From the NCBI RefSeq assembly GCF_000813965.1, contig NZ_JWLI01000012.1, positions 62,001 to 126,000 of the forward strand: 64,000 bases of DNA. The letters run 5' to 3'. Of the stretch, positions 1-64,000 are shown piece after piece (positions within the stretch are counted from its first letter, which is position 1; each line of letters starts with the position of its first letter). The notes under the pieces were generated by a model. It ran no database searches. It was not told the origin of the DNA and saw only the letters and a list, made by a program, of their open reading frames with translations. Source of the DNA: Leisingera sp. ANG-M7 (GTDB lineage Bacteria > Pseudomonadota > Alphaproteobacteria > Rhodobacterales > Rhodobacteraceae). Both the position numbers and the translations under genes were made by a program.

Positions 1-2421
1 AACTACACGATGGGCGACGTCATTGCGCGCTACAAGCTGTCGACCGGCCATAACGTGCTGCACCCGATGGGCTTTGACGCATTCGGCATGCCGGCCGAGA
101 ACGCCGCGATGGCCTCCGGCGGGCACCCCAAGGACTGGACCTATTCAAACATCGACACGATGGTGGAACAGATGAAACCGCTGGGACTGTCGCTGGACTG
201 GTCCCGCATGTTCGCTACCTGCGATCCCGAATATTATGGCCAGCAGCAGGCGCTGTTCCTCGATTTTCTTGAAAAAGGCCTGGTCTACCGCAAGAACGCC
301 GTGGTGAACTGGGATCCGGTCGACATGACCGTTCTGGCCAACGAGCAGGTCGAAAACGGCCGCGGCTGGCGCTCCGGCGCGCTGGTGGAGCGGCGCGAGC
401 TGACCCAGTGGTTCTTCAAGATTTCCTACTTCTCCGAAGAGCTGCTGTCGGCGCTGGACGGCTTGGAAAACTGGCCCGCCAAGGTACGCCTGATGCAGGA
501 AAACTGGATCGGCAAGTCACGCGGCCTGCAGTTCTCATTTGAACGCACCGACGGCGGCGAAGCGATTGAGGTTTACACAACCCGCCCCGACACGCTGATG
601 GGCGCATCTTTTGTCGGCATTTCTCCCGATCACCCGATTGCCAAGACACTGGAAGCCGAATCGGACGAAGTTGCGGCATTTGTCGCCGAGTGCCGCAAGG
701 GCGGCACCACCGAAGAAGCCATCGAGACGGCCGAAAAGCTGGGCTATGACACCGGCATCCGAGTCAAACACCCGCTGAACCCGGATTGGGAGCTGCCGGT
801 CTGGATCGCCAACTTCATCCTGATGGATTACGGCACCGGCGCAATCTTTGCCTGCCCGGCGCACGACCAGCGCGACCTCGACTTTTGCCGCAAGTACGAC
901 CTGCCGGTGGTGGACACGTTCTTTGCTCTGGACAGCGGCGCGCCAGTCAAAAATGAAGCATTTGTTCCCCCGAAAACCGAGAAGGTCCGCTGGGTCGACC
1001 ATTTCGCCGGCCTGACCGAGGCTACCGGCGAAGAAGCGATCAACACCACCGTCGATTTTGCGGAGAAGGCCGGCTGGGGCCAGGGCGTCACCAAATACCG
1101 CCTGCGTGACTGGGGCCTCTCCCGTCAGCGTTATTGGGGCTGCCCGATTCCCGTGGTTCACTGCGAAGGCTGCGGCGTTGTGCCGGAAAAAAAAGAAAAT
1201 CTGCCGATTGCCCTGCCTTATGATGAAGGCGGCAAGCCGATCGACTTCTCTGTGCCAGGCAATCCGCTGGACCGTCACCCGACCTGGCGCAACTGCGCCT
1301 GCCCGTCCTGCGGCAAGCCGGCCCAGCGCGAAACCGACACCATGGACACATTCGTCGATTCGTCCTGGTACTTCGCCCGTTTCACCGCCCCGCGCGCCGA
1401 GACCCCGACCGACATGGCCGAGGCCGAATACTGGATGAACGTCGACCAGTACATCGGCGGCATCGAGCACGCGATTCTGCACCTGCTTTATTCACGGTTC
1501 TTTGCCCGCGCGATGCAGATCTGCGGCCACCTGCCGGAGAAATCCATCGAGCCTTTCGATGCGCTGTTCACCCAAGGCATGGTGACCCATGCTGCCTATT
1601 TGAATGCAGAGCGGAAGCAGCCCAATGGTCAAAAACTTTACCATTTCCCGGCTGACGTTCAAAGCGACGAGAATGGCAACTTCACCCTGCGCGAGACAGG
1701 CGAGAAGGTTTTGGTTGAGCCCTCGACTAAGATGTCTAAATCAAAACTAAATGTCGTGGACCCGCTGCACATAATCTCGTCTTTCGGCGCCGACACCGCA
1801 CGCTGGTTCGTACTGTCCGATTCCCCGCCCGAACGGGACGTGGAATGGACTGCCTCAGGCGCAGAGGCCGCTCATAAACACCTGAACCGGGTCTGGAACC
1901 TGTGCGACCGGATCGGGGAAATGGACCGTACCGCAGAAGGTGAAGGTGACGAGGACCTGCTGCGCGAGATGCACAAATGCATCCGCGACGTGACACTGGG
2001 CATCGATTCCTTCGGCTTCAACGCGGCAATTGCCAAGCTTTACGCCTTCACGGGCACGCTCAGCAAATCCAAGGCCGGCTACAAGGCGCAGCGCGAGGCG
2101 GTTATGACCCTAGCCCAGCTGATGTCCCCAATGACCCCGCACTTGGCGGAGGACATCTGGAACCATCAGGGCGGCGAGGGCCTGTGCGCCACGGCACCCT
2201 GGCCGGTGGCAGACGAATCGATGCTGATCGAGGACACTGTGACCCTGCCGATCCAGATCAACGGCAAACGCCGCGGCGAAATCGAAGTCGCCAAAGACCT
2301 GGACAAGGCAGAGGTTGAAAAACTCGCGCTGGCGCACGAAGCTGTTCAAAAGGCGCTGAATGGCGGCGCTCCGAAAAAGGTAATCGTGGTGCCGGGCCGG
2401 ATTGTGAATGTCGTTGCTTGA
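1..2421 (+). CDS. leuS: Leucyl-tRNA synthetase, 5' end cut by window edge
   Basis: Class Ia aminoacyl-tRNA synthetase that charges tRNA-Leu in the cytoplasm. The reading frame is open from base 1, so the visible 806 residues lack roughly the first 50, including the HIGH motif that normally lies just before the [11 protein letters not shown] segment seen here. The CP1 editing domain is recognisable from its threonine-rich TTRPDTLMG stretch near visible residue 193. A cysteine-rich zinc insertion (CEGC and CACPSC) follows at about residues 385-435, then the DSSWYF block, the KMSKS loop at bases 1729-1743, and the C-terminal anticodon-binding region. The internal ATG at base 10 is not a true start. 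The 3' end overlaps lptE by 14 bases, the start of a leuS-lptE-holA run common in alphaproteobacteria. Confidence 0.97.
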
Positions 2422-2923
2422 TCGCAGAAGCCTGCTGCTGGCCCTGCCCCTGGTGGCTGCGGCCTGCGGCTTTACACCGGTTTACGCTCCAGGCGGAACC
2501 GGGTCTGAGCTGCACGGCAAGATCGAAGTTCAAGATCCTGAGGAAATCAAGGGCGCCAGCGGGGCTGACGCCTATTTCCTGGTGCAGAACCTTGAGCAAC
2601 GCTTGGGCCGGGGCAGCAGCCCAGCTTATACGCTTGATCTGACGCTCAGCACCCGGGAAGAAGGTCAGGCAATTACTGCGGACAGCGAAATCACCCGTTA
2701 TTCCGTCGTCGGGACCGCAAGTTTTTCGCTGACCCGGTTGTCAGACGGAAAGGTTGCATCCAGCGGGACTGTCCGTAACTTCTCCGGCTACTCCGCCACC
2801 GGCAGCACTATAGAAACGCTGGCAGGAGAAAGGGATGCGCACGAACGGCTGATGGTTGTTCTGGCAGACCAGATAACCGCACAGATCCTGGCAACCGCGG
2901 ATCTCTCCGCTGCGGCTGAATGA
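2408..2923 (+). CDS. lptE: LPS-assembly lipoprotein LptE
   Basis: A 171-residue outer-membrane lipoprotein that, by family, plugs the LptD barrel and helps insert LPS into the outer leaflet. The N-terminus is a lipoprotein signal: a charged LDRRS start, a hydrophobic LLLALPLV core and a lipobox-like AAAC with Cys20 as the lipidated residue, followed by [10 protein letters not shown], the usual LptE opening. The rest is the expected small alpha/beta domain of about 150 residues. It overlaps leuS by 14 bases and its stop overlaps the holA start (ATGA), so translation is probably coupled. The other Lpt genes in the window (lptC, lptA, lptB) lie 28 kb away. The call rests on the lipobox, length and gene order. 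Confidence 0.9.
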
Positions 2924-3948
2924 AGCTCTCTCCACGCGAAGCCGACGGCTATTTCGCCAAGCCCGATCCAGGCAAGACAGGCATCCTGATTTATGGTGCC
3001 GACGCGATGCGCGTCTCCTTGAAACGCCAGCAGGTACTTGCAGCATTGCTAGGTCCCGGCGCTGAAGAGGAAATGAGGCTGACACGCCTGCCCGGCAGCG
3101 ATCTGCGCAAGGATCCGGCCCAGCTCTTGGATGCAGTCAAAGCGGTCGGTTTCTTTCCCGGTGTCCGGGCGGTGTTTGTCGAAGGCGCCAACGACACCGC
3201 CACTCCCGCCATTGTCGCAGCACTGGAGGAATGGCAGCCGGGCGATGCACAGATCGTAGTCACAGCCGGGCAGCTGAAAGCGTCCTCAAAGCTGCGCAAA
3301 GCATTTGAGGGCCACGGCAACGCCTATGCGGTTGGCATTTACGACGACCCGCCCTCGCGTGCTGAGATCGAACGCATTCTGGGCGAGGCCGGCATCCGCG
3401 ACGTGCCCGGCGAAAGCATGTCGGCGCTGACCGATATCGCCAATGATATCGGCCCCGGCGACTTTTCCCGCATGATCGAGAAGCTGGCGCTTTATAAACA
3501 CGGTGACAGCAGCCCGCTGTCACTGGACGACATCGGCGCCGTCGCCCCGCAGTCGACCGAAGCCGCGCTGGATGACGTGCTCAACGTGGTCGCCGAGGGC
3601 CGCAGCCCCGAAATCGGCCCGCTGATCCGCCGCTTGCAGGCGCAGGGCACCAACGCTGTTACCCTCTGCATCGGCGCCACCCGGCATTTCCGCACACTCT
3701 ACACCATCGCCTCCGCTCCCGGCGGCCCGGCCCAGGGCATCGGCCAGCTGCGCCCGCCGCTCTACGGCAAACGCCGCGACCGGATGCTGCGGCAGGCGCA
3801 GAACTGGGGCGCAAACCGGCTGGAAACTGCGCTGACGATCATCACCGACACCGATCTGGCTCTGCGTTCTGCCGGCCAGACAGCACCAGCGCTGGCCCTG
3901 ATGGAACGGGCGTTGATCCGGCTTGCCATGCTCAGCCGCGCCCGCTGA
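2920..3948 (+). CDS. holA: DNA polymerase III delta subunit
   Basis: A 342-residue delta subunit of the clamp loader, which opens the beta clamp during replication. The N-terminal AAA+-like fold starts with ILIYGADAMRV; the segment GFFPGVRAVFVEGAND and the later lid and C-terminal collar regions match the family. As is normal for delta, there is no intact Walker A motif because this subunit does not hydrolyse ATP. Its start overlaps the lptE stop by four bases. The leuS-lptE-holA order is conserved in alphaproteobacteria and supports the call. Confidence 0.93.
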   Translation: MKLSPREADGYFAKPDPGKTGILIYGADAMRVSLKRQQVLAALLGPGAEEEMRLTRLPGSDLRKDPAQLLDAVKAVGFFPGVRAVFVEGANDTATPAIVAALEEWQPGDAQIVVTAGQLKASSKLRKAFEGHGNAYAVGIYDDPPSRAEIERILGEAGIRDVPGESMSALTDIANDIGPGDFSRMIEKLALYKHGDSSPLSLDDIGAVAPQSTEAALDDVLNVVAEGRSPEIGPLIRRLQAQGTNAVTLCIGATRHFRTLYTIASAPGGPAQGIGQLRPPLYGKRRDRMLRQAQNWGANRLETALTIITDTDLALRSAGQTAPALALMERALIRLAMLSRAR

Positions 3949-4024
3949 TCCCGAAACGCACCGTCCCGCTTGATCCGCCTTGCAGCGCCGCTCATCATGG
4001 CACCGTAAGAACAGGAGAAAGACG

Positions 4025-4615
4025 ATGTATACGGTCACCGGCATTCCGCTTACCCGCACCTTCCGGGTGCTGTGGGCGCTTGAAGAGCTTGGTCAGGCTT
4101 ACGAGCTGAGTCAGTATGGCCCCCGCAGCCCAGAAGTGCAGGCGCTGAATGTCTCTGGCAAGGTGCCGGTGCTGCAGGCGGAAGGTGAGGTCATCACCGA
4201 TTCGACTGCTATAATCACTTACCTGGCTGACAAGCACGGTGCGCTGACCGCTCCCGCTGGCTCTATTGCGCGTGCCAAGCAGGACGCGATGACCCATCTT
4301 TTGCTGGACGAGGTCGATGCCGTCCTGTGGGCCGCTGCCAGACACAGCTTCATTCTGCCGCAGGAACAGCGGGTGCCTGAGGTGAAAGGCAGCCTGAAAT
4401 GGGAGTTTGCCCACAATCTGTCGCGTCTTGAAAGCAAGATCACAGGCTCCTTCCTGATGGGGGAGGACTTCACCATCGCCGATATCATCTGCACCCATTG
4501 CCTGAACTGGGCGCGCAGCGCCAAGTTCCCGATCGAGAGTGAAAAGCTGCAAGACTACGGTAAACGGATGCGGGAGCGCCCGGCTTTTCAACGGGTGGCC
4601 GAACTCGCCAAGTAA
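4025..4615 (+). CDS. Glutathione S-transferase family protein
   Basis: A 196-residue cytosolic GST-fold protein. The N-terminal thioredoxin-like half runs YTVTGIPLTRTFRVLWALEELG, then the cis-proline segment GKVPVLQ and the DSTAIITYLADK motif that contacts the gamma-glutamyl part of glutathione. The C-terminal helical half follows from about residue 85. I chose ATG 4025 because an AGGAG lies just upstream; an in-frame ATG at 3980 would add 15 residues unlike the family. The last 28 bases overlap the convergent flavoprotein gene. The substrate cannot be told from sequence. Confidence 0.87.
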   Translation: MYTVTGIPLTRTFRVLWALEELGQAYELSQYGPRSPEVQALNVSGKVPVLQAEGEVITDSTAIITYLADKHGALTAPAGSIARAKQDAMTHLLLDEVDAVLWAAARHSFILPQEQRVPEVKGSLKWEFAHNLSRLESKITGSFLMGEDFTIADIICTHCLNWARSAKFPIESEKLQDYGKRMRERPAFQRVAELAK

Positions 4616-5787
4616 CCCGCCGCCGCCTGCCCTGCCCAGCGCCCGGTTGCCAGACAGGCGGTCAGAAGATAGCCGCCCGTCGGGGCTTCCCAGTCCAGCA
4701 TCTCCCCGGCGCAGAAAGCTCCGGGGATTTGCTTCAGCATCAAGTTGCCATCCACAGCATCGCGGCAAACCCCGCCGGCGGTCGATATCGCCTCGTCCAT
4801 AGGGCGCAACCCCGCGTGTTGCACCGGCAGCGCCTTGATCAGACTTGCCAGGGCCTGCGCCTCCTGCGGCAGCGGACGCCCGAATTCCTGCAGCAGCGCC
4901 ACGGATGCCGGTGACAGCTTCAAAGCCTTGCGCAGGTGATTGGAGAAACTCACCTTGCCACGCGGGCGGGACAGGCGGCGGGCAACTTCCGCCTCTTCCA
5001 GATCCGGAAGCAGATCCATATGCAGCACCGCCCCCTCCCGCACCGCGGCACAGACGGAATAGATGCCTCCGCCCTCCAGCCCGCGCTGCGAAATCACCGC
5101 TTCACCGCGCGAAACCTGGCCGCCCGCCCGCAGCGCAATCCCTTTGAGCGGCTGGCCGAATTGCGGTGCCAAATGCTTGGACCACTCCACCAGCAGCCCG
5201 GCATTGGCAGGCTTGAATGGCGAGACTTCTACAGCTCGCTCCTGCAACAGCGGCCGCCACGCCCCGTCCGACCCCAGCCGCGCCCAGCTTGCGCCGCCAA
5301 GCGCCAGAACAACGGCACCTGCCTCAATCCGCACAGAACCGTCCGGCGTTTCAAATATTAGAGCTGAGCCGTCCCAGCCTGCCCAGCGCCAGCGGGTGCG
5401 GATCTGCACGCCATTGCCGCCCAAACGGCCCAGCCAAGCCCGTAAAAGCGGCGACGCTTTCATTACCTTCGGGAACACCCGGCCGGTAGAACCGGTGAAC
5501 AGCTCGCTCCCCAGTCCCTGCGCCCAGACCTGCACGGCCTGCGCATCAAAGGCCCGGATCATCGGCTCCAGCCAGTCCGCCGCCTCACCGTAGCGGGTGA
5601 TCAGCTGTTCGAAAGATTCGTCCTTGGTCAGGTTCAGGCCGGATTTACCCGCCATCAAGAACTTGCGGGCAGCTGACGGCTTGGCCTCAGCCACCAGCAC
5701 CTGGTGCCCGGCGCGGCCCAGTTCTTCGGCAGCCATCAGCCCTGCTGGCCCGGCTCCGATCACCACTGCGTCCCACGCCTCTGTCAT
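4588..5787 (-). CDS. FAD-dependent flavoprotein (HI0933/BaiN-like, PP_4765 type)
   Basis: A 399-residue NAD(P)/FAD-dependent oxidoreductase of uncertain substrate. The Rossmann dinucleotide motif GAGPAGLMAAEELG lies at residues 10-23, followed by the family block ARKFLMAGKSGLNLTKDE. The C-terminal block with AISTAGGV and FCAGEMLDWEAPTGGYLL is the second FAD-contacting stretch typical of this group. The ATG at 5787 (MTEAWDAVVIGAG) is the start because the FAD motif begins a few residues later and a GGGGA stands before it; a longer frame reaches 5961 but has no family similarity. It is divergent from the small HNH gene and convergent with the GST gene. Confidence 0.83.
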   Translation of the reverse strand: MTEAWDAVVIGAGPAGLMAAEELGRAGHQVLVAEAKPSAARKFLMAGKSGLNLTKDESFEQLITRYGEAADWLEPMIRAFDAQAVQVWAQGLGSELFTGSTGRVFPKVMKASPLLRAWLGRLGGNGVQIRTRWRWAGWDGSALIFETPDGSVRIEAGAVVLALGGASWARLGSDGAWRPLLQERAVEVSPFKPANAGLLVEWSKHLAPQFGQPLKGIALRAGGQVSRGEAVISQRGLEGGGIYSVCAAVREGAVLHMDLLPDLEEAEVARRLSRPRGKVSFSNHLRKALKLSPASVALLQEFGRPLPQEAQALASLIKALPVQHAGLRPMDEAISTAGGVCRDAVDGNLMLKQIPGAFCAGEMLDWEAPTGGYLLTACLATGRWAGQAAAGYLASSATR

Positions 5788-5855
5788 GCCATCCCCTTGC
5801 CAGCCCTTGCCGCCGGCGTGTCTAGTGCCCGCACGAAACCAGTTGAGGCTTGTGC

Positions 5856-6149
5856 ATGTCTGATCCGTACTGCCCGCTGTGCGGCCGCCCCATCCCAAAG
5901 GGCGCGCCGCAAAGCCTGCACCATCTGATCCCAAAACTGAAAGGAGGCAAGGGCGGACCAACCGTTCTGCTGCATGACATCTGCCACCGCGAGATTCACG
6001 CCACGCTGACAGAGGCGGAACTGGCCCGCGACTTCAACACACCGGAAACGCTGCAAACCCATCCGCGGCTGGCAAAGTTCATCGCCTGGGTTCAGAAACG
6101 CCCGCCGGAATTCCGCTCACGCGTGCCCGGCAAGCGGCGCAAGCGCTAA
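5856..6149 (+). CDS. Small HNH nuclease-like protein
   Basis: A 97-residue protein with the pattern of a minimal HNH zinc-nuclease domain: CPLCG near the N-terminus, then LHHLIPK, a glycine-rich turn, and LLHDICHREIHA, giving two CxxC-like metal positions and the HH/N/H-type core. The C-terminus is very basic (KRRKR). The ATG at 5856 is preceded by GAGG at 5845-5848; a TTG two codons upstream is less likely. No toxin, immunity protein or methylase is adjacent, so I cannot assign it to restriction or defence. Its last four bases overlap the convergent VOC gene. Confidence 0.75.
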   Translation: MSDPYCPLCGRPIPKGAPQSLHHLIPKLKGGKGGPTVLLHDICHREIHATLTEAELARDFNTPETLQTHPRLAKFIAWVQKRPPEFRSRVPGKRRKR

Positions 6150-6838
6150 CTAATCTCAAGCCCCTTAAAGGCCGGGCTGTCACGCAGCTGCGCCCCGGGA
6201 ATGTGCTGAAATTCCAGCGTTGTGTAGGGCCGCCGCCACAGCCATTCCCGGTTCGCCACCGACTGCAAGTCCGGGTCCGGCGGCGTCTCTTCGGTATAGG
6301 CCAGGAAATGCAGGTCGAAACCGAACTCCGCCACGTCCTGTACCGATAGCAGTTTCATGTCCGTGTGAAGGATCAGCTCAGCGGCGATGTCCCCGGTCCG
6401 CAATGTGATCTGCCCGACATGAGCCCCGCCGCCCAGAAGCTGAGCAGGATCACCAGCACCGTCAGGCCGGTTGCACAGGAAATCATGCTGCAACAGTTCC
6501 AAAGCGAACCCTTCAGGATCATGCAGATGCGCCATATAACCTATGTCGCGAAACTGATGCGGCGCCGATACCTCTATGCCCTTTTGCCGCAAGTGCTCAC
6601 ACGCAATATCCAGATTGGGCAGGCAGATGCCAATCTTCCAGAAGCGCTCATCGCGGGCATGAGGAGCCCGGGTTCCACCGGGCAGAAAGATAAGATCTGC
6701 GTCTTCACCTGCATAACCGGCCCGCCAGATCTCGCCGTCGGCCCAAGCCTTCATGCCAAACACATCCGCATAGAAGCCAGCCAGCCGCTTGGGGTCTTCG
6801 ACTTGCAACTGGAGCCCTGAAAGCCGCTTCACCGGCAC
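6146..6838 (-). CDS. VOC (glyoxalase/dioxygenase-fold) protein, two VOC modules
   Basis: A 230-residue vicinal-oxygen-chelate protein. The first module begins with LSGLQLQVEDPKRLAGFYADVFG and ends with the typical DPEGFALELLQHD strand, which carries the metal-ligand glutamate. A second, more diverged module starts near HVGQITLRTGDIAAEL. Such proteins bind a divalent metal and act as glyoxalases, dioxygenases or epimerases; the substrate is unknown. It is the last gene of an SDR-crotonase-VOC run, overlapping the crotonase gene by 10 bases, which suggests a shared catabolic or acyl-CoA role. Confidence 0.85.
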   Translation of the reverse strand: MPVKRLSGLQLQVEDPKRLAGFYADVFGMKAWADGEIWRAGYAGEDADLIFLPGGTRAPHARDERFWKIGICLPNLDIACEHLRQKGIEVSAPHQFRDIGYMAHLHDPEGFALELLQHDFLCNRPDGAGDPAQLLGGGAHVGQITLRTGDIAAELILHTDMKLLSVQDVAEFGFDLHFLAYTEETPPDPDLQSVANREWLWRRPYTTLEFQHIPGAQLRDSPAFKGLEIS

Positions 6839-7440
6839 ATCCGCAGGATGCCCGCCGCGACCTCCGGATTGGCCTCCAGCGAATGCGTCAGAAGATCACG
6901 GGCTGTGTCCATCAGTGCTTCCGGCTCAACGATCCGGTCCACCAATCCATAATCGTAGGCCTCCTGTGCCGTGATTTTCTGCCCGGCAGCCACAATCAGC
7001 TTGGTCCGGGCCGGCCCGATCAGTGCTGACATCCGACCTGCATCCGAAGGCTGCGGCAGGTAGCCGAGCTTCATGACCGGGTAGAAGAACTTTGCCGACG
7101 GCACCGCTATACGGATATCGCAGGCCAGCACCATACCATTTGCACCGCCCGCCAATGTGCCGTTCAGCGCAGCTACTTTGAGGCAGGGAACTGCTGCCAT
7201 TGCCGCCGACAGCCGCTCCCATACAGGCGAGGTCGCAAGGCCTGCCCGCGCCTCCTCCAGATCGGCACCGGCGCTGAACACCTTGCCTGTTCCAGTCAGG
7301 ATAAGCCCACGGGCCTCCTGCGCGCGTTCGGCGATCTCTGCCAGTTCCGTCAGCATCGACTCAGTCAAAGAGTTCGCCTTGTCCGGCCGGTTGACAGTGA
7401 CAGTCCACAGCCCGTTTTCCGCGATCTCCAGCCCGATCAT
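6829..7440 (-). CDS. Crotonase-family (enoyl-CoA hydratase/isomerase-like) protein
   Basis: A 203-residue crotonase-fold protein. The oxyanion-hole segments are visible: FSAGADLEEARAG and the GTLAGGANGMVLACDIRIA block. The two glutamates used by true hydratases seem to be missing: the GGCEL-type glutamate is replaced within GGANG, and the usual PE before LG reads YPVMKLGYLP. It may therefore be an isomerase, a thioesterase-like member or a non-catalytic homologue, and I do not call it a hydratase. It is also shorter than the usual 255-265 residues, ending soon after the core. It overlaps the SDR gene by four bases and the VOC gene by 10 bases. Confidence 0.85.
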   Translation of the reverse strand: MIGLEIAENGLWTVTVNRPDKANSLTESMLTELAEIAERAQEARGLILTGTGKVFSAGADLEEARAGLATSPVWERLSAAMAAVPCLKVAALNGTLAGGANGMVLACDIRIAVPSAKFFYPVMKLGYLPQPSDAGRMSALIGPARTKLIVAAGQKITAQEAYDYGLVDRIVEPEALMDTARDLLTHSLEANPEVAAGILRMCR

Positions 7441-8186
7441 TTCAGGCCCACCCGCTGGCGGATGCCGTCCTCACGCAGAGAGACTTCCTGACCTATAAAG
7501 TCATCCGCATCCGGCGTGCACATCCACATAAGCGTCCGGGCGGGCCATTCGGCAGGAATGTGGTCTTCCCATTCCAGCTCGCTCACCGGGTTAATGCCGC
7601 TGGCCTTGATCTCCCGCTGCATCTGGGTCGCCACAGTTCCTGGCGACAAGCCCATAGCGCGGATACCATTTGCGCGCTCCTCTAAATCGAGCGCAGAGGT
7701 CAGCATCGCTGCGCCTGCCTTGGAAGAGCAATAAGCGCTCCACCCCTCCAGCGGCCGGTGCGCGGCGCCGGAGCTGACGGTGATTATGGTTCCGCCTCCC
7801 GATGGCTTCATCAGCGGCAGAGCAGCCCGCATACCGTTGAACACGCCTTTTAAGTTGATGTCGATCAGCTTACCCCAGCCCTCCGGCGATGCGTCCTCCA
7901 GCCGGGAAATCGGCTCGATCACACCGGCATTATTGATCAGGATGTCCAAACTGCCAAATTTCTGGTGCGCCGCGCCCAGCGCGGCCTCAATGGAAGCGTA
8001 GTCAGAAACGTCGCACGCAAATGTCAGCACATTCTTGCCGATCTCACCCGCAAGGTCCTGCAGTGCATCCGCATTCCTTGCCAGCAAGGCCAGATTGGCT
8101 CCAGCGGCGGCAAATACACGGGCGGCATCCGCGCCGATCCCGCGGCTGGCTCCTGTAATTGCAACTGTTTTTCCGTTGAATTCCAT
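7437..8186 (-). CDS. Short-chain dehydrogenase/reductase
   Basis: A 249-residue classical SDR. The cofactor motif TGASRGIG lies at residues 10-17, the structural NNAG follows, and the catalytic tetrad residues are seen in VSSGAAH and YCSSK (Tyr and Lys). Such enzymes reduce or oxidise hydroxyl/keto groups with NAD(P)H. The ATG at 8186 (MEFNGKTVAITGAS) is preceded by GGAGG and fits the family; a longer open frame to 8252 is not supported. It is the first gene of a three-gene operon with the crotonase and VOC genes, all overlapping or nearly so. Confidence 0.9.
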   Translation of the reverse strand: MEFNGKTVAITGASRGIGADAARVFAAAGANLALLARNADALQDLAGEIGKNVLTFACDVSDYASIEAALGAAHQKFGSLDILINNAGVIEPISRLEDASPEGWGKLIDINLKGVFNGMRAALPLMKPSGGGTIITVSSGAAHRPLEGWSAYCSSKAGAAMLTSALDLEERANGIRAMGLSPGTVATQMQREIKASGINPVSELEWEDHIPAEWPARTLMWMCTPDADDFIGQEVSLREDGIRQRVGLK

Positions 8187-8321
8187 GCCCGCAACCTCCA
8201 AGTGACTGATAACCCAAGTGGTAAAGCGGTTAGGGGGAACGGTCCAGCCCAAGGCCCCCTTGACGGCACCGCCCGCCGGGCCGACGATGTTTTCAATTAT
8301 CTCTCAGAGAAAGGTTCTCTA

Positions 8322-9845
8322 ATGTCCGTTATTCTTGCGCGCGGCGGTGCCGCAGCGGCAATTTTGGTTGTTTCCGCTCAAGGCGCCCTCGCCGACCTGA
8401 GCGCACAGGACGTCTGGGCCGACTGGAAGGCGTATCTGACCAGCACCGGCTACACCGTCTCCGGAACTGAAGCTGTTTCAGGCAACACCCTGACCGTTTC
8501 CGATGTGTCCATGGCCATGCCGATCCCCGAAGAAGACGGTTCCGGCACCATCAGCTTCCCCGAAGTCCAGTTCGTTGAGAACGGCGACGGCACCGTCAAT
8601 GTGCTGCTGCCCGCCGAGTTTCCGATGGGTTTTGAGTTCTCCGGCGATGGCGAAACCTTTGCAGGCAAACTGATCTATTCCCACGATGGCTCGCCGATGA
8701 AAGTCGCCGGTGATGCCGGGAACATGAGCTACGACTACAGCTCCTCCAAGGTGACCATGACGCTGAACGAGCTGTCAGCGGACGGTGAGCCAGTTCCCGC
8801 AGAGGTGGCAAAAGTTCAGGTCGAGATGAACGACGTTGTCACCAAAAGCACCATGAAGGTTGACGGGGGCCGCAGCTACGACCAGACCATGACCGCCTCC
8901 AGCCTCAGCTATGACATGGGTTTCAATGATCCCGAAGGCGAAGGCACCGGCGCATTCAAGGGCGCGCTGCAGGGCCTGAGCTTCACCGGCACCGGCACCG
9001 TTCCCGAAGGGCTGAAAAGCCCCGACATGGGTGCGCTGCTGAAAGCTGGCTTTGCCTTCGACGGCACGTTCACGTTCACCGGCGGCAATGGTTCTATCTC
9101 CGGCGTGGATGGCAGCGAAAGCTTCGCCATGGAAAGCAACTCCCAAGGCGGCGCCTTCACCGTTTCGATGGACAAGCAGCACCTGACCTACGACGTGTCG
9201 CAGGTTGCAACCAATGTGAACATCTCCGGCTCCGAGATTCCGTTCCCACTGGCGCTCAGCATGGCGGAGACCGGCTTCAAACTGATGATGCCGCTGGCCA
9301 AGTCTGAAGAAGAGCAGGACTTCGCACTTGGCGTTACCCTGCGCGACTTTGCAGTTCCGGAAATGCTGTGGGGCATGGTCGACCCGACCGGCCAGCTGCC
9401 GCATGACCCGGCAACCGTCATTCTGGACCTGGCCGGCAAAGGCAAGGTGCTGTTTGACCTGTTCGACACGGAAGCCATGGAAGCCGTGGAAAAGGGTGAG
9501 GAACAACCTGGTGAGCTGAACGCGCTGACCGTGAAGCAGCTGCAGGTTTCCGCTGCAGGTGCCGAGCTGACCGGCACCGGCGACTTCACCTTCAACAACG
9601 AAGACCTCACCAGCTTCGACGGCATGCCGGCACCGGCAGGTGAGGCCAACCTCAAGCTGGTCGGTGCAAACACCTTGATCGACAAGCTGATCGGCATGGG
9701 CCTGATGTCCGACAGCGACGCCATGGGCGCGCGGATGATGATGGGCATGCTGGCGATTCCGGGCGAAGGTGAAGACACCCTGACCTCCAAGATAGAAGTC
9801 ACCGAAGACGGCCAGGTGCTCGCCAACGGCCAGCGCATCAAGTAA
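8322..9845 (+). CDS. DUF2125 secreted/periplasmic protein
   Basis: A 507-residue exported protein of the DUF2125 family, function unknown. Residues 1-24 form a Sec-type signal peptide ending AQGALA before DLSAQDVWADW. The mature part is acidic, rich in Gly, Thr and Ser and in predicted beta strands, with no visible catalytic motif. Late in the protein are LDLAGKGKVLFDLFD and LTSKIEVTEDGQVLANGQ. The open frame continues 119 codons upstream, but ATG 8322 sits directly before the signal peptide and has AAAGG just upstream, and the upstream part lies opposite the SDR gene. A clear terminator follows. It appears to be a single-gene unit. Confidence 0.82.
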   Translation: MSVILARGGAAAAILVVSAQGALADLSAQDVWADWKAYLTSTGYTVSGTEAVSGNTLTVSDVSMAMPIPEEDGSGTISFPEVQFVENGDGTVNVLLPAEFPMGFEFSGDGETFAGKLIYSHDGSPMKVAGDAGNMSYDYSSSKVTMTLNELSADGEPVPAEVAKVQVEMNDVVTKSTMKVDGGRSYDQTMTASSLSYDMGFNDPEGEGTGAFKGALQGLSFTGTGTVPEGLKSPDMGALLKAGFAFDGTFTFTGGNGSISGVDGSESFAMESNSQGGAFTVSMDKQHLTYDVSQVATNVNISGSEIPFPLALSMAETGFKLMMPLAKSEEEQDFALGVTLRDFAVPEMLWGMVDPTGQLPHDPATVILDLAGKGKVLFDLFDTEAMEAVEKGEEQPGELNALTVKQLQVSAAGAELTGTGDFTFNNEDLTSFDGMPAPAGEANLKLVGANTLIDKLIGMGLMSDSDAMGARMMMGMLAIPGEGEDTLTSKIEVTEDGQVLANGQRIK

Positions 9846-9870
9846 CCGTCAAATCCTTTAGAAGATCTGG

Positions 9871-9900
9871 AAAGGGGCTGCCTCACGCAGCCCCTTTTTT
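9871..9900 (+). terminator. Rho-independent terminator after the DUF2125 gene
   Basis: An 8-bp perfect stem (GGGGCTGC / GCAGCCCC) with a 5-nt loop, followed directly by six T residues, 25 bases after the stop codon. Confidence 0.92.
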
Positions 9901-9967
9901 GCACCCCGCACTTGCGGCATGTCGCTTCACTGGATAGCTCTTTTAAAGAGCAGAACAGAAGGTGCCC

Positions 9968-11314
9968 ATGACCCAATTCCCCGAAGCGCTTTGCCACGCC
10001 CTGATTGATGCCGCCCGCAAGGCCGGTGCGGATGCCGCTGACGCCATGGCGGCCGAGGGCAGCTCTCTCAGCATCGAAGTCCGCGAGGGCAAGCTGGAAC
10101 ATGCGGAACGTTCCGAAGGCACCGATCTGGGACTGCGGGTGTTTGTAGGCAAACGTCAGGCGCTGGTCTCTTCCTCCGACATGCGGCCCGAAACCATCGC
10201 AGCGATGGCCGAACGCGCCGTTGCCATGGCCAGGGAGGCGCCAGAAGACCCTTATGCAGGCCTCGCTGACCCGTCTCAGCTTGCGAAGAATTGGAATTTG
10301 GCAGCACTGGAGCTGGAAGACCCGAGCGGCGAGCCTGAGCCAGCAACCCTGCAAGAGGACGCGCTTGCAGCCGAAACCGCCTGTCATGCGGTGGACGGTA
10401 TCACACAGGTACAATCCGCGGCCGCCGGATATGGCTGCCATGTGGTGCATCTGGCAGCCACCAACGGTTTCTCAGGAGGCTATCAGCGCACCGGCCGGTC
10501 TCTATCCTGCACCGGGATCGCGGGCAAAGGTACCGGCATGGAGCGGGACCACGACGGCGATTCCCGAACCTTCCAGTCTGATCTGCGCAGCGCCGAAGAG
10601 ATTGGCCGCACCGCAGGTGAGCGCGCAGTCGCGCGGCTGGGTGCCCGCAAGCCCAAGACCGGCAGCTTCCCTGTGTTATTTGATGAACGCATTTCCTCTT
10701 CGCTGATCGGCCATCTGATGTCCGCTGCCAACGGCGCCGCAATTGCCCGCGGCTCCTCCTGGCTGAAGGACTCGCTTGGCCAGCAGGTGCTGCCTGAGAC
10801 GCTCTCTGTGGTCGAGGATCCGCATCGGCCGCGGATTTCCGGCTCCCGCCCCTTTGACGGCGAGGGTCTGGCGACCCGCCAGCGCACTGTTGTCGACAAC
10901 GGCGTTCTGACCGGCTGGACGCTGGACCTGGCCTCAGCCCGAAAGCTGGGGCTGGAAAGCACCGGCAACGCCGCCCGCGGCATCGGTGGGGTGCCGTCGC
11001 CCTCGACCTGGAACATCGCGCTGACCCAGGGCGAAGCCAGCCGCGAAGATCTGGTCGCCCAGATGGGCACCGGCCTGCTGGTCACGTCGATGATCGGCTC
11101 CACCATCAATCCCAACACCGGTGACTATTCCCGCGGTGCATCCGGTTTCTGGGTGGAGAACGGCGAAATCGCCTATCCGGTCAATGAATGCACTATTGCA
11201 GGCAATCTGCACGACATGCTGCGCCGGATTGTGCCAGCCAATGACGCACGCACGCATCTGTCCACCGTAGTGCCCTCACTGCTGGTCGAAGGAATGACTC
11301 TTGCCGGCAACTGA
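9968..11314 (+). CDS. pmbA: PmbA/TldE, partner subunit of the TldD metalloprotease
   Basis: A 448-residue TldD/PmbA-family protein. In characterised bacteria PmbA (TldE) pairs with TldD to degrade unfolded peptides and process ribosomal peptides; PmbA itself lacks the metal-binding HExxxH of TldD, and none is seen here. Family blocks include LGLRVFVGKRQALVSSSD near the N-terminus and TGDYSRGASGFWVENGEI near the C-terminus. I chose ATG 9968 over GTG 9962 because GAAGG lies five bases upstream. No tldD is in the window. The end overlaps the following phosphatase gene by 14 bases, starting a pmbA-phosphatase-waaA-like-lpxK run. Confidence 0.92.
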   Translation: MTQFPEALCHALIDAARKAGADAADAMAAEGSSLSIEVREGKLEHAERSEGTDLGLRVFVGKRQALVSSSDMRPETIAAMAERAVAMAREAPEDPYAGLADPSQLAKNWNLAALELEDPSGEPEPATLQEDALAAETACHAVDGITQVQSAAAGYGCHVVHLAATNGFSGGYQRTGRSLSCTGIAGKGTGMERDHDGDSRTFQSDLRSAEEIGRTAGERAVARLGARKPKTGSFPVLFDERISSSLIGHLMSAANGAAIARGSSWLKDSLGQQVLPETLSVVEDPHRPRISGSRPFDGEGLATRQRTVVDNGVLTGWTLDLASARKLGLESTGNAARGIGGVPSPSTWNIALTQGEASREDLVAQMGTGLLVTSMIGSTINPNTGDYSRGASGFWVENGEIAYPVNECTIAGNLHDMLRRIVPANDARTHLSTVVPSLLVEGMTLAGN

Positions 11315-12104
11315 CCTTTCCCTGCTTGTAAAAGCGGCGGAACAGGCCGGAGACATCGCATGCCGCTACACCGGACCCGACGCCAAACGCTGGGACAAGC
11401 CCGGCGGTGCGGGACCAGTGACCGAAGCTGACCTAGCCGTAAACACCATGCTTGAAGACATGCTGCAGCAGGCACGGCCCTGTTACGGCTGGCTGTCGGA
11501 GGAGACGGAAGACAACGCTGCCCGCCTGACGCGCGATCGGGTGTTCATCATAGACCCGATCGACGGCACCCGCAGCTTTGCCGAAGGCTCCCGCACCTGG
11601 GCGCATTCCATCGCAGTTGCGGAACATGGTGAAGTGACGGCTGCGGTGATCTATTTGCCCCAGCGGGAACTGATGTACACCGCCGCCAAGGGACGGGGAG
11701 CGGCCTGCAATGGCAGCCCGATCAGAATTTCTTCTGCGACTGAGCTTGCGGACACCGAAATCCTGGCCGCCAAGCCCAATCTGCTTCCGCACCACTGGCA
11801 GGGCGGCACACCGCCTGCCTTCATCCGCAGCTACCGGCCATCGCTTGCTTACCGGCTAGCCAAAGTGGCAGACGGCCGGTTCGGTGCCATGCTGACCCTG
11901 CGCCCGAGCTGGGAATGGGACATCGCCGCCGGTGATCTTCTTGTGCGCGAGGCAAGCGGCACCATCACGGACAGGTCAGGCAGCCTGCTTTGCTTCAACA
12001 ACCCGCACCCCCGGCTGAACGGAGTGGTTGCCGGAAACACGCCCCTGCACACGGCGCTGATGGCGGCGCTGGACCCGGCGGGGCCTGGCATCGCTGGACA
12101 TTGA
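11301..12104 (+). CDS. Inositol monophosphatase/CysQ-family phosphatase
   Basis: A 267-residue Mg-dependent phosphatase of the IMPase superfamily. The metal-site motifs are visible: GPVTEADLAVN, the glutamates of LSEET, the DPIDGTRSF core and, near the C-terminus, WEWDIAAGDLL. Substrates in this family include inositol phosphates, PAP and fructose bisphosphate, and sequence alone does not settle which. The start is TTG at 11301, with AAGGA seven bases upstream; no in-frame ATG is better placed. A second member, cysQ, is at 42027-42824. Confidence 0.88.
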   Translation: MPATDLSLLVKAAEQAGDIACRYTGPDAKRWDKPGGAGPVTEADLAVNTMLEDMLQQARPCYGWLSEETEDNAARLTRDRVFIIDPIDGTRSFAEGSRTWAHSIAVAEHGEVTAAVIYLPQRELMYTAAKGRGAACNGSPIRISSATELADTEILAAKPNLLPHHWQGGTPPAFIRSYRPSLAYRLAKVADGRFGAMLTLRPSWEWDIAAGDLLVREASGTITDRSGSLLCFNNPHPRLNGVVAGNTPLHTALMAALDPAGPGIAGH

Positions 12105-12174
12105 ACCAGCTGCAGCTTATGCGGTCTGCGCCGCCCGCAAAGGCAAGGCTCAAGTTTTTCACAGACAACCCCGC

Positions 12175-13410
12175 ATGTTGCAGCTACCTTTGGCCGGAAA
12201 AATCAAATCGAAACAGATGCAACGGCGAACCACAAATTCCAGCCGCCCTGCGGTGCTGCAGCCCCGCCCTCCGGGGGAACTGCTCTGGGTGCACGCGACA
12301 ACACCAGAGCGCTACCTCGCGCTCTGCGACATCGGACGCCGTCTCAAGACCCTGCGCCCGGATCTGTCTGTGCTGGCCAGCTGGGAGCCGGGATTGCATC
12401 TGACCGGCACTGTTGGCTGCGACGTCCCGGTCGGCCCGCTGGCGGAAGACACCCTGGCAGAGGCCCGCGAATTCGTCGCGCATTGGCAGCCCGATGCCTG
12501 TATATGGACCGGTGCGCCGGCCCGGCGGGTCATGCTGCGGCATTTGCGTGACCAGGGTACAGGTGTGCTTCTGGCCGACCTTCTGGATAATGAACTGCCG
12601 CACCGCACCAGCCGCTGGCTACCGGATCAGCGGCGCAGGATGCTGGAAAGCCTGACTGGCATTCTGACACCATCCCAAACGGTTCGGGACCGGCTGATCA
12701 GGCTGGGCTTCCCGGCTGAAAGGCTGGAACTGGCCGGAAAGCTACGCGTGTCTGCCGTTCCCCCAGGCTGCAATGACGATGAACTGGCCTCCATGCAGGA
12801 AACCCTGGGCAGCCGCCCGGTCTGGTTGGCGGCCCACGTCAAACTGGACGAGCTGCCCCGCGTACTGGATGCCCACCGGTCCGCGTTGCGGCTGCTGCAC
12901 CGCCTGCTGCTGGTGGTTGCACTGGACAATCCCTCGGATCTGGAAACGGCCCGTGACCTGGTGCAGAACAGCGGGCTTTCCTTTGCCGATTGGGAAGCCG
13001 GAGGCGAGCCGGAAGACTACAACCAGGTTCTGCTCACCGCCGGCGAGGACCTTGGCCTCTGGTACCGCTTGTCGCCGGTTGCGCTGATCGCCAGCAGCCT
13101 GGACCCGGCAGCCCAGGGGCAGTCGCCGCTTGATGCCGCTGCACTCGGGTGTGCGCTGATGCATGGGCCAGGCATCCACGCCCACCGGGAGCTTTACGAA
13201 AGGCTGACCAAGGCCGGCGCCGCAACCAGGGTGCAGACACAAGGCGAAATGTCCGACACTGTTGTTGCGCTTTCGGCACCGGACAAGGCAGCTGAGATGG
13301 CCCTGGCCGGCTGGCAAAGCGTTACCGAAAGTGCGGCCACAACAGACACACTCCTGGAGAAGGTCCAAGCCCTCCTGGATCAGCGCGAGGACAGCAATGC
13401 GGGCACCTGA
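12175..13410 (+). CDS. WaaA-like 3-deoxy-D-manno-octulosonic acid (Kdo) transferase
   Basis: A 411-residue glycosyltransferase of the Kdo-transferase type, which would add Kdo to a lipid A precursor on the cytoplasmic face of the inner membrane. The family opening that normally reads like IHAASVGE is here WVHATTPER, with Glu45 in the place of the general-base glutamate; the next block ([21 protein letters not shown]) matches the N-terminal GT domain. The usual N-terminal membrane anchor is missing. Its position directly before lpxK, overlapping by 14 bases, supports a lipid A role. ATG 12175 has no clear ribosome site; ATG 12217 is an alternative. It is diverged enough that I give no gene symbol. 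Confidence 0.72.
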
Positions 13411-14398
13411 TTTCTGGCACAAGCCGCCGGGAGAATTCGATCTGCGGTCAACTCTGCTGGCTCCGCTGGGTTGGGCCTATGCGCACGCGACTGCATCCCG
13501 GCTGACAAAGTGCAATCCCGTTGCACCCGGTGTGCCGGTGATTTGCGTCGGCAACCTAAATGCTGGCGGCACCGGCAAAACGCCGACCGTAATTTGGCTG
13601 CTCGATACCCTGCGCAGCCTCGGTCACGAACCGCATGTGGTCACCCGCGGCCATGGCGGAACGCTGGAAGGGCCGGTTCAGGTGTTTCCCGGCAAGCACA
13701 AGGCAGCGCAGACCGGGGACGAGCCTCTGCTGCTGGCCGCCTTCGGCGAGGTGTGGGTAGCCAAGGACCGTGCAGCAGGCGCCCGTGCTGCAACAGAGGC
13801 AGGGGCAACGGTTATCGTTTTGGATGACGGGTTTCAGAACCCCGCAGTCGCCAAGGACCTGTCACTTATTGTGGTCGATGCCCAGCACGGTTTCGGCAAC
13901 GGGCGCTGCCTGCCCGCAGGCCCCTTGCGTGAACCTGTTGCCACTGGGCTGAAACGAGCCAACGCAATTCTGTCACTGGGCGCGGAGCCGGCTCAGGAAG
14001 CTTTCACCGCGGTTTGGAGCGGCCGGATTCAAGGACTGCCGCATTTCACTGGCGCATTGGAGCCCCTGCAGACCGGCATGCCCTGGCACGGCACCCGGGT
14101 GCTGGCCTTTGCCGGTATTGGCCATCCGCAGAAATTTTTCAGCACTCTGCGCGACCTTGGGGCCGATATTGCCCGGTCTGAGGCTCTGGACGATCATCAG
14201 CCGCTGACCCCGGCGTTGATGAACCGTCTGGAAAACGAGTCCAAGCTGCTAAACGCGCAGCTGGTCACGACCGAGAAGGACGCCGTGCGGCTGCCGGACA
14301 GTTTCCGCTCCAAGGTCATTACCCTGCCTGTCCGCCTGCGTATCGCCGGAGATGAGGGACTGAAAGACATGCTGAAAACAGCCGCACCTGCACTCTGA
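13397..14398 (+). CDS. lpxK: Tetraacyldisaccharide 4'-kinase
   Basis: A 333-residue kinase that phosphorylates the 4' position of the lipid A precursor, at the inner membrane. The P-loop [12 protein letters not shown] lies at about residues 49-60, followed by VVTRGHGG and, later, [10 protein letters not shown], both hallmarks of LpxK. The C-terminal block with [10 protein letters not shown] is also typical. ATG 13397 ([12 protein letters not shown]) is the standard LpxK start, within the last codons of the WaaA-like gene. The N-terminal segment before the P-loop provides the membrane-associated helix. A bidirectional terminator follows. Confidence 0.95.
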
Positions 14399-14422
14399 CT
14401 TGCCATAGCCCTGCAAAGAAAA

Positions 14423-14445
14423 AGCCCGGGCACCAGGCCCGGGCT
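14423..14445. terminator. Bidirectional terminator between lpxK and the DsbA-like gene
   Basis: A 9-bp stem AGCCCGGGC / GCCCGGGCT with a 5-nt loop between convergent genes. The A-rich run on its left gives a T tract for minus-strand transcripts; the right side has a weaker T-containing tail for lpxK. Confidence 0.85.
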
Positions 14446-14468
14446 ATTATCGTTCTGCTTACTCGTGC

Positions 14469-15140
14469 TTAGCTTTCGAGTTCAGCATCCAGCAGTTTCT
14501 TGAAGTCTTCGTAAGACTGGTTCGAAACCTTCTCGCCGTTCAGAATGAAGGACGGGGTGGATTCGATCCCATGCTCAGTCGCATTTTCCTGATACCAGGT
14601 CACCAGAGTCTGCGCCTTCTCGCCGTCCTGCAGACAGGCCTCCAGCTGGTCGTTTTCGATGCCTGCCAAACGGCCAATCTTGCGCAGTTCATCAATGATC
14701 TCCGGCGCCCCGCCGGCCCGCGCCCATTCCGACTGCTCCTTGTAGATCAGGTCGGAAATGCCAAAGAACTTCTCCGGTCCGCTGCAGCGGGCAATCATCG
14801 AAGCCCACAGCCCGTAGCGGTCAAAATAAACTTCGCGGTAGATGAACTTCACCTTGCCGGTATCGATGTAATCCGCCTTCAGCTGCTTGAAGGTATTGTT
14901 ATGAAAGCTCGCGCAGTGCGGGCAGGTATAGGATGCATATTCGATCAGCGTGACCGGCGCATCCTCGGCGCCCAAAGTCATCTCTGTTATGGTCGAGGTG
15001 TCTACTTCAGCTTCCTGCGCAAACGCGGCGCCAACCAGCGGATTTGCCGGCAGATTGCTCTGGCTGCCCAAACCCGACAGGGCATAACCGCCCGCAACCA
15101 CCGCAACCGCGGCCACGACACCAGACATCAAACGGGTCAT
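14469..15140 (-). CDS. DsbA-family thiol:disulfide oxidoreductase, exported
   Basis: A 223-residue periplasmic thioredoxin-fold protein. An N-terminal hydrophobic segment (residues about 7-25) serves as signal or anchor. The active site is CPHC in the block YASYTCPHCASFH, and the cis-proline loop is STPSFILNGEKV, both as in DsbA/DsbG-like proteins such as the DSBA_2 group. It would oxidise or isomerise disulfides in exported proteins. Its start overlaps the stop of the DciA gene by four bases, so the two are likely co-transcribed. Confidence 0.9.
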   Translation of the reverse strand: MTRLMSGVVAAVAVVAGGYALSGLGSQSNLPANPLVGAAFAQEAEVDTSTITEMTLGAEDAPVTLIEYASYTCPHCASFHNNTFKQLKADYIDTGKVKFIYREVYFDRYGLWASMIARCSGPEKFFGISDLIYKEQSEWARAGGAPEIIDELRKIGRLAGIENDQLEACLQDGEKAQTLVTWYQENATEHGIESTPSFILNGEKVSNQSYEDFKKLLDAELES

Positions 15141-15664
15141 TTGAACCCCTTTCCTTGCGTTTTCTGTTTTGTCAGCACATTGCGCCCCAGACGCTCCAGG
15201 GCGGCGCGCAAATCGTCATTTTCCACCCCTTCGGCTGCCTTGCTGGCCTCAGCCGCATCCTGCGGGTCCGGCTGCAGCGGTGCTTGAACCTTGGGGGCAT
15301 ATTTGAATTCCACGCGTCCGTCGGAAAATCCCGTCGGTGCCGTTTGCGTGATCCGCACCTTGGAAATAGCGTTAAAACCATATACCGCGTTCACCCGCTC
15401 GCGAAGGCGTTCCTTTTGCATTTCGAGCATCGGCGCATTGGCCCCAGTGGTCAGAACCGTCAGCGTAGCACCAAAGGAGCCCCGTCCGTAGCCGATGTTC
15501 ACGGGACGGGCCATCGCAGCAATATCCGGCCCGGCGATCTCCTCCCAATGGGTCAGCAGCCGGGACACCGCGAAGCCGCGGCTTTCGCCCGCTTTGCGGA
15601 TCTGCTCACTGAGGAGCTTGGAGGTCCGGGAGAACCCGCGTGTGGTGCTGCGCCTGAATGCCAT
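15137..15664 (-). CDS. DUF721/DciA family protein
   Basis: A 175-residue protein with an N-terminal DUF721 domain, seen in WEEIAGPDIAAMARPVNI and the following TLTVLTTGANAPML strand. DUF721 proteins include DciA, which loads the replicative helicase in bacteria that lack DnaC; I infer but cannot prove that role here. The C-terminal 60 residues are diverged and mostly charged. It is the first gene of a two-gene unit with the DsbA-like gene, and divergent from mutY across an 84-base gap. Confidence 0.85.
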   Translation of the reverse strand: MAFRRSTTRGFSRTSKLLSEQIRKAGESRGFAVSRLLTHWEEIAGPDIAAMARPVNIGYGRGSFGATLTVLTTGANAPMLEMQKERLRERVNAVYGFNAISKVRITQTAPTGFSDGRVEFKYAPKVQAPLQPDPQDAAEASKAAEGVENDDLRAALERLGRNVLTKQKTQGKGFK

Positions 15665-15748
15665 GATCTAGGTTTTGCTCGACTGCCCGCCCTATTGTAA
15701 AGAGCGGTTATGCAGGCGCCAGCCAAACCGCCGCCCAAGGAATAACGA

Positions 15749-16813
15749 ATGCGTGACTTAAAGAGCGATTCCGCCGCAATGAGCGAAGAGCTGCTTGCGT
15801 GGTATGACGTGCATGCCCGCGAGATGCCCTGGCGTGTCAGCCCGGCGGCCCGCGCCGCCGGCAACCGCCCGGACCCTTACAGGATCTGGCTCAGCGAGGT
15901 GATGCTGCAGCAGACCACCGTGGCTGCCGTGCGCGATTACTTCCTGCGCTTCACCAACCGGTGGCCAACGGTTCTGGACCTGGCCGCCGCAGAAGACGCC
16001 GACGTGATGAGCGAATGGGCCGGCCTTGGTTATTACGCCCGCGCCCGCAACCTGCTGAAATGCGCCCGCGCGGTAGCACAGGATCACGGCGGCAGCTTCC
16101 CGGACAGCTACGAGGGCCTGCTCAAGCTGCCCGGCATCGGCCCTTACACCGCTGCGGCCATCGCCTCCATCGCCTTTGACCGCGCTGAAACCGTGCTCGA
16201 TGGCAATGTCGAGCGGGTGATGGCCCGTGTTCACGACATCCACGACCCGCTCCCGGGCGTCAAACCGGTGTTGAAAGACCGTGCGGCGGAGCTCACACCA
16301 GTGCAGCGCCCCGGCGATTATGCTCAGGCGGTGATGGACTTGGGCGCCACCATCTGCACTCCCCGTAACCCGGCCTGCGGTATCTGCCCCTGGCGCAGTC
16401 CCTGTTCGGCCCGCATTGCCGGAACCGCAGCCAATTTACCCAAGAAAACGCCAAAGAAGCCAAAACCCACCCGGCATGGAATCGTTTATCTGGCGGAATC
16501 GGCCGACGGCACCTGGCTACTGGAACGGCGGCCGGACAAAGGTCTGCTGGGCGGCATGCTGGGCTGGCCCGGCTCGGACTGGAGCGATGCGCCCGTCCCG
16601 AACCCGCCCTTTGAAGCGGATTGGCAGGAACTGGCTGGAGAAGTGCGGCACACCTTCACCCATTTCCACCTGATCCTGCGCATTATGACCGCAGAACTGC
16701 CTGGCGGGTTCAATCAAAGTGCGGAACAGGAATTGATTTCACGCCACCATTTCCGCACTTCCAGCCTGCCCACGGTGATGCGCAAAGCCTTCGATCTATA
16801 CAAAGGCCGCTAG
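15749..16813 (+). CDS. mutY: A/G-specific adenine glycosylase
   Basis: A 354-residue base-excision repair enzyme that removes adenine mispaired with 8-oxoguanine. The helix-hairpin-helix LPGIGPYTAAAIASIAF and the catalytic aspartate region VLDGNVERVMAR are intact. The 4Fe-4S cluster ligands follow as Cys-x6-Cys-x2-Cys-x5-Cys in the CTPRNPACGICPW block. The C-terminal NUDIX-like domain (from about residue 240, with ERRPDKGLLGGML) recognises 8-oxoG. The length is normal for MutY. The start is ATG 15749; a later in-frame ATG at residue 11 is also possible. Confidence 0.96.
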   Translation: MRDLKSDSAAMSEELLAWYDVHAREMPWRVSPAARAAGNRPDPYRIWLSEVMLQQTTVAAVRDYFLRFTNRWPTVLDLAAAEDADVMSEWAGLGYYARARNLLKCARAVAQDHGGSFPDSYEGLLKLPGIGPYTAAAIASIAFDRAETVLDGNVERVMARVHDIHDPLPGVKPVLKDRAAELTPVQRPGDYAQAVMDLGATICTPRNPACGICPWRSPCSARIAGTAANLPKKTPKKPKPTRHGIVYLAESADGTWLLERRPDKGLLGGMLGWPGSDWSDAPVPNPPFEADWQELAGEVRHTFTHFHLILRIMTAELPGGFNQSAEQELISRHHFRTSSLPTVMRKAFDLYKGR

Positions 16814-16897
16814 GTTACCCCGCGCCCCTATTGGGTTTTCAAATGTCTGGGCATAGGGTTTCCCCAAACGCGCGCTGACTGATTTGGGAGACCTGGC

Positions 16898-18031
16898 ATG
16901 ATTGCCCCCGAAACTCTTTCCCGCTGGCAAAGCGCCCTGCCGTTCTGGATGTCTTTCCTGCTGCTGCCGCTGGTCTGGATCGCGGCGCTGCAGGGCGGCT
17001 GGGCACTGCTGCTGCCGCCGCTGGTCACCTGGCACCTGTTTGCGCTGCTGGACGGGATGTTCGGGCTCAACCTGGAAAACGCCGACCCGGAAACACCGGA
17101 CAGCGACCTCAAGTGGTACAAGGCACTGACAGCGGCCTGGGTGCCGCTGCAGTTCATCACGCTGTTCGGGCTGATCTGGTACGTGAACGGCGCTGAACAC
17201 CTGAATGGCTTTGAAAAGTTCGCCGCATTCTTCGGTGTCGGGGTTGTGACGGGCGCCGTCGGCATCAACTACAGCCACGAACTGATGCACCAGTCCAACC
17301 GGGTGGAACGCTGGCTGGGGGATATCCTGCTGGCGATGGTGCTGTACTCGCACTTCCGGTCCGAGCACCTGCTGGTGCATCATCGCTACGTCGGCACTCC
17401 GCGGGACCCGGTTACCGCCCGCTACAATGAGGGTTTCCATCGTTTCTATCCGCGGGTGCTGCGGCAGTGCTGGCACTCCGCCTTCCGTGCCGAGAAGGAG
17501 AAACTTGCCAAGAAAAACCGCCCCTGGACCGACCGCTCCAACCCGTTCTTCCGTTACTGGACCTTGCAGGCGGCCATGCTGCTGCTGGCCCTGATGCTCG
17601 GCGGGGTGACCGGCATCCTCCTCTTCCTGGTTCAGGCCGGCACCGCGATCTGGCAGCTGGAAGTGGTCAACTATGTCGAACACTACGGCCTAACCCGAAA
17701 ACACCTGGGCGAGGGCAAATACGAACCTGTCCAGCCGCGCCACTCCTGGAACGCGGCGCACAAGGCATCGAACTGGCTGCTGATCAACCTGCAGCGCCAC
17801 TCGGACCACCACTACAAGCCGAACCGCCGCTTTCCGCTGCTGCAGAACTACACCGAGGCTGACGCACCGCAGCTGCCATACGGCTATCCGGTAATGACCA
17901 TTGCCGCGATGATCCCGCCCTTGTGGCGGCGGGTGATGAATCCGCGGGTGCGCCGCTGGCGGCAGACTTACTATCCCGAAATCACCAACTGGCACGCCTA
18001 TAACAAAGCGCAGAACCCGATGCCGCGCTAG
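16898..18031 (+). CDS. alkB: Alkane 1-monooxygenase, integral-membrane di-iron type
   Basis: A 377-residue membrane hydroxylase that oxidises the terminal carbon of medium-chain alkanes. All the histidine boxes of the AlkB family are present: HELMH at 127-131, EHLLVHH at 156-162, and LQRHSDHH at 298-305, plus the AlkB signature NYVEHYGL at 258-265. About six hydrophobic segments are visible, in two clusters around residues 15-60 and 75-125 and another at 220-255. The ATG at 16898 has a GGGAG upstream. No rubredoxin or rubredoxin reductase gene, its electron donors, is adjacent. It ends three bases from the convergent cyclase gene. Confidence 0.93.
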   Translation: MIAPETLSRWQSALPFWMSFLLLPLVWIAALQGGWALLLPPLVTWHLFALLDGMFGLNLENADPETPDSDLKWYKALTAAWVPLQFITLFGLIWYVNGAEHLNGFEKFAAFFGVGVVTGAVGINYSHELMHQSNRVERWLGDILLAMVLYSHFRSEHLLVHHRYVGTPRDPVTARYNEGFHRFYPRVLRQCWHSAFRAEKEKLAKKNRPWTDRSNPFFRYWTLQAAMLLLALMLGGVTGILLFLVQAGTAIWQLEVVNYVEHYGLTRKHLGEGKYEPVQPRHSWNAAHKASNWLLINLQRHSDHHYKPNRRFPLLQNYTEADAPQLPYGYPVMTIAAMIPPLWRRVMNPRVRRWRQTYYPEITNWHAYNKAQNPMPR

Positions 18032-18034
18032 AGG

Positions 18035-19423
18035 TCAGGCCCAAGCAAAGACGGTCATCGGCTGATCCAGCCCGCGCACTTCCTGATCCGGATGGCGGGC
18101 TGCGCCGTCCAGAAGGTCCAGCCCCGCCAGTTCAGCCTTGACCTGCGCGGCCATTGTTTCGCTGACAACAATACTGGTTTGCAGCCTGCGCGTCAGGTTC
18201 TCCAGCCGCGCGGCGATGTTCACCGTCATGCCCAGGACCGCATATTCCAGCCGGTTGGCACCGATATCACCCAGCAGCGCCTCGCCATAATGAATACCGA
18301 TCCCGGCCCGGATCTCGGGCTTCCCTTGTTTGGCGCGATCCCGGTTCCATCTCGAAAGCGAAGCCCGCATCGCGTGGGCGCAGGCCAGCGCGTTGGTGGC
18401 GTCCTGCTTGCCAGCCACCGGCGTGCCAAAGGTCGCCATCAGCCCGTCTCCCAGATACTTGTCCAGCGTGCCGTGATGGCGGAACACCTCCCGCTCCATC
18501 CGGCCGTGAAACTCGCGCAACAGATCAATCACCGCATGCGGATCCATGCCCGCTGACAGCCGGGTGAAGCCGATGATGTCTATGAAAAGCACAGCCACAT
18601 TCTCGCTGCGCACCTGCTTCAGCGGTTCATCATTCTGGGACAGCTGCTCCACAACGTTGGGTGAAAAGTAGCGCGACAGGTTCACCCGCTCCCGTGTCAG
18701 GTTCGCGTTGCTGCGCAGCAGCCCATTGAACCGGCGCACCGAGAAACCCAGCGTCACTGCCACCAGGACAAAGACAAGCGCTTCCTGCACCCGCAATTTG
18801 ACCACAAAGCTGTTCGGGTCAAAGAACTCTGCCAGTTCCGGCTCAAAGCCAAGGGCGGCGCCAACAGCCTCCGTCAGGCCAGGAACCGGGCTTGAGAACC
18901 ACCAGACCAGCCCCAGCGCACTCAGCCACATCATCGCGGTCCAGGTTCCAATCGCAATCACCGTGCGCCAGGAATAGGCCATGGTACCCGCTGCAAGAAT
19001 GATGAAGAAATACTGGAAGTTGTCGAACCTGTAGTGCATCGCCGCAGGAATTTCACGAACATCAAATGGATTGGGCACAACCAGCGCAAAGGTCATAACC
19101 GCAAGGTCAAGGAAGATCAGGAACAGCTCCAGCCGCGATTTGCCAACCTTTCCGGCCCGGCTGATGAACCAGCCGTTCAGGCACAGAAGCGCAAGAAGCC
19201 CGTGGTAATACAGCACACTCCAGACTGGGTTCAGAAAGACGATGAATACCGCAACAATCGGCAGCGCAATCCAGCGCGCGCGAACGGCCAGCTGCAGCCC
19301 GCGCCGCTTGTGCGCGTCCAGTGCAGCTTCCGCAAACCTGCCTTCCGCAGCGGAGAGTTCCTGACTGCCTGCGTCTTCTGCTCTGGCTGCACCGGTTCCG
19401 GTTGCAAATGCCGTATCGGTCAT
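18035..19423 (-). CDS. Membrane-bound class III adenylate cyclase
   Basis: A 462-residue nucleotide cyclase. The N-terminal half has about six hydrophobic segments between residues 50 and 230, so it is inner-membrane bound. The C-terminal cyclase domain has both metal aspartates (FIDIIGFT and YLGDGLMATFG), the lysine of LDKYLGDG typical of ATP use, and the transition-state pair in NIAARLE. It would make cAMP in response to an unknown membrane signal. The ATG at 19423 (MTDTAFATG) has GGGAG before it; an upstream start at 19486 is less likely. A second, soluble-looking cyclase is at 23332-24906. Confidence 0.9.
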   Translation of the reverse strand: MTDTAFATGTGAARAEDAGSQELSAAEGRFAEAALDAHKRRGLQLAVRARWIALPIVAVFIVFLNPVWSVLYYHGLLALLCLNGWFISRAGKVGKSRLELFLIFLDLAVMTFALVVPNPFDVREIPAAMHYRFDNFQYFFIILAAGTMAYSWRTVIAIGTWTAMMWLSALGLVWWFSSPVPGLTEAVGAALGFEPELAEFFDPNSFVVKLRVQEALVFVLVAVTLGFSVRRFNGLLRSNANLTRERVNLSRYFSPNVVEQLSQNDEPLKQVRSENVAVLFIDIIGFTRLSAGMDPHAVIDLLREFHGRMEREVFRHHGTLDKYLGDGLMATFGTPVAGKQDATNALACAHAMRASLSRWNRDRAKQGKPEIRAGIGIHYGEALLGDIGANRLEYAVLGMTVNIAARLENLTRRLQTSIVVSETMAAQVKAELAGLDLLDGAARHPDQEVRGLDQPMTVFAWA

Positions 19424-19518
19424 TGGCTCTCCCTCTTCCCGCTGGCTGTAGCAGGCATCGAACTTCAGATAGTGATCCTGCGGCAATCAGGAAATAGCGC
19501 ATCGGACATCAATCATGC

Positions 19519-19545
19519 AAAAAACCCCGCCTGATCCAGGCGGGG
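19519..19545 (-). terminator. Rho-independent terminator after ccrM
   Basis: A 9-bp perfect stem (CCCCGCCTG / CAGGCGGGG) with a 3-nt loop; on the minus strand it is followed by six T residues. It lies about 70 bases past the ccrM stop. Confidence 0.9.
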
Positions 19546-19553
19546 CAAGGTGT

Positions 19554-19578
19554 GCGCCTGTGCAAATTGCACAGGCGC
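19554..19578. repeat. 25-bp perfect inverted repeat between ccrM and its terminator
   Basis: Two 12-base arms (GCGCCTGTGCAA and its complement) flank a single central base. It lies between the ccrM stop at 19618 and the terminator at 19519-19545. It may be a second hairpin of the 3' UTR or a protein-binding dyad. No T tract follows it directly. Confidence 0.7.
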
Positions 19579-19617
19579 CTGCAATAGACTGTTGTGTTCT
19601 GAATAGCTCCGCGGCCG

Positions 19618-20730
<1,113 letters not shown>

Positions 20731-20763
20731 TCATAACCGCGGCGCATTTTTGCGCTCATTAGG

Positions 20764-20792
20764 TTGTCCACAGGATGAGTCATCGCGGATTC
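20764..20792. promoter_or_regulatory. ccrM upstream control region: DnaA-like box and two GANTC sites
   Basis: Within 30 bases upstream of ccrM (start 20721) lie a DnaA-like box TTGTCCACA at 20764-20772 (one mismatch to TTWTNCACA), GAGTC at 20777-20781 and GATTC at 20788-20792. Paired GANTC sites near the ccrM promoter are known in Caulobacter. A TATAAT-like element (minus strand, near 20810) may be part of a promoter. No clear full CtrA site is seen. Confidence 0.6.
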
Positions 20793-20828
20793 GAGGTCAA
20801 TTTGTTTATTATAACAACGCCCTACGGT

Positions 20829-21446
20829 TCACTCTTGATACAAGATATTGTGTACCGGCTTGAACGAGCGCCGATGATGTGGGGTTACGCCCAGCTGAAC
20901 TAGCGCATCCCGGTGCTGTTTCGAGGGGTAGCCTGCGTTTTTCTCCCAACCATAACCCGGGAACTGTTGCGCCAAATCCACCATGATCCTGTCACGCGCC
21001 AGTTTTGCCAAAATCGAAGCTGCCGCGATCGTCACCGATTTGGCATCCCCCTTGACTACGGCCTCTGCCGGTAAGGCCAGCCCCTTGGGAATCAGGTTGC
21101 CATCAATCAGCAGGTAATCAGGCTGCGGATCCAGCGCCGCCACCGCACGCTCCATTGCCAGATGCGACGCGCGCAAAATGTTCAGGGAATCAATCTCTTC
21201 AACCGTCGCATGGGCAATTGCCGATTGGGCCGAAGACAGGATATTCCCTTCCAGTGCCTCTCGCTTTTTCAGGCTGAGCTTCTTGGAGTCGTTGAGTCCT
21301 TCAGGGATTGCGGCAATATCCAGCACCACCGCTGCAGCCGTGACCGGACCGGCCAGCGGGCCGCGGCCAACCTCATCAACCCCTGCAATTCTGAGGAAAC
21401 CCCTTTCGCGGGCGTCGGCTTCAAGACTGTAATCCGGCTGTGTCAT
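20829..21446 (-). CDS. rnhB: Ribonuclease HII
   Basis: A 205-residue RNase HII, which removes misincorporated ribonucleotides and RNA from DNA hybrids. The motif GVDEVGRGPLAGPV gives the first two acidic metal ligands (DE), LLIDG gives the third, and KGDAKSVTIAAASILAKLARDR is the conserved RNase HII block. The length is normal. It lies upstream of ccrM on the same strand, with a 107-base gap between them. rnhB next to ccrM is a recurring order in alphaproteobacteria. Confidence 0.95.
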   Translation of the reverse strand: MTQPDYSLEADARERGFLRIAGVDEVGRGPLAGPVTAAAVVLDIAAIPEGLNDSKKLSLKKREALEGNILSSAQSAIAHATVEEIDSLNILRASHLAMERAVAALDPQPDYLLIDGNLIPKGLALPAEAVVKGDAKSVTIAAASILAKLARDRIMVDLAQQFPGYGWEKNAGYPSKQHRDALVQLGVTPHHRRSFKPVHNILYQE

Positions 21447-21487
21447 GCCCCTGACAATGCTAATTCCGGCACATGATGCAAGCAGAC

Positions 21488-21512
21488 AAAAAAAGGGGGG
21501 CCGGAGCCCCCC
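21488..21512 (-). terminator. Rho-independent terminator after the small His-rich secreted gene
   Basis: On the minus strand, a 7-bp stem GGGGGGC / GCCCCCC with a 4-nt loop is followed by seven T residues. It serves the gene ending at 21544. Confidence 0.85.
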
Positions 21513-21543
21513 AGTTTGCTGCTGCCCGAACCCGTTTTCCGGC

Positions 21544-22059
21544 TTACCGATTCACCATCCGGTAGCCATGTTTCTTCAGGCACCCAGGCTTGTACCCGGT
21601 ACGGTTGCGCTGACCGTTCCAGAACGTCACCTTGCAGACCTGCGGCAGATCGTGCGTGTAGCCATAATTGCGATCAAGGCAGCGCTTCGCTGCCAGCGGA
21701 CGGTTTTGGCTGTAGCGCGGGAAGTAGCGGACGCAGTGCGCCGGCAGATCATAGCGGCGCACGGACTGCGGCAGCGGTTTGACGTGGCCATCGTGACGGT
21801 TGCGGCCCTGGCGCCTGTGGTTGTTATGGCTGTGGTTCTGCGGCGGATTATAAGTGCGGGTCACCGCGTGATCATCTTTATCCCTGGAATGCTTGATGGC
21901 CGCACCAAGAATGCCAAGCAGCGCCAGACCGCCAAGAATTTTTGCGACATCATTGTCAGCGCGGGCGGGGGCTGCCGAGAAGCCTGTAATCGCAATGGCG
22001 GCTGCAACGATCAGGGCTATGAATTTGCGGTGCGGCTGGGGTCGGCATGTCTGGGCCAT
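21544..22059 (-). CDS. Secreted His/Arg-rich protein of unknown function
   Basis: A 171-residue protein I do not recognise. A signal peptide is clear: HRKFIALIVAAAIAITGF, with a likely cleavage near AAPARA before DNDVAKI. A hydrophobic, glycine-rich segment (LGGLALLGILGAAI) follows, then a charged, low-complexity region rich in His, Asn and Arg (about residues 65-95), and a C-terminal part with four spaced cysteines (AHCVR, KRCLD, QVCKV, PGCLK), suggesting two disulfides in the periplasm. ATG 22059 is chosen over a TTG at 22074 because AAAGG precedes it. It is divergent from the small gene at 22226. Confidence 0.72.
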   Translation of the reverse strand: MAQTCRPQPHRKFIALIVAAAIAITGFSAAPARADNDVAKILGGLALLGILGAAIKHSRDKDDHAVTRTYNPPQNHSHNNHRRQGRNRHDGHVKPLPQSVRRYDLPAHCVRYFPRYSQNRPLAAKRCLDRNYGYTHDLPQVCKVTFWNGQRNRTGYKPGCLKKHGYRMVNR

Positions 22060-22225
22060 ATCTGAACCTTTCAAGGAAATGAGCGGAACGCAAAATGCGC
22101 TTGATGCGCTCAGCCTGCTCCCATCCCCTTCAGACAGGCAATATCGGTGGCTTGTTATCGGATATCAGCCATTCCAACCCCCTGCGGTTATTGAATTTCA
22201 AGCAGTCCGGACGCAGGATGCCCGT

Positions 22226-22519
22226 ATGAAACAAACCCTTCTGATCCCCGCTCTTGCGGCTTTCCTTCTGGCGCTTTCCGCTCCGGCACAAGCCGCTGAC
22301 TGCTATGCCGACTACAAGGCCAAGCAGGACAATCCGCTGCGCCTGCACTACGGTGTGATTCAGCTGTCCGGCGCCTGCCAGAAACAAGCCGCTCGCAGTG
22401 AAATCCAGGCCCGCATCGCCCCGGCCGGGTGGACGTTGCTAAATGTCCTCTCCGTCTTTGGCCCCGAAGGTCTGCAGCAAAGGAAGGCTGATGCCGGACC
22501 CTACTATCTCAGTTTCTGA
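22226..22519 (+). CDS. Small secreted protein of unknown function
   Basis: A 97-residue exported protein. The signal peptide MKQTLLIPALAAFLLALSAPAQAA is textbook Sec type, cleaved before DCYADYK. The mature part, about 73 residues, has two cysteines (DCYADY and GACQKQ) that could form one disulfide and ends in PYYLSF. It has no recognised domain. An AGGAT lies before the ATG. Its last 29 bases overlap the start of the membrane-anchored winged-helix gene in another frame, so the two are likely co-expressed. Confidence 0.72.
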   Translation: MKQTLLIPALAAFLLALSAPAQAADCYADYKAKQDNPLRLHYGVIQLSGACQKQAARSEIQARIAPAGWTLLNVLSVFGPEGLQQRKADAGPYYLSF

Positions 22520-23192
22520 AGCCCGTGCCGCCGGCAGCAGGGTCATTACTCTCGGTATTGCCGCCATCGTCGCCCTGCTGGTCATTGCCGGCACGGTTCT
22601 GCTGCTGACCCTGCCTGACGCCAATGCCTTCAACGCCCGGGTCGAGCAGCTGTTCGTGGAAAATGACCTGACAACCCAGGCCGAAATCAAGCTGCTTGAA
22701 ATCCTGGCCCAGTCCGGCACCGCCTTTGCTGACACTTTGACCAGCTACCGCATGGTGATCTTTGTGCTGCTGGTTTTTGCCACCGCAATGATGGTGGCAG
22801 CGCTGGCCGTGCTTGGCATGCTGGTGATGCTGAACCGCCGCATGGCCCAGATCGAACGCTCCGGCATCCAAGTAAACGAGCTGCTGATCAGCCGCGATGA
22901 GAACACCGTCTACCTCAACAGCATGGGGTTCAAGCTGACGCCCGCCGCGATGGAAACTCTCTCGGTTCTGGCCGAAGCCCGGCTGGACGATGACGTGCTG
23001 TCCGGCGCCGAGATCGAGGCGGTGATTTCGGGCCGTGCCTCCGCCGATTGCGAGGAAGCCGCCGGCGCCACCCGGATCAAGCGCCTGCGGGACACCCTGG
23101 GCAACCAGATGGTCAGCGAGCTTTTGGTCAAAAACATCGCCAAACGCGGCTATGTGCTGGCGATCAGCAAGGACGTGATCCGCATGGTCTGA
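22491..23192 (+). CDS. Membrane-anchored winged-helix protein
   Basis: A 233-residue protein with two membrane segments (about residues 17-41 and 86-113) and a C-terminal cytoplasmic domain resembling the OmpR/PhoB DNA-binding domain: FKLTPAAMETLSVLAEARLDD, then TRIKRLRDTLGN and the wing-like IAKRGYVLAI. The roughly 45-residue loop between the membrane segments would face the periplasm. This is the reverse of ToxR or CadC, which carry the DNA-binding domain at the N-terminus. ATG 22491 has AAGGAAGG upstream and is preferred over an in-frame ATG at 22443. Its targets are unknown. It overlaps the small secreted gene and precedes the DUF427-cyclase gene. Confidence 0.72.
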   Translation: MPDPTISVSEARAAGSRVITLGIAAIVALLVIAGTVLLLTLPDANAFNARVEQLFVENDLTTQAEIKLLEILAQSGTAFADTLTSYRMVIFVLLVFATAMMVAALAVLGMLVMLNRRMAQIERSGIQVNELLISRDENTVYLNSMGFKLTPAAMETLSVLAEARLDDDVLSGAEIEAVISGRASADCEEAAGATRIKRLRDTLGNQMVSELLVKNIAKRGYVLAISKDVIRMV

Positions 23193-23331
23193 CCCCTCCG
23201 CTCCGTGCCGCTCAATATCACGTGTCCACCTCTAGAATTTTCCGGCACAGCCCCCAGATAGTTCAGAACCGGCCTGCGCCGGCCGGTCCTGTTGAAGCCG
23301 CTGAAGGGCACTTAAGACAAGGATCTCTGGG

Positions 23332-24906
23332 ATGGACACACAGGTGCAGACCCGCAACCGGGGCTACGGCATTGTTGTCGAACCGCTGCAAGGCCTGGTC
23401 ACCGCCCGGCGCGGCGGCACGGTTCTGGCGCAAAGCACCCAAGCCAAGGTGATGTACGAAACCCGGCTTCCTCCGGCGGTCTACTTCCCGGCGGACGACG
23501 TAACCGCCCCTCTGTCCGCTCATACTCCCCTGCAGACTTTCTGCCCTTTCAAAGGCACCGCAAGCTACCGCGATATCCTGCTGCCAGACGATGCCGTGCA
23601 GAACGCTGTCTGGGCCTACGAGGACGCCTTGCCCGAGGCCGCCGCCATTTCCGGCCACATCGGTTTCATGCCCAGCGCAGAGGTCGAATTCGATTTCGGC
23701 AGCAACACCGTGGAGATGCCGGATTACGGCAATATCTCCGGCCCGGTAATTGACTGGCTTTTGCGTGATGCCTCGATGGTGGCAACTCCGGAAGAACTGA
23801 CCGCCGCGCTGGCAGAGAAATTCGTGGAGCAGGGCATCTACTTGTCCCGGCTCTCGGTCATGGCTTGGTCCCTGCACCCGCTGATCGCGGGAAAGAACTA
23901 CATCTGGCAGAAGAAAACTGGCGAGGTCACGACCTACGCCCCCTCGTATGAGATCCACGACCACCCGGCATATCAGAACAGCCCGCTGCGCCATGTCTCC
24001 AACGGGCTGGGCGGGGTGCGGCACCGGCTGGACGCCTGCTGCACCGACGATGCTTTTCCCATTCTTGAGGATTTGCGCAAGGAAGGCGCCACCGACTATG
24101 TCGCGATGCCGCTGCGGTTCTCGGACGGGCGGATCAATGTGCTGACACTTACCAGCGACCATCCGAATGGTTTTTCGACCGCCAACCTGGGCCTGATTTT
24201 CGAATGCTCCGGGGTGATCGCCCGCTACTACGAGATCTTCATGCAGCGCGAGAATGCCCAGGCGCTGCTGGAAACATACGTGGGCAAGCGCACCGGCGCC
24301 CGGGTGCTCGGCGGCGAGATCCGCCGCGGCGACGGCGACGAAATTGACGCCGCCATCATGTTCTGCGATCTGCGCGGCTCCACCCGGCTGGAGGAGCAGC
24401 TGGGCCGCCGGGACTACATCGCGCTCTTGAACCAGTTCTTCGAGACCGCCTCGACCATCGTGCATGACCACGGCGGCGAAGTGCTGAAATTCATCGGCGA
24501 TGCTGTGCTGGCCGTCTTCCCGGCGGGCAGCAACCCGGACAGGGCGCGCGCACAGGCCCTGGACAGCGCCCGCGCCATCGTCGCCCGGCTGGAAGAGATC
24601 GCCCAAGAGGAAGAAGGCCACCGCTGCGAGGCCGCCATCGGTATCGCCTATGGCCGGGTGACCTATGGCAACATCGGCTCGCGCGAGCGTCTGGACTTCA
24701 CGGTAATCGGCCAGGCCGCCAATATCGCCGCCCGGCTGGGCGACTACGGAAAAACCGCTGACCACGCGATTGTCGTCAGCCGTGACATCTTGGGTGACAC
24801 CTCTCAAGGCATCTCGCTCGGCGCAGTCAGCCTGCACAATGTCTCCCAGCCCGTCAGCTGCTTTGCAATTCAAGCCGGCGGAAATTCCCAGGCAGCTGCA
24901 GAGTAA
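23332..24906 (+). CDS. DUF427 domain fused to a class III nucleotide cyclase
   Basis: A 524-residue protein with no signal peptide or membrane segment. Residues about 18-118 are a DUF427 domain (GGTVLAQS, YFPADDV, FCPFKGTASY, ISGHIGF). Residues 130-310 resemble the GAF-like sensor half of rhizobial-type soluble adenylate cyclases (SLHPLIAGKNYIW, then YVAMPLRFSDG). The cyclase domain follows, with metal aspartates in FCDLRGST and FIGDAVLAVF and the NIAARL block. It should make a cyclic nucleotide, most likely cAMP. The DUF427 fusion is unusual. It lies 139 bases after the winged-helix gene, so an operon is possible but not shown. Confidence 0.85.
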   Translation: MDTQVQTRNRGYGIVVEPLQGLVTARRGGTVLAQSTQAKVMYETRLPPAVYFPADDVTAPLSAHTPLQTFCPFKGTASYRDILLPDDAVQNAVWAYEDALPEAAAISGHIGFMPSAEVEFDFGSNTVEMPDYGNISGPVIDWLLRDASMVATPEELTAALAEKFVEQGIYLSRLSVMAWSLHPLIAGKNYIWQKKTGEVTTYAPSYEIHDHPAYQNSPLRHVSNGLGGVRHRLDACCTDDAFPILEDLRKEGATDYVAMPLRFSDGRINVLTLTSDHPNGFSTANLGLIFECSGVIARYYEIFMQRENAQALLETYVGKRTGARVLGGEIRRGDGDEIDAAIMFCDLRGSTRLEEQLGRRDYIALLNQFFETASTIVHDHGGEVLKFIGDAVLAVFPAGSNPDRARAQALDSARAIVARLEEIAQEEEGHRCEAAIGIAYGRVTYGNIGSRERLDFTVIGQAANIAARLGDYGKTADHAIVVSRDILGDTSQGISLGAVSLHNVSQPVSCFAIQAGGNSQAAAE

Positions 24907-25008
24907 CCCTGCCACAGACAGTCCTCTCAGCCTCCCCTTCGGTACTGCCTCCAGGGCAGTGCCGTGCCCAAGGCTGCTTTGCCGGCATCTGTGATGCAGG
25001 CAACCGGC

Positions 25009-25025
25009 GCGGGAGCCCCTCCCGC
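25009..25025. repeat. Inverted repeat between the DUF427-cyclase and malonyltransferase-like genes
   Basis: A 7-bp stem GCGGGAG / CTCCCGC with a 3-nt loop sits between two convergent genes, eight bases from the end of the minus-strand one. It lacks a T tract, so terminator function is only a guess. Confidence 0.4.
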
Positions 25026-25032
25026 CGCTCGA

Positions 25033-26067
25033 TCAGCCCGCCGCCAAGGAGCGCTGCCCCGCATCGCCCATCGAGACCAGCAGCGGCGCCTCCGCCTGCC
25101 GCGCCTTGAAATCCGCCTTGGAAGTCATCCCCTGCCAGCCCACCTGCACCAGCGATTGCGCTGCCGCGCCGCCGAGTGTTGTACCCGGACCCGTCACGAT
25201 AAACAGATCCGGCGCAAACTCATGGGCGGCATTCTGCACAGCGAGCGTGAAGTCATAGGGCTCCACCACCTGATGACCCAAAGTGTAATCCCACAGGGCC
25301 TGCGTATCCGTGGCACCCGGCCACCAGATCTGCCCGCGCCCGTCGATCAGCGGCACATCCGGCTGGGTGAACATCTCCGCGGTCAGGCGCCTGCGCCCCT
25401 CTGCCGCGACTGGCGCCTGCAGGCTGGTATGAAACCCGGCATGATTGGCCAGCCGCATCGGGAAACGTTCCTCGACCACCGGCACCGCCGTCTCGAACGC
25501 AGCCAGCCCGGCCTCGTTCCCGGCCAGCACCAGCATCCCGCCCAGATCAATCGACAGCGCCAGGTCATGCCCATCGCGAGCATCAATCTCTGCTGCCAGC
25601 GCCAATAGCTCTGCCTTGCGCGCAGGGTCGCCCTGCCAGTCCGGTCCGGCAAAAGGGTAAACCAGTTGGCCGCCGATCAGCTGTTCCTGCATCAGCGTGC
25701 CCATGGTGTTCACAACCTTGAACCCATCATCAGCGCTCAGCGCCCCGCCCGCCGCCAGCGCAATATACCAGCCCATCGAATTGCCGGTGACCGCAACAAC
25801 CTCGATATCCTCCGCCAGCGACTGCGCATCCGCCAATGCGGACGCATAGATCAGCGGCGAGGCGATATCCCCGCGTGAATACTTCGACACGGAGAACCGC
25901 GTGGCCCCGTCCAGCGCGGTGATCTCTTCCTGCCCGGCCTCCCGGCGCTGCGCGTCAAAGCCCGCAAACAGCGCCGTCTTGTCCGCATGATGGCGGTGCA
26001 GGTAGCCCAGCTCTGCCTTGTTATAGGTGCCCCGGCCAGGGCAAATCAGGACGGCGGTGCGGGTCAT
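25033..26067 (-). CDS. Malonyltransferase-fold (FabD-like) acyltransferase or hydrolase
   Basis: A 344-residue protein with the alpha/beta core of ACP acyltransferases. The nucleophile elbow reads VTGNSMGWY, so Ser takes the place it has in the GHSxG of FabD, and a histidine in NHAGFHTSL matches the catalytic His position. The N-terminus begins TAVLICPGRGTYNK rather than the usual FPGQG. The arginine that binds malonyl carboxylate in FabD is not obvious, so the acyl group is unknown. ATG 26067 overlaps the stop of the upstream fused E1 gene by four bases, so the two are translationally linked. It may act on an acyl product of that dehydrogenase. Confidence 0.75.
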   Translation of the reverse strand: MTRTAVLICPGRGTYNKAELGYLHRHHADKTALFAGFDAQRREAGQEEITALDGATRFSVSKYSRGDIASPLIYASALADAQSLAEDIEVVAVTGNSMGWYIALAAGGALSADDGFKVVNTMGTLMQEQLIGGQLVYPFAGPDWQGDPARKAELLALAAEIDARDGHDLALSIDLGGMLVLAGNEAGLAAFETAVPVVEERFPMRLANHAGFHTSLQAPVAAEGRRRLTAEMFTQPDVPLIDGRGQIWWPGATDTQALWDYTLGHQVVEPYDFTLAVQNAAHEFAPDLFIVTGPGTTLGGAAAQSLVQVGWQGMTSKADFKARQAEAPLLVSMGDAGQRSLAAG

Positions 26068-28253
26068 TTCTTTCCTCCTGCCAGCGTCATTGCTGCCGAT
26101 ACAATGCTGTCCTTCGATGGCAGTGTCGCGCCATATGCCGGCCCGGTTGCAATGAAGCAATCTGTGGCGGCAATCCGCGCCGTTGGAATATCACTCTGTT
26201 CTGCAAACAGCGCCATCAGCGCCTCCGACTGGCTGCCGGTGATGCGGCATTCATCAACGATCAGCACGTCTTTGCAGCCATTCACTGCTTCCAGCAGCGC
26301 AGCATCCGGCAAGGGCGCCAGCCAGCGCAGGTCCACGATCCGGGCGTCAACGCCTTTCAACGCCAACTCTGCCTGCGCCTGGGCCGACAGATAGCGCCCG
26401 TTACCATAGGTCACGATGGCCAGATCGCTGCCATCCCCATGCACGCCAACCTCCCCCAGGCCAATGCGCCGGTCCGGCGACGGGTAGGTCCGCATCCAGC
26501 CGCCATCCTTGATCTCGTGCAGATCCCGCATCGGATACAGCGCGATGGGTTCGACAAAGACCACCACCCGCTGTTCCTCGCGCGCCAGACGCACCGCCTC
26601 GCGCATCATCATTACGGCCTCCGCCCCGTCCGATGGGCAGGCAATCACCAGCCCCGGAATATCGCGCAGCACCGCCAGCGAGTTGTCGTTGTGGAAATGG
26701 CCGCCAAAACCCTTCTGATACCCCAGGCCTGCAATCCGCAGCACCATCGGGTTTGAAAATTGCCCGTTGGAGAAAAACGGCAGCGTCGCCGCCTCGCCGC
26801 GCAGCTGGTCCTCGGCGTTGTGCAGATAGGCGAGGAACTGGATTTCCGGGATCGGCAGGAAGCCGTTGTGCCCCATGCCGATCGCCAGCCCCAGGATCGA
26901 CTGCTCGTCCAACAGCGTGTCAATCACCCGGTCCGGCCCGAACCGCTGCTGCAGCTTCTGGCTGACGCCATAGACACCGCCCTTCCGGCCCACATCCTCG
27001 CCCATCATGACGATCTCGCCGTGCTCCAGCATCAGGTCGGTCAGCGCCCAGTTGATCAGGCGCGACATCGGCTGCGGCTCCTCCATCGCCCGCATGTCGC
27101 TGCCAAAGGCCGCGGCGCGTGCCTCGGCACTGGGGCCGTTGGTGGGCGCGCACTCCCGCTTGGGCGGGATCAGGCTGGCCGCTACATCCGCCGCGGTTTT
27201 CAGGTGCGGTCGCGACACCGCTTCCGCCCGGATCCGCTCCACCCGCGCGCAGGTGTCCGTATAGATCTTCAGCGCCTCCTCGGGACGCAGCGCGCCAGCC
27301 TCATCCAGCAGCCGGACCGAATGCAGCAGCGGATCGTTGGCCTCATCCGCCTCCACCTCTGCCTTTGCCATATAGGTGGTCGGCACATCCGCCCCGGCAT
27401 GGCCATACAGCCGCACGGTGCGCAGATGCAGGAACGCAGGCTTCTTGCGCGTCCGCACATACGCCGCCGCCTCCTGCGCCACCGCATAAGCGTTGTAGAT
27501 ATCCAACCCGTCCGCCTGGAAATACTTGATGCCGGGCCGCCCGGCCATTGAGGCCTCGATCCAGCCCTTCGGCGTCTTGGTCGAAATGCCGATGCCATTG
27601 TCCTCGCAGACAAACAGTAGCGGCAGCGGTGTCGACTGCACCGAGGTCCAGCCCGCGGTATTGATTGCGCCCTGCGCGGTCGAGTGGTTGGCGGATGCAT
27701 CGCCGAAAGAACACATGACAATGGCATCCTCCGGCAGCTGCTGATGCTCCGGCTGATGCCGCCTGGCGGCGCCGACAGAATAGGCGGCACCCACCGCCTT
27801 CGGCAGATGCGAGGCAATGGTCGACGTCTGCGGCGGGATCATCAGCGCCTTGGACCCCAGCACCTTGTGCCGCCCGCCGGACGTCGGGTCTTCGCTGGAA
27901 CAGGCGAAGGACAGCAGCATGTCCCAGGCAATCCGCTGCCCCGGCACCTGATCGGCACGGGCGATCTGAAAAGCCGCATCGCGGTAGTGCAGGAACGCCA
28001 TGTCGGTGGGGTGCAGCGCACGGGCCACCGCCGCCATCCCCTCGTGCCCGGAAGAGCCGATGGTATAGAAGCCCTGCCCCGCTTTCTGCATGTCCCGGCT
28101 GGTCAGATCCAGCGCCCGGCTCAGGACCTGCGCGCGGAAGGCGGAAACTGCTTCGGCTGCGGCCAGCGGCCCGGCTGGTGCAGCGCCTGCAGGCAGGTTC
28201 CCGGTCTTAACCCGGTCCAGGAAATTCTGATGCACGATCTGAGCGCGGTCCAT
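26064..28253 (-). CDS. Fused alpha-beta E1 component, thiamine diphosphate 2-oxoacid dehydrogenase
   Basis: A 729-residue protein joining E1 alpha (about residues 1-370) and E1 beta (about 395-729) of the branched-chain or pyruvate dehydrogenase type. The alpha part has HYRDAAFQ, the block SHLPKAVGAAYSVG and the ThDP site GDASAN...EDNGIGIS (GDA in place of GDG). The beta part begins near SRLINWALTDLMLEHGEIVMMGEDVG and contains YGNGRYLSAQAQAELALKGVDARIVDLRWLAP. E2 and E3 genes are absent nearby. It is followed without a gap by the FabD-like gene. I can assign the family but not the oxoacid. The start is ATG 28253. Confidence 0.85.
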   Translation of the reverse strand: MDRAQIVHQNFLDRVKTGNLPAGAAPAGPLAAAEAVSAFRAQVLSRALDLTSRDMQKAGQGFYTIGSSGHEGMAAVARALHPTDMAFLHYRDAAFQIARADQVPGQRIAWDMLLSFACSSEDPTSGGRHKVLGSKALMIPPQTSTIASHLPKAVGAAYSVGAARRHQPEHQQLPEDAIVMCSFGDASANHSTAQGAINTAGWTSVQSTPLPLLFVCEDNGIGISTKTPKGWIEASMAGRPGIKYFQADGLDIYNAYAVAQEAAAYVRTRKKPAFLHLRTVRLYGHAGADVPTTYMAKAEVEADEANDPLLHSVRLLDEAGALRPEEALKIYTDTCARVERIRAEAVSRPHLKTAADVAASLIPPKRECAPTNGPSAEARAAAFGSDMRAMEEPQPMSRLINWALTDLMLEHGEIVMMGEDVGRKGGVYGVSQKLQQRFGPDRVIDTLLDEQSILGLAIGMGHNGFLPIPEIQFLAYLHNAEDQLRGEAATLPFFSNGQFSNPMVLRIAGLGYQKGFGGHFHNDNSLAVLRDIPGLVIACPSDGAEAVMMMREAVRLAREEQRVVVFVEPIALYPMRDLHEIKDGGWMRTYPSPDRRIGLGEVGVHGDGSDLAIVTYGNGRYLSAQAQAELALKGVDARIVDLRWLAPLPDAALLEAVNGCKDVLIVDECRITGSQSEALMALFAEQSDIPTARIAATDCFIATGPAYGATLPSKDSIVSAAMTLAGGKK

Positions 28254-28460
28254 GCGGCCTCCTTACGCTGACTGACCATGGCTTTATCCGCGAATCCGGA
28301 ACTTGAAGCCAATGAGTTTGCGCAATGAATTCATTCCAAAACGGCATGAAAAATCCATCAATCAGTCCGAATTGTCACTTAACGGCTGGACGCGCCGCGC
28401 TTACGCCCAAAGCCGCAATTCACTGCACGCCCCGCAGTTGGCTTTGCCCGCCTTTTCCGT

Positions 28461-28488
28461 TTGACGGCTCCGTCAAACCATCTTATAC
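28461..28488 (+). promoter_or_regulatory. Promoter of tRNA-Leu
   Basis: A -35 TTGACG at 28461-28466 and a -10 TTATAC at 28483-28488, spaced by 16 bases, end 18 bases before the tRNA. The -35 lies inside an 18-base perfect palindrome (28460-28477, arms TTTGACGG / CCGTCAAA). Confidence 0.6.
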
Positions 28489-28506
28489 GCCCTCCCAACG
28501 ACACCT

Positions 28507-28593
28507 GCCCAGGTGGCGGAATTGGTAGACGCGCTAGCTTCAGGTGCTAGTGTCCGTATGGACGTGGAGGTTCGAGTCCTCTCCTGGGCACCA
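28507..28593 (+). tRNA. tRNA-Leu (anticodon CAG), CCA encoded
   Basis: An 87-base class II tRNA. The acceptor arms GCCCAGG and CCTGGGC pair, followed by A and an encoded CCA. The anticodon stem CTAGC / GCTAG frames the loop TTCAGGT with anticodon CAG. A variable arm (TGTCCGTATGGACG) and the T loop GGTTCGAGTCC are clear. It lies about 250 bases after the divergent start of the fused E1 gene; that gap (28254-28506) holds only the promoter as far as I can see. Confidence 0.97.
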
Positions 28594-28751
28594 TTCCCCG
28601 ACAATGACAGCCCGCAGCCTCGTCCCAGAGCCGCCGCGCGGATATTCGGCCCGCGTAAACCAGCTTGCCTTCGCGCAGTTGAGTTTGCAGGCCAAAGCGC
28701 CTATTTCCTCTGAAACAGCCCCGGTGCGGTGAATATCAAAAGGGAATTCCA

Positions 28752-29366
28752 GTGGCCAATTACCTGTACAAGAGCGACCTGCCCGACGGGCTGGATCTCG
28801 GCCCCGTTGTCGCAATTGACTGCGAGACCATGGGTCTGAACCCCCACCGCGACCGTCTCTGCGTGATCCAGATGTCCGGCGGTGACGGCAATGCCCATAT
28901 TGTTCAGGTGGAAAAAGGCCAGACTGAGGCTCCCAATCTGTGCCGGATGCTCGAAGATCCGAATGTGCTGAAGCTGTTCCATTTCGGCCGCTTCGACATT
29001 GCCGCGATGTACCACGCTTTCGGTGCCCTGGCTGCACCGGTCTACTGCACCAAGATCGCCAGCCGCCTGGTGCGCACCTACACTGACCGCCACGGGCTCA
29101 AGAACCTGACCCAGGAACTGTTGGGAATCGATATTTCCAAGCAGCAGCAGATGAGCGACTGGGGCGCAGAGGAACTGACCGATGCGCAACTCGACTATGC
29201 GGCCTCCGACGTCCTGCACCTGCACAAGCTGCGCGACGCGCTGGACAAGCGCCTGGCCCGCGAGGGCCGCACCGAAATGGCCCAGGCCTGCTTCGGCTTC
29301 CTCCCCATGCGCGCCAAGCTTGATCTGGCTGGCTGGCCCGAAATCGACATATTTGCCCACTCATGA
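28752..29366 (+). CDS. RNase D-like 3'-5' exonuclease, catalytic domain only
   Basis: A 204-residue DEDD-family exonuclease. The acidic residues are in AIDCETMGL (motif I, D and E), FHFGRFDIAAM (motif II) and YAASDVLHLHKL (motif III, with the Tyr of the DEDDy subtype). Escherichia coli RNase D is about 375 residues with two HRDC domains; these are missing here, as is common in alphaproteobacteria. It would trim tRNA or other RNA 3' ends. The start is GTG 28752, with AGGGAA upstream. Its stop overlaps the kdsD start by four bases, starting a long operon. Confidence 0.88.
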   Translation: MANYLYKSDLPDGLDLGPVVAIDCETMGLNPHRDRLCVIQMSGGDGNAHIVQVEKGQTEAPNLCRMLEDPNVLKLFHFGRFDIAAMYHAFGALAAPVYCTKIASRLVRTYTDRHGLKNLTQELLGIDISKQQQMSDWGAEELTDAQLDYAASDVLHLHKLRDALDKRLAREGRTEMAQACFGFLPMRAKLDLAGWPEIDIFAHS

Positions 29367-30331
29367 CCGATACAGAAAAATTCCTCGTCACTGCCCGGCA
29401 AGTGATCACAGATGAGGCCAAGGCGCTGGACGCCCTGGCTGAAGGTCTGGATGAGCGTTTTGCCGAAGCTGTTCAGCTGATCCTGCAAGCCAAGGGCCGC
29501 ATCATCGTCAGCGGCATCGGCAAGTCCGGCCACATTGGCCACAAGATTGCCGCAACACTGGCGTCCACCGGCACGCCCGCCTATTTCGTACACCCGGCTG
29601 AGGCCAGCCACGGCGATCTCGGCATGCTGTCCGAAGGCGATGTTGTTCTGGCAATCTCGAACTCGGGCGAGGCGCCGGAGCTGGCCAACCTGCTGGCCTT
29701 CACCCGCCGCTTTGCGATTCCGCTGATCGGCCTGTCCAGCAAGATGGACAGCACCCTGATGAAACAGGCTGACGTGCACTTGCAAATCCCCTCGCTGGGG
29801 GAAGCCTGCGGTTTTGGCATGGTGCCCTCGATCTCCACCACACTGACGCTGGCGATGGGCGACGCACTGGCAATCGCGCTGATGAAGCACCGCGATTTCC
29901 GCCCGGAGAACTTCCGCGACTTCCACCCCGGCGGCAAGCTCGGTGCCCAGCTCAGCAAGGTGCGCGACCTGATGCACGCGGACAGCGCACTGCCGCTTGT
30001 CTCTAAAACCACCCCCATGGCTGACGCACTGATCGAAATCAGCCAAAAGGGGTTCGGCGTCGCTGGCGTTGCCGCAGCCGATGGCTCACTGGCCGGCATC
30101 ATCACCGATGGCGACCTGCGCCGCCATATGGACGGGCTATTGGACAAGACCGCGGCTGAGGTGATGACTGCGGACCCCGCCACAATTGCGCCCGGAGCCA
30201 TGGCACAAGAGGCGGTTGCGGTGATGAACCAGCGCAAGATCACCTGCCTGTTTGTGGTGGACCTGGAGACCGGAAGAAAGGCCGAAGGCCTGCTGCATAT
30301 CCACGACTGCCTCCGCGCAGGACTGGGCTGA
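29363..30331 (+). CDS. kdsD: D-arabinose 5-phosphate isomerase (KpsF/GutQ family)
   Basis: A 322-residue enzyme that interconverts ribulose 5-phosphate and arabinose 5-phosphate, the first step toward Kdo. The N-terminal SIS sugar-isomerase domain has VSGIGKSGHIGHKIAATLASTG and ISNSGEAPEL, with a HPAEASHGDLGM block typical of this family. Two CBS domains follow, from about residue 205, including IITDGDLRRHMD. It sits between rnd-like and lptC, joining Kdo supply to LPS transport genes in one operon. Paralogues exist in capsule loci (kpsF), but the context here is the chromosomal LPS operon. Confidence 0.95.
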   Translation: MTDTEKFLVTARQVITDEAKALDALAEGLDERFAEAVQLILQAKGRIIVSGIGKSGHIGHKIAATLASTGTPAYFVHPAEASHGDLGMLSEGDVVLAISNSGEAPELANLLAFTRRFAIPLIGLSSKMDSTLMKQADVHLQIPSLGEACGFGMVPSISTTLTLAMGDALAIALMKHRDFRPENFRDFHPGGKLGAQLSKVRDLMHADSALPLVSKTTPMADALIEISQKGFGVAGVAAADGSLAGIITDGDLRRHMDGLLDKTAAEVMTADPATIAPGAMAQEAVAVMNQRKITCLFVVDLETGRKAEGLLHIHDCLRAGLG

Positions 30332-30352
30332 CACGGGACCCGGGAGCGCATC

Positions 30353-30952
30353 ATGGACAGCCATTCCAGAGCCGTCGCATATCTCAAGGTGCTGCTGCCG
30401 TTGGCGGCACTGGTTCTGCTGTCAACGCTGTTTCTGATCTCGCGCGGGGTGAACACGGATGCGGTGATCCCCTTTGCGCAAAAGGAAATCGAGGACCGGA
30501 TGAGAGGCCAGCTGGTCACCGCTCCTTTCTTTTCCGGCACCACCGCAAAAGGCGATGAGATTCTGGTGACCGCCTCTACGGCTCGCCCTGGCCGTAACGG
30601 TGCGCCCGCGATAGCCAGCGATATGTCCGCGGAAATCAATCTGGCAGAGGGCGGCAAGATCACGCTGGCCTCCGAAACTGGGGCCATCAATCCGGCCCAG
30701 GATACTGCCCGTTTTACAGGAAACGTTGTAATTACCTCGGCCGATGGTCTGGTCGTCGAAACCGAGGAACTGAATTCTATTCTCAGCGGTTTGTCAGCCA
30801 GCAGCCCCGGACCGGTCCGCGCGACCGGCAACATCGGCGTTCTGACCGCAGGCAATATGCAGATCGAAGCAAAAACCGGCGGCGGGCCGGTCCATATGCT
30901 GTTCAAAAACGGGGTGAAGCTGTTATATCAACCCCAGCAACCGGAAAGATAA
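30353..30952 (+). CDS. lptC: LPS export protein LptC
   Basis: A 199-residue bitopic inner-membrane protein. One membrane helix (about residues 10-30, KVLLPLAALVLLSTLFLIS) anchors a periplasmic beta-jellyroll domain that receives LPS from LptBFG and passes it to LptA. Repeated strand patterns such as ARFTGNVVITSADGLVVETEEL are shared with LptA. It lies 21 bases after kdsD and is followed at once by lptA. GGGAG stands before the ATG. Confidence 0.92.
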   Translation: MDSHSRAVAYLKVLLPLAALVLLSTLFLISRGVNTDAVIPFAQKEIEDRMRGQLVTAPFFSGTTAKGDEILVTASTARPGRNGAPAIASDMSAEINLAEGGKITLASETGAINPAQDTARFTGNVVITSADGLVVETEELNSILSGLSASSPGPVRATGNIGVLTAGNMQIEAKTGGGPVHMLFKNGVKLLYQPQQPER

Positions 30953-30955
30953 CCT

Positions 30956-31468
30956 GTGTCTTATTTGCGCGCATTGATTTTCAGCCTGCCTCTCGCGGTA
31001 TTTCCCGGCCTCGCACTGGCACAAACAGCCTCCGTGGCCTTCGGCGCGGTCAAGGCCGACCCGAGCCTGCCGGTTGAGGTCACCGCCGACAACCTTGCTG
31101 TGAACCAGGCCGACGGGTCGGCTGAATTCACCGGCAATGTCCTGATCGTGCAGGGCGTCATGCGGCTGTCCGCCGACACGGTTCTGGTTATCTACAAGAC
31201 GGCAGAAGAAAGCGGCGGCGAAGGCGGCATCGAACGGCTGGAGGCCACCGGCAACGTGGTTCTGGTCAGCGGCCCGGACGCTGCCGAGTCTCAGTACGCA
31301 GAGTACACCATCGACCGCGGAACGGTCGTGATGACCGGCAACGTGCTGCTCAATCAGGAAAACGGGACGCTTGCCTCGAACCGGTTGGAGGTGAACCTCA
31401 CCTCCGGCACCGCGCAGATGGCCGGCCGCGTGAAAACCATCCTCAACCCGAACGGTGGCAGCAACTGA
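30956..31468 (+). CDS. lptA: LPS transport periplasmic protein LptA
   Basis: A 170-residue periplasmic bridge protein carrying LPS between inner and outer membranes. The signal peptide runs to about residue 22 (PGLALAQT). The body has the OstA-like strand repeat: [23 protein letters not shown], then the pair [10 protein letters not shown] and [10 protein letters not shown]. The start is GTG at 30956, three bases after lptC. Its last base overlaps the lptB start (TGATG), so coupling is likely. Confidence 0.93.
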
Positions 31469-32226
31469 TGGCTAAACCAGACCTGAAAGTGACGGAAGGC
31501 TCCTCCGGGCTGCGCATCGAACGGCTGCGCAAATCCTACCGCAAGAAGGTTGTGATCCGGGACGTCTCCCTGTCTTTGAACCGGGGTGAGGTGGTGGCCC
31601 TGCTTGGCCCCAACGGCTCTGGCAAGACCACCAGTTTCTACACGATTGCCGGCCTGGTGTTTCCCGAAGCCGGCACCGTGACCATTGACGGCCAGAACGT
31701 GACCGGCCTGCCGATGTACCGCCGCGCGCGCCTGGGCATCGGCTACCTGCCGCAGGAAATGTCGATCTTCCGCGGATTGTCGGTGGAGGACAACATCTCT
31801 GCCGTTTTGGACATCTCGCAAAAGCACGAGCACAAACGCCGCGAGCGGCTGGAAGAACTGCTGTCGGATTTCTCGATCGAGCACCTGCGCCGCGCGCCTG
31901 CGCTGGCGCTGTCGGGCGGTGAGCGCCGGCGCGTCGAGATCGCCCGCTGCCTGGCCGCCAACCCGAAATACCTGCTGCTCGATGAGCCTTTCGCTGGCGT
32001 CGACCCGATTTCCGTCGGGGACATCCGCCACCTGGTGGCAGACCTCAAGAAACGCGGCATCGGGGTGCTGATCACAGATCATAACGTGCGCGAAACGCTG
32101 GAAATCGTCGACCGCGCCTATATCCTGCACGATGGCCAGGTTCTGATGTCCGGCAGCCCCGAAGAAGTGGTGGAAAACGAGAACGTCCGCCGCGTCTATT
32201 TGGGCGATAACTTCCGTATTTCCTGA
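31468..32226 (+). CDS. lptB: LPS export ABC transporter ATPase LptB
   Basis: A 252-residue cytoplasmic ATPase that powers LPS extraction with LptF and LptG (not in this window). Walker A is GPNGSGKTT, the Q-loop is in [17 protein letters not shown], the signature is LSGGERRR, Walker B is [13 protein letters not shown], and the switch His is in ITDHNVRET. The block [13 protein letters not shown] is distinctive for LptB. It ends the lptCAB run; the next gene, hpf, begins 269 bases later behind its own leader. Confidence 0.96.
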
Positions 32227-32438
32227 CCCTCTTCCGCACCTCCGCGGCAGCGAATAACCGCCGCAAACCCGGGCTTCTTTTTTCGCGTTATCCATTGACT
32301 CTCCCGCTGTCTTGCCGTGGAATTGACCCATGGCATACGCGCAGTCCGATGCAGTCCGAACAACAGCCTTGGCGACAAGGCCCGGATGGATGCAACCGGA
32401 CGGCTGGCCTGCCCCCCGGTTCCGGACCTGACGTGACA

Positions 32439-32460
32439 CCGCCAAGGATTGCCTTGGCGG
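32439..32460. repeat. Inverted repeat in the hpf leader
   Basis: Perfect 9-base arms CCGCCAAGG / CCTTGGCGG with a 4-base loop, ending 36 bases before the hpf ATG. In the 269-base gap between lptB and hpf this is the only strong dyad I see. It could be an operator or an RNA hairpin; no T tract follows. Confidence 0.6.
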
Positions 32461-32495
32461 CAGGCCCGGCCGCAATAAATTGTGAAGGAGATCAC

Positions 32496-33053
32496 ATGCG
32501 TTACAAAATCAGCGGCAAACAGATCGACATCGGCGACGCTCTGCAGGTTCATGTGCAGAATGAGCTGGGTTCGGCCGTACAAAAATACGCCGAGCGCCCA
32601 ACCGACGCGACTGTGGTCTTTTCCCGTTCGGCGCATGAATATGTATGTGAAGCAACTGTCCATCTGTCGACCGGGCTGAGCGCGCAAGCAAAAGCCCACG
32701 AAACCGAAATCTACGCGGCCTTCGACGCCTGCTGCGAGAAAATGGAAAAGCAGCTGCGCCGCTACAAGCGCCGCCTCAAGGATCACCACAAGGACCGCAG
32801 CGAGCCGGTTGAACATCTGGGCGCCAACTCGTATATCCTCGCCTCTGAAGAAGCGGATTCCGAACCGGACTCGCTGCAGCCGATCATCGTCGCCGAAATG
32901 GAGACCCGCATCCCCTCCCTGTCAGTCGGGGAAGCGGTGATGCAGATGGAGCTGGCAGGAGCCCCGGTACTGGTCTTCCGCAATGAAGGCAAAGACGGGT
33001 TGAATGTGGTCTACCGCCGCGATGACGGCAACATCGGCTGGATCGATCCGTAA
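32496..33053 (+). CDS. hpf: Ribosome hibernation promoting factor, long form
   Basis: A 185-residue long-type HPF, which binds the 30S subunit in stationary phase and pairs ribosomes into inactive 100S dimers. The N-terminal domain (MRYKISGKQIDIGDALQVHVQNELG, then a Lys/Arg-rich helix ending RRYKRRLKDHH) is the ribosome-binding part; the C-terminal domain (about residues 125-185, with RIPSLSVGEAVMQMELAGAP and NVVYRRDDGNIGWIDP) is the dimerisation domain found only in long HPFs. A strong GAAGGAG precedes ATG 32496. It is followed by ptsN, an order conserved with the lpt genes. Confidence 0.95.
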   Translation: MRYKISGKQIDIGDALQVHVQNELGSAVQKYAERPTDATVVFSRSAHEYVCEATVHLSTGLSAQAKAHETEIYAAFDACCEKMEKQLRRYKRRLKDHHKDRSEPVEHLGANSYILASEEADSEPDSLQPIIVAEMETRIPSLSVGEAVMQMELAGAPVLVFRNEGKDGLNVVYRRDDGNIGWIDP

Positions 33054-33068
33054 ACACACCTAAGGCAT

Positions 33069-33090
33069 CGGCGCCCCCTAAGGGGCGCCG
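33069..33090. repeat. Hairpin between hpf and ptsN
   Basis: A 9-bp stem (CGGCGCCCC / GGGGCGCCG) with a 4-nt loop in the 52-base gap. No T run follows, so I read it as a possible attenuating or RNA-stabilising structure rather than a full terminator. Confidence 0.55.
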
Positions 33091-33105
33091 GAACGGAGCA
33101 GAAAC

Positions 33106-33570
33106 ATGCAGATTTCCAGCATCCTCAAGCCAGAGGCCGTCCGGGTTATCGGTGCGGTCTCCAGCAAGAAGCGCTTGTTCCAGGAAATCGCGGATGTCGC
33201 TCAGTCAGCCTACGGGCTGGACGCGCAGCCCACGGTCGAGGCGTTGCTGGATCGCGAAAGCCTCGGCCCCACCGGGGTCGGCCATGGCGTCGCCCTGCCG
33301 CATGCCCGCCTCGACACCATCAGCGAGGTCTGCGGCACCTTCCTGATCCTGGAAAAGCCGCTGGACTTTGGCGCGGTGGATCGCCAGCCGGTGGATATTG
33401 CCTTTGCCCTGTTCGCACCCGAAGACGCCGGAGTCGAGCACCTGAAGGCATTGGCGCTGGTGTCGCGCACCCTGCGCGAACAGAGCTTCTGCACCAAGCT
33501 GCGCGCCAACCATGATCCGGCCACGCTCTATACCATCCTGACCGAAGGCCAATCCGTCCAGGCGGCCTGA
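33106..33570 (+). CDS. ptsN: Nitrogen-related phosphotransferase protein EIIA-Ntr
   Basis: A 154-residue EIIA-type regulator. The phosphorylated histidine is His66 in GVALPHAR, inside the family block ESLGPTGVGHGVALPHARLD. It accepts phosphate from NPr in a PTS that signals nitrogen and potassium status rather than moving sugar. A GGAGC lies before the ATG. Location after hpf is the common arrangement. The 185 bases after it (33571-33755) contain GC-rich short dyads but no gene I can support. Confidence 0.93.
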   Translation: MQISSILKPEAVRVIGAVSSKKRLFQEIADVAQSAYGLDAQPTVEALLDRESLGPTGVGHGVALPHARLDTISEVCGTFLILEKPLDFGAVDRQPVDIAFALFAPEDAGVEHLKALALVSRTLREQSFCTKLRANHDPATLYTILTEGQSVQAA

Positions 33571-33755
33571 AGCATCAGGAAGCGCTGACGGCGCGGCCCC
33601 GGCATTCCCCGGAATTATTGCAGCTCTCCAGTTGCGGCAGGTCTCCCGCCTGTCATAGGCTGCCTGCCGGCTGCACTCTTTCCATTGGGCCGGGCCCGGA
33701 CCGCAGCCTGCGGCCCGTGCGCAGGAGCCCCTTCTGTGAGGCAGGATAAGAGAGG

Positions 33756-35195
33756 TCAGCTCTGGCGCCACCAGGGCCCGAAGCCAAAGGCCAGGTAATC
33801 GCGCTGATAAACAGAAGCGATCAGCGCTTCCAGCTCCGCATCATAGATATCCGCCAAGGCAAAAGGCGTCTCAGGCTCGGCTTCCGGGACCGCCTCCGGC
33901 TCCATCCGGCCCAGCTTGCGGGCCAGCGCAGGCAGGTCTTCGCCCATCTCGTCCTCGCGGATCAGCAGATCCGGCGGGCCCAGTTCGGCGAACCCGGCCA
34001 GTGCCTGGGCTTGCGTTGCCCACTCCGCATCCAGCCGCACCGGGGTTTGCCCGGCAAGGCTGGCGCGCACAAACTCCAGAAACCCGGCAAAGGCATCACG
34101 GTGCTGGGCCCGCGAATAACCGGCATCTGGCCCCGCCTCCGGAATCGGCAGTTTGAACTGTCGCCGCAGCGTGTTGCGGATCTGCCGGTAGCTGCCCTCA
34201 CCTGCATTCAGGATGCGGCGGCAGAACACCGCATGCGCCCGCGCCGCCGGGTGGCGCAGCACCGTAAAGCTGCGGAAACCCTTATTGCCGCGCTTCCACT
34301 GGCGCAGCTGTTTCTGGTTCATGCCCTGGATCAGCCCGTCCAGAGCCACATGGTCCAGGCCGGCCATCCATTGCACCACGCCGGCCTCCGGTCCGCCCTT
34401 CAGGGGCAGATACAGGATCGGCGTCACGGTCCCCGCCACGTAGCCCGGCACCGCCGGGCCGCGGCGCGGTTCGAAATTCGGGGTCCGCGTCAGATTGAAC
34501 CGGTCCATGCCGGCCAGCGCGTCCTGCATTTCTTCCGGATTGGCCACCTTGGCCAGAACCGGTGCCGGGTTCTGCCGCTTGAGACTGCTGTCAAGCGCCT
34601 CCAGTTGCTGCGGAACGCCCAGCCAGCGGGCCAAACCGTTCATCACTTCAAGGCTCTGCAAGTCTTCGTAGGCCACGTAAAACGCCGTTTGCCCCAGCGC
34701 CTGCAGCCGGTTCAGGAGGCGGACCTGGAATTCCTGCAGCGCCTCCACGTGGGCCGCGAACTCCGCTGCGTCAAACCGCGCCTTGGCGTCCTTGCGCCGC
34801 TTCACATCGGTCAGTTTCCACTGGCCGGTTTCCTGAGCGATCTTCCACGAGACATAGCTGTCGAGCGGGTTGCGGGTCAGGATGATCTTGGCACAGCGCG
34901 GATCCTCCAGCATCAGGTCCAGCACCCGCGGGTCGTGATCGTGGAAGTAGCGAAAGCCTCCCAGAACGCCTGGCTCTGCCTTGATTTCCTGGATCAGCCG
35001 CTCAGGATCCGCGTCCCGCATCGCCTGGGTCATACCCAGAATTTCTGTCCTGCTCGGATAGCCGATGAAATGCGGATTGAACGCCTCGCCATGGCATGTC
35101 AGCCGGTCAAATGCATTCAGGTTGCTTTCCAGGAAATTGGAGCCGGTCCGCATTTCGGCAAAGACGGCGAAGTAATCAAAGGAGGGCTCAGACAT
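33756..35195 (-). CDS. Double-domain sulfotransferase
   Basis: A 479-residue cytoplasmic protein with two sulfotransferase-like halves. The N-terminal half (about 1-230) resembles NodH/Stf0-type enzymes: the PAPS 5'-phosphosulfate loop EMRTGSNFL lies at residues 14-22 and the 3'-phosphate motif LTRNPLDSYVSWK at 106-118. The C-terminal half (about 255-430) resembles Sulfotransfer_2: FTVLRHPAARAHAVF near 310-324, FLEFVRASL, and IREDEMGEDLPALARKLG. It would move sulfate from PAPS to a glycan, but the acceptor is unknown. It is last in a run with two GT2-like and one GT14 gene. The nearby cysQ could clear the PAP product. Confidence 0.78.
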   Translation of the reverse strand: MSEPSFDYFAVFAEMRTGSNFLESNLNAFDRLTCHGEAFNPHFIGYPSRTEILGMTQAMRDADPERLIQEIKAEPGVLGGFRYFHDHDPRVLDLMLEDPRCAKIILTRNPLDSYVSWKIAQETGQWKLTDVKRRKDAKARFDAAEFAAHVEALQEFQVRLLNRLQALGQTAFYVAYEDLQSLEVMNGLARWLGVPQQLEALDSSLKRQNPAPVLAKVANPEEMQDALAGMDRFNLTRTPNFEPRRGPAVPGYVAGTVTPILYLPLKGGPEAGVVQWMAGLDHVALDGLIQGMNQKQLRQWKRGNKGFRSFTVLRHPAARAHAVFCRRILNAGEGSYRQIRNTLRRQFKLPIPEAGPDAGYSRAQHRDAFAGFLEFVRASLAGQTPVRLDAEWATQAQALAGFAELGPPDLLIREDEMGEDLPALARKLGRMEPEAVPEAEPETPFALADIYDAELEALIASVYQRDYLAFGFGPWWRQS

Positions 35196-35201
35196 AATGG
35201 A

Positions 35202-36902
35202 TTATCGCACCAGATAAGGTTTGCGCTGCGGCTTGGACGGGCTTGCAGGGCTGTGTTCGACCGGAAAGTCCCCCATCAGATAGGGGTGCATGCCCTGGTT
35301 CTTCAGATTCTGCAGAAACTGCCCGAAGCCTTCAAGGTCCGTCATCCTGGGGGCTTCGCTTAAATGCCGGGCCGACAGCGGACCGATTTCGTCAGCTATG
35401 GTCTGCAAAGGCTCCATCGGGGCTTCAACAAACTCTGCCATGGTCCAGATCCGCACCCGCGCCTTGGTCCATTGGGAGCGCAGGATCTGCAACTGCTTCG
35501 CTTCTCTCTGCTGCAGCCTGGCCGCCTCCTGGCGCAGTTCCGTGAAATTGCGGCTGGACTTGAACAGCGGAATCGCCCAGGCACCGCTGATGACTGAGAC
35601 CTGCGCGTTGGTATCCCGCGCCACCAGCCAGTTCACCGCCTGATTGCTGCGCGGCCCGAACTGAAAGCACTGCCTCTCGCCGCGGGTGTTCCAGATCAGG
35701 CTGGTCAGAAAGCTTTCCGGGTTATAGTCGCGCAATCCGGCGCTGCTGTTCAGGCAGCCGTTGATCAGGCTCTGCCCTTCAGAGAATTCAGCCCCATCCG
35801 GCGCGAAGATATGCCCGTGCACCTTGCTGCCGGTCGTGCGCGCCAGCCAGGTTTCGAAATCCTCGAACAGCTCGGAAAACCCTTGAAAAACCGAGTAAGG
35901 GCTTGAAGTGACCCCATTCTCGGAGCCATGGCCGGGAAACCGGCTCTGCATATAGAGGCCGGGCCGTCCGCGGGTGCGCCGCTCCACCGCCTTGGCAAAG
36001 ATCCGGTCGATCTTGCCGGGGTTCGGTTCCGTCCGCTTCATTGCCGCTGCCTGATCGCTCAGGAAGGCCTGATAGAGCCTGTTTGCATGCGGCCAGATCT
36101 TGCGCGCGACAAAACAGTCCGAGCGGCGCAAAAGCTGCAGATGATCGTCGTAGAAGATATGCGGCTTGCCCTGGAAATCGAACTTGCTCAGCGTTAGGGA
36201 GCGGCTTTCGATGTTGCTGGAGTGCAGCCGCGCCAGGGTCTGGAAATAGCTTTCATCCGGGATCCAGACCTTGCGGAAATAAGTGTCATAGACCGGGCGC
36301 TCCGGATCCTGCAGGATCGCCGTCAGGGTCTTGCGCGTCAGGCACCACCACTGGCTGCCCATATGCGGCACCAACCCGGACGGGATCCGCCGCTTGAAGC
36401 GAAGTTTGCGCTGCAGGCTGACATAACGGTCGAACAGGTAGCGGTGCTTTTTCCAGGAAAACGGGAACCGCAGCGTGAACCGCTCGTGGCTGAGACCGCC
36501 TACGATCCAGGGCACATCCGCGGTGGTGGCACTTTCGATGAAATCGGTGTCCGGGCGCACAGCCAGGTAATCGGCCAGTTCCTGCACCGGCCTCAGCGGC
36601 AGGCAAGAACCGGAGGCCAAATAGACATGGCGCACATCCGGAAACTCCGCCAGCATCACTTCCGACGCCGACTGCGAGGCCGCCACGATGCCCCAAGTAC
36701 CCCATTCGCAGCGGTGGCGCGCGGAGAACCGCACCAGCGGATTGCCATCCAGCGACTGACAGAAGCGGTCGAACACCGCACGGCTGACATTGCGGTCCAC
36801 ATGCAGCACCACCGGGCAGCCCGCTGCGGTCCAGTGGCCCACCACCTGCGCCGCGCGGTCCAGCGCCGTGTGCACCAGCATGACCACACCGACCGAATTC
36901 AT
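35202..36902 (-). CDS. GT14-like glycosyltransferase with DUF5928 C-terminus
   Basis: A 566-residue protein. Residues about 1-260 resemble the core-2/I-branching GT14 fold: VLHVDRNVSRAVF, then WGTWGIVAASQSASEVML and the HVYLASGSCLPLRPVQELADYL block that in this family corresponds to LSGxDxPL. The C-terminal 290 residues (with YSVFQGFSELFEDFETWLA and LRDYNPESFL) match the Rhodobacteraceae DUF5928 module of unknown role. No membrane segment is seen. Its start overlaps the stop of the upstream GT2-like gene by four bases and it ends six bases before the sulfotransferase gene, so all are probably one transcript. Confidence 0.82.
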   Translation of the reverse strand: MNSVGVVMLVHTALDRAAQVVGHWTAAGCPVVLHVDRNVSRAVFDRFCQSLDGNPLVRFSARHRCEWGTWGIVAASQSASEVMLAEFPDVRHVYLASGSCLPLRPVQELADYLAVRPDTDFIESATTADVPWIVGGLSHERFTLRFPFSWKKHRYLFDRYVSLQRKLRFKRRIPSGLVPHMGSQWWCLTRKTLTAILQDPERPVYDTYFRKVWIPDESYFQTLARLHSSNIESRSLTLSKFDFQGKPHIFYDDHLQLLRRSDCFVARKIWPHANRLYQAFLSDQAAAMKRTEPNPGKIDRIFAKAVERRTRGRPGLYMQSRFPGHGSENGVTSSPYSVFQGFSELFEDFETWLARTTGSKVHGHIFAPDGAEFSEGQSLINGCLNSSAGLRDYNPESFLTSLIWNTRGERQCFQFGPRSNQAVNWLVARDTNAQVSVISGAWAIPLFKSSRNFTELRQEAARLQQREAKQLQILRSQWTKARVRIWTMAEFVEAPMEPLQTIADEIGPLSARHLSEAPRMTDLEGFGQFLQNLKNQGMHPYLMGDFPVEHSPASPSKPQRKPYLVR

Positions 36903-37909
36903 GCCCAGTTCCCCTTGGACATCAGCCCCAGAATCTCAAGCTGGCGCCAATTGATGTATTTCTCGCTCCATTTGCACCACAGTTCCGGCTGATCTGCCAG
37001 CCTGGCGGCATAGGCCTTGTATTCCGCCGATCCGCCGTAGTGCTGGCGGCGGGTCAGTTCCTCCTCGGCCTTGGCGGTGAACGTGTCCAGGAACTTGGCG
37101 TGCAGCAGCATGCCGCTGGCTTTCTCTCCGCCATCGGTCTCATAGACCTGATTCAGCCCGCGCGGCAGCAAGGCATGGGTGGAGCTGGCATAGGCATAGC
37201 GCCGGTGCCATTTGACCAGCGGAATCTTGTTCAGCGCCGGTGCCTTCTTGGGCGCATCGGCAAAGAACACCCGCGCCCGCGGCCCCCCCTGGATCCACAG
37301 GTTGCCGTATTCCAGGTTGCGGCTGATGGTGTAATTGCCGCTGTCGAACCAATGGGCGATCTCCAGCGGGTTCTGCCCGGCCTGATACGGCACCTCACTA
37401 ATCCGGCCCTTGGGGTACACATCCAGAAGCATCGCCGAAAAGCTGCGGATTGCCGAATTGTCCAGCCAGTCGGTCAGCGCCCGGATCGGCCTTGTGTCGC
37501 AAAACGGGTAGATGAAGAACTCATCCGGATCGACCACCAGCACCCAGTGATCATGCGCGTATTTGCGCTTGAGGTAATTCATCCAGTCGATTCCGAAACC
37601 CGCGCGCTTGTAGCTGGCAGCGGTGTGCCACAGCGAGACATCCTCCATCCCGCGCAAGTATTCCACCGTGCCGTCGGTGGAGTCATTGTCCACGAACAGG
37701 AAATGATCGATTCCCATGCCGCGGTAGTACTGGAGGAAATAGGGCAGCCGGATCTGCTCATTGCGCATGGTGCAGACCAGCAGGATATCACTTGGCCGGA
37801 TCGCCCGGGTGTGGTCCTGCAGCGCGGTCAGCTCACCGGATTTGCGCACCGCGCGGACCAGCCGCCGCTTGCGCCGCAACCGCATCCGGTAAGAATCCCA
37901 AAGCCCCAC
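36899..37909 (-). CDS. Glycosyltransferase family 2-like protein (first of two paralogues)
   Basis: A 336-residue glycosyltransferase. The N-terminal nucleotide-binding region reads LLVCTMRNEQIRLPYFLQYYRG, then FLFVDNDSTDGT; the metal-site triad is in VVDPDEFF. The block RARVFFADAPKKAPALNKIPLVKW and the histidine in STHALLPRGL are shared with the gene at 38079. The likely start is GTG 37909 with GGAG five bases upstream, which lines up with the paralogue's beginning; a TTG at 37984 gives 25 more residues. The sugar is unknown. It probably builds a surface glycan with the neighbours. Confidence 0.83.
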   Translation of the reverse strand: MGLWDSYRMRLRRKRRLVRAVRKSGELTALQDHTRAIRPSDILLVCTMRNEQIRLPYFLQYYRGMGIDHFLFVDNDSTDGTVEYLRGMEDVSLWHTAASYKRAGFGIDWMNYLKRKYAHDHWVLVVDPDEFFIYPFCDTRPIRALTDWLDNSAIRSFSAMLLDVYPKGRISEVPYQAGQNPLEIAHWFDSGNYTISRNLEYGNLWIQGGPRARVFFADAPKKAPALNKIPLVKWHRRYAYASSTHALLPRGLNQVYETDGGEKASGMLLHAKFLDTFTAKAEEELTRRQHYGGSAEYKAYAARLADQPELWCKWSEKYINWRQLEILGLMSKGNWA

Positions 37910-38078
37910 GTTTACTCCAAACCATTTTCCAAGGAGCGCACCCACCTGCCCCGGCCTTCTGGCCACCGGCAAGTTTCCGCGCAATATGTCACGCGCTCAG
38001 TGTATTAACAATGGATTTAGAAACAGTTACGCGGGCGCACGGCGCAGCTGCAACAGTCAGGAATTCCTGTCCCTCTCG

Positions 38079-39119
38079 TTACCAGTCGACCGGCACCATC
38101 AATCCCAGCGCGGCCAACTGATCCGGCCCCTGATACCGTACCGCCCCGGCGTGCCACATATCCGGTGCACCGGTGATCCGGTCATAGTAGAAGTCAAACA
38201 GATGCGGCGTATGGAAATGCTGCTGCCGCTGCTTTTCCGTTGCCGATTTGGAAACAATCTCCGGCAGGAACTTCGTATGCAGCAGCACTCCGGAGGGCGA
38301 CGTGCCGCCCGGCCCGTCGTACAGCCCGTTCATCTGCGGCGGCAGCATGGAATGGGTGGAATTGACGTATGCGTAGCGCCGGTTCCAGCGCACCAGCGGC
38401 AGCTTGTTCAGCGTCGGCGAGTGTTCCGGCTGATCGCGGAAAAACATCCTTTCACGCGCCCCGCCCTGAACCCACAAATTGCCCTTCGGCTGCTGCCGCA
38501 CCGCCCGGTAGGGGCCTCCGTCGAACCATTGCAGAACCTCGCAGGGGTCCTGCCCCGGTGCATAGGTCTGGCTGTCCAGCGGCCCCTTGGGATACAGGTC
38601 CAGCATCAATGCGCCGAACCCTTCACGGCCGTCCTGCTCCAGCCGCTGCGTCAGGTCGCTCAGGCCGTGCGCCTCCATCCCGGAAAAGACCAGCAGCTCA
38701 TCCGCATCCACGGTCAGGCACCAGCGCCGGTGGCCGTGCCGGATCAGCAGCCAGCCCAGCCAGTCTAGGCCAAAGCGCGTGTCCCGGTAGCTGGCCTCTG
38801 TGCGCCACAGGGAGACATCCGGCTGCTCGGCCAGCATCTCAGCACTGCCGTCATCGCTGCCATTGTCCACCACAAGGAAATGCGCGGCGCCCATCCGCCG
38901 GTAATGTTCCAGAAAATAGGGCAGCCGGGTGATCTCATTGCGCAGCACGGTAAAGACCAGAACACCCTGTCCGGGGATCTCCCGGGTGCGGTCCGCCACC
39001 TTCTGCAGCTGATGGCGCGCGCGCAGGGCCCGCCAAAGCAACCGCCGCCGCTTCCACCGCAGCCTATAGGCCCCGGTGAGGCCCAGCGGCGGCAGATCAG
39101 GGGCGGCGGACTGTGCCAT
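38079..39119 (-). CDS. Glycosyltransferase family 2-like protein (second paralogue)
   Basis: A 346-residue homologue of the protein at 36899-37909. Shared blocks include VLRNEITRLPYFLEHYRRMG, FLVVDNGSDDGSA, the metal triad TVDADELLV, and RERMFFRDQPEHSPTLNKLPLVRWNRRYAYVNSTHSM. A gap of 169 bases (37910-38078) separates the two. The pair suggests duplication and different donor or acceptor use. The start ATG 39119 lies two bases after the galE stop on the same strand. Confidence 0.85.
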   Translation of the reverse strand: MAQSAAPDLPPLGLTGAYRLRWKRRRLLWRALRARHQLQKVADRTREIPGQGVLVFTVLRNEITRLPYFLEHYRRMGAAHFLVVDNGSDDGSAEMLAEQPDVSLWRTEASYRDTRFGLDWLGWLLIRHGHRRWCLTVDADELLVFSGMEAHGLSDLTQRLEQDGREGFGALMLDLYPKGPLDSQTYAPGQDPCEVLQWFDGGPYRAVRQQPKGNLWVQGGARERMFFRDQPEHSPTLNKLPLVRWNRRYAYVNSTHSMLPPQMNGLYDGPGGTSPSGVLLHTKFLPEIVSKSATEKQRQQHFHTPHLFDFYYDRITGAPDMWHAGAVRYQGPDQLAALGLMVPVDW

Positions 39120-39121
39120 CC

Positions 39122-40105
39122 TCAGCTCTCGTAATGGCCTGTCTTATGCCACTTCCAAGCGTCGGCAATCATCGTTTCCAAGGTGGAGCGGCGCGGCTCC
39201 CAGCCCAGATCAGTGATCGCGCGGGTCGATCCCGACACCAGCTTGGTGCAGTCACCCGCCCGGCGCGGGCCGGTTTTGCAGGGCACCGCCTGACCTGTCA
39301 CCGCCTCGGCCTTGTCCATCACCTCGCGCACCGAGAAACCGCTGCCGGTGCCCAGGTTGAACACCTGGCTGCCCTTGCCGTCCTCCAGCCACTTCAGGCC
39401 CAGCACATGCGCGTCCACCAGGTCGCAGACATGCACATAGTCGCGAATGCAGGTGCCGTCCGGAGTATCGTAGTCGGTGCCAAAGATGGTAAGTGCTTCG
39501 CGCTTGCCGGCAACCGCATCCAGCACCAGCGGCACCAGATGGGTCTCGGGGCGGTGGAACTCACCCACCTCCGCCTCAGGGTCGGCACCCGCTACGTTGA
39601 AATAGCGGAAGATCACCGACCGCAGCCCGTGCGCGGTGCCGAAATCCTTCAGGATATCCTCCACCGCGCGCTTGGAGGCGCCATAGGCATTCAGCGGCAG
39701 CTGCGGGGTATTTTCATCCAGCACAACATTGTCATGCTCGCCATAGGTGGCACAGGTGGAGGAGAACACGAAGTCCAGACAGCCCGCTGCCACCGCGGCC
39801 TCAATCAGGTTGAGCGACCCGCCGGTGTTGTTGGCCCAGTAACGGCCCGGCTCGCTCATCGCCTCACCGACCTGACTCAGCGCCGCAAAATGCATCACGG
39901 CAGCCGGCTGATACTTGGCGAACACTTCATCCAGGCGGGTGCGGTCAGTCAGGTCTCCCTTCTCGAAGGGGCCGAACTTGACCGCGTCCTGCCATCCGGT
40001 CACCAGGTTGTCATAGGTCACGGGCGTGTAACCCGCCGCCTTCAGCGCCTTGCAGGCGTGCGAGCCGATGTATCCGGCGCCGCCGGTCACGAGGATATTG
40101 GTCAC
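39122..40105 (-). CDS. galE: UDP-glucose 4-epimerase
   Basis: A 327-residue NAD-dependent epimerase of the extended SDR family, interconverting UDP-glucose and UDP-galactose. The motif TGGAGYIGS lies at residues 6-14, with the catalytic SSTCATYG and YGASK (Tyr, Lys) further on. The NNTGGSLNLIEA and YVHVCDLVDAH blocks are typical of GalE. The start is most likely GTG 40105 (read as MTNILVTGG); TTG 40123 is an alternative. It sits downstream of galU on the same strand and upstream of the two GT2-like genes, supplying nucleotide sugars for them. Confidence 0.93.
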   Translation of the reverse strand: MTNILVTGGAGYIGSHACKALKAAGYTPVTYDNLVTGWQDAVKFGPFEKGDLTDRTRLDEVFAKYQPAAVMHFAALSQVGEAMSEPGRYWANNTGGSLNLIEAAVAAGCLDFVFSSTCATYGEHDNVVLDENTPQLPLNAYGASKRAVEDILKDFGTAHGLRSVIFRYFNVAGADPEAEVGEFHRPETHLVPLVLDAVAGKREALTIFGTDYDTPDGTCIRDYVHVCDLVDAHVLGLKWLEDGKGSQVFNLGTGSGFSVREVMDKAEAVTGQAVPCKTGPRRAGDCTKLVSGSTRAITDLGWEPRRSTLETMIADAWKWHKTGHYES

Positions 40106-40128
40106 TGTCTCTGCCCCATGCAAACAAA

Positions 40129-40146
40129 GCCGCCCCGAAGGGCGGC
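40129..40146 (-). terminator. Hairpin with UUCG loop between galU and galE
   Basis: On the minus strand a 7-bp GCCGCCC / GGGCGGC stem closes a UUCG tetraloop and is followed by TTTGTTTG. It stands nine bases past the galU stop and may partly separate galU from galE expression. Confidence 0.65.
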
Positions 40147-40154
40147 CAGTGTGG

Positions 40155-41048
40155 TTACTGCGCGGCCTTGCCGACCTGCGCGATCTCGGTGATGTAGTTC
40201 ATCAGATCGTCCCGCAGCTCATCGCGCGCCAGCGCAAAGGCCACGGTTGCCTGCAGGAAGCCCGCCTTGGAGCCGCAATCGAACCGCTGGCCGCGGAAGC
40301 GGTAGCCGTAGACCGGCACGTCCTGGGCAATGTCTTCTGCGATCGCGTCGGTCAGCTGGATCTCGCCGCCGGCGCCCTGCTTCATCTTGTTGAGGTTCTT
40401 CAGAACCGACGGCGCCAGGATATAGCGGCCGATGACCGCCAGGTTCGACGGCGCCTCTTCCATCTTGGGCTTCTCGACCATCCCGTTGGCGGCAACCACC
40501 TGGCCCATATCGTCCTTCACGTCGAGCACACCGTAGGACGAGGTCTTCTCCGGCGGGACCTCCATCGCGGCAACCATGTTGCCGCCGGTTTCCTCATAGG
40601 CCTCGACCATCTGCTGCAGGCAGGGTTTCTCTGCCGCGATCACGTCATCCGGCAGGATCACCGCAAAGGGCTCATTGGCGATCAGGCGGCGGGCACACCA
40701 GACGGCATGGCCCAGGCCCAGCGCCTTGTGCTGGCGGATATAGGCAATCGCGCCGGATTCCATGTCGGTGCTCTTGAGGATGTCCAGCAGATCATCCTTG
40801 CCCTTCTTACGCAGTTCCTGCTCCAGAACCGGCGAGTGGTCAAAGTAGTCCTCCAGCGCGCCTTTGCCGCGCGAGGTGACAAAGATGAATTCCTTGATCC
40901 CGGCAGCGCGCGCCTCGTCGATGGCGTATTGCACCAGCGGCCGGTCGACCAGTGTCATGATTTCCTTGGGCACGGATTTGGTTGCAGGCAGGAACCTGGT
41001 GCCCAGGCCCGCAACCGGAAAAATCGCTTTGGTTACTTTTTTACGCAT
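40155..41048 (-). CDS. galU: UTP-glucose-1-phosphate uridylyltransferase
   Basis: A 297-residue nucleotidyltransferase that makes UDP-glucose. The signature AIFPVAGLGTRFLPATKSVPKEIM is present near the N-terminus, followed by ILPDDVI (metal aspartate) and the later GRYILAP and FDCGSKAGFLQA blocks of GalU. ATG 41048 (MRKKVTKAIFPVAG) is the typical start; a frame open to 41108 lacks similarity. It precedes galE and feeds the glycosyltransferases in the region. Confidence 0.95.
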   Translation of the reverse strand: MRKKVTKAIFPVAGLGTRFLPATKSVPKEIMTLVDRPLVQYAIDEARAAGIKEFIFVTSRGKGALEDYFDHSPVLEQELRKKGKDDLLDILKSTDMESGAIAYIRQHKALGLGHAVWCARRLIANEPFAVILPDDVIAAEKPCLQQMVEAYEETGGNMVAAMEVPPEKTSSYGVLDVKDDMGQVVAANGMVEKPKMEEAPSNLAVIGRYILAPSVLKNLNKMKQGAGGEIQLTDAIAEDIAQDVPVYGYRFRGQRFDCGSKAGFLQATVAFALARDELRDDLMNYITEIAQVGKAAQ

Positions 41049-41226
41049 GATGTTCTCTCTGTACTCAAATTCCGCGCAGGACACAGGCACATGCACAAGA
41101 CGCAGCAATACTCGTGCGCATCATACCCGGCTGTCTCCAAAAAAATGTGAAGCAACTGCCCGCTGCCCCCTGCTGCCGTTCAGAGGCAGCATCCCGTTTG
41201 TTCTGTTTCTCATTACCATACAGCAC

Positions 41227-42027
41227 TCATTCGAGCCCCATCTTCTTCATCATGGCTTCCAGCCGCGGCACGTCCTCCGGGTTGTTCAGCTCCCAGAACT
41301 CGCGGCCGCGCGCCTCCACCTCTACACACAGCACCTTGCGCCCGTTCTCAAGAAACCGCAGCTGCTCCAGCCCTTCGAGCCGTTCCAGCGGCCCTGTATC
41401 CCAATCAGGATACGCCGCCAAGGCATCCGGGCGGTAGGCATAGACGCCGACATGGTGAAAGACCGGCGTATTTTCGCCATCACCGTAAGCCTGACCGCAA
41501 TAAGGCACCACCTCCTTGGAGAAATAGAGCGCACTATGGTCCGCGGCAAATACTGCAGTGGTGCCGCCGACCCGGCCGGCCTTGCGGTCGGCCAGCAGGC
41601 TGTTCAGCGTCTCGCCGTTGCAGCGCAGCACCGGCGTTGCCAGCCCCATGCCCGGCGCAGCCCGAAGCCCGGCCACCAGGTCCTCGACAAACCAATGCGG
41701 TGTCAGCGGCGCGTCCCCTTGCAGATTCACCACAATCTCATAGCCGCCGCCCAGCGCCGCATGCGCCTCCGCGCAGCGCTCGGTGCCGTTGGCGCAGGTT
41801 TCAGAGGTCATCACCACCTCGGCGCCAAAACCCTCCGCGGCCTGTTTGATACGATCGTCATCCGTGGCTACGACCACCCGGTCCACACCCTGAACCGAGC
41901 AGGCCGCCCGCCAGGACCGCTCCACCAGAGAGCGCTTCTCGCCGCTGGCCCCGGTCAGCGGCACCAGCGGTTTGCCAGGATAGCGGGTGGAGGCATAGCG
42001 GGCGGGGATGACGATCAGAACGGACAT
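41227..42027 (-). CDS. kdsB: CMP-Kdo synthetase-like cytidylyltransferase
   Basis: A 266-residue 3-deoxy-manno-octulosonate cytidylyltransferase, which activates Kdo as CMP-Kdo. The signature IPARYASTRYPGKPL lies at residues 7-21, followed by VVVATDDDRI, the CANGTERCAEA block and VVNLQGDAPL (metal aspartate; the usual form is VNVQGDEP). Homologues occur in both core LPS and capsule (KpsU) contexts. It overlaps the cysQ stop by one base, and a GAAGGAAG lies in the cysQ end. The link with kdsD and the WaaA-like gene in this window supports the Kdo route. Confidence 0.88.
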   Translation of the reverse strand: MSVLIVIPARYASTRYPGKPLVPLTGASGEKRSLVERSWRAACSVQGVDRVVVATDDDRIKQAAEGFGAEVVMTSETCANGTERCAEAHAALGGGYEIVVNLQGDAPLTPHWFVEDLVAGLRAAPGMGLATPVLRCNGETLNSLLADRKAGRVGGTTAVFAADHSALYFSKEVVPYCGQAYGDGENTPVFHHVGVYAYRPDALAAYPDWDTGPLERLEGLEQLRFLENGRKVLCVEVEARGREFWELNNPEDVPRLEAMMKKMGLE

Positions 42028-42824
42028 CAGGCTTCCTTCAGTTCCACAGCTGGTGCATAGGCGATGAAGAACGGGTTCGCATAGCCCTCTTTACCGTATT
42101 TCAGCGGGGAGTGATCGTCAAAACGCACCACCTTGCCGCCAGCGCCAGCGAGCACCGCATGGCCCGCCGCGGTGTCCCACTCCATGGTGCGCCCGACCCG
42201 CGGATAGAGATCCGCCTCGCCGGTGGCAACCAGGCAGAACTTCAGCGAAGAACCGGCGCTTTTGCTGTCCTTGACGCTGTACTTATTGATGTAGTCATCA
42301 GTGGCCTGATCGCGGTGCGATTTGGACGCCACCACCATCAGCGCCGAATTGTCGCTTTCGGCGACCCGGATGGCGCGGGTCTCGCCGATGGTCTCCGGAT
42401 CAAAGGCGCCGGTCTCTTCAACCGCGCTGCCATCGGCCAGGGTAAAGAACATCCGCTGCCGCGCCGGCGCATAGACCACGCCCCGCGTCGGCACACCCTT
42501 TTCCACCAGCGCGATGTTGACGGTGAAATCGCCGCGGCGATGGATGAATTCCTTGGTGCCGTCCAGCGGGTCGACGATCAGGAAGGTTTCGCCGCGCTCC
42601 TTGTGCGAGGCCGCCTGTTCCTCGGTGACCAGCATCATGTCCGGAAACGCTGCCCGCAGCCCGGCCGAGATCAATGCATCCGCCGCCTCATCCGCTTCGG
42701 TCACGGGGCTGTCGTCGGATTTCACTTTCACGTCGAAATCGTCGGAATTGTAGATCTCCATGATCTTCGCGCCGGCCTCGATGGCCAGCTTGCGGATCAC
42801 GGGCACCAGGTTTTCATAGGTCAC
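42027..42824 (-). CDS. cysQ: 3'(2'),5'-bisphosphate nucleotidase
   Basis: A 265-residue IMPase-superfamily phosphatase that, in the CysQ group, hydrolyses PAP and relieves product inhibition of sulfotransferases and PAPS reductase. Metal-binding motifs are intact: DDSPVTEADEAAD, TEEQ, VDPLDGTKEF and WDTAAGHAVL. DPLDGTKEF with the Lys-Glu pair is typical of CysQ. The start is GTG 42824, with GGGAG upstream. Its stop overlaps kdsB by one base. The sulfotransferase 7 kb away on the same strand is a plausible functional partner. Confidence 0.9.
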   Translation of the reverse strand: MTYENLVPVIRKLAIEAGAKIMEIYNSDDFDVKVKSDDSPVTEADEAADALISAGLRAAFPDMMLVTEEQAASHKERGETFLIVDPLDGTKEFIHRRGDFTVNIALVEKGVPTRGVVYAPARQRMFFTLADGSAVEETGAFDPETIGETRAIRVAESDNSALMVVASKSHRDQATDDYINKYSVKDSKSAGSSLKFCLVATGEADLYPRVGRTMEWDTAAGHAVLAGAGGKVVRFDDHSPLKYGKEGYANPFFIAYAPAVELKEA

Positions 42825-42935
42825 GCGGGTCTCCCTGATACGGGTTTAATTGAAAATTTGCCTGTTGCCCCTTATGATCCGCAGACAGCAGAACGGCAAG
42901 CAGCCGCATCAGATAAGAGCAGAGAACGCAGGTTC

Positions 42936-43757
42936 ATGTTTCAGCAGCGCACACAGCCTTCCTGGATGTCCGGCTTCTTCGCCTTGTGCGAGGTGGTGTT
43001 CCATTCGACCGTGCGCAGTGTCCGCTCCAAGCACAACAATGCATTCATCGCGCTTGGCTTAAATCTGCTGCAGACGATTTTGTTCGTGCTGGCCTTCTAT
43101 GTCATGTTCGCGGTTCTGGGTCTGCGGGGTGCCGCCCTCCGCGGCGATTTCCTGCTCTACGTGATGTCTGGGGTTTACCTGTTCATGGTCCACACCAAGA
43201 CTGTCAGCGCTGTTGCCGGCGCCGAGGGCCCCAGCAGCCCGATGATGCAGCACGCGCCGATGAACACGATGGTCGCCCTGCTGTCCGCCGCCATTGGCGC
43301 GCTCTATATTCAGGTTCTGTCGCTGATCATCATCCTGTTTGCCTATCACGTCGCCTATACGCCTGTGCACATCGAGGAACCCGTCCCCGCATTCGGCATG
43401 GTTCTGCTGTCCTGGATCACCGGATTCAGCGTCGGGCTGGTGTTTCTGGTGCTGAAACCCTGGGCGCCGAGTTTTGTCAGCATCCTGATGATGATTTACC
43501 AGCGCGCCAACATGATTGCCTCGGGCAAGATGTTCCTGGCCAACACCCTGCCCGGCTTCATGCTGGCGATGTTCGACTGGAATCCGCTGTTTCACTGCAT
43601 TGACCAGGCCCGCGGCTTCGTCTTTATCAACTACAACCCGCATTTCAGCTCCTGGCAGTATGCGGCCTGGGTGGCGCTGGTGCTGATCGTGATTGGCCTG
43701 ATGGGCGAATTCTACACACGCCGTAACGTGTCCCTCAGCTGGAATGCGCGGCGATGA
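42936..43757 (+). CDS. ABC-2 type export permease (polysaccharide-type)
   Basis: A 273-residue inner-membrane protein with about six hydrophobic segments (near residues 42-66, 75-95, 112-140, 152-175, 180-205 and 243-262). The arrangement and the late block WNPLFHCIDQARGFVF match ABC-2 permeases such as KpsM-like exporters. The ATPase partner that this family needs is not adjacent; the only standalone ABC ATPases here, LptB and ThiQ, belong elsewhere. It is divergent from cysQ and overlaps the SH3 gene by four bases. Only a weak CAGG stands before ATG 42936. Confidence 0.75.
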   Translation: MFQQRTQPSWMSGFFALCEVVFHSTVRSVRSKHNNAFIALGLNLLQTILFVLAFYVMFAVLGLRGAALRGDFLLYVMSGVYLFMVHTKTVSAVAGAEGPSSPMMQHAPMNTMVALLSAAIGALYIQVLSLIIILFAYHVAYTPVHIEEPVPAFGMVLLSWITGFSVGLVFLVLKPWAPSFVSILMMIYQRANMIASGKMFLANTLPGFMLAMFDWNPLFHCIDQARGFVFINYNPHFSSWQYAAWVALVLIVIGLMGEFYTRRNVSLSWNARR

Positions 43758-44398
43758 GGGGACTGCGCGCAGCAGCCGTTCTCTGTCTGGGCTTCCTGGC
43801 AATGCCAGCCGCGGCGCAGGAGTTTCCCGCACTCCACAATGTCACCGGCGTTGCGTCGGACGATGTGCTGAACATCCGCAGCGCCCCCTCCGCCGGTTCT
43901 GAAATCATCGGAACCCTGGCACCGGATCAAACCGGAGTGGAAGTGGTCCTGGCGGATGGCAGCGGCAAATGGGGCCTGGTGAACAGCGGTGAGCAATCCG
44001 GCTGGGCCGCCCTGCGGTATCTGGACCGGATATCTTCCAGCAATTGGCACGAGCAACCGGAACAGGCTCTGGAATGCTTCGGCACAGAACCCTTCTGGTC
44101 TTTGACCCTGGATGAGGCTGCCAGTTTCAGCACTCCGGACAGTCCGGGCACCCCTGTCACACTGGTGGCACGGGAACCGGCCGCAGGCCGCAGCGGCAAA
44201 TCCGGCTTCCTCGCTGCAAGCCGGAGCGGCAGCGAAACGCCCGCCCCCGAAGCGATCAGCCTGTCCGGCACCCTGACGGCACAGCATTGCTCCGATGGCA
44301 TGTCTGACCGGATCTACGGCATTTCGATCGACCTTCTGCGCCTGCGCAACACGGGCCGGCTCGACGTCCTGACCGGCTGCTGCTCGCTGCTGCCCTAG
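43754..44398 (+). CDS. Exported SH3-domain protein
   Basis: A 214-residue secreted protein. The signal peptide ends near AMPAAAQ; residues about 30-92 are a bacterial SH3-like domain (VASDDVLNIRSAPSAGSEIIGTLAPDQ, then GLVNSGEQSGWAALRYL). The remainder, with ALECFGTEPFWSLTLDE, resembles the COG3650-type C-terminal region and has three more cysteines. Such domains often bind peptidoglycan or other cell-surface partners. It overlaps the permease gene by four bases, so the two are probably one unit. The function is unknown. Confidence 0.8.
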   Translation: MRGLRAAAVLCLGFLAMPAAAQEFPALHNVTGVASDDVLNIRSAPSAGSEIIGTLAPDQTGVEVVLADGSGKWGLVNSGEQSGWAALRYLDRISSSNWHEQPEQALECFGTEPFWSLTLDEAASFSTPDSPGTPVTLVAREPAAGRSGKSGFLAASRSGSETPAPEAISLSGTLTAQHCSDGMSDRIYGISIDLLRLRNTGRLDVLTGCCSLLP

Positions 44399-44407
44399 CC
44401 GCCGGCC

Positions 44408-44433
44408 CCAAGACTTTTCAGCAAAAGTCTTGG
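44408..44433. terminator. Bidirectional hairpin between the SH3 gene and alkB (repair)
   Basis: Perfect 11-base arms CCAAGACTTTT / AAAAGTCTTGG with a 4-nt loop, between convergent genes. The A/T-rich stem tips and the CAAAAGTTTT that follows make a terminator likely. Its sequence resembles a type of dyad that may recur in this lineage. Confidence 0.65.
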
Positions 44434-44457
44434 CAAAAGTTTTCCGCCACGTCAGCC

Positions 44458-45060
44458 TCATGTCACCACCCGCAGCGTCAGGTTGATCCGTCCGCCTTTT
44501 GGCAAGAGGCGCGAGGACTTGAATCGGATCCGGTCCACTCCGTGATAGGTCAGCCGCGCCTCGCCCCCCATCACAACCACATCGCCCGAGCTCAGCCAGA
44601 CCGATTCTGTCCTGCCGCCCCGCGTTTGGCTGCCGATCCGGAACAGCCCGTCGTCCCCCAGCGAGATTGAGACCACGGGAAAGGAGAAATCCGCCTCATC
44701 CTTGTCCTGGTGCGGCCCCATCTTCGCGCCCTCGCCGTAGTAATTCAGCAGGCAGCATTCCGGCTGCCGCTCCAGCCCGGTCAGCTCCGTCCAGATATCC
44801 AGAACCTCCGGCGGGATTGCAGGCCATTCCCGGCCCGCGGGATGCTGTTCCGCATAACGGTAGCCCTTGGCGTCCGAATACCAGCCGAATTGCCCGGCCG
44901 AGGTCATCCGCACCGACATCTGCCCGCCGCCGGGCACCTTGGGTGAAAACAAGGGCGCCGCCTTCAGCACCGGCCGCAAGGCCTCGATCAGCGCCGCCTG
45001 CCGGACGCCATCGAGATACCCCTTGTGAACATCAAATCCGCGCACCCGCAGCAGGGTCAT
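44458..45060 (-). CDS. AlkB-type DNA/RNA demethylase
   Basis: A 200-residue Fe(II)/2-oxoglutarate dioxygenase that reverses N1-methyladenine and N3-methylcytosine damage. The block NYYGEGAKMGPHQDKDE carries the first His and Asp metal ligands, LTYHGVDRI holds the distal His, and RINLTLR at the end binds 2-oxoglutarate; NYY near the front is typical of AlkB. The length is normal. The name alkB also denotes the unrelated alkane hydroxylase in this window, so I leave the symbol empty. It is divergent from dnaK. Confidence 0.93.
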   Translation of the reverse strand: MTLLRVRGFDVHKGYLDGVRQAALIEALRPVLKAAPLFSPKVPGGGQMSVRMTSAGQFGWYSDAKGYRYAEQHPAGREWPAIPPEVLDIWTELTGLERQPECCLLNYYGEGAKMGPHQDKDEADFSFPVVSISLGDDGLFRIGSQTRGGRTESVWLSSGDVVVMGGEARLTYHGVDRIRFKSSRLLPKGGRINLTLRVVT

Positions 45061-45134
45061 TGCCGTTCATCCATCCTTAACCATGCCCCTTGCAAAAAAG
45101 CGCATTGATTCACGCCTCCGGGCGTGCCTGAGCG

Positions 45135-45164
45135 CTTGCAGGGCCGTTTTCACGTCCCTATATA
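45135..45164 (+). promoter_or_regulatory. Heat-shock (RpoH-type) promoter of dnaK
   Basis: CTTGCA at 45135-45140 and CCCTATAT at 45156-45163, with 17 bases between CTTG and CCC, fit the alphaproteobacterial sigma-32 pattern (CTTG-N17-CCYTATNT). Transcription would start near 45170 with a leader of about 100 bases. No CIRCE repeat is seen. Confidence 0.6.
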
Positions 45165-45273
45165 CGCCGGGACGCGGCAAGGTGCAGACCAAACCGCAAA
45201 ACAATCGGGGCCGGGATGCCGCAACGGGTTCAGGCCTCGGGTAATCGCCTTGAGTAGTAAAAAGGGATCGCAA

Positions 45274-47196
45274 ATGAGCAAAGTTATCGGCATCGACCTG
45301 GGTACCACCAACTCCTGCGTGGCCATCATGGACGGCTCCCAGCCCCGCGTGATTGAAAACGCCGAGGGCGCGCGCACCACCCCGTCGATCGTTGCCTTCA
45401 CCGACGACGAGCGCCTGGTCGGCCAGCCGGCCAAACGCCAGGCCGTCACCAACCCCGACAACACCGTGTTCGGCGTCAAGCGCCTGATCGGCCGCCGGTT
45501 CGACGACCCGGCCGTCGCCAAAGACAAGAAGATGGTGCCGTTCTCCATCGTCAACGGCGGCAACGGCGACGCATGGGTCGAAGCCAAGGGTGAGAAATAC
45601 TCCCCGTCGCAAATCTCCGCCTTCACTCTGGGCAAGATGAAGGAGACCGCGGAATCTTACCTGGGCGAGGAAGTCACCCAGGCGGTCATCACCGTGCCTG
45701 CCTATTTCAACGACGCCCAGCGTCAGGCCACCAAAGACGCCGGCAAGATCGCGGGCCTCGAAGTGCTGCGCATCATCAACGAGCCGACCGCGGCTGCGCT
45801 GGCCTATGGCCTGGACAAGGAAAACACCCAGACCATCGCCGTCTATGACCTCGGCGGCGGCACCTTCGACGTGACCATCCTGGAAATCGACGACGGCCTG
45901 TTCGAAGTGAAGTCGACCAACGGCGACACCTTCCTGGGTGGCGAAGACTTTGACATGCGCATCGTCAACTACCTGGCGGATGAGTTCAAAAAGGAAAACG
46001 GCGTCGATCTGTCCAAGGACAAGATGGCCCTGCAGCGCCTGAAGGAAGCCGCAGAGAAAGCAAAGATCGAGCTGTCCTCCACCTCACAGACCGAGATCAA
46101 CCAGCCGTTCATCTCGATGGACCCCTCCTCGGGCCAGCCGCTGCACATGGTGATGAAGCTGACCCGCGCCAAGCTGGAAAGCCTGGTCTCCGACCTGATC
46201 AAGCGTTCGATGGACCCCTGCAAGGCGGCCCTCAAGGACGCAGGCCTCTCCGCCTCCGACATTGACGAGGTGGTTCTGGTCGGCGGTATGACCCGGATGC
46301 CGAAAGTCATCGAAGAGGTCTCCAAGTTCTTCGGCAAGGAGCCGCACAAGGGCGTGAACCCGGATGAAGTGGTTGCCATGGGCGCCGCCATCCAGGCCGG
46401 CGTTCTGCAGGGCGACGTCAAGGACGTGGTGCTGCTCGACGTGACCCCGCTGTCGCTCGGCATCGAAACCCTGGGCGGTGTCTTCACCCGCCTGATCGAC
46501 CGCAACACCACCATCCCGACCAAGAAGTCGCAGGTGTTCTCGACCGCGGAAGACAACCAGAACGCCGTGACCATCCGCGTGTTCCAGGGTGAGCGTGAAA
46601 TGGCAGCCGACAACAAGATGCTCGGCCAGTTCAACCTCGAGGAAATCCCGCCGGCACCGCGCGGCATGCCGCAGATCGAAGTGACCTTTGACATCGACGC
46701 CAACGGCATCGTGTCGGTCGGCGCCAAGGACAAGGCGACCGGCAAGGAACAGCAGATCACCATCCAGGCATCGGGCGGCCTGTCCGACGAGGACATCGAA
46801 AAGATGGTCAAGGACGCCGAGGACAACGCCGAGGCGGACAAGGAACGCCGCGAGCTGATCGAAGCCAAGAACCAGGCCGAGTCGCTGATCCACTCCACCG
46901 AGAAATCGGTGGAAGAGCATGGCGACAAGGTCGATCCCTCCACTGTTGAGGTGATCGAGCTGGCCGTGGCTGCGCTTAAGGACGAGCTGGAGAACGACAA
47001 GGCAACCGCCGACAAGATCAAGTCCGGCATCCAGAACGTCACCGAAGCCGCCATGAAACTGGGCGAAGCGATCTACAAGGCGCAGGCCGAAGAAGGCGGC
47101 GACGACGAACCGGCTGCTGCTGACGAAGCTGCAGGCCCGGCTGACGACGACATCGTCGATGCCGAGTTCGAAGACCTGGACAACGACAAGCGCTAA
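45274..47196 (+). CDS. dnaK: Chaperone DnaK (Hsp70)
   Basis: A 640-residue Hsp70. The ATPase domain opens with [18 protein letters not shown] and has [15 protein letters not shown] and the GGMTRMPKV block; the substrate domain follows near residue 385 with [16 protein letters not shown]. The acidic C-terminal tail ends in EFEDLDNDK. It folds and protects proteins with DnaJ and GrpE. ATG 45274 has AAAGGGA upstream; a frame open to 45124 is not supported. It is followed by a strong hairpin and then dnaJ. Confidence 0.98.
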
Positions 47197-47219
47197 CGCC
47201 TGAGCACTCAGGCCAAGGC

Positions 47220-47249
47220 GGGCCGGTCCGACCCCGGACCGGCCCATTT
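47220..47249 (+). terminator. Intercistronic terminator between dnaK and dnaJ
   Basis: An 11-bp perfect GC-rich stem (GGGCCGGTCCG / CGGACCGGCCC), 4-nt loop, then ATTTT, in the 77-base gap. It can partly stop transcription after dnaK, leaving dnaJ at lower level. Confidence 0.8.
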
Positions 47250-47273
47250 TCGTTGAGGCAGATGGGGTAACCG

Positions 47274-48431
47274 ATGTCAAAACGTGACTATTACGACGTT
47301 CTGGGCGTGGCCAAAGGCGCCACCGCAGACGAAATCAAAAAAGGCTTTCGCAAGAAGGCCAAGGAACTGCACCCCGACCGGAACTCCGATAATCCGGACG
47401 CCGAGGCGCAGTTCAAGGAAGCCAACGAGGCTTATGACGTCCTGAAGGACGCCGAGAAAAAGGCGGCCTACGATCGCTTTGGCCATGCTGCCTTCGAAAA
47501 CGGCATGGGCGGCGGCCAGCGCGGCGGCGGCCAGGGCTTTGGCGGCGGCGATTTCTCCTCCGCTTTCTCCGACGTGTTCGACGACCTGTTCGGCGATTTC
47601 ATGGGCGGCCAGCGCGGCGGCGGCGGCGGGCGCCAGCGCGCATCGCGCGGTGCCGACCTGCGCTACAACCTGCGCGTCTCGCTGGAGGAAGCCTTTGGCG
47701 GCCTCCACAAGACCATCAAGGTGCCTGCCTCGGTCTCCTGCACCTCCTGCGAGGGCACCGGGGCTGAGGGCGGCGTGGAACCCACCACCTGCCCGACCTG
47801 CTCCGGCATGGGCAAGGTCCGCGCGCAGCAGGGCTTCTTCACCGTCGAACGCACCTGCCCGACCTGTTCGGGTCTCGGTCAGATCATCAAGAACCCGTGC
47901 AAATCCTGCCACGGCCACGGCCGCGTCGAAAAGGACCGCTCGCTGTCGGTGAACATCCCGGCAGGCGTGGAAACCGGCACCCGCATCCGCCTCGCGGGCG
48001 AAGGCGAAGCCGGCCTGCGCGGCGGCCCTCCGGGCGATCTTTACATCTTTGTCGAGGTCGGCCCGCACAAGCTGTTTGAGCGTGACGGCAACAACCTCTA
48101 CTGCCGGGTGCCTGTCAGCATGGCCAAGGCGGCGCTTGGCGGCTCCATCGAGGTGCCGACCATTGACGGCGGCCGCGGCCGGGTGCAGATCCCCGAGGGC
48201 AGCCAGTCCGGCCGCCAGATGCGCCTGCGCGGCAAGGGCATGCCGGCGCTGCGCGGCGGTGCCACCGGCGACATGTTCATTGAACTGGCGGTGGAAACCC
48301 CGATGAACCTCACCGCCCGCCAGAAAGAGCTTCTGCGCGAGTTTGAGGACATCTCCGAGGAAAACACCAACCCCGAATCCCGCAGCTTCTTCTCTTCGGT
48401 GAAAAGTTTCTGGGATGGTATGAAGGGGTGA
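47274..48431 (+). CDS. dnaJ: Chaperone DnaJ (Hsp40)
   Basis: A 385-residue type I J-protein, co-chaperone of DnaK. The J domain ([19 protein letters not shown]) has the essential HPD in KELHPDRN; a Gly-rich linker follows (residues about 75-125). Four zinc-binding CxxCxGxG-type repeats lie at about 150-215 ([36 protein letters not shown]). The C-terminal peptide-binding domains then end near [11 protein letters not shown]. All key residues are present. Confidence 0.98.
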
Positions 48432-48442
48432 GGCCCGTCTAG

Positions 48443-48465
48443 GAAACCGTCCGGGGGACGGTTTC
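48443..48465 (+). repeat. Stem-loop after dnaJ
   Basis: Ten-base arms GAAACCGTCC / GGACGGTTTC with a 3-nt loop, 12 bases past the stop; no T tract, so it is probably a structural partner of the terminator that follows. Confidence 0.6.
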
Positions 48466-48513
48466 AGGGCCGAACGGGCGGAGCCCCGGCCACTGGCCTC
48501 AAGCGACACATTC

Positions 48514-48545
48514 AAAAGCGCCCCGCTTGGGGCGCTTTTCTTTTG
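48514..48545 (+). terminator. Rho-independent terminator of the dnaK-dnaJ operon
   Basis: Eleven-base arms AAAAGCGCCCC / GGGGCGCTTTT with a 4-nt loop, tail TTTTCTTTT. The stretch from here to radC (to 48702) shows no further supported feature. Confidence 0.9.
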
Positions 48546-48702
48546 CGGATCCTTTACGAAATCCCCGGACCAGACGCCTCACGCTGCGCTGCGGCGGTGC
48601 ACAGGAGGTGTACAGGGGGTGCACGCCTGTCACCCCCTTGCTGCCGCTCCCCTGCGGCGCCCATTAACACTTCCTCAACCATGATGGCCGCACCATGGCG
48701 CC

Positions 48703-49467
48703 ATGGCACAGGACCCCGCCTTCGAGGACGTCTCCCTGCCGCTGTTTCCCGGCAGCGAGGAGGCCCCTGCGGCCCCGCTCTCCCCCGGCCGCCTGCCCTC
48801 CTACATCAAGGACCACCGCGCCCGCCTGCGCGAACGTTTCATGGCTGGCGGCGCCGCTGCGATGCCCGATTACGAGTTGCTGGAACTGGTCCTGTTCCGC
48901 TCCATCCCGCGCCGCGACGTGAAACCCCTGGCGCGGCAACTGCTTGATACTTTTGGCGATTTCAATCGCGTGGTGACGGCCTCACCGGAACGGCTGGCGC
49001 AAGTGAAGGGCATCGGCGACGCCGTCATCACCGACCTCAAGGTGCTGGAGGCCGCCGCCCACCGCATGGCCCGCGCCCGGGTGATGCAACGGCAGATAAT
49101 CTCCAGTTGGGACGCCCTCCTGGACTATTGCCACACCACCATGGCGCATCGCGAAACCGAACAGTTCCGCATCCTGTTCCTGGACCGCAAGAACGTCCTG
49201 ATCGCCGACGAGGAACAGGCCCGCGGTACCGTCGACCACGTCCCGGTCTACCCCCGGGAGGTCGCCAAACGCGCCCTGGAACTCAACGCCAGCGCCTTGA
49301 TTCTGGTACACAATCACCCGTCCGGAGACCCCACCCCCTCGGACAGCGACATCGCCATGACAGATCAGATTCAGGCCGCGCTGACGGCGCTGGGAATCAC
49401 CTTGCACGATCACCTGATCATCGGAAAATCCGCCGAACTCAGCTTCCGCGCCCAAGGCTACCTGTAG
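48703..49467 (+). CDS. radC: RadC-family (UPF0758) JAB/MPN-domain protein
   Basis: A 254-residue protein of the widespread RadC family. The N-terminal region includes a helix-hairpin-helix-like block (RLAQVKGIGDAVITDLKVLEAA). The JAB1/MPN-type metal site is seen as the family motif HNHPSGDPTPSDSD near residue 205, with the upstream glutamate in the ALELNASALILV region less certain. Despite the name, a direct role in radiation repair is not established. It is not in an obvious operon. Confidence 0.93.
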   Translation: MAQDPAFEDVSLPLFPGSEEAPAAPLSPGRLPSYIKDHRARLRERFMAGGAAAMPDYELLELVLFRSIPRRDVKPLARQLLDTFGDFNRVVTASPERLAQVKGIGDAVITDLKVLEAAAHRMARARVMQRQIISSWDALLDYCHTTMAHRETEQFRILFLDRKNVLIADEEQARGTVDHVPVYPREVAKRALELNASALILVHNHPSGDPTPSDSDIAMTDQIQAALTALGITLHDHLIIGKSAELSFRAQGYL

Positions 49468-49506
49468 CGGTATGTTCGTGTCATGATCAGCGGTTTAGGG
49501 AGGAAG

Positions 49507-49582
49507 TGGTGAGCCGTGCAGGATTCGAACCTGCGACCCACTGATTAAAAGTCAGTTGCTCTACCAACTGAGCTAACGGCCC
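49507..49582 (-). tRNA. tRNA-Lys (anticodon TTT), CCA encoded
   Basis: A 76-base tRNA on the minus strand. The acceptor strands GGGCCGT and ACGGCTC pair with one G-U, and an encoded ACCA follows. The D arm TAGCTCAGTTGGTAGAGCA, anticodon loop CTTTTAA (anticodon TTT) and T arm GGTTCGAATCC are standard. Confidence 0.98.
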
Positions 49583-49595
49583 ACTTCTTCGTCGC

Positions 49596-49624
49596 GGTCT
49601 AAGTGTTTTTCCCAAGAGGTTCAA
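49596..49624 (-). promoter_or_regulatory. Promoter of tRNA-Lys
   Basis: On the minus strand, -35 TTGAAC (complement of 49619-49624) and -10 TAGACC (complement of 49596-49601) are spaced by 17 bases and lie 14 bases before the tRNA. Confidence 0.5.
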
Positions 49625-49769
49625 GCACTTATTTCGCTTTGGTCCGGCGTGGCGGTGTGTGTCACGCTGTCCCGATAGGCGGCGTATCTAGGGCCAGTGC
49701 GGCGGGGGGTCAACCCCTTTTTTCAACTTTTCTCGCCGAAGGCTGGATTCATCTTCGCCCCGGGTCTAT

Positions 49770-50612
49770 ATGCCCGCCATGAGCACCTCGGCAGACATAA
49801 AAATCCACTTCATGAAGATGCACGGGCTGGGCAACGACTTCGTCGTTGTCGACGCGCGCGTGCAGGACATTGCCATCACCCCGGCGATGGCCAAGGGAAT
49901 CGCGCACCGCCAGTTCGGCGTCGGCTTCGACCAGCTGACGGTGATTTCAAACGGGCCCGGCGACGCGCATCTGACCTTCTACAACGCCGACGGCTCCACC
50001 TCCGCGGCCTGCGGCAACGCCACCCGCTGCATTGCCCGCCACCTGATCCAGGAAACCGGCAAGCCGGAGCTGCACCTGACCACCGACCGCGGCGACCTTT
50101 ACGCCCGCGATGCCGGTAACGGCCTTACCTCCGTCAACATGGGCGCGCCGCAGCTGGACTGGCAGGACATCCCGCTGGCCGAGGAAACCGATACGCTGGA
50201 GCTGCCGATCGAAGGCGGCCCTACAGCCACCGGCATGGGTAACCCCCATTGCACCTTCTTTGTCGAGGACGCCGAGGTCATCCCTCTAGCAGAGTTCGGT
50301 CCCCGCTACGAACACCACCCGCTCTACCCGCAGCGCACCAATGTGCAGGTTGCCCAGGTGACCGGCCCCGACCGCATCCGCATGCGCGTCTGGGAGCGCG
50401 GTGTGGGTGTGACACTGGCCTCAGGCTCCTCCTCCTGCGCAACGGCCGTTGCGGCCGCCCGGCGCGGCCTGACGGGCCGCAAGGTGCAGATCGACCTGGA
50501 CGGTGGCACCCTGTGGATTGACTGGGCCGAGGACGGCGTCTGGATGACCGGCCCGACCATGCATGTCTTCGACGGCAGCTTCACCCGCGAATTCCTGGAG
50601 TCGCTGGCATGA
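49770..50612 (+). CDS. dapF: Diaminopimelate epimerase homologue with a catalytic Cys-to-Ser change
   Basis: A 280-residue DapF-like protein, expected to turn LL- into meso-diaminopimelate for lysine and peptidoglycan. The fold markers are intact: KMHGLGNDFVVVDA, GVGFDQL, and the first catalytic cysteine Cys81 in NADGSTSAACGNATRC. The second half-site, usually GETxACGSGAC, reads GVTLASGSSSC: Ser218 replaces the second catalytic Cys and Val214 replaces a conserved Glu. A plain reading predicts poor racemase activity unless a neighbouring residue compensates. The start is ATG 49770 or 49779; neither has a clear ribosome site. It overlaps mtaB by four bases. Confidence 0.88.
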   Translation: MPAMSTSADIKIHFMKMHGLGNDFVVVDARVQDIAITPAMAKGIAHRQFGVGFDQLTVISNGPGDAHLTFYNADGSTSAACGNATRCIARHLIQETGKPELHLTTDRGDLYARDAGNGLTSVNMGAPQLDWQDIPLAEETDTLELPIEGGPTATGMGNPHCTFFVEDAEVIPLAEFGPRYEHHPLYPQRTNVQVAQVTGPDRIRMRVWERGVGVTLASGSSSCATAVAAARRGLTGRKVQIDLDGGTLWIDWAEDGVWMTGPTMHVFDGSFTREFLESLA

Positions 50613-51871
50613 GCGTGCCCAAGTTCACGACCCTCGGCTGCCGTCTGAACGCCTATGAGACCGAGGCGATGAAGGAGCTGAGCCAGCAGGCAGGCCTGGA
50701 GAACGCCGTGGTGGTGAATACCTGTGCGGTAACTGCCGAGGCCGTGCGCAAGGCGCGCCAGGAGATCCGCCGCCTGCGCCGCGATAATCCCGAGGCGCCG
50801 ATTATCGTGACCGGCTGCGCGGCTCAGACAGAACCGGAAACCTTTGCCGCTATGGAAGAGGTCACCCGCGTCATCGGCAATACAGAGAAGATGCAGCCCG
50901 AGACCTGGCAGCAGATCGCCAGGGGCCCGGATTTTATCGGCACCACCGAGAAGGTCCAAGTCGACGACATCATGTCGGTGACAGAAACCGCAGGCCACCT
51001 GATCGACGGCTTCGGCACCCGCAGCCGCGCCTATGTGCAGGTCCAGAACGGCTGCGACCACCGCTGCACCTTCTGCATCATCCCTTACGGTCGCGGCAAC
51101 TCCCGCTCGGTCCCCGCGGGCGTGGTGATCGACCAGATCAAGCGGCTGGTGGACAGGGGCTATAACGAGGTGGTTCTGACCGGTGTGGACCTGACCTCCT
51201 GGGGCGCCGATCTGCCCGCACAGCCCCGCCTGGGTGATCTGGTGATGCGGATCCTGAAGCTGGTCCCGGACCTGCCGCGGCTGCGCATCTCCTCGATCGA
51301 TTCGATCGAGGCGGACGAGAACCTGATGCAGGCGATTGCCACCGAACCGCGCCTGATGCCGCATCTGCACCTGTCGCTGCAGCATGGCGACGACCTGATC
51401 CTGAAACGTATGGCCCGCCGCCACCTGCGCGACGACGCCATCGCGTTTTGCGAGGAGGCCCGCCGCCTGCGCCCGGAAATGACCTTTGGCGCTGACATCA
51501 TTGCAGGCTTCCCGACCGAGTCTGATGCGCATTTCGAGAACTCGCTGAAACTGGTCACTGACTGCGACCTGACCTGGCTGCACGTCTTCCCCTACTCCAA
51601 GCGTGAGGGCACCCCGGCGGCGAAGATCCCGAACCAGGTAAACGGCAATGTGATCAGGGAGCGCGCGGCCCGCCTGCGCGCGGCCGGCGATGCGCAGGTC
51701 GAACGCCACCTGGCGGCGCAGGTTGGCAAGACCCACCGCATCCTGATGGAAAACCCGCATATGGGCCGCACCGAGCAGTTCACGGAAGTGGCGTTCGCAG
51801 CCCCCCAGGAAGAAGGCCGGATCGTCACCGCCGCCATTACAGGTGTGGCAGGCAGCCAGCTGGTGGCCTGA
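50609..51871 (+). CDS. mtaB: tRNA t6A37 methylthiotransferase MtaB
   Basis: A 420-residue radical-SAM enzyme that adds a methylthio group to t6A37 in tRNAs reading ANN codons. The N-terminal cluster-binding cysteines are in TTLGCRLNAYE, NTCAVTAEA and VTGCAAQ; the radical SAM CxxxCxxC is in NGCDHRCTFCIIPYGRG. A TRAM-like tail follows from about residue 360. The LGCRLNAYE opening separates MtaB from MiaB (LGCQMN) and RimO. It overlaps dapF by four bases, so the two are co-transcribed. Confidence 0.95.
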   Translation: MSVPKFTTLGCRLNAYETEAMKELSQQAGLENAVVVNTCAVTAEAVRKARQEIRRLRRDNPEAPIIVTGCAAQTEPETFAAMEEVTRVIGNTEKMQPETWQQIARGPDFIGTTEKVQVDDIMSVTETAGHLIDGFGTRSRAYVQVQNGCDHRCTFCIIPYGRGNSRSVPAGVVIDQIKRLVDRGYNEVVLTGVDLTSWGADLPAQPRLGDLVMRILKLVPDLPRLRISSIDSIEADENLMQAIATEPRLMPHLHLSLQHGDDLILKRMARRHLRDDAIAFCEEARRLRPEMTFGADIIAGFPTESDAHFENSLKLVTDCDLTWLHVFPYSKREGTPAAKIPNQVNGNVIRERAARLRAAGDAQVERHLAAQVGKTHRILMENPHMGRTEQFTEVAFAAPQEEGRIVTAAITGVAGSQLVA

Positions 51872-52064
51872 CCCAGAGGGGAATTGCTTTCCCCGCTCCT
51901 ACCCGCTAAATCTCACAACACAGGTCCCGGATACCTGCCGCTCGCGGCCGCTGGCCATGGTGAAATCCGGACAAGGTTTATCCTGACGCCTGGGTGCACG
52001 CCCGGACAGCAATGCGAGCCCTGTCTGCAATGGCACATGCACCCTTTTTGCGAAAGGTACATCC

Positions 52065-52502
52065 ATGCAGACCAACTCTGCCCTTCCTTCTGTTGCGCAG
52101 CTCAAGGCCGAGGCCCGGCTCTTGCGCAAGCATTCCCAGGCCCAGGGCCAGCCCATCCCCCACAGCACTGCCCTGGAGCGGATTGCGCAGTACTACGGTT
52201 TCCGCGACTGGAACACGCTCCACGCCCGTGCTTCCAACGCGCCGGAACTGCAGGTGGGCATGCGGGTCGAGGGGCGCTATCTGGGCCAGCCCTTCACCGG
52301 GTATGTCCATGGGCTGGCCGCCTGCGGTGGCAATGGCCACCGGCGGATCACCCTGCAATTCGACGCGCCCGTGGACGTGGTCCAGTTCGACAGCTTCTCT
52401 TCCTGGCGCCAGCGGGTGTCCGCGGTGATCAATGCCGACGACCGCTCGCCGCAGAAGACCTCCAACGGCCTTCCGCATCTGACCGTAAGCCCGCTGGCCT
52501 AG
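52065..52502 (+). CDS. Glyoxalase-superfamily-like small protein
   Basis: A 145-residue protein. Its N-terminal half (VAQLKAEARLLRKHSQAQG then HSTALERIAQYYGFRDWNTLHA) matches a short helical module that databases attach to glyoxalase-superfamily proteins; the rest is predicted beta-rich and not clearly assignable. No metal motif is visible. It stands alone, 193 bases after mtaB in a region that shows no other gene. AAAGG lies eight bases before the ATG. Confidence 0.6.
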   Translation: MQTNSALPSVAQLKAEARLLRKHSQAQGQPIPHSTALERIAQYYGFRDWNTLHARASNAPELQVGMRVEGRYLGQPFTGYVHGLAACGGNGHRRITLQFDAPVDVVQFDSFSSWRQRVSAVINADDRSPQKTSNGLPHLTVSPLA

Positions 52503-52590
52503 GCGTCCGGCTTCTTTCTGGTCAGAAATACCCCGGGGTGAATGCGCGCCTGCGCGCAGAGGGGCAGCGCCCCGCCCAATCAGCAAGGAA

Positions 52591-52621
52591 AAACCCCCGC
52601 AAGCATCACTTGCGGGGGTTT
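52591..52621. terminator. Bidirectional terminator downstream of petC
   Basis: Thirteen-base arms AAACCCCCGCAAG / CTTGCGGGGGTTT with a 5-nt loop; T-rich on both sides. It closes the petABC operon on the minus strand and may also serve the small gene ending at 52502. Confidence 0.92.
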
Positions 52622-52654
52622 GATGTTTTCAGCGCTTTAGTCAGCCGCCAAGGA

Positions 52655-53443
52655 TCAGTGCTTGCCCTTGTGCGGCGCCCACAGGCGCTTGTTGGTCAGA
52701 TACAGCATCACCGACAGCAGGGTCAGGAACAGCACGCCGACAAAACCGGCCTGCTTGCGCGCCATCATCTTGGGCTCTGCGGTCCACATCAGGAAGGCCG
52801 CGACATCCTGCGACATGGCGTCCACGTCGTTGGCGTGGCCGTCGGCAAATTCCACCTGCTCATCGGACAGCGGCGGCGCCATCGAGATCCAGCCGCCCGG
52901 GAAGGCGGTGTTCTCATAGAAGGTGGTACCTGCCTCTTCCTTGGACTCACCGGTGTAGCCGGCCAGCAGCGAGGCGATGTACTCGGCACCGCCCATGCCC
53001 TTGAACAGCTGGTTGATGCCCAGGCCATAGGGGCCGTGGAAGCCCGCGCGCGCCTTGGCCATCATGCTGAGGTCCGGGGCGCCGGCGTTGTTGTTTTCCG
53101 GGAAGTGGTCGACCGGCTTGGCCGGGCGGTCCTCATCCAGTTCCGGATCGTAGACGCTGAAGTTGTCAGCTGCGTAGGCACGCACCTGATCCTCCGGCAG
53201 CTGCGGGCCGCCCTCGTCTGCCAGGGTGCGCAGCGGCACCAGCTTCAGCCCGTGGCAGGCTGCGCAGACTTCGGTGTAGATCTGCAGGCCGCGCTGCAGC
53301 TGGTTGCGGTCGTAGGTGCCGAACGGGCCTTCAAACGAGAAGGCGTAGTCGGTGATGTGCTGCTCGCCGCCGCCTGCTGCGTAAGACGCAGCAGGGATCA
53401 TGGCCAGAGCGAAGGCGGCACCGGTTGCCAGTTTCTTGAACAT
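52655..53443 (-). CDS. petC: Cytochrome c1 of the bc1 complex
   Basis: A 262-residue membrane-anchored c-type cytochrome that accepts electrons from the Rieske protein and passes them to cytochrome c. The signal peptide (residues 1-22, ending ASYA) is followed by the heme motif CAACH in [18 protein letters not shown]-terminal membrane anchor ([18 protein letters not shown]) ends in [14 protein letters not shown] 53443 (MFKKLATGA) with AAGGA upstream is preferred over a frame open to 53482. It is last in petABC. Confidence 0.96.
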
Positions 53444-53462
53444 TGTCAGGTGTTCCTTCTTC

Positions 53463-54797
53463 TTACTCGGCAGGAGTGGCATCAGCGGAAGACTTCTTGC
53501 CGTAGTGGGCGTCGAAATCCTCTTCGATGGTTGCAGGCTGAGCCAGCGGCTTCTCGATCACGCCCAGCAGCGGCAGGATCACGAAGAAGTAGCCGAACCA
53601 GTAGGCCGATGCGATCAGCGAGAACGATGCATAGGGCTCTTCCGCCGGCATCGCACCCAGCCACATCAGGGCAAAGAAGTCGACGACCAGCAGCGCGAAC
53701 CACCATTTGAACATCGGGCGGTAACGGCCCGAACGCACGTTGGAGGTGTCCAGCCAGGGCGCCAGCGCCATGGCCAGGATCGCGCCGAACATGGCGATCA
53801 CGCCGAAGAACTTCGCATCCACGATGCCGCCGGTCACGAAGGAGGCGAACTGCACCACCCAGACCTCGGAGGTGAAGGCACGCAGGATCGCGTAGAACGG
53901 CAGGAAGTACCATTCCGGAACGATGTGCGCCGGGGTCACCAGCGGGTTGGCTTCGATGTAGTTGTCCGGGTGGCCCAGGTAGTTCGGCATGAAGCCGACG
54001 ATGGCCCAGAAGATCACCAGCACAACGGCCAGGCCCAGGAAGTCTTTGATCACGAAGTACGGCCAGAACGGCAGGGTGTCTTTCTCGGCTTCCGCTTTCG
54101 AGCCCTTACGGACATCAACACCGGTCGGGTTGTTGTTGCCGGTGGTGTGGAAGGCCCAGATGTGCACGATAACCAGCGCTGCGATCACGAAGGGCAGCAG
54201 GTAGTGCAGCGAGAAGAAGCGGTTCAGGGTGGCGTTGTCCACCGCCGGTCCGCCCAGCAGCCAGGTCTGGATCGCTTCGCCGATGAACGGGATCGCGCCG
54301 AACAGGCCGGTGATAACGGTTGCACCCCAGAAGGACATCTGGCCCCAGGGCAGCACGTAGCCCATGAAGGCGGTGCCCATCATCATCAGGTAGATCAGCA
54401 TGCCGACGATCCAGGTGACTTCGCGGGGCGCCTTGTAGGAGCCATAGTACAGGCCGCGGAAGATGTGGATGTAGACGGCAACAAAGAACAGCGAGGCGCC
54501 GTTCATGTGCAGGTAACGCAGCATATGGCCGCCGTTCACGTCGCGCATGATATGCTCGACAGATGCGAACGCCAGGTCAACGTGCGGGGTGTAGTGCATC
54601 ACCAGGACGATGCCGGTGACGATTTGCAGCGCCAGGCAGAACGCCAGGACGATGCCCCAGATCCACCACCAGTTCAGGTTCTTGGGGGTGGGGATCATGA
54701 TGGTGTCATAGATCAGGCCGACGATGGGCAGGCGGCTGTGCAGCCACTTTTCTGCGCCTGTCTTCGGCTCGTAATGGTCGTGCGGAATACCGGACAT
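53463..54797 (-). CDS. petB: Cytochrome b of the bc1 complex
   Basis: A 444-residue integral-membrane protein with eight expected transmembrane helices. The heme-ligand histidines are in the second helix ([16 protein letters not shown], where HMLRYLH is diagnostic) and fourth helix ([21 protein letters not shown]). The Qo-site PEWY motif is in [12 protein letters not shown]. It passes electrons from quinol to heme in the membrane. It is 12 bases after petA and 19 before petC. Confidence 0.98.
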
Positions 54798-54809
54798 GAG
54801 CGCGTTTCC

Positions 54810-55370
54810 TTATCCCAGCTTGATGGTGTTGGCGTCGGTGAACTCAGCCACCGGCACGTGCAGGTTCTCAGGCGCCGGGCCTTTGCGGATGCGGCCTGCG
54901 GTGTCGTAGTGCGACCCGTGGCAGGGGCAGAACCAGCCGTTGAATTCGCCGGCACCGTCGCCCAGCGGCACACAGCCGAGGTGGGTGCAAACACCCATCA
55001 TCACCAGCCATTCGCCGGCGTCGTCCATGGTGCGGTTCACGTCAGCCGCGTCAGTGCCCGGCTTGTTGGCGTTTTCCGACCGCGGGTCGATCAGTTCGGA
55101 CAGCTCCACGGCACGGGCTGCCTCGATCTCTTCCTGGGTACGGCGGCGGATGAACACCGGCTTGCCAAGGAACATGACCGAGATCTGCGTGCCAACTTCC
55201 ACGCCGCTGACATCGACCAGGATCGAGGACAGCGCTTTCACGTCGGCGGAGGGGTTCATCTGGTTGACCAGGGGCCATACGGCGGCACCCGCGGTCACTG
55301 CCCCGGCGCCGGCAGTGGCGTAGTAGAGGAAATCTCTCCGGGTTCCTTCGTGGTCTTCTGCGTGGGACAC
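54810..55370 (-). CDS. petA: Rieske iron-sulfur protein of the bc1 complex
   Basis: A 186-residue protein with a twin-arginine-type N-terminus ([20 protein letters not shown]) that serves as membrane anchor. The 2Fe-2S cluster is bound by CTHLGC and CPCHGSHYD. It takes electrons from quinol at the Qo site. The start is GTG 55370, with GGAG ten bases upstream. It is the first gene of petABC; the 211 bases before it contain a dyad at 55515-55534 that may be regulatory. Confidence 0.97.
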
Positions 55371-55514
55371 GAGGTTTTCTCCAATTCCAGCGCCCGTTTA
55401 GGGCAAACATGCGCATGCACCGCGATTGCTCGCAGTGACTCAGGCGCGTGTCTAGCGGGGAGAAGCCGCTTCGTCCAGCGGTCATAGGCGCGCAGAAAGC
55501 CGCAGACGGCAATT

Positions 55515-55534
55515 CTGTCACGCCTGTGTGACAG
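55515..55534. promoter_or_regulatory. Dyad upstream of petABC
   Basis: Seven-base arms CTGTCAC / GTGACAG with a 6-bp spacer, about 145 bases upstream of petA and 48 bases past the end of the GST gene. It could be a regulator-binding site; no known family consensus is matched with confidence. Confidence 0.4.
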
Positions 55535-55581
55535 TGCCGCACCCATATCGGCGCGGCACCTGTCCGTTTCAAGGGGCCTGC

Positions 55582-56184
55582 TCAGGCCGCGGGCGGTTTT
55601 GTCGCCTGCATCGCGGGGCGCGATTCGAAATCCGCGAACCAGCCTGCCAGCGCCTCATTGCCCTGGCGCCAATTGGTTTCCGGGTGGCGGAAATCCACAT
55701 AGGCCAGCGCGCAACCCACCGCGATCTGGCCGATATCCAGCGGCCCCTGCAGGTGGCTCATCCAGCGCGCATTCAGCGCCGCGCAGCCGCCCAGCACCTT
55801 GCCCCGCTGCGCGTCCAGCCAATTGTCCCACTGTTTGTCTTCGGGACGCAGCCGCTTTTCGTAGGACATCAGCACTGCCGCATCCATGATTCCATCGGCA
55901 GTGGCCTCCAGCACCTTGCTGTCCCAGCCGCGGCCATACAGCCTGCCGCCCGCGCGCTCGTCCAGATAGGCGCAAATCACCCGGCTGTCATAGAGCGCCG
56001 GCCCGTCATTGCGCTCCAGCGCCGGGATCTTGGCCAGCGGGTTGCTGGCCTTCACATCCGGGCTGGGCTTCAGGGGCGTGGTGGTGACGTCCAGAATCTC
56101 GACGTCGTCCAGCTGCCCGGTTTCATGCAGCAGCACCACAACCTTGCGAGCAAAGGGGGATGATTGGGAATATGTAAGCTTCAT
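55582..56184 (-). CDS. Glutathione S-transferase family protein
   Basis: A 200-residue GST. The N-terminal domain reads MKLTYSQSSPFARKVVVLLHE, with the typical Ser in SSPFARKV as a likely glutathione-contacting residue, followed by NPLAKIPAL (cis-proline) and DSRVICAYLDE. The C-terminal all-helical half ends near the stop. ATG 56184 is preferred over a frame open to 56244. It is separate from the petABC genes, though on the same strand. The substrate is unknown. Confidence 0.88.
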   Translation of the reverse strand: MKLTYSQSSPFARKVVVLLHETGQLDDVEILDVTTTPLKPSPDVKASNPLAKIPALERNDGPALYDSRVICAYLDERAGGRLYGRGWDSKVLEATADGIMDAAVLMSYEKRLRPEDKQWDNWLDAQRGKVLGGCAALNARWMSHLQGPLDIGQIAVGCALAYVDFRHPETNWRQGNEALAGWFADFESRPAMQATKPPAA

Positions 56185-56296
56185 GGGAAATCCTCTGCTG
56201 TTTGGCCGCAGCCTACTGCAAGCGGCTCTGAGGGAAAGAGGCAATCACCGCACTGTGTTAAACTGGGCCTGTGTACCAAGTGACAGGAGGCTTCCA

Positions 56297-56593
56297 ATGA
56301 TCATGCGGATATTCCAGGTTACCATCCGTCCCGGCAAAGAAGCCGAGTTCAGAAAATTCTTTCACGAAACCGCAATCCCGCTGATGAAGGGCACCGACGG
56401 CATCGTCTCAGTCCTGCCTGGCGCGCCGCGTGCCGAGACCCCGCGGGAGTTCAGTTTTGTCATGGTCTGGAGGGACCTGGCCGCGCTCAAGGCCTTTGTG
56501 GGCGAGGATTACACCAGTCCGCACATCAACCCGGCCGAGGCCGAGCTGGTCGAGTCGCGCACCATCAAACACTATGACCTGGTAGAAGCCTGA
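56297..56593 (+). CDS. Antibiotic-biosynthesis-monooxygenase-fold (ABM) protein
   Basis: A 98-residue ferredoxin-like-fold protein of the ABM family. The recognisable pattern is RIFQVTIRPGKEAEFRKFFHE, then FSFVMVWRDLAALKAFVG. Members include monooxygenases of quinones and many of unknown function, so I do not claim an activity. ATG 56297 is chosen because AGGAGG lies six bases before it; ATG 56303 is too far away. It overlaps the convergent PaiB-like gene by 22 bases. Confidence 0.8.
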   Translation: MIMRIFQVTIRPGKEAEFRKFFHETAIPLMKGTDGIVSVLPGAPRAETPREFSFVMVWRDLAALKAFVGEDYTSPHINPAEAELVESRTIKHYDLVEA

Positions 56594-57195
56594 CGCATCA
56601 GCACAGCCAGCGCCTCCAGCTCCGCACCGGTACCGCCAGCGATCCTCTCCGCCGCGGCGGCGCGCGCGGCGTCCGGCTTATTCTGGCTCAGTTTCCAGGT
56701 GCCATCGACAGCCGTGATCCGCATCCGGGCTGGCACGATCATCCGCATCATCCGCGCCAGCGCCTCTGCGCCCATCTTGCCAGTGGTCCAGGGCGGTTTC
56801 GGCGCCAGCCGCGCCTCGTAAAAGGCCGACTGCCGGTCCAGCAGGCCGCGCAATTCCTCATTCGGACGCAACTCCAGCTCGCCGGTCAGATGCACCGCGA
56901 CATAGTTCCAGGTCGGCACCTGATCCGCTACCCCGTACCAGTCCGGTGAGACATAGCCATCCGGCCCGCTGACAGCGATCCTGGCCGGGCGCGCTTCCTT
57001 CAGCATCCGCACAATCGGATTGGAGCGCACCAGATGCAATTCCGCCCATTCCCCGTCTTCGGAAATCAGGAACGGCACATGACTGATGAACGGCGCCTCC
57101 TCCGCGGACACGGCCAGCACGCCAAAGGCCCTCGCACGAGCATACGCCAGATTCTGCGCCGTCTCCGCGTCATGGAAAACCGGATTGGGATGCAT
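56572..57195 (-). CDS. PaiB-like FMN-binding negative transcriptional regulator family protein
   Basis: A 207-residue protein of the PaiB/FMN-binding split-barrel family. The family opening MHPNPVFHDAE is followed by FISHVPFLISEDG and the block TWNYVAVHLTGELEL. In Bacillus PaiB relates to regulation of sporulation and protease genes; a DNA-binding role is not proven for this homologue. ATG 57195 has AGGAG upstream. It is divergent from the FMN riboswitch and ribH2. Confidence 0.85.
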   Translation of the reverse strand: MHPNPVFHDAETAQNLAYARARAFGVLAVSAEEAPFISHVPFLISEDGEWAELHLVRSNPIVRMLKEARPARIAVSGPDGYVSPDWYGVADQVPTWNYVAVHLTGELELRPNEELRGLLDRQSAFYEARLAPKPPWTTGKMGAEALARMMRMIVPARMRITAVDGTWKLSQNKPDAARAAAAERIAGGTGAELEALAVLMRQASTRS

Positions 57196-57354
57196 GCTGT
57201 TTCTCCTGCGCCTGCTCGTCCCGCGCACCATGGAACGGGGTCCTACAATTTGAAAAGCTCCACTTCCCTGCTCAGGAACAATACCAATTTCACGTCCCGG
57301 CCGGGCGTCTAGCGTTCCGATCTTGAAATCAGCCGCGCCGCTTGGCAATGTCCG

Positions 57355-57502
57355 CGTGTTCTCAGGGCGGGGCGGAATTCCCCACCGGCGGTAAGCGGGC
57401 AGGTCCCGTAAGCCCGCGAGCGGCTTCCAGGCTTTTGGAAGTGTCAGCAGATCTGGTGCGATTCCAGAGCCGACGGTCACAGTCCGGATGGAAGAGAACG
57501 TG
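57355..57502 (+). ncRNA. FMN riboswitch (RFN element) controlling ribH2
   Basis: The conserved RFN blocks are all present in order: TTCTCAGGGCGGGG, CCCCACCGGCGGTAA, AGCCCGCGAGC, GTCAGCAGATCTGGTG, CCAGAGCCGACGGT and AGTCCGGATGGAAGAGAAC. P1 is formed by GTTCTC and GAGAAC. A further stem-loop (CAGACG / CGTCTG, 57503-57534) lies between the aptamer and the ribosome site and may form the expression platform. TTGAAA at 57323-57328 may be its -35; the rest of the 386-base gap before it shows no other feature. Confidence 0.97.
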
Positions 57503-57581
57503 CAGACGAGCCACGGATGACGTGCGCCCGTCTGTTCGTGATCGCCTTGGGTGACGTGTCAAACCTATAGGAGATTACGAA

Positions 57582-58019
57582 ATGACACACACCCGCTATG
57601 CCTTCATCAAGGCGCAATGGCATGCCGATATTGTCGACCAAGCGCTGGAGGGCTTCCTGCAGCTGATCCCGGCGGAGCAGGTCGACGTGTTCGATGTTCC
57701 CGGCGCCTTTGAAATGCCCCTTCTGGCGCAGGAGCTGGCAAAGACCGGCAAATACGCCGCCGTGGCCTGCGCCGCCCTCGTGGTGGATGGCGGCATCTAC
57801 CGGCATGATTTCGTGGCCCAGGCCGTGGTCGACGGTCTGATGCGCGCCGGTATGGACACCGGCGTTCCGGTGCTGTCGGTCTCCTTGACCCCGCATCATT
57901 TCCAGGAAACGGAGCATCACATGGCCATCTACCGCGCGCACTTCGTGCAAAAAGGCAACGAAGCCGCCAGCGCGGCCCTGATGATCACCAAGACCCGGGA
58001 AGCCGCACTGGCCGCATAA
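57582..58019 (+). CDS. ribH2: 6,7-dimethyl-8-ribityllumazine synthase, type II
   Basis: A 145-residue lumazine synthase, the next-to-last step of riboflavin synthesis. The pattern FIKAQWHADIVDQALEGF, the block FDVPGAFEMPLLAQELA, AALVVDGGIYRHDFVAQAVVDGLM and SVSLTPHHF match the RibH2 group known in rhizobia and Brucella, which is distinct from the RibH1 type. The upstream FMN riboswitch ties its expression to flavin level. The ATG at 57582 has AGGAG in TAGGAGATTACGA. It is convergent with thiQ; the 163-base gap has no supported gene. Confidence 0.95.
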   Translation: MTHTRYAFIKAQWHADIVDQALEGFLQLIPAEQVDVFDVPGAFEMPLLAQELAKTGKYAAVACAALVVDGGIYRHDFVAQAVVDGLMRAGMDTGVPVLSVSLTPHHFQETEHHMAIYRAHFVQKGNEAASAALMITKTREAALAA

Positions 58020-58182
58020 ACGCTGTACTTACAGTGCATTACCGCCTGCACCAGCCCGCCGCACCGGCGGCGGGCATCCGGCCCAAAGGCCGCAATATTG
58101 ATTTAACCAATTGTTTACAAAAGAGGTTTCGCAGCAAAACCCCTTTTCACCTGCACCCGCCACAACCGCTCCCGGCAGCGGA

Positions 58183-58881
58183 TCAGGCAGATCCCAAATA
58201 CGCCTTCAACGCCGGCGGCGGGTTATCCAGCAGCTCCGCCGCCGGCTCCGGCGGATGCGCCTTGCCGTCCGCCACCAGCACCACCTGGTCCGCGATCCGG
58301 CGGGCGTCGTTCGGGTCATGGCTGACCATCAGCACCGTGGCACCGCTTTCGCGGGCAAGTTCGGCAACCAGATCCAGCATCTCTGCCTTCAGCGCCGGGC
58401 CCAGCGCGGCAAAGGGCTCATCCAGCAGCAGGATATCGCGCCCCTGCACCAGCACCCGCGCCAGCGCCACCCGGCTTTGCTGACCGCCGGACAGCGCCGC
58501 AGGCTTGCGTGTGCCCATGCCGCCCAGGCCAACCCGCTCCAGCGCGGCATCAACCCGGCTCCACTCCGCCGAGCTCAGCCGCAGGTTCGCATGCAGCCCC
58601 AGGCCCACATTCTGTGCCACGGTCAGATGAGGGAACAGGTTGCCGTCCTGAAACAGCATCGCCACAGGCCGCTTGCCCGGCGCCTGGCGGGTCAGCTCCG
58701 CGCCGTTCCACAAAATACTCCCGCGGGTGACGGGCAGGAAACCGGCCACTGCCTCCACCAGCGTGGATTTCCCGGCGCCAGAAGGGCCGATCACCGCCAC
58801 GCAGGCGCCGGGCGCGATCTCCAGATCAGCCTCCACCGCGTAATCGCCGTTCATGATCCGGCAGGTCTCAAGCCTCAGCAT
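58183..58881 (-). CDS. thiQ: Thiamine ABC transporter ATP-binding protein
   Basis: A 232-residue ATPase subunit of the thiamine/TPP importer. Walker A is GPSGAGKST, the signature is LSGGQQSR, Walker B is [13 protein letters not shown] and the switch histidine is in VSHDPND. The FQDGNLFPHLTVAQNVGLG block is typical of ThiQ. ATG 58881 lies within the last codons of thiP (14-base overlap). Confidence 0.95.
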   Translation of the reverse strand: MLRLETCRIMNGDYAVEADLEIAPGACVAVIGPSGAGKSTLVEAVAGFLPVTRGSILWNGAELTRQAPGKRPVAMLFQDGNLFPHLTVAQNVGLGLHANLRLSSAEWSRVDAALERVGLGGMGTRKPAALSGGQQSRVALARVLVQGRDILLLDEPFAALGPALKAEMLDLVAELARESGATVLMVSHDPNDARRIADQVVLVADGKAHPPEPAAELLDNPPPALKAYLGSA

Positions 58882-60424
58882 GCCAGCGTCCTCCGCGGTC
58901 CAAGATCCAGAATGCCCCCATCGACAGCATCAGCAAGAGCAGCGCCGCACCCGCTGCAGCCTCCATCCGGTAGGCCCCCATCAGCCGGTAGATCTGCAAA
59001 GGCAGCGTTGCAAAATCCGGATCGGCAAACAGTGCCACCACCCCCAGATCGCCCATCGACAGCGCCGCCGCCAGCCCGGCCGCGAACCCGGTTTGCGCCC
59101 GCATCCGCGGCAGGTAGACCCGGCGGATGAAACTCCAGCCCTGCATGTCCAGCGACAGCGACAGGCGGCCATAGCGCCCCAGCACCTCCCGCGCCCGCGG
59201 AACCAGGATCCGCATGGCAAAGGGCAGCGCCATCACCGCATTGACCAGCGCCGTCACCGGCAGCGCCAGCGCAAAAGGGTCCGCGACAGGGTAGATCAGA
59301 ATGAACAGCCCGGTGCCGATCACCAGGGGGGAGGCCGCAAGGCCAAGGATGCCTGACAGCTCAGCCATGCCAGCACGCCCAGCGGCAGCCGCAGCGGCCA
59401 TCGGCAAGGCCAGCATCAGCAGAATCACCGTGCTGAGCGCGGCAACCAGAACGGAGTTTCCAGCCGCCTGCCAAACGGATCCTTTCAAGGCAGCCAGCCC
59501 CGGCAGACCCGCCAGCACAATCGCCGCCAGCGGCAGCAGCAGAAACGCCGCGGACAGAATAATCCAGAACCCGTCCAGTCCGCGCGCCAGTGCCTCCTGC
59601 CCGTCCCAGCGCTTCACAGCACGGTCAAGCCCGGCCCCAAATCCTTCGCCCGCCGACACCCGCAACGCCCCCAGCGCGGCTGCGCCGGTCAGCAATAGTT
59701 GCAGGCCCGACAGCAGCGCCGCGCGGCCCAGGTCGAAATCAAAACGGAACGCTTGATAGATGGCGAGTTCGATGGTGGTGGCCCGTGGCCCTCCGCCCAA
59801 AGTCAGCGCCACAGCAAAGCTCGACAGGCAAATGGCAAAGACAACCGCCAGCGCGCCGGGCGCCACCCGCCGCAGCATCGGCCCTTCCAGCAGCCGCCAC
59901 ATCGCCAGCGGCCCGGCATCCAGCTGCGCCGCCAGACGGAAGCGTTCGGCGGGGATCTCCTGCCAGCCCTGCAGAATCAGCCGGGTCGCCAGCGGCAGGT
60001 TGAAAAACACATGCGCCAGCACCACCCCGTGCAGGCCATAGATTTGAACAGGCTCTAACCCGAGGGAAATCAGCCCCAGGCTCAGCCAGCCCGCGCGGCC
60101 AAAGACCGCCAGCAGGCCTAGAATGGCAACAATCACCGGCAGGATGAACGGCGCACCCAACAGGGCAATCAAAAGGCTCCGGCCCCAAAACCGCCGCCGC
60201 GCCAGCGCGCGGGCGACAGGGATGGCAAGACCAACACTTAGCAAGGCCGACAGGCTCGCCTGGGTCAGCGTAAACCGCAGTGCGGCCCAGTCGCTGGCGC
60301 CAAACCCGGTGCCGGCCTCAGCCCTGAAGGCAACAGCCCCAAGCGTTCCCAGAATCAGCGCCGCCACCAGAAGGGCCGCGCTGATACCGGGGTAAGCGCT
60401 TACTGGCTGAGCGCGTCCAGCCAT
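58868..60424 (-). CDS. thiP: Thiamine ABC transporter permease
   Basis: A 518-residue duplicated permease of the ThiP/FbpB type with two binding-protein-dependent transport domains, each of about six membrane segments. The EAA-type loops are visible (for example around AGLAAALSMGDLGVVALF in the second half). It overlaps thiB by 25 bases and thiQ by 14 bases, so the three are one operon transcribed from the TPP-riboswitch end. Confidence 0.94.
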   Translation of the reverse strand: MAGRAQPVSAYPGISAALLVAALILGTLGAVAFRAEAGTGFGASDWAALRFTLTQASLSALLSVGLAIPVARALARRRFWGRSLLIALLGAPFILPVIVAILGLLAVFGRAGWLSLGLISLGLEPVQIYGLHGVVLAHVFFNLPLATRLILQGWQEIPAERFRLAAQLDAGPLAMWRLLEGPMLRRVAPGALAVVFAICLSSFAVALTLGGGPRATTIELAIYQAFRFDFDLGRAALLSGLQLLLTGAAALGALRVSAGEGFGAGLDRAVKRWDGQEALARGLDGFWIILSAAFLLLPLAAIVLAGLPGLAALKGSVWQAAGNSVLVAALSTVILLMLALPMAAAAAAGRAGMAELSGILGLAASPLVIGTGLFILIYPVADPFALALPVTALVNAVMALPFAMRILVPRAREVLGRYGRLSLSLDMQGWSFIRRVYLPRMRAQTGFAAGLAAALSMGDLGVVALFADPDFATLPLQIYRLMGAYRMEAAAGAALLLLMLSMGAFWILDRGGRWHAEA

Positions 60425-61377
60425 TCGCCCAGCGCCGCATCGCGCACTTCTGCCGCTTCCGTTTCGCTCAGCAGCAGCGATTTTTCAGGCGCAATCAGGG
60501 TGCCGAACCCTTCCGGCAGGCCCGCCGCCGGGGTCACCGCCGGATACATCCAGTTGGTGGTCGGGATGATCGACTGGAACGCATCCGACACCATGAAGGC
60601 CAGGAACTGGTCGGCCAGCTCCGGCTGGTCGGAGTTCGCCAGCTTGGCCGCAACTTCCACCTGCATGTAGTGCCCCTCATCAAAAGCGGCGGCAGCCTTG
60701 GAGCCGTCTTCCTCGGCAATCAGGTGATAAGCGGGCGAAGTGGTGTAGGACAAAACCATGTCGGCCTCGCCTTCCAGGAACATGCCATAGGCCTCGGACC
60801 AGCCCTTGGTCACGGTGACCACGTTGTCAGACAGGCCCTTCCAGATCTCCGGCGCCTCGTCGCCATAGGCGGCCTTGACCCACAAGAGCAGGCCCAGACC
60901 GGGGGTGGAGGACCGCGGGTCCTGAATGACGATCTTCTTGTCGCTGGCCGCCAGTGCCTTGAAATCCGCAGGTGCCGCGGCATCGGCGTTGTGGACAAAG
61001 GCAAAGTAGCCCCAGTCATAGGGCACAAAGGTTGCGTCGTTCCATTCCACCGGCAGCGCAAACTCGGCGCTCACCGAATGCTCTGCAAACAACCCGGTTT
61101 CCTTGGCCGCCGCGGTCAGGTTGGTATCCAGCCCCAGAACCACGTCCGCGTCCGAACGCGCGCCCTCCAGCTTGACCCGCGCCAGCAGCGCCGCGCCATC
61201 GCCTGCGCCAACCAGTTTCAGGTCGCAGCCGCACACCTCTTCAAACGCCTTTTCCACTGCCGGGCCCGGGCCCCAGTCGGAAACAAAGCTGTCATAGGTA
61301 TAAACGGTGAGTTCGGGCGTTTCGGCAAAGGCTGCCGAGGCGCCAAGCAGTCCCGCTGCAAATGCAAGATGTTTCAT
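60400..61377 (-). CDS. thiB: Thiamine-binding periplasmic protein
   Basis: A 325-residue substrate-binding protein. The signal peptide ([18 protein letters not shown]) is cleaved before [13 protein letters not shown], the typical ThiB start of the mature protein; [18 protein letters not shown] then GLDTNL and NTTxW-like segments contact the ligand region. It delivers thiamine or TPP to ThiPQ. ATG 61377 is preceded by AAAGGAGGA at the end of a TPP-riboswitch leader; a frame open to 61404 is not needed. Confidence 0.95.
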
Positions 61378-61382
61378 GCCAT

Positions 61383-61413
61383 CCTCCTTTGCGGCTTTGG
61401 GCAAGGGTGGAGG
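61383..61413 (-). promoter_or_regulatory. Candidate anti-Shine-Dalgarno hairpin of thiB
   Basis: On the minus strand, CCTCC (complement of 61409-61413) can pair with the thiB ribosome site GGAGG (complement of 61383-61387). The aptamer itself contains a second GGAGG (complement of 61429-61433) that could pair with the same CCTCC instead. This is an inference from complementarity. Confidence 0.5.
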
Positions 61414-61420
61414 CTGTCCA

Positions 61421-61497
61421 GTACCTTCCCTCCGCCGGTGTGATCCGGTTCAGGTTCAACGGGTGTCATCTCAGCGCTTGCGCGCACCCCGAGGTGG
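61421..61497 (-). ncRNA. TPP riboswitch (THI element) controlling thiBPQ
   Basis: On the minus strand the THI blocks appear in order: CTCGGGGTGC, then GCTGAGATGACACCC, TTGAACCTGAACCGGATCA and CACCGGCGGAGGGAA, which bind the pyrimidine and pyrophosphate parts of TPP. It ends about 40 bases before the thiB ATG. High TPP should lower thiBPQ expression. The rest of the 356-base gap (61498-61733) holds only the aroC leader; I see no gene in it. Confidence 0.96.
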
Positions 61498-61733
61498 CGC
61501 GGACATTAGGCCCCAGCCGCAGCAATGACAAGCCAAAGCCCCGCCAGGACCTACGCTTCAGGCAAACTGGACCGCTGCCAGTGCCGAGCCCGCGTTCTTC
61601 TGGCTCAAAATATCCCAGGGGAGCCGCCCCAGGCGGCGGGGGCAGCGCCCCCTCTCGCTTTTGCCGCAGAGGAATCCGCTTGAGGCACAGCCCCCTGCCC
61701 GCTAAGCACGTCCCGCAAAGGAGACCGCGCCTC

Positions 61734-62834
61734 ATGTCGATGAACAGCTTTGGACACCTCTTCCGCGTCACCACCTGGGGCGAGAGCCACGGGCCCGCGC
61801 TTGGCGCCACCGTCGACGGCTGCCCGCCGAATGTGCCGCTGGAGCCGGAAATGCTGCAGCAGTGGCTCGACAAGCGCCGCCCCGGCCAGAACAAGAACAC
61901 CACCCAGCGCAATGAGCCGGACGCGGTGAAGATCCTCTCCGGTGTGTTCGACGGCATGTCCACCGGCACCCCGATCCAGCTGATGATCGAGAACACCGAT
62001 CAGCGCTCCAAGGATTACGGCGAGATTTCCCAGACTTTCCGTCCGGGACACGCCGACATCACCTATTTCCAGAAATACGGCAACCGCGACTACCGCGGCG
62101 GCGGCCGCTCCTCGGCGCGCGAAACCGCGGCGCGGGTGGCGGCCGGCGGTGTTGCACGTGAAGCAATCAAGGCGCTGGCGCCGGGACTGGAGATCAAGGG
62201 CTACATGACCCGAATGGGTGAGCTGGGGATCGACCGCAGCCGCTTTGACTGGGATGCGATCGAAACCAACGACTTCTGGATCCCCGACGCAGGCGCGGTG
62301 CAGGAATGGGAAGATTACCTGCAAGCCCTGCGCAAGGCGCACGATTCGGTCGGCGCGGTGGTTGAGGTTGTCGCCCGTGGCGTCCCCGCCGGTATCGGCG
62401 CGCCGGTTTACGGCAAGCTGGACACCGACATGGCCGCCGCGATGATGTCGATCAACGCCGTGAAAGGCGTCGAGATCGGCGAGGGCATGAACGCCGCGCG
62501 GCTCAAAGGCTCGGAAAATGCCGATGAGATCTTCATGGGCGCAAACGGGCCGGAATATTCCTCCAACCACGCCGGCGGCATCCTCGGCGGCATCTCCACC
62601 GGGCAGGATGTGGTGGTACGCTTTGCGGTCAAACCGACCTCCTCGATCCTTACCCCGCGCCAGTCGATCCGCAAGGACGGCTCTGCCACCGAAGTTATCA
62701 CCAAGGGCCGTCACGACCCCTGCGTCGGCATCCGCGCGGTGCCGGTGGCCGAGGCAATGATGGCCTGTGTTATCCTGGACCACCTGCTGCTGCACCGCGG
62801 CCAGATCGGCGAAAACCAGGGCCGCATCGGCTGA
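61734..62834 (+). CDS. aroC: Chorismate synthase
   Basis: A 366-residue FMN-dependent enzyme, the last step of the shikimate pathway. The three family signatures are visible: [17 protein letters not shown] (N-terminal), [20 protein letters not shown] (middle), and [17 protein letters not shown] (C-terminal). ATG 61734 has AAGGAG ten bases upstream; the second ATG at 61740 is too far. It is divergent from the thiB leader and 86 bases before the ATPase gene. Confidence 0.97.
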
Positions 62835-62920
62835 ACCGCTGACGGCTGACGGGACCTGTTGCGAAGCACTGCAAAACCAAGCAGGTTTTGCACAGCCCGT
62901 TTCACATCCGGTCCTTTGAT

Positions 62921-64000
62921 ATGCTGATTACCCTGGCCGTTTCCGGCTACCGCTCAATCCGTGATGCGGCCCTGCCGCTGGAGCAGCTCACCGTGGTGAG
63001 CGGCGCCAACGGCGCGGGCAAATCCTCACTCTACCGCTCGCTGCGGCTGCTGGCAGAGATGGCACAGGGGCGCGCCATTGCTTCGCTGGCCTCTGAGGGC
63101 GGTCTGGACTCGACGCTTTGGGCCGGCCCAGAACACATCAGCGCCCGGATGCGGCGCGGTGAAATTCCGGTTGAGGGCACCCGCCGCAAGAACTCGGTCG
63201 CGCTGAAGCTGGGGTTTGCCGCCGAAGACTACGGCTATGCTGTGGATCTGGGCCTGCCCGCACCGGTGCCGCGCACGATGTTCGGCAAGGATCCTGAGAT
63301 CAAGTCTGAGGCGCTTTGGGTTGGCGAGAGCCTGGGCCGCGCCAACAGCATTGCCGAACGCCGCGGTGCGGTTGTCACGGGCCGGGACGGCAGCGGCCGC
63401 AAGATCGAACTGTCGCGTGATCTGCGCCCTTTCGACAGCATGATGACCCATGCCGCCGACCCTGTGCAGGCGCCCGAAATGCTGTCCCTGCGGGAGCGGA
63501 TGCGCGGCTGGCGGTTTTATGACAGCTTGCGCACCGACCGGGATTCGCCTGCCCGGCGCCCCGCTGTAGGCACCCGCACGCCGGCGCTGGCGGGCGACGG
63601 TGCGGATCTGGCTGCAGCCATTGCCACCCTTCGGGAAATTGGCGACGGGCCGGCTTTTGACGAAGCCATCGAGGATGCCTTCCCGGGCGCCAGCGCCGAT
63701 GTCTCGCTGCAGGGTGGGCTGTTTTCTGTGGAGATGCAGCAGCATGGTCTGCTGCGGCCGCTCTCGGCAGCGGAGCTGTCAGACGGCACCCTGCGCTATG
63801 TGCTGCTGGCCACCGCGCTGCTGACGCCGCGCCCGCCCGAGCTGATGGTGCTGAACGAACCCGAAACCAGCCTGCACCCCGACCTCATTGCGCCCTTGGC
63901 ACGGCTGATCAAACGCGCGAGCCGCAACAGCCAGATCATCGTGGTCTCCCACAACAGCCGTCTGGCCCGGGAACTGGAGGACGCCGGGGCATTGTCCGTA
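62921..64000 (+). CDS. AAA family (COG4637-like) ATPase, 3' end cut by window edge
   Basis: An open frame from ATG 62921 to the last base gives 360 codons with no stop, so the gene continues beyond the window. Walker A is GANGAGKSS (about residues 29-37), the ABC-type signature is LSDGTLRYVLL, and Walker B is MVLNEPETSLHP, with Asn in place of the usual Asp as in related OLD/RecF-like predicted ATPases. A later histidine is in VSHNSRLA. The function is unknown; related proteins occur alone or next to nucleases, and its next neighbour is not visible. Confidence 0.88.
   Translation, partial: MLITLAVSGYRSIRDAALPLEQLTVVSGANGAGKSSLYRSLRLLAEMAQGRAIASLASEGGLDSTLWAGPEHISARMRRGEIPVEGTRRKNSVALKLGFAAEDYGYAVDLGLPAPVPRTMFGKDPEIKSEALWVGESLGRANSIAERRGAVVTGRDGSGRKIELSRDLRPFDSMMTHAADPVQAPEMLSLRERMRGWRFYDSLRTDRDSPARRPAVGTRTPALAGDGADLAAAIATLREIGDGPAFDEAIEDAFPGASADVSLQGGLFSVEMQQHGLLRPLSAAELSDGTLRYVLLATALLTPRPPELMVLNEPETSLHPDLIAPLARLIKRASRNSQIIVVSHNSRLARELEDAGALSV

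What the first reader, a model, noticed from the sequence alone, without database searches (positions are those of the whole stretch)
50396..50440. DapF homologue has Ser in place of the second catalytic cysteine
Diaminopimelate epimerases use two cysteines, one each side of the substrate (Cys73 and Cys217 in E. coli). Here the first is kept (Cys81, ACGN) but the second half-site reads ASGSSSC instead of ACGSGAC, so Ser218 (codon TCA at 50421-50423) stands where the second Cys should be, and Val214 replaces a conserved Glu. The Cys at 223 matches the non-catalytic Cys of the E. coli motif. Either Rhodobacterales DapF works with Ser, a second epimerase exists, or the protein has another job.
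Basis: partly seen in the sequence, partly recalled or inferred. Interest (0 to 1): 0.6.

Follow-up and report, generated by a model that had tools for sequence, protein, structure and literature searches.

The report
Marine DapF with natural catalytic Cys-to-Ser swap
An essential cell-wall and lysine enzyme in a large group of marine bacteria carries, in nature, the kind of active-site change that nearly kills related enzymes in the laboratory, and it appears to have adjusted its surroundings so that it still works.

Summary
Window ORF 49770-50612 is DapF; Ser218 (TCA, 50421-50423) aligns with catalytic Cys217 of E. coli, Cys81 with Cys73. Ser is written with six codons, so selection holds the residue. 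The known DAP-binding residues are kept, mtaB follows both Ser and Cys forms, dapF is single-copy here, no DAP dehydrogenase or DapL passes its cut-off, and lysA and a DNPR-type murE are present. So the Ser form most likely makes the cell's meso-DAP. Five other positions change with it. Best reading: a working one-thiol epimerase in which Cys81 takes the proton from L,L-DAP and Ser218, in a remodelled half-site, gives one back. Cys-to-Ser mutants of relatives are nearly dead, so this natural variant deserves an assay; none was made here.

The parts
49770..50612 (+). dapF, diaminopimelate epimerase orthologue with a Cys/Ser catalytic pair (280 aa; the start could also be the ATG at 49779)
   Evidence: TIGR00652 237.1 bits, cut-off 114.65; PF01678, two stretches; AlphaFold2 model mean pLDDT 95.6; best PDB fold matches are DapFs
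50010..50012 (+). codon of Cys81, the kept first catalytic Cys (E. coli Cys73)
   Evidence: alignment; Cys in 317 of 317 family loci read
50421..50423 (+). codon TCA of Ser218 in place of the second catalytic Cys (E. coli Cys217)
50430..50435 (+). codons of Ser221 and Ser222 (E. coli Gly220, Ala221), which differ between Ser and Cys forms; the backbone NH of position 220 lies at the catalytic sulfur in Anabaena DapF (its Gly227)
   Evidence: column comparison; PMC12039745 section 6, part 1
50229..50231 (+). codon of Thr154 (E. coli Val153), linked to Ser218
50253..50255 (+). codon of Thr162 (E. coli Val161), linked to Ser218
50346..50348 (+). codon of Gln193 (E. coli position 192; Glu in 68 of 70 Cys forms); among Ser forms Gln is found only where position 220 is Ser
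50609..51871 (+). mtaB, tRNA methylthiotransferase; its start overlaps the dapF stop (ATGA); downstream neighbour of Ser-type and Cys-type dapF alike
   Evidence: TIGR01579 442 bits, cut-off 357.05; found downstream in 107 of 107 Ser-type, 29 of 30 Cys-type and 25 of 30 outside loci that had at least 500 bases to search

Best explanation
This is the cell's only recognisable diaminopimelate epimerase, a dapF orthologue that still converts L,L-DAP to meso-DAP but with a Cys/Ser instead of a Cys/Cys catalytic pair. Shown by sequence: the substitution, its fixation in a large subgroup, its retention by selection, the unchanged DAP-binding residues, the shared locus, the lack of a known bypass over cut-off, and linked changes at five other positions of the C-terminal half-site. 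Inferred: that it is active; that Cys81, as thiolate, removes the alpha proton of L,L-DAP; and that the hydroxyl of Ser218 at the start of helix 4 gives a proton to the other face of the carbanion, with Ser221 and the Thr154/Thr162/Gln193 set adjusting hydrogen bonds or a proton relay around it. The forward reaction needs Ser only as an acid, which a hydroxyl can do more easily than it can act as the base for the back reaction; LysA and MurE pull meso-DAP away, so a slow back reaction would cost little. Loss of the second thiol would also remove the catalytic disulfide by which other DapFs are inactivated on oxidation, a possible advantage in aerobic marine life.
For: Ser at the site in 167 of 237 unnamed-genome loci and 80 of 80 nearest named loci of the family, Cys in the other 70; six Ser codons in use. 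N11, Q44, N64, C73, G74, N75, N157, N190, E208, R209, G218 invariant in 318 of 318 rows, position 219 Ser in 317 and Thr in 1. Single dapF, no bypass over cut-off. meso-DAP is needed: lysA 480.1 bits over 297.9, murE 429.8 bits over 257.3 with the motif DNPR (that the motif marks meso-DAP addition is recalled). Same downstream gene beside Ser and Cys forms. Linked positions (E. coli numbering): in 247 Ser loci 220 is Ser 234, Cys 9, Gly 4, and Gln192 occurs in all 234 with Ser220 and in none of the other 13; in 70 Cys loci 220 is always Gly and 192 Glu in 68. Fold is DapF. Precedents: a 4-hydroxyproline epimerase with a Ser93/Cys255 pair is reported active (PMC4113996, passages); EcL-DER with one catalytic Cys replaced by Thr is reported to convert L-Asp to D-Asp irreversibly (PMC8142540, section 7 read). 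L,L-aziDAP bonds to the first Cys and D,L-aziDAP to the second (PMC12039745, section 6 part 1 read), which fits the first Cys facing the L,L substrate.
Against: No activity was measured here or found in the papers searched. In relatives, Cys-to-Ser mutants are almost dead: PddB below 0.1 per cent, said there to be like Mt-DapF (PMC8225329, passages); HisR C67S and C209S greatly reduced (PMC11602996, passages). C83A and C221A of C. glutamicum DapF (Ala, not Ser) are almost inactive (PMC5296763, passages). The linked sites change on few branches, so their statistical independence is weak. I had no coordinates of the model, so no distance between Ser218, Ser221, Thr154, Thr162 and Gln193 was measured. 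The absence of a bypass rests on cut-offs; related aminotransferases below the DapL cut-off exist. The redox advantage is conjecture, and Ser forms do not have fewer other cysteines (mean 4.50 against 4.39 besides the site).
Confidence: 0.75

Rival explanations
1. The Ser-type DapF is a weak or dead epimerase, and meso-DAP comes from another, unrecognised enzyme (a promiscuous racemase or aminotransferase, or an unknown epimerase family).
For: Cys-to-Ser mutants of relatives keep below 0.1 per cent activity or are greatly reduced. An unknown family would escape profile searches; 11 of 100 family genomes have a DapL-related aminotransferase at 417-434 bits, below the 593-bit cut-off (E. coli and B. 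subtilis also have sub-cut-off matches in that control).
Against: The DAP-binding residues are kept in the 318 rows compared and would decay in a dead enzyme; the window's own genome has no such aminotransferase (best 206 bits); DapL and DAP-DH do not pass cut-offs in any of 100 sampled family genomes.
Confidence: 0.1
2. The protein works on another substrate or does another reaction (racemase of another amino acid, or a dehydratase).
For: A Cys-to-Thr change is reported to turn trans-3-hydroxyproline epimerase into a dehydratase (PMC8142540, section 7). F. nucleatum HisR was predicted to be DapF before it was tested (PMC11602996, passages).
Against: Residues for the distal amino and carboxylate groups of DAP (N64, N157, N190, E208, R209) are invariant in 318 of 318 rows; single-copy gene in a genome that has lysA and a DNPR-type murE.
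Confidence: 0.05
3. The catalytic acid/base is not Ser218 but a moved residue, such as the one at position 220 (Ser221 here, Cys in 9 loci), or a water held by the remodelled half-site; Ser218 is only a helix cap.
For: Position 220, whose backbone NH lies at the catalytic sulfur in Anabaena DapF, is Gly in 70 of 70 Cys forms but Ser or Cys in 243 of 247 Ser forms.
Against: Four Ser-type loci keep Gly220, so a side chain there is not always needed; Ser218 itself does not vary within the group, which is defined by it, in spite of codon drift.
Confidence: 0.1

Closest known systems
Canonical DapF (E. coli, H. influenzae, Anabaena; TIGR00652 / PF01678)
   Same: Profile score over cut-off, fold, first catalytic Cys, DAP-binding residues, downstream gene shared with Cys-type relatives
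   Different: Second catalytic Cys is Ser; Gly220, Ala221, Val153, Val161 and Glu192 changed with it
C217S laboratory mutant of DAP epimerase (PDB 2q9j; H. influenzae, species recalled)
   Same: Same residue at the same site; matched by sequence and fold
   Different: Man-made in a Cys/Cys background without the linked changes; only the entry title was seen, its activity was not read
Ser-Cys 4-hydroxyproline epimerase B9K4G4 (PMC4113996; probably PDB 4lb0, linked by organism only)
   Same: Related fold with one catalytic Cys replaced by Ser and reported active
   Different: Proline racemase superfamily; Ser stands on the other side of the pair; other substrate
EcL-DER aspartate/glutamate racemase
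   Same: One catalytic Cys replaced by a hydroxyl residue (Thr); reported one-way conversion (PMC8142540, section 7)
   Different: Different fold and family (recalled), Thr not Ser
C. glutamicum DapF redox switch
   Same: Same family; its two catalytic Cys form a reversible disulfide, with loss of activity on oxidation (PMC5296763, abstract and passages)
   Different: The Ser form cannot make that disulfide

Membership tests
DapF, as orthologous family (TIGR00652) | Score over the curated equivalog cut-off along the whole profile | tested here: met
   237.1 bits, cut-off 114.65, positions 1-268 of 270
DapF, as orthologous family (TIGR00652) | Two-domain DapF fold | tested here: met
   Model pLDDT 95.6; the first 17 PDB matches are DapFs, query TM-score 0.81-0.88
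DapF, as orthologous family (TIGR00652) | DAP-binding residues N11, Q44, N64, N75, N157, N190, E208, R209 | tested here: met
   Kept in the window protein and in 318 of 318 rows
DapF, as orthologous family (TIGR00652) | Gene neighbourhood shared with Cys-type dapF | tested here: met
   mtaB downstream in 107/107 Ser, 29/30 Cys, 25/30 outside loci with enough flank
DapF, as Cys/Cys two-thiol epimerase | First catalytic Cys in C-G-N | tested here: met
   Cys81; 317 of 317 loci read
DapF, as Cys/Cys two-thiol epimerase | Second catalytic Cys in C-G-S/T-G | tested here: not met
   Ser218. It is therefore filed as a dapF orthologue that departs from the two-thiol mechanism, not as a Cys/Cys epimerase
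DapF, as Cys/Cys two-thiol epimerase | L,L-DAP to meso-DAP epimerase activity | not testable with these tools
   Needs an assay
NF038284 bifunctional DapF/glutamate racemase | Score over the curated cut-off | tested here: not met
   82.7 bits, cut-off 350

The most novel reading that the evidence does not exclude
A single-thiol diaminopimelate epimerase arose in the ancestor of a large marine subgroup of Rhodobacterales. It has a rebuilt half-site in which Ser218 (with Ser221) replaces the second thiol, runs mainly in the L,L-to-meso direction, and is immune to the catalytic disulfide that inactivates other DapFs.
Probability: 0.4. Interest if true: 0.78.

Novelty: new variant of a known kind. 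Interest (0 to 1): 0.62.

Why it matters
DapF is a model for how a thiol/thiolate pair moves a proton of pKa near 29, and an antibiotic target whose aziridine inhibitors bond to the two Cys. A large natural group that does without the second thiol, with a set of linked changes and possible intermediates (Ser with Gly220, Ser with Cys220, Ser with Ser220), makes a question directly testable: what has to change around a catalytic Cys before Ser can replace it. It also predicts different inhibitor and redox sensitivity, and warns that a 'catalytic Cys missing' rule would call these genes dead.

Tried and rejected
Sequencing error or frame problem: rejected, because relatives share the Ser with six codons. 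Another Cys taking the place through misalignment: rejected; the block aligns without gaps in the printed alignments and Cys223 matches E. coli Cys222. A second dapF, DapL or DAP dehydrogenase in the window's genome: none over cut-off. Number of origins: left open. FastTree on 368 rows with the seven trait columns removed needs at least 3 changes; a quick IQ-TREE of 80 chosen rows needs 3 and a careful one 2 (its bootstrap had not settled). An AU test does not reject the Ser rows as one clade (p 0.797, and the tree that holds them together scored 38.7 log units better than the quick free tree); the second test in that call did not finish and was not run again. Trees of the two domains apart suggested that four Cys-type genes (L277, L281, L023, L274) are mosaics, but in the careful tree they fall with other Cys rows, so I do not claim it. 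A general loss of cysteines in the Ser group: not seen. A plasmid search gave 119 records, all below 60 per cent identity, and was not used further. No structure coordinates were on hand, so geometry was not measured. The second structure job, the other fold libraries and one genome search were left unused.

The loci read were the better scorers of two searches, so middle scorers are under-sampled. The 50 outside loci are the 30 best scorers plus 20 that I chose from the listed ones, of 348 genomes with a match, so odd low-scoring genes could have been missed. Rows dropped before counting: L326, L329, L330 (repeats of genes already read), L001 and L002 (pieces of the window gene) and L033-L040 (aminotransferases). 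Counts of 248 or 318 hold the window protein twice (P0001 and L121).

Full report
What is there. The window ORF 49770-50612 (+) codes for a 280-residue protein that scores 237.1 bits with TIGR00652 DapF, cut-off 114.65, and matches PF01678 in two stretches. Against solved DapF sequences the block RMRVWERGVGVTLASGSSSCA lines up without gaps with ...YERGAGETQACGSGACA of E. coli and with the Acinetobacter, Pseudomonas and Anabaena enzymes (names). Ser218 (TCA, 50421-50423) stands where the second catalytic Cys is; Cys81 is the first; Cys223 is the non-catalytic Cys222 of E. coli. Its side remark is not: 'Val214 for a conserved Glu' concerns E. coli Glu213, which only 2 of 50 DapFs read from other alphaproteobacterial families have; the substrate-binding Glu208 of WERG is intact in 318 of 318 rows.

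How common it is. The nearest named relative is a Leisingera strain (98 per cent; the tool warns that records of the window's own genome may be left out); NCBI puts that genus in Roseobacteraceae. In 295 genomes of the same family, 280 have a DapF profile match and 281 match the protein. I read 237 of these genes, from 236 genus codes: 167 Ser, 70 Cys, nothing else; the first Cys is present in all 317 family loci read. All 80 nearest named loci have Ser; they include Leisingera, Ruegeria, Sulfitobacter, Roseovarius, Shimia, Sedimentitalea, Phaeobacter, Thalassovita and Salipiger. In 50 genes read from other families of the class, all Cys. The Ser is written TCG 88, TCC 71, TCT 65, TCA 21, AGT 1, AGC 1: the codon drifts, the residue does not.

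Why it most likely works. The genome (99.89 per cent complete) has one dapF. DAP dehydrogenase and DapL do not pass cut-offs in it, nor in any of 100 sampled family genomes; below the cut-offs, 11 of the 100 have an aminotransferase at 417-434 bits with the DapL model (cut-off 593; E. coli and B. subtilis show sub-cut-off matches too) and 16 have DAP-DH hits of 20-27 bits (cut-off 180.6). It has lysA, 480.1 bits over a cut-off of 297.9, and murE over its cut-off with DNPR, the motif that I recall as marking meso-DAP addition. The residues listed for DAP binding are kept in all Ser rows. dapF is followed by mtaB in 107 of 107 Ser-type, 29 of 30 Cys-type and 25 of 30 outside loci with enough flank, so Ser and Cys forms sit in the same place. 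In Phaeobacter inhibens (a Phaeobacter locus, L059, is Ser-type here) the argD gene proposed for an earlier step of the pathway is essential, and the species grows without added amino acids (PMC5764234, passages); dapF of that species was not mentioned in the passages I saw.

What changed with it. Comparing 248 Ser rows (window protein counted twice) with 70 Cys rows, the positions that differ most after the site itself are, in E. coli numbering, 220 (Gly to Ser, sometimes Cys), 161 and 153 (Val to Thr), 221 (Ala to Ser) and 192 (Glu to Gln). In the 247 Ser loci Gln192 is present in all 234 with Ser220 and in none of the 13 with Cys220 or Gly220. All lie in the C-terminal half-site: 220 is the residue whose backbone NH lies at the catalytic sulfur in Anabaena DapF (its Gly227; PMC12039745 section 6); 153 and 161 flank the loop of Asn157 and 192 follows Asn190 in the sequence. 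Four loci with Ser217 and Gly220 and nine with Cys220 look like intermediates. The linked residues are not exclusive to Ser forms: three of the 50 outside Cys genes have Thr at both 153 and 161 (L367, L377, L380). Because the trait changes on few branches, this is a linked set and not many independent events.

Origin. With the seven trait columns removed, the fewest changes of Cys/Ser are 3 on a FastTree of 368 rows, 3 on a quick IQ-TREE of 80 rows and 2 on a careful one, where 25 per cent of 200 bootstrap trees have the Ser rows as one side of a branch. The AU test does not reject one Ser clade (p 0.797). One origin, one origin with a return to Cys, or two origins all fit.

Mechanism. In Anabaena DapF, L,L-aziDAP bonds to the first Cys and D,L-aziDAP to the second, so for L,L-DAP the first Cys is the natural base and the second residue the acid. 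I infer that Cys81 deprotonates L,L-DAP and Ser218 reprotonates the other face. The back reaction would need a Ser alkoxide or a relay and should be slow; the equilibrium is not altered. EcL-DER, with Thr for one Cys, is reported as one-way (PMC8142540 section 7), and a 4-hydroxyproline epimerase with a Ser/Cys pair is reported active (PMC4113996, passages). Against this stands the laboratory record: Cys-to-Ser mutants of PddB keep below 0.1 per cent (PMC8225329, passages) and those of HisR are greatly reduced (PMC11602996, passages); such mutations in DapF are said to hinder catalysis and aid crystallization (PMC12039745, passages), and a C217S DAP epimerase is in the PDB (2q9j, title). The difference, if the reading holds, lies in the linked changes. 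A possible benefit is loss of the catalytic disulfide that forms when C. glutamicum DapF is oxidised (PMC5296763, abstract and passages); that is conjecture.

Novelty. Searches of the held open-access library showed no title or abstract start about a Ser form of DapF among the rows listed; several lists were cut (20 of 24, 20 of 63, 10 of 1,634, 12 of 14), and subscription papers are not held, so this is no proof that it is unreported. I class it as a new variant of a known kind. Verdict: confirmed, fixed in a lineage, most likely a working Cys/Ser epimerase, and a good target for a short bench study.

Noticed in passing
49507-49582 (-): A tRNA-Lys (anticodon ttt) lies just upstream of dapF, a lysine pathway gene, on the other strand; conservation of this arrangement was not checked.
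   Followed up: no
L223, L224, L241, L250, L251, L269, L321, L327, L328: Nine Ser-type DapFs have Cys at position 220, three residues after the replaced catalytic Cys, so a thiol returns close to the site.
   Followed up: partly
L321 and L322: Two Ser-type DapFs have also lost the non-catalytic Cys222 (Ser there).
   Followed up: no
family alignment, E. coli position 268: The residue aligned with E. coli Tyr268, which was mutated in PDB 4ik0, is Phe in most rows but Ala in 28 and Cys in 7 Ser-type rows.
   Followed up: no
family genomes G064, G069, G114, G136: 15 of 295 family genomes give no DapF match; most are incomplete, but these four are rated 97 per cent complete or more and might lack dapF or have it broken by contig ends.
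   Followed up: no
family genomes G007, G028, G070, G160, G256: Five rows, by my reading of the table, show two DapF matches in one genome; whether these are second copies or split genes was not looked at.
   Followed up: no
52065-52502 (+): An ORF of 145 aa between mtaB and the genes on the other strand that follow (52655 on); not searched, so it may or may not be a gene.
   Followed up: no
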